NCBI GenBank assembly: GCA_029259875.1
Contig: JAJDEK010000358.1
Coordinates: forward strand, 1-10,045
Direction: 5' to 3'
Source: Planctomycetaceae bacterium
GTDB lineage: Bacteria; Planctomycetota; Planctomycetia; Planctomycetales; Planctomycetaceae
DNA: 10,045 bases
The position numbers and the translations under genes were made by a program. The notes beneath the pieces were generated by a model. It had not been told where the DNA came from and searched no databases. It saw only the letters and a list, made by a program, of their open reading frames with translations. Below, in pieces: positions 1-10,045 of the stretch (positions are counted from its first letter, which is position 1; every line of letters begins with the position of its first letter).

Positions 1-1224
1 GGTCAAAATGGCCATCGGTTTCAGATTCGTGATGCGCATGGGCGTGTGATTGAAGTTCGCAATGATTCTCGAGTAGCAGCACGCAATGGAGAGACTTTGG
101 TTATGACGCTGGATTCCATCATTCAGCTGTATACCGAGCGACAGTTACAAGCAATTGTTAAGGAATGGCAGCCCAAGAGTGCATGTGCTATTGTGATGGA
201 TGTCAAAACAGGTGAAGTGCTGGCAATGGCTTCTGTACCGACATTTGATTTGAATTATCCGGAAAACATTTCTGAGTCTGCCTGGAAAAATACGGCAATC
301 GCATCTATCTATGAACCTGGTTCAACCTTGAAGCCCTTTATTGTGGCAGCTGCGCTCGAGAAAGGGATCCTGGATAAGGAAGACGAATTTGATTGTGAAA
401 ATGGTGAGTATCGCATGGGCAAACGAGTTCTTCACGATCATCATAGTTATGGAATGTTGAGTGTTACCGATATTCTGGTCAAGTCGAGCAATATTGGGAT
501 GGCGAAAATAGGTGAGAGATTGACCAATCCCGGTTTGTACGAAGCAGTCAGGGCGTTTGGTCTTGGCCAGAAAACGGGAATTCAGTTACCCGGTGAATTA
601 AACGGGATTGTTAGACCATTGAAAGATTGGAATATCTATTCGACCGGTTCCATCCCAATGGGTCAGGAGATTGCAGTAACTCCGATTCAGTTGATCACTG
701 CCCATGTGGCTCTGGCCAATCAAGGGAAGCTACTGAACCCCCGATTGATTCGGGACCAGATCGATCACAACCATTTTCCCCGTTCCGACGAAGAACCAGA
801 ACAAGTTCGCCCTTTGGTTTCGACTCCCATCATCTCGGCAGAGGTGGCAGATTGGCTCGTCAGAGTGCCGATGTTAGAGACTGTCACGAGGGGGACTGGA
901 CGAAAAGCGATGCTAGAAGGGTATGCGGTGTTTGGGAAGACGGGGACTGCGCAAAAACCTGATCCGAAAACTGGCAAGTATTCGAATCAGTTACATGTGA
1001 GTTCATTTATCTGTGGTGCCCCAGCACATGATCCCCGTGTAATAGTTCTTGTAGTGGTAAATGAGCCTTCTATCGGACCTAACCATTATGGTGGGACCAT
1101 TGCCGGCCCTCCAGCGGCAGAGATTCTAAAACAGACATTGATCTATTTGAGAGTCCCCTTTGATAGGGCATATCAGCGGCAGATCGAGCAAACTGCGGAC
1201 AGGCTTCGCAATGTCTTGCGTTGA
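1..1224 (+). CDS. ftsI: Class B penicillin-binding protein, FtsI/PBP3 type (5' truncated by window)
   Basis: D,D-transpeptidase that cross-links peptidoglycan in the periplasm, of the class used for septal wall synthesis. The frame is open to base 1 (it begins GQNGHRFQIRD), so the gene starts outside the window. The GTG at 46 is only an internal codon. All three catalytic motifs of the family are visible: SxxK as STLK at 322-333 in the context YEPGSTLKPF, SxN as SSN at 484-492 (KSSNIGM), and KTG at 937-945 (FGKTGTAQK). The EPGST-KP and KSSN contexts match FtsI rather than PBP2/MrdA. The C-terminal stretch with YGG and PPAAEILKQTL also matches FtsI, and no PASTA domain follows. The missing part should hold the membrane anchor and most of the dimerisation domain. 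Planctomycetes are known to lack FtsZ, so if that assignment holds this is a division enzyme without its usual ring. It is probably transcribed separately from the flagellar genes, since a 352-base gap follows. Confidence 0.92.
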   Translation, partial: GQNGHRFQIRDAHGRVIEVRNDSRVAARNGETLVMTLDSIIQLYTERQLQAIVKEWQPKSACAIVMDVKTGEVLAMASVPTFDLNYPENISESAWKNTAIASIYEPGSTLKPFIVAAALEKGILDKEDEFDCENGEYRMGKRVLHDHHSYGMLSVTDILVKSSNIGMAKIGERLTNPGLYEAVRAFGLGQKTGIQLPGELNGIVRPLKDWNIYSTGSIPMGQEIAVTPIQLITAHVALANQGKLLNPRLIRDQIDHNHFPRSDEEPEQVRPLVSTPIISAEVADWLVRVPMLETVTRGTGRKAMLEGYAVFGKTGTAQKPDPKTGKYSNQLHVSSFICGAPAHDPRVIVLVVVNEPSIGPNHYGGTIAGPPAAEILKQTLIYLRVPFDRAYQRQIEQTADRLRNVLR

Positions 1225-1229
1225 TCAAT

Positions 1230-1249
1230 ATAAGTGGCCCTTATTTTTG
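1230..1249 (+). terminator. Weak terminator-like hairpin after ftsI
   Basis: Just after the ftsI stop there is an inverted repeat ATAAG (1230-1234) / CTTAT (1240-1244) with a five-base loop TGGCC, running into TTTTTG. The stem is short and AT-rich, so it would be a poor intrinsic terminator. Its position at the end of the gene is the main support. Confidence 0.35.
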
Positions 1250-1316
1250 TATGTTTCCTATATTGACAGTTTTCGAATGGTCTGTGACAAGGGTGACTCA
1301 TAAACTTGAATCGATA

Positions 1317-1346
1317 TTGACAAAAAACCAATTTTTTTTGTATTAA
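1317..1346 (+). promoter_or_regulatory. Sigma70-type promoter for the TPR gene and possibly the flagellar cluster
   Basis: A perfect -35 hexamer TTGACA (1317-1322) is followed after 18 bases by TATTAA (1341-1346), a four-of-six match to TATAAT. The spacer contains a run of eight T (1332-1339). Transcription would start near 1353, leaving a leader of about 220 bases before the ATG at 1577. A second TTGACA at 1263-1268 has no good -10 partner. This is the only good promoter found upstream of the co-directional genes. The call is by eye from consensus. Confidence 0.55.
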
Positions 1347-1354
1347 GACTCAAG

Positions 1355-1379
1355 TTTCACTTCTCTCAATTTCACTTCT
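1355..1379 (+). repeat. Direct repeat TTTCACTTCT, two copies 15 bases apart
   Basis: The 10-base word TTTCACTTCT occurs at 1355-1364 and again at 1370-1379. A partial third copy, TTCACA, sits at 1385-1390. The repeat lies right at or just downstream of the predicted transcription start. It could be a regulator binding site, or simply low-complexity pyrimidine-rich leader sequence. Confidence 0.4.
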
Positions 1380-1431
1380 TTACATTCACACAAAAGACTC
1401 TCAATCTTGATTCCGCATTTGCATGGAAATC

Positions 1432-1468
1432 ATTCCACTGCACTGGAATCCGGTTTGTCGTCGCGACA
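1432..1468 (+). other. Two adjacent small hairpins in the leader of the TPR gene
   Basis: The first is ATTCCA (1432-1437), loop CTGCAC, TGGAAT (1444-1449). The second is TGTCG (1456-1460), loop TCG, CGACA (1464-1468). The second contains the palindrome GTCGCGAC (1460-1467). No T-run follows, so these are not intrinsic terminators. They could be leader RNA structure, or an operator read as dyad-symmetric DNA. No known riboswitch was recognised. Confidence 0.3.
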
Positions 1469-1576
1469 CTCCTATTCCTGTATAACAAATCCAATTCCCA
1501 GACAAATCTAAGCGTTTCATTTCGAGTCACAATTCACTGTATCGGATCTCCTGTCTACCAGATGGGCTACTAAGTC

Positions 1577-4180
1577 ATGGCAGAAGAAGACACAAATCAA
1601 CCAGAATCAGACGAGGCTGCTGACGTTGCGGTGAAAGAATCACCGGCTGACGGGGTAGAAGAAACTGAGGTAGATGATACCGAGACGGTGGAGCTCTCGT
1701 TGCGTGATAAGGCCATTAAATTTGCCCGTGCACGTTGGAAACCTTTGGGAATTGCTGCCTCTGTGCTGGTTTTGCTATCTCTTTATATTTTGACAATCAG
1801 TGGTGAACCAGAAAAAACGCCAAAAGAAATTTTAGCCGAAGCCTTAGATACCTTGAAATCGGCAAAAGATAATAAAACGCGGTCTGAAGCTCAGAAAATC
1901 GCATACGCTCTTAAAAAAGAGGATTATCAAGATCCGAATTTTCCAGGAGCTCTGTATTTTATTTTTGGGATCGTCGCATTTCAAAATGCAGAAGAACTTA
2001 CAGGAGAATCTCAGGAGCATCAGTATTTGATCGCTAGCCGTTATCTCAAAGAGGCTGAGAGAAGAGCCATCGACCAGGAACATCGTCCGGAATGGAGTTA
2101 TGCGTTAGGAACTTGTTTATATTTGTTGGGTTCTACGAAAAGTTCACGGCCACTTCTAGAAGAAGCGATTGAGACGCATCCATCAGGGAAATTGAAGGCT
2201 TCGATGTTACTGACAGACATCTATCTCGATCATAAGGCAGACTTGGTGTTAAAAAAAGCGTTCGAGTTGAATACAGATGCTCTGAATTTTAAAGGTTTGG
2301 ATCCTTTGACTCAGGATCGGTTATATTTGCAAAGGGCACAGATCTTTCTAGCACAAGGTAAGAACGAACAGGCACAGAAAGTTTTGTCGCAAGTCAAGCA
2401 GAAGGAGTCTGTAAATCAAGTGACTGTGGTTTTCCAGGCGCAAACACTCATGGCAGAGGAGAAATACAAAGAGGCATTAACGATGCTGGCTCCCGTGAAA
2501 GATAATCTGGGATTGGAGCGAAAGTTTTCGCGTCAGGCTTCTTATCTGATGGGGCTATGTGCTGAATCTCTGAATGATACTGTCGCTGCCATCGATTTAT
2601 ATGAACAGACAACGCATCGTTATGCAGATACTCATGAAGGTCAGGCTGCTTATTTGCATCTTGCTGAACTGTTAAGACAAAATGGTAGAACTGAAGAAGC
2701 ACTCATTGCCTATCGAACTGCTTTGCGATCAATTAAAAGTCCTGAAGATTTTCGTAATCGTTGGATCAGTCTGGAAAGGGTTCGGACTTATGTTCTGGAT
2801 GCTTGGAACGACTGGGTAGATGAAGAAAATATAAAACTTGGTGTGACCTATTTTAATGCTGCCATTCAATTATCAGATTATCTACCTCCCTTATTGTCAG
2901 AAGTTCAGGCAAAAGAGTTAGCGGCTAATGCAAACCGTCGATGGGCTGAATACTTAGAACGTCTTTTTGACGAAGCTCCCGTGAGTCAGCGACAAAAAAT
3001 GAAGCCTGAGTTGAACGAACGCTGGAAACAAAGTGGCAAAGCCTATTATGAGCTTGCCAGGCTCCTGACTACTACTGATCGTTATGGAGAAATTTTATCG
3101 ATTTCTGCTGAGCACTTCCACAAAAGTCAGGATTTTGAGACGGCGTTAAAAGTTCTCACTCGATTCATCAATACTAATCCAGAAAAAAAAATGCCTCAGG
3201 CACTAGTACGGCGCGGCGAGATCTTACTTGAACTTGATCAGCTTGACGAAGCAGTCGATCACTTTAAGCGAGTCATCATCGGTTATCCGACTGATGTGGC
3301 TTCATTTGAAGCAAAGTATTTGATGGGAATCGCTTATCTTGAGAAGGATGATCTTGACCAAGCTGCCGCTATTTGGAAAGAAATTTTGGAATCAAGCAAT
3401 TTGACACCGAAAGCGAAGCAGTGGCGTGACTCATTATTTTCTTTAGGAAAACTAAATTTTCATCGCGGAAAGATAGCGGAATCTCAAAAAGAAGAAGTAA
3501 AGAACGAACCACAGACTGACCAGAAACTAAAAGCAGAAGCCAAAATTGTTTTTTATGAAGAAGCAACGAAGCGGCTCAGAGAATATGTCGATCGTTATCC
3601 TGAATCAGAGAAGGTATATGAAGCACGTTTTCTATTAGCGAGATCTTTGCAAAATTTGGCTGATCAACCTTTCCAGGAAATGAAATATGCAAAAACAGAT
3701 AATGCGCGACAAGAGTTGAAAAAAAAACAGTTTGAATTTTTGAATATGGCAATTCAGCAACTCAAAGAGTTAAATCGTGATTTGCGAAGAATGGAAAGCC
3801 AAGATCGCCTGGACTCTTTGGGGGAAAGATTGTTGAAATCAACCTGCTTTGGCACGGCGCATTTACTATACCTCACTGAAGAGTACGATGAGGCAATCAA
3901 ATCTTATCATGATGCAGTTAACCGGTATCCTCAAAGTACAGAAGTCCTGATTGCGTACATGAAAATGTCCGGATGTTATGAGAGCTTGGGGAAAAAAAAC
4001 GAGGCCAAAAGTATGCTTGAACAGGCAAAAATTATTTTGAAGCAGATGCCGGATAAGGTCTTCGAGTCCAGAGCAACAAATCTGGGACGAGACGAGTGGA
4101 ATCGTTGGTTGGATTGGTCACGTGAACTACGTAACTCTAATAATCCTCCTAATCAAATACAGGCAGATGGTGGTGTTTAA
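1577..4180 (+). CDS. Membrane-anchored TPR-repeat protein of unknown function
   Basis: Encodes 867 residues. Residues 1-45 are acidic and low-complexity (many E, D, T, A). A basic patch (R51, R53, K55) precedes one hydrophobic segment at about 57-74, predicting a cytoplasmic N-terminus, one membrane pass and a large periplasmic body. The rest is helical with recognisable TPR units: AEEKYKEALTML near 293, GRTEEALIAYRTAL near 370, a run from M539 (LDQLDEAVDHFKRV, then a unit with DLDQAAAIWKEIL), and EEYDEAIKSYHDAVNRYP near 769. Many units carry the [RN]YP-type ending seen in BamD/YbgF-like TPR proteins. TPR arrays bind partner proteins and no catalytic motif is visible. It precedes a chaperone-like gene and flagellar genes, so a role in the cell envelope around the motor is possible but unproven. 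No Shine-Dalgarno sequence is seen before the ATG, but it is the first start after the leader. The gene contains poly-A runs of 8-9. Confidence 0.88.
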   Translation: MAEEDTNQPESDEAADVAVKESPADGVEETEVDDTETVELSLRDKAIKFARARWKPLGIAASVLVLLSLYILTISGEPEKTPKEILAEALDTLKSAKDNKTRSEAQKIAYALKKEDYQDPNFPGALYFIFGIVAFQNAEELTGESQEHQYLIASRYLKEAERRAIDQEHRPEWSYALGTCLYLLGSTKSSRPLLEEAIETHPSGKLKASMLLTDIYLDHKADLVLKKAFELNTDALNFKGLDPLTQDRLYLQRAQIFLAQGKNEQAQKVLSQVKQKESVNQVTVVFQAQTLMAEEKYKEALTMLAPVKDNLGLERKFSRQASYLMGLCAESLNDTVAAIDLYEQTTHRYADTHEGQAAYLHLAELLRQNGRTEEALIAYRTALRSIKSPEDFRNRWISLERVRTYVLDAWNDWVDEENIKLGVTYFNAAIQLSDYLPPLLSEVQAKELAANANRRWAEYLERLFDEAPVSQRQKMKPELNERWKQSGKAYYELARLLTTTDRYGEILSISAEHFHKSQDFETALKVLTRFINTNPEKKMPQALVRRGEILLELDQLDEAVDHFKRVIIGYPTDVASFEAKYLMGIAYLEKDDLDQAAAIWKEILESSNLTPKAKQWRDSLFSLGKLNFHRGKIAESQKEEVKNEPQTDQKLKAEAKIVFYEEATKRLREYVDRYPESEKVYEARFLLARSLQNLADQPFQEMKYAKTDNARQELKKKQFEFLNMAIQQLKELNRDLRRMESQDRLDSLGERLLKSTCFGTAHLLYLTEEYDEAIKSYHDAVNRYPQSTEVLIAYMKMSGCYESLGKKNEAKSMLEQAKIILKQMPDKVFESRATNLGRDEWNRWLDWSRELRNSNNPPNQIQADGGV

Positions 4181-4208
4181 TGCTGTATCAGCAATATTGA
4201 AATCAGTC

Positions 4209-4250
4209 CAGGAACTTTGTATCGCGTTGCGGTGTGTTCCTGATTTAATT
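4209..4250 (+). terminator. Possible hairpin terminator or attenuator between the TPR and chaperone-like genes
   Basis: CAGGAAC (4209-4215) pairs perfectly with GTTCCTG (4236-4242) around a 20-base loop, which contains a smaller CGC/GCG pairing at 4223-4231. ATTTAATTT follows rather than an unbroken T-run. The long loop and broken T-tract make strong termination unlikely. It may lower read-through or act as a processing site. Confidence 0.3.
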
Positions 4251-4276
4251 TAAACCTAAGTTAACATCGTTTTTTA

Positions 4277-4729
4277 ATGACCTTTCTACAAATGATCGAT
4301 TATCTCAAACTATTTTCGGTACGCTTGGAATATTCAAAGAGGCTGTTGAAGCTTTCGTTTCTACAGCAAGATTTGATTGACCAAAATGACTATACCGGCT
4401 TACTGGACGTGTTAGGGCAAAAGCAACGGTTGTTTGGACAGTTAGATCAATATACCAAACAACTGCCGATGCTCTGGGAAAAATGGAGAAGTGAGCGAGA
4501 TCTTTTGTTAGCAGATCAACGTGAGGTATGTGAACAAATCTTGCAGGAGTCTGAAGAAGTCCTTGCTAAGTTGTTAAAGAATGAAGACACAAGTACGCAG
4601 TGCATGGTAGATCGACGTGATCATACAAATCAGCAGATCCAGTCATTAAACCAGGGAGAAAAAGTCGGTGAAGCATATCGGGACAGTTTAGCTCCGGTCA
4701 CTCATCGTCATTTGAATATTGATCAATAA
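4277..4729 (+). CDS. Small helical protein resembling FlgN/FliT-type flagellar export chaperones
   Basis: Encodes 150 residues, close to the usual 110-150 of FlgN-family chaperones, which hold hook-associated proteins in the cytoplasm until export. The protein is almost all helix, with no signal peptide and no membrane segment. Residues about 28-63 carry the family-like pattern of leucines with Q, D and K (FLQQDLIDQNDYTGLLDVL, then QKQRLFGQL). A second long helix spans about 68-105. Near the end, NQGEKVGEAYR (125-135) resembles the G-x-x-A-Y segment often seen at the FlgN C-terminus. The match is by pattern and context, not strong identity, so no symbol is given. The gene lies 96 bases after the TPR gene and 57 before the regulator. 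No Shine-Dalgarno sequence is visible. The ATG at 4277 is chosen as the first start, and a second in-frame ATG at 4292 is possible. Other readings are a generic coiled-coil protein or another flagellar chaperone. Confidence 0.55.
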   Translation: MTFLQMIDYLKLFSVRLEYSKRLLKLSFLQQDLIDQNDYTGLLDVLGQKQRLFGQLDQYTKQLPMLWEKWRSERDLLLADQREVCEQILQESEEVLAKLLKNEDTSTQCMVDRRDHTNQQIQSLNQGEKVGEAYRDSLAPVTHRHLNIDQ

Positions 4730-4786
4730 CTGAATCTATTTTGAATCCTAATAACATTTACCTTTCAATCAGATGGGTTTTGAATA

Positions 4787-6235
4787 ATGAATAAAAATCT
4801 AATACATAACTCCTCATCACGTGGTGTGATTCAGGTTGTTTCTCAGGACCGAATTCGTAGGCTGGAAGTATGCACTCAGTTTTCAAATTTAGGGTACACT
4901 GTGATTCCTCTGGCGGAAGTCGATCTTTCACAAACACCACCACGTTCGGTAGCGGATGTTTGTGTACTGCTTGATCAAAAGTCGATTTCGGAATTAACGT
5001 TCTCGGTTGATCTCGCTAAGAAACAGAGTTTGATTCCAGTACTGTATTATCCAGCATTAACTAATGATGCCCAAAAAGAGATCTTGAAATCCTCTCAAAC
5101 AACTTCACATGAATCGGTGGCCCCGTTTGCAGAATTGAGCCCTCAGGATTCCGTTGATAGTATCAGGCGTCTACTCGATTCTGCTGTAAAATATGCTCGC
5201 TTATCACAAGAATGTGCTGACTTGATTTCAGAATTAAATGAACGCTCAAGTCGCCGTCTGATTGGCTATAGCCAGGTAGTCCAAACGTTACGAGATCGCA
5301 TTGCAGATATTGTTCATCTGAAAAAATCCGTCTTAGTGCAGGGACCATCAGGTTCAGAGTTATCTCTAGTTGCTGAAATCATTCACGATTCAACGTTCAT
5401 TGATTCTCATCCATTCATCAAAGTGAATTGTAGTATCCTGACTACAGAGAATGTGGAAAGGGAACTGATTGGTTTTTATTCACATGAAGAAAGTTGTTAT
5501 TCGAACGAGCCTGTATGGAATCCTGGTTGCATTGAACAGGCAGAAGGCGGGACATTGATTCTCGATCAGGTGAATTTGGCTTCATTGCCTGTTCAGGCTG
5601 TTTTATTGAAGATTTTTGAGAAGGGGACATACCTGTCTCCAGAAGAAAAACAGCAAAAAAATGTCAATTGTCGAATCATTTCTACGAGCCATATTTCTCT
5701 CAAAGATTTGGTGTCGCAAAATCAATTTAAGAGAAAGCTGGCAGCGATTCTTGCAGTATCGACAATTTCCGTTCCCCGGTTGAATGATCGAAAAGAAGAT
5801 CTGGCGTTATTGACAGAGCATATCATTAATGAAGTCGCTAAGGCAGAGGGGACGGTTCCTAAACTATTAACATTGGATGGTTTGGAAATGTTGAAGAAAC
5901 ACGATTGGACTGGAGATATTCAGGAATTGCGTAATCTGATCCGACATGTGAATTTGGTTGATAGTGGACCCCGACTTGATGCCGCAAGTTTATTACCCTG
6001 GATTGGAACAGAGATGATATCAAACACAGATTCACTGGTGGGAATGACATTGCGGGAAATGGAGCAGAAGCTCATAGAAAGTACATTTGCCCGCTGCGGT
6101 GGAAATCGTGAAAATACAGCACAAATGCTGGATATTGGACTACGAACGCTTTCTGGTAAGTTGAGATCCTATGGATATCCGCCTCGCGGAGGCCCTGATT
6201 CCAAACGAAAATTTACGGTCAAACGAGCGGCTTAA
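4787..6235 (+). CDS. FleQ/NtrC-like regulator with a degenerate AAA+ domain and intact Fis-type HTH
   Basis: Encodes 482 residues in the order of a sigma54 enhancer-binding protein. Residues about 12-130 look like a degenerate receiver: the usual acidic pair is S19-Q20, while D63 could sit at the phospho-acceptor position. About 165-400 is the AAA+ domain, recognised by LVAEIIH, IEQAEGGTLILDQ, RKEDLALLTEHII and ELRNLI. About 425-463 is a Fis-type helix-turn-helix, GGNRENTAQMLDIGLRTLS (438-456) and on to G463, followed by a basic tail. The ATPase signature is lost: Walker A reads GPSGSELS (186-193, lysine replaced by L192), Walker B reads D260-Q261, nothing like GAFTGA remains at 233-238, the arginine-finger positions are K315 and I321, and the sensor II arginine is Q379. 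Known relatives without GAFTGA (TyrR, Rhodobacter NtrC) act without sigma54, and this protein probably does too, as a DNA-binding repressor, activator or scaffold. Its place directly before flgB suggests flagellar control. The frame is intact over 1.4 kb, so it is not a pseudogene. Confidence 0.85.
   Translation: MNKNLIHNSSSRGVIQVVSQDRIRRLEVCTQFSNLGYTVIPLAEVDLSQTPPRSVADVCVLLDQKSISELTFSVDLAKKQSLIPVLYYPALTNDAQKEILKSSQTTSHESVAPFAELSPQDSVDSIRRLLDSAVKYARLSQECADLISELNERSSRRLIGYSQVVQTLRDRIADIVHLKKSVLVQGPSGSELSLVAEIIHDSTFIDSHPFIKVNCSILTTENVERELIGFYSHEESCYSNEPVWNPGCIEQAEGGTLILDQVNLASLPVQAVLLKIFEKGTYLSPEEKQQKNVNCRIISTSHISLKDLVSQNQFKRKLAAILAVSTISVPRLNDRKEDLALLTEHIINEVAKAEGTVPKLLTLDGLEMLKKHDWTGDIQELRNLIRHVNLVDSGPRLDAASLLPWIGTEMISNTDSLVGMTLREMEQKLIESTFARCGGNRENTAQMLDIGLRTLSGKLRSYGYPPRGGPDSKRKFTVKRAA
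6178..6193 (+). other. Overlapping GC-rich hairpins near the regulator's 3' end
   Basis: Two mutually exclusive perfect 5-base stems overlap: TCCGC (6178-6182) / GCGGA (6186-6190) and GCCTC (6181-6185) / GAGGC (6189-6193), each with a 3-base loop. They lie in the codons for the tail after the HTH, about 80 bases before flgB. They may mark an RNA structure or processing site, or may simply reflect the codons for Pro-Pro-Arg-Gly-Gly. Confidence 0.3.
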
Positions 6236-6262
6236 CAGTCTGTGGTGTGTTAATCATTTTGT

Positions 6263-6269
6263 AGGGTGA
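6263..6269 (+). promoter_or_regulatory. Ribosome binding site that decides the flgB start
   Basis: AGGGTGA lies five bases before the ATG at 6275. A GTG at 6266 is in the same frame but sits inside this motif and has no site of its own, so the ATG is the better start. Confidence 0.7.
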
Positions 6270-6274
6270 ATTTT

Positions 6275-6739
6275 ATGATAGATCAAATTCTGAATTCGAA
6301 TTCATTGCCTTTGTTGGAAAAAATGGCGGCGTTCGCGGAACGCAGGCAGGAAGTTCTAGCAGGGAATATCGCAAATATTGACACTCCATCTTACAAAATG
6401 CGTGATTTACCTGTTAAAGATTTCCAGCAGGCATTACGTGAAGCTGTTCAATTGAAAGATAAACCATCAGGGCCTGTAGCTCAGCAATCCTTAGGGATGC
6501 CAGTTACATTAGGAAAAAATCAATCGATAGAATCTCAATTAGAAAATTTATTTCCTCAAAGTCTATTTGAAGCACAAGAAGCCTCTCCTCAGAATCTGAC
6601 ATTTCAAGACGCAAATAATCGGAGCATGGAGTCACAAGTCATGCGAATGACAAAAAACTCACTAATGCAACAGTTTGCTGTTGAGGTTATGATGGCGCAG
6701 ATGAATCAGTTAATGACGGTGATTTCTGAGCGTCCCTAG
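6275..6739 (+). CDS. flgB: Flagellar basal-body proximal rod protein FlgB
   Basis: Rod subunit placed in the periplasm between the MS ring/FliE and FlgC, and exported by the flagellar type III system, so it has no cleaved signal peptide. The N-terminus carries the rod-family signature: LPLLEKMAAFAERRQEVLAGN, then IANIDTPSYKMRDLPVKDF, equivalent to the NIAN-x-DTPGYK motif of FlgB. Near the C-terminus, the segment NLTFQDANNRSMESQVMRM corresponds to the DGNNVDLD region but has lost most of its acids. The terminal helix (LMQQFAVEVMMAQMNQLMTVI) would pair with the N-terminal helix in the rod. At 154 residues it is slightly longer than the usual 130-140, with the extra in the variable middle. The start is the ATG at 6275 because of AGGGTGA upstream; a GTG at 6266 would add three residues. 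It opens the run flgB-flgC-fliE-fliF-fliG, the order common to many bacteria. Confidence 0.95.
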   Translation: MIDQILNSNSLPLLEKMAAFAERRQEVLAGNIANIDTPSYKMRDLPVKDFQQALREAVQLKDKPSGPVAQQSLGMPVTLGKNQSIESQLENLFPQSLFEAQEASPQNLTFQDANNRSMESQVMRMTKNSLMQQFAVEVMMAQMNQLMTVISERP

Positions 6740-6778
6740 TTTTGATCGATCACGGAAATAATAGAAGAGTTATTTAGC

Positions 6779-6784
6779 AAAGGA
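6779..6784 (+). promoter_or_regulatory. Ribosome binding site for flgC
   Basis: AAAGGA lies six bases before the ATG at 6791. It supports this ATG over the overlapping out-of-frame ATG at 6786. Confidence 0.65.
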
Positions 6785-6790
6785 CATGAC

Positions 6791-7204
6791 ATGTTTAAGG
6801 GAATTGACATCAGTTCTAGTGGTCTGGTGGCACAGCGACAACGGATGAATACGATCGCTGGTAATATTGCCTCTGTCAATGTATCTCATGATCCCAATGG
6901 TGGGGAATCTCCGTTTTATCGCAGATTAGTGACATTTCAGGCGGATACAGAAAGCCTGGGACAGGAACCATCAGGTGTCGGAGTCAAATATAAGGTCGAA
7001 ATTGATACAGACAGCGAATTGCGAAAAACATACACTCCGGGACATCCTCACGCAGACCAAGATGGTATGGTGACGTATCCCAATATTGATGTTACAACAG
7101 AGTTTGTGAATGCATTGGAAGCGGGACGTGCCTACGAGGCGAATATTTCTGCAATGGATATTACCAAAGAGATGTTTAGTACTTCATTAAGAATCCTGGC
7201 ATGA
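6791..7204 (+). CDS. flgC: Flagellar basal-body proximal rod protein FlgC
   Basis: Second proximal rod subunit, assembled on FlgB in the periplasm and exported by the flagellar type III system. It has 137 residues, the normal family size. The N-terminal rod motif is present (SSSGLVAQRQRMNTIAGNIA, residues about 8-27), followed by an FlgC-type insert ending in PFYRRLVTFQ. The C-terminus carries the characteristic HPHADQDGMVTYPNIDV segment and then EFVNALEAGRAYEANISAM (family pattern: MVN, S/AxRAYEAN). The match is strong throughout. It lies 51 bases after flgB and 60 before fliE. A clear Shine-Dalgarno sequence fixes the start. Confidence 0.96.
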   Translation: MFKGIDISSSGLVAQRQRMNTIAGNIASVNVSHDPNGGESPFYRRLVTFQADTESLGQEPSGVGVKYKVEIDTDSELRKTYTPGHPHADQDGMVTYPNIDVTTEFVNALEAGRAYEANISAMDITKEMFSTSLRILA

Positions 7205-7253
7205 TTTCCGGGTATTCGATAATTACTATTTCGATCTTCATCTGATCACAGGG

Positions 7254-7259
7254 AAGGGA
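7254..7259 (+). promoter_or_regulatory. Ribosome binding site for fliE
   Basis: AAGGGA lies five bases before the ATG at 7265. It is one of the three clear Shine-Dalgarno sequences in this window. Confidence 0.65.
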
Positions 7260-7264
7260 ACAGA

Positions 7265-7579
7265 ATGACAAATTCCATCAGTCAAATTGGAAATGTATTT
7301 TTACCCGGAGTTCCGCCGGTTGGAATCAATGATAGTACAGCAAATAATGCTGCAGGCGGAGTTTCTTTCAAAGATATGATGTTCCAGTCTTTGGAAAATG
7401 TGAATCAGATACAGGCTCAATCTCAGCAATCGATTGAACAGAGTTTGTTGGGAGAAGACATTACGCAGGCAGAAGTCTTTTCTTCTATCAAGAAAGCGGA
7501 TCTTGCTCTGCGAATGATGGTGCAGATGCGGAACAAACTTCTGGAGGCCTATAATGAGATTCAGCAGATGCAAATGTAG
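7265..7579 (+). CDS. fliE: Flagellar hook-basal body protein FliE
   Basis: Adaptor that joins the FliF MS ring to the FlgB rod and is among the first substrates of the flagellar export gate. It has 104 residues, the standard size. The family pattern is clear from the middle onward: SFKDMMFQSLENVNQIQAQS (about 34-53), a G-E-D-I-T segment matching the Ge-v-d motif, FSSIKKADLALRMMVQMRNK (about 73-92) and the typical C-terminal LLEAYNEIQQMQM. The first 30 residues are a variable, glycine- and asparagine-containing leader, as in other FliE proteins. It sits 60 bases after flgC. Confidence 0.95.
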   Translation: MTNSISQIGNVFLPGVPPVGINDSTANNAAGGVSFKDMMFQSLENVNQIQAQSQQSIEQSLLGEDITQAEVFSSIKKADLALRMMVQMRNKLLEAYNEIQQMQM

Positions 7580-7605
7580 ATTCAAAAAGAATCAGCTCGT
7601 TTTTT
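7579..7605 (+). terminator. Small hairpin with T-run between fliE and fliF
   Basis: GATTC (7579-7583), loop AAAAA, GAATC (7589-7593), then AGCTCG and a run of six T (7600-7605). The stem starts at the last base of the fliE stop codon. The stem is only five pairs and is separated from the T-run, so at most it would attenuate transcription inside the operon. Confidence 0.25.
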
Positions 7606-7621
7606 AAACCATTTTGACACG

Positions 7622-7637
7622 GATTGGTCGATTGGTC
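7622..7637 (+). repeat. Tandem 8-base duplication before fliF
   Basis: GATTGGTC is repeated exactly at 7622-7629 and 7630-7637, directly upstream of the fliF ATG at 7645. It includes possible TTG starts at 7624 and 7632. It looks like a small slippage duplication. Confidence 0.6.
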
Positions 7638-7644
7638 GCACGGT

Positions 7645-9261
7645 ATGGATACCATAAAAAATATATATCAACAGTTTAATGAATTACTTCAATCAATGTC
7701 CGGCAGCCAGCGCGCTATTTTGCTGTCGGTTCCGTTGTTGATGATGATTGCATTTGGAGTGCTCTTTTTTCGAGACAAAAATTCCAGCTATGTGTCTCTC
7801 TCTCTCGGAAAAGATTTCACTACCCAGGAAGTGATTCATGCAGAGGAAGTTCTGTTACGGGCTGGTCTGACCGATTTTAATCGTAAAGGCCAAAGAATCA
7901 TGGTCCCTCAGAATGAAGTCCCTCGCTATAATGCAGCCTTAATCGAAGGGGGCGGATTACCTACTGACTGGGCTTCAGAATGGCAGGAACAATTTGAAAA
8001 ATCAAGTATGTTTGTCAGCAAGGACCAACTGCAGGTCATGCGAGAGATCGCGCTGGGAAATCAGTTGCGTCGTATGATTCGAGCTATTCCTGCGATAGAA
8101 GATGCCAGCGTTATGTGGGCTCGTTCCAAGAAGCGCTTGCGCTGGAATAATACGACACCGGAAGTCACTGCGACAGTGACAGTGAAACCGCGCCCAGGAA
8201 GAGAACTGACGCCCATATTGATTACCAGTCTCCGGGCAGCAGTTTCCACGATGGTTCCTGATTTGACTGCTGATTCAGTAACCGTATTTGATCAATCGAC
8301 GGGGACATCTTATACGACTGATGATAAAAACAATGCCTTCGATAGCCAATTCATCACTTGGGTTAATAAACATACTAAAAACTATCAGGACAAAATACAT
8401 GATTCTCTGTCTTACATTCCCGATGTGCTTGTGAATGTGAATGTGGATGTGGAAAACTTGAAGCGGTACGTTGAACGAAAACAGGAAATCAGTACTGATG
8501 CGAATGTGACTCTGCAGTCAAAAGAGCAGTCCAGTGAACGTACCGTTAGTCAAAAGCCAGTGAAATCAGAACCCGGTGCACGTTCTAATCAGCCTAATTC
8601 TCTTGCTGTAGCTCGTGGTAATGAAAAAAATGAGAAAGTTACGGAAACGAATAACGAATCGATTACGGCTCCTTCTTTCACTTGGACTGAGAAAGAATTT
8701 GTGGCAGCCATGCCCAGTACTGTGCAAGTCTCGATTTCTATACCGGAATCTTATTATGAAGCAGTTGCTGTTAAACGTGGCGCCAAAAAAGGAGAGGCTG
8801 AAGCTGACATTGCCGCGTTCAAACAGACGACAGATGCCGTCAAAACAGAAGTCGAAGCAAGTATTCAAAAGCAGGTGCTGAAGCTCATTCCTTCACAATC
8901 AGCAGCTGATGCCGTCAGTATTTCTTCACATGTAGATATTGATCCAGATGTTCCGGAACTGGCATTACCCATAACAGAGAGTGTTGGCGAATTCATGAGC
9001 CATTGGGGGAGTACGATTGGGTTGGGTTTATTTGCGATTTGGGCATTGTGGATGCTCAATAAAAGTATGCCTCAAGTGAAAGAGATTGATCCAGACTTTA
9101 TGAATCCTTTGGCAGAGTTGGCCGCCAATACTGCACCAGAAGAGGAAGTCGAAAAAACAAGCGCTGAGCCGACACAGCGCGATGAAGTTCAACTTTTGGT
9201 ACGCGATAATCCTGAAGTGGCAGCGATAGTATTAAGCAAATGGATTCAATCGAAATCATAA
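7645..9261 (+). CDS. fliF: Flagellar MS-ring protein FliF
   Basis: Forms the MS ring in the inner membrane, the base on which the rod, export gate and FliG rotor assemble. It has 538 residues from the ATG at 7645, near the family's usual 530-570. The first membrane segment is at about 24-42 (AILLSVPLLMMIAFGVLFF). The YscJ/FliF ring domain follows: YVSLSLGKDFTTQEV, then RIMVPQNEVPRYNAAL and EGGGLPT, with RPGRELTP and VPDLTADSVTVFDQSTG in the next ring-building motif. A charged, low-complexity periplasmic stretch rich in S, E, K and N covers roughly 275-345. The second membrane segment is at about 456-473 (STIGLGLFAIWALWML). The cytoplasmic end, VRDNPEVAAIVLSKWIQ, is the conserved FliG-binding peptide. 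A TTG at 7624 would add seven residues, but no ribosome site favours it and it lies in a tandem duplication. No clear Shine-Dalgarno sequence precedes either start. The gene is 65 bases after fliE. Confidence 0.95.
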   Translation: MDTIKNIYQQFNELLQSMSGSQRAILLSVPLLMMIAFGVLFFRDKNSSYVSLSLGKDFTTQEVIHAEEVLLRAGLTDFNRKGQRIMVPQNEVPRYNAALIEGGGLPTDWASEWQEQFEKSSMFVSKDQLQVMREIALGNQLRRMIRAIPAIEDASVMWARSKKRLRWNNTTPEVTATVTVKPRPGRELTPILITSLRAAVSTMVPDLTADSVTVFDQSTGTSYTTDDKNNAFDSQFITWVNKHTKNYQDKIHDSLSYIPDVLVNVNVDVENLKRYVERKQEISTDANVTLQSKEQSSERTVSQKPVKSEPGARSNQPNSLAVARGNEKNEKVTETNNESITAPSFTWTEKEFVAAMPSTVQVSISIPESYYEAVAVKRGAKKGEAEADIAAFKQTTDAVKTEVEASIQKQVLKLIPSQSAADAVSISSHVDIDPDVPELALPITESVGEFMSHWGSTIGLGLFAIWALWMLNKSMPQVKEIDPDFMNPLAELAANTAPEEEVEKTSAEPTQRDEVQLLVRDNPEVAAIVLSKWIQSKS

Positions 9262-9317
9262 TCTAGAAGCAGTTTCGATATTCGAGCTGGTGTATTATTT
9301 AGACAGTGGACGAGAAA

Positions 9318-10045
9318 ATGGATGAACTACAAAAAGCAGCCACTTTGTTATTGAGTTTGGACAAAGCGCTTGCCGCTGAAGTACTCAGCTTGATGTCCAA
9401 AGAAGATGTCGAAAAAGTAACTATGATGATAGCGCGCATGCAAGATGTTTCTAAAGAACAGCAAGCGGGTATTTTGAATGAGTTTACATCGCTACGCAGT
9501 GAACAGACCAATATGGAGCGAGGTGGATTGGATGCGGTCAATGAACTCCTCGAGCAATCACTGGGTAAAGAAGGTGCTGGGTCGATTCTCGATAGTATCA
9601 ATCAAACAATGAATTCTGTTCCGTTTGGTTTTTTGCAGAAATCAGGTGCAACGAATCTATTGACATTCATCATCGAAGAGCATCCTCAAACCATCGCTAT
9701 GATTATGTCGCATCTTCCAAGTAACCTGGCGGCTGAAGTACTTGGTGGTTTGCCCTCTAATAAACAGATGGATGTAATCAAGCGGATCGCAAACATGGAG
9801 CAAACCAGTCCAGAAGTAATTCGGGATGTGGAAAAGAGTCTCGAACATCGCATGAAAAATACATTTAGTCAAGGTATGGAAAAAGCGGGTGGAGTAGAAC
9901 TGGTGGCAGAGATTCTAAACGTAACCGACCGTATGACGAATAAAGGAATTTTGGAAAATATGGACCAGGACACGCCGGACCTGGCTGATGAAATTCGACG
10001 TTTGATGTTTGTCTTCGATGATCTGATCAAACTGGATGGTAAAGC
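9318..10045 (+). CDS. fliG: Flagellar motor switch protein FliG (3' truncated by window)
   Basis: Rotor protein on the cytoplasmic face of the MS ring. Its N-terminal domain binds FliF, its middle domain binds FliM, and its C-terminal domain meets the stator. About 242 of the usual 330-350 residues are present, and the frame is open at the right edge. The N-terminal domain begins MDELQKAATLLLSLDKALAA. The EHPQ motif of the middle domain is at 121-124 (FIIEEHPQTIAMIMSHLPSN), and the next helix is LAAEVLGGLPSNKQMDVIKRI. The last visible part, LADEIRRLMFVFDDLIKLD, matches the MF-F-D/E-L/I-D segment linking to the C-terminal domain. The charged torque helix is beyond the window. The ATG at 9318 aligns with other FliG starts and has a weak GGA seven bases upstream; an in-frame GTG at 9306 would add four residues. 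It lies 56 bases after fliF. Confidence 0.95.
   Translation, partial: MDELQKAATLLLSLDKALAAEVLSLMSKEDVEKVTMMIARMQDVSKEQQAGILNEFTSLRSEQTNMERGGLDAVNELLEQSLGKEGAGSILDSINQTMNSVPFGFLQKSGATNLLTFIIEEHPQTIAMIMSHLPSNLAAEVLGGLPSNKQMDVIKRIANMEQTSPEVIRDVEKSLEHRMKNTFSQGMEKAGGVELVAEILNVTDRMTNKGILENMDQDTPDLADEIRRLMFVFDDLIKLDGK

Follow-up and report, generated by a model that had tools for sequence, protein, structure and literature searches.

A planctomycete relative of flagellar sigma54 activators as a probable sigma54-independent DNA-binding regulator

Flagellar bEBPs such as FleQ and FlrC keep their sigma54 and ATPase machinery; this intact equipment is absent from the planctomycete protein described here. 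bEBPs without GAFTGA are presented as limited examples in the accessible part of PMC10274813. The closest precedent is TyrR of gamma-proteobacteria: according to the accessible part of PMC1173090, the sigma54-type activator PhhR gave rise to TyrR, a sigma70 regulator with a multi-gene regulon, with loss of GAFTGA. Like TyrR, the planctomycete protein (here termed pseudo-bEBP) has lost GAFTGA and kept a Fis-type HTH. TyrR acts on aromatic amino-acid genes, whereas the pseudo-bEBP is of flagellar origin and has also lost receiver and kinase. Further precedents in the accessible part of PMC10274813 are VpsR and the NtrC proteins of Rhodobacter capsulatus and Caulobacter. Both NtrCs have GAFTGA deleted and act at sigma70 promoters, as described there, but they use a phosphorylated Asp and the partner NtrB, and the R. 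capsulatus protein needs ATP binding; the pseudo-bEBP has lost receiver and kinase and, in Gimesia, the Walker lysine as well. VpsR of Vibrio cholerae appears among the 50 fold matches listed for the pseudo-bEBP, but the joint loss of kinase and promoter is not described for it in that same part of PMC10274813. Loss of GAFTGA need not abolish all sigma54 effects, as Caulobacter NtrC illustrates in the accessible part of PMC12421884. Sigma54 control of motility in Planctomycetia is mentioned in the accessible part of PMC12316311, where only GAFTGA-bearing EBPs were kept. We found no published account of the planctomycete case in the literature searched, a collection that mostly leaves out subscription papers and was partly accessible.

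The pseudo-bEBP gene and its altered motifs

The window, i.e., the whole 10,045-nt stretch of DNA analysed, belongs to a Gimesia-like planctomycete genome of 3.59 Mb in 589 contigs (74% complete). Genes follow one another in the order penicillin-binding transpeptidase, TPR protein, FlgN-like protein, pseudo-bEBP, flgB, flgC, fliE, fliF, and fliG. The pseudo-bEBP gene (4787..6235, forward strand, as are all genes and motifs located below) has an ATG start and an unbroken frame for a 482-aa protein that appears to descend, in degenerate form, from a flagellar sigma54 activator; close relatives among the protein matches listed bear the names Gimesia aquarii, G. fumaroli, G. algae, and G. panareensis. 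It is directly abutted by the FlgN-like gene (4277..4729; Pfam FlgN at 4.4e-6, under the family cut-off), whereas a histidine kinase gene intervenes in the canonical loci described below. The gap (6236..6274) before flgB (6275..6739) contains no sigma54 promoter (best score, 10.0 of 17).

Pfam matches to Sigma54_activat (4.6e-28, aa 158 to 327), AAA_lid_14 (2.3e-12), and HTH_8 (3e-9) place the AAA+ fold of the Sigma54_activat family and a Fis-type HTH in one protein, in agreement with the NtrC/FleQ-type architecture of the original prediction, and the predicted structure of the AAA+ fold is of good quality, with block pLDDT values mostly above 85 across aa 161 to 410. The substitutions that had been called at the Walker motifs, arginine fingers, and sensor II were all recovered by direct residue reading. 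Walker A reads GPSGSELS (aa 186 to 193; 5342..5365), with lysine replaced by L192, and Walker B reads LILDQV (aa 257 to 262; 5555..5572), with glutamate replaced by Q261. Both arginine fingers are lost in FKRKLAAIL (aa 314 to 322; 5726..5752; K315 and I321), as is the sensor II arginine in WTGDIQ (aa 374 to 379; 5906..5923; Q379), and the sensor I asparagine has become H302. The claim that every hallmark had changed thus holds for the key residues but not for Walker A G186 and Walker B D260, which are kept. Similarly, the GAFTGA (L1) loop (aa 229 to 245; 5471..5521), which reads GFYSHEESCYSNEPVWN, has lost its motif as stated; Gimesia proteins carry a substitute sequence here, not a deletion, and other members have a shortened loop. 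An intact copy elsewhere in the protein had been named as contrary evidence, and no GAF[TS]xA occurs anywhere in the best 120 of the 488 homologues above threshold. The N-terminal domain is a pseudo-receiver (aa 14 to 118; 4826..5140) without the acidic pocket, Thr, and Lys. The C-terminal HTH and its tail (aa 421 to 482; 6047..6232; ...RTLSGKLRSYGYPPRGGP...) are hyper-conserved.

The full-length protein was found in 15 of the 17 Gimesia genomes searched (the window's own included); one of the other two carries a fragment at a contig end, and none was found in the last, which is 76% complete. L192, Q261, and K315 are present in 15/15 of these proteins, which excludes chance and sequence error. 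Position 321 is I or V in all 15, and Q379 is replaced by L in a single one.

Canonical orthologues and the lost partners

An HTH alignment, run against 297 genomes from across the class, detected the protein in 129 of them at an E value of 1e-12 or better. Together with one duplicate of the window, these gave 130 loci. We left out the duplicate (L017), a truncated locus (L146), and three bEBPs that score low in the HTH and lack an adjoining flgB (L125, L137, and L144). Among the 125 usable loci, 76 lack a GAFTGA-type motif, all of them in the window's family (family f1, 88 genomes in the survey), and 49 encode GAFTGA, GAFTSA, or GAFTNA, all in other planctomycete families. These 49 canonical activators (within loci L108 to L160) without exception keep the Walker A Lys, the Walker B Asp-Glu, both arginine fingers, and sensor II. 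The GAFTSA and GAFTNA forms, with other motifs intact, belong to family f5 (L108, L110 to L114, L117, L118, L123, L126, L127, L148, L154, and L158) and are possibly functional variants of the sigma54 loop.

Synteny and tree identify the canonical proteins as orthologues of the pseudo-bEBP, from which they differ by intact motifs, kinase, and sigma54 promoter and by a less conserved HTH. In an AAA+ tree of 143 distinct sequences (LG+G4), to be read with caution because of its long branches, the 76 degenerate members were monophyletic (UFBoot 100) and formed with the canonical ones a group that leaves out 18 other bEBPs (UFBoot 100); the canonical proteins by themselves reached a UFBoot of only 41. 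Synteny supports orthology independently of this tree. The canonical order is probably ancestral, since records titled Phycisphaerae, a different class, show it too: 28 of the 80 loci fetched there have an adjoining flgB or flgC, and all 28 encode a GAFTxA motif. Orthologues with a normal motif set, proposed beforehand as a sign of local decay or sequence error, therefore do occur in other families, but they read as ancestry rather than error because loss of GAFTGA is common to all 76 members of the clade.

The simultaneous loss of all motifs, as originally predicted, is true of Gimesia but not of its relatives: the 61 degenerate members outside Gimesia keep R315 in 39 cases, R379 in 49, the Walker A Lys in 8, and R321 in 3. 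One member, P0044, has five of the six motif positions and no GAFTGA. Given this retention, ATP binding may persist in some degenerate members. As read from their residues, Walker A, Walker B, arginine fingers, and sensor II have eroded unequally among genera. The loss of GAFTGA looks early, because it is universal among degenerate members, and loss of the Walker residues would have followed later and repeatedly.

The partners of the activator disappeared as well. In 47 of the 49 canonical loci, FlgN and the activator are separated by a histidine kinase gene, the other two loci ending at a contig edge; beside the pseudo-bEBP, no such gene was found in any of the 76 degenerate loci, as far as the fetched stretches extend. 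All five receiver residues (D, D, phospho-D, T, and K) are found in 48/49 canonical members, the remaining one being truncated; the 76 degenerate members have zero to two. A -24/-12 sigma54 site scoring at least 14.0 of 17 precedes flgB in 46/48 canonical loci. L150 and L160 (canonical, family f19), with activator-flgB gaps of 54 and 36 bp, have no such site, and neither flgC nor fliE was recognised downstream of them. None of the 30 flgB-linked degenerate loci has a sigma54 site in the pseudo-bEBP/flgB gap (best score, 13.0), although these gaps, of 27 to 331 bp and often about 50 bp, offer a match less space. Sigma54-like matches at a shuffle p of ≤0.05 occurred upstream of the TPR gene in 5/18 degenerate loci, at positions that are not shared, and in 0/19 canonical loci; with the short gaps, these matches mean that sigma54 may control degenerate flgB loci from further away. 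Sigma54 itself is encoded by 88/88 genomes of the family and 293/297 overall, so the factor was retained and one connection to it lost. Judged on sequence, kinase, receiver, sigma54 contact, and flgB promoter are lost in the clade, and the ATPase residues are lost in Gimesia.

The run from the TPR gene to flgB is preceded by a sigma70-type promoter-like element, TTGACA-N18-TATTAA (1317..1346, forward strand), kept in seven aligned Gimesia loci. Scored with a -10 pattern fitted on degenerate loci, and with the short loci L104, L019, and L023 to L031 left out as artefacts, elements at this place reached at least 10 of 12 in 17/18 usable degenerate loci (L052 being the exception) and a shuffle p of ≤0.05 in 15/18; scores in 19 canonical loci were 9 to 11, four of them at that p value. 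A similar, weaker element being present in canonical loci, it is probably ancestral, and we dropped the idea of a novelty of the clade. The combination of a 17- to 18-bp spacer with a GTATTAA- or GTACAA-type -10 box is common to many planctomycete TPR-flagellar operons and may represent a planctomycete housekeeping promoter. Two other elements were discarded. A dyad at the pseudo-bEBP start codon, GCTCATCATGAGC, which emerged from the upstream dyad search, is confined to a few related genera and probably reflects coding and kinship. The palindrome TCAATATTGA, which overlies the -35 box ahead of the TPR gene, is perfect in only part of Gimesia; a longer pattern of this type has 3 to 10 scattered matches (two mismatches at most) per genome in four Gimesia, the control giving 0 to 1.

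Candidate operator, target genes, and the tie to the flagellum

The EBP-flgB gaps of canonical loci, represented by 36 at about genus level, contain the dyad CGGC-N7-GCCG in 27 cases and CGGCA-N5-TGCCG in 17, where shuffling gave at most 6 and 3, respectively. The extended palindrome TCGGCA-N5-TGCCGA was then counted genome-wide in all 297 genomes, with the same pattern read backwards as control. The 61 non-Gimesia degenerate genomes hold 369 sites versus 35 for the control, and the 12 family genomes without pseudo-bEBP hold 17 versus 12. Counts were 90 versus 21 in the 50 genomes with a canonical gene (the 49 and G225, where a contig end truncates the gene), 18 versus 4 in the 15 Gimesia genomes (0 in the window's own), and 210 versus 77 in the remaining 159, which include the genomes of the three bEBPs left out above. 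The baseline of palindrome over control thus exceeds 1 even where the gene is missing. With phylogeny ignored, enrichment in degenerate genomes differed from that in gene-less relatives at a Mann-Whitney p of 3.6e-6 and from that in canonical genomes at 1.4e-11. Ten loci, from the four genera g31, g36, g37, and g44, also carry a perfect palindrome about 340 to 430 bp upstream of the stand-alone pseudo-bEBP gene; within the window, no site rises above chance. Enrichment and co-occurrence together point to TCGGCA-N5-TGCCGA as the candidate operator of the pseudo-bEBP. It differs from the TyrR box.

In Gimesia, sites of the form TCGGCA-N5-TGCCG were fetched from three genomes (6/6 in G003, 8/12 in G013, and 6/12 in G016, with preference for A/T-rich spacers). 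Five of the six distinct places in G003 recur at orthologous genes in the other two. Three of them precede genes, for a MotB-like protein (MotB_plug, 9.2e-14; OmpA, 8.7e-10), a TPR lipoprotein-like protein, and an exported-looking protein of 228 aa; one separates two divergent 192-aa genes, and one falls within the coding stretch of a signal peptide. The sixth, nonrecurring site is within coding sequence. No protein family was found for four of the Gimesia target genes. The stretch that separates the site from the TPR lipoprotein-like gene is well conserved in three Gimesia species (L207, L211, and L219) and could be a structured leader. We fetched 30 motB loci, from 34 genomes with a match among 100, and left one unclear case (G317) uncounted. 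The site, 55 to 58 bp before the start codon and with kept arms and a varying spacer, is present in 5/5 Gimesia, two of which (G010 and the window's own genome) have it with one mismatch; it is missing in 12/13 gene-bearing genomes outside Gimesia (in G307, a match with one mismatch stands at -108) and in 11/11 genomes without pseudo-bEBP.

These data do not sustain the suggestion that the protein is a flagellar master regulator. In 46/76 degenerate loci, the stretch fetched, in some cases cut by a contig end, contains no recognisable flgB; nine of these 46 have an adjoining FliF-like gene. Moreover, 12 of the 88 family genomes have no pseudo-bEBP at E 1e-12, yet a FliG_C match was obtained in all 12, four of these being weak (E 1e-11 to 1e-15). 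Six of seven gene-less loci fetched keep the order TPR-FlgN-flgB-flgC-fliE-fliF-fliG (FlgN and TPR being weak in L168 and L174), with neither a kinase nor an activator found beside flgB-fliG; only FliG was recognised in the seventh, L172. Conversely, ten gene-bearing family genomes gave no FliG_C match at 1e-8, although a local profile found FliF and FliG in one (L077). In G089, the sole non-Gimesia genome sampled for neighbours of the candidate operator, 20 regions around 20 of the 46 matches listed were inspected, and none of the ten nearby proteins scanned in this small, chosen, and uncontrolled sample is flagellar. The neighbours are envelope-type instead: a TPR protein, a PPIase, a polysaccharide export protein, a Mur ligase, a PBP dimerisation domain, an MFS transporter, a weak carboxypeptidase-regulatory match, and three proteins without family. 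A strict tie of the pseudo-bEBP to the flagellum was dropped after the locus, FliG_C, and gene-less-genome comparisons. The nine loci with a FliF-like gene directly after the pseudo-bEBP (L049, L050, L056, L058, L063, L077, L092, L096, and L106) have no recognised flgB, flgC, or fliE nearby, which suggests a rearranged or divergent basal-body cluster.

Constraint and the competing readings

Mean pairwise identity among the 76 degenerate members is 22% in the N domain, 40% in the AAA+ domain, and 84% in the HTH (aa 421 to 470), compared with 58, 68, and 69% among the 49 canonical ones; constraint in the degenerate clade is shifted to the DNA-binding end. The proposed search for constraint also revealed purifying selection in every domain of the 15 Gimesia proteins, with median pairwise dN/dS values of 0.18 (N), 0.08 (AAA+), and 0.01 (HTH) from the only 58 to 65 of 105 pairs that were usable, as synonymous sites are near saturation. 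The intact frame, this constraint, and the additional loss of kinase and sigma54 promoter favour the repurposed DNA-binding scaffold that had been envisaged. With GAFTGA, Walker, finger, and sensor II residues gone, the window's protein is not expected to act as a sigma54 activator.

We therefore favour, with a probability of about 0.6, a dismantled two-component sigma54 flagellar activator that has become a TyrR-like, sigma54-independent DNA-binding regulator with its ancestral operator kept. The ancestor would have had the arrangement that other members of the phylum still show intact, with FlgN, histidine kinase, activator, sigma54 promoter, and flgB in this order. In the window's family, GAFTGA loop, receiver pocket, kinase, and flgB sigma54 promoter are gone, and the flgB operon is now probably transcribed from the sigma70-type element upstream of the TPR gene. 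The pseudo-bEBP itself is probably an ATP-independent regulator. It would keep the ancestral specificity for TCGGCA-N5-TGCCGA, to which enrichment and co-occurrence point, and bind DNA as a dimer or oligomer without sigma54 contact and probably without ATP hydrolysis. It would thereby serve a larger, genus-specific gene set at ordinary (sigma70-type) promoters, most likely by TyrR-like occlusion.

A different mode of action at such promoters, namely ATP-independent activation as in VpsR or R. capsulatus NtrC (which has to bind ATP but need not hydrolyse it) instead of TyrR-like repression, seems unlikely but merits attention. Gimesia lacks the Walker lysine expected for ATP binding of the R. 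capsulatus NtrC type, and the position of the motB site at 55 to 58 bp makes a block at least as likely as activation. We regard as improbable a partner or poison subunit that enters canonical bEBP hexamers and tunes sigma54 transcription. The well-predicted AAA+ fold, the nine other strong Sigma54_activat matches in the window genome, and the retention of one arginine finger and sensor II in many non-Gimesia members would suit such a role, as would Caulobacter NtrC, which can affect sigma54 flagellar genes even without GAFTGA (accessible part of PMC12421884); however, Gimesia lost both finger positions and sensor II, AAA+ constraint is far under that on the HTH, and the sigma54 site before flgB is absent in 30/30 flgB-linked loci. 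Hardly credible is a gene on its way out, a nonfunctional remnant of a lost flagellar regulator, since the 12/88 family genomes that lack a match while encoding FliG_C must be set against purifying selection in every domain, the HTH median dN/dS of 0.01, and retention in 76/88 family genomes.

Extended to the whole family, the preferred reading of a repurposed, sigma54-independent regulator holds that a flagellar two-component sigma54 activator turned into a broader, nucleotide-independent one, giving up kinase, receiver, sigma54 contact, and promoter, with ATPase decay to a genus-dependent depth and an HTH that gained genome-wide sites and was frozen by them; we give this wider version even odds. 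The name "sigma-54-dependent transcriptional regulator" that Gimesia members bear in public records is very likely wrong, and is a warning for annotation. Canonical orthologues at the same locus, members with part of the ATPase kept, gene-less relatives, and a countable candidate operator place the change on one clade. The passage from an ATP-driven activator to an ordinary regulator thereby becomes testable, both for the order of the losses and for whether new targets drive the constraint on the HTH.
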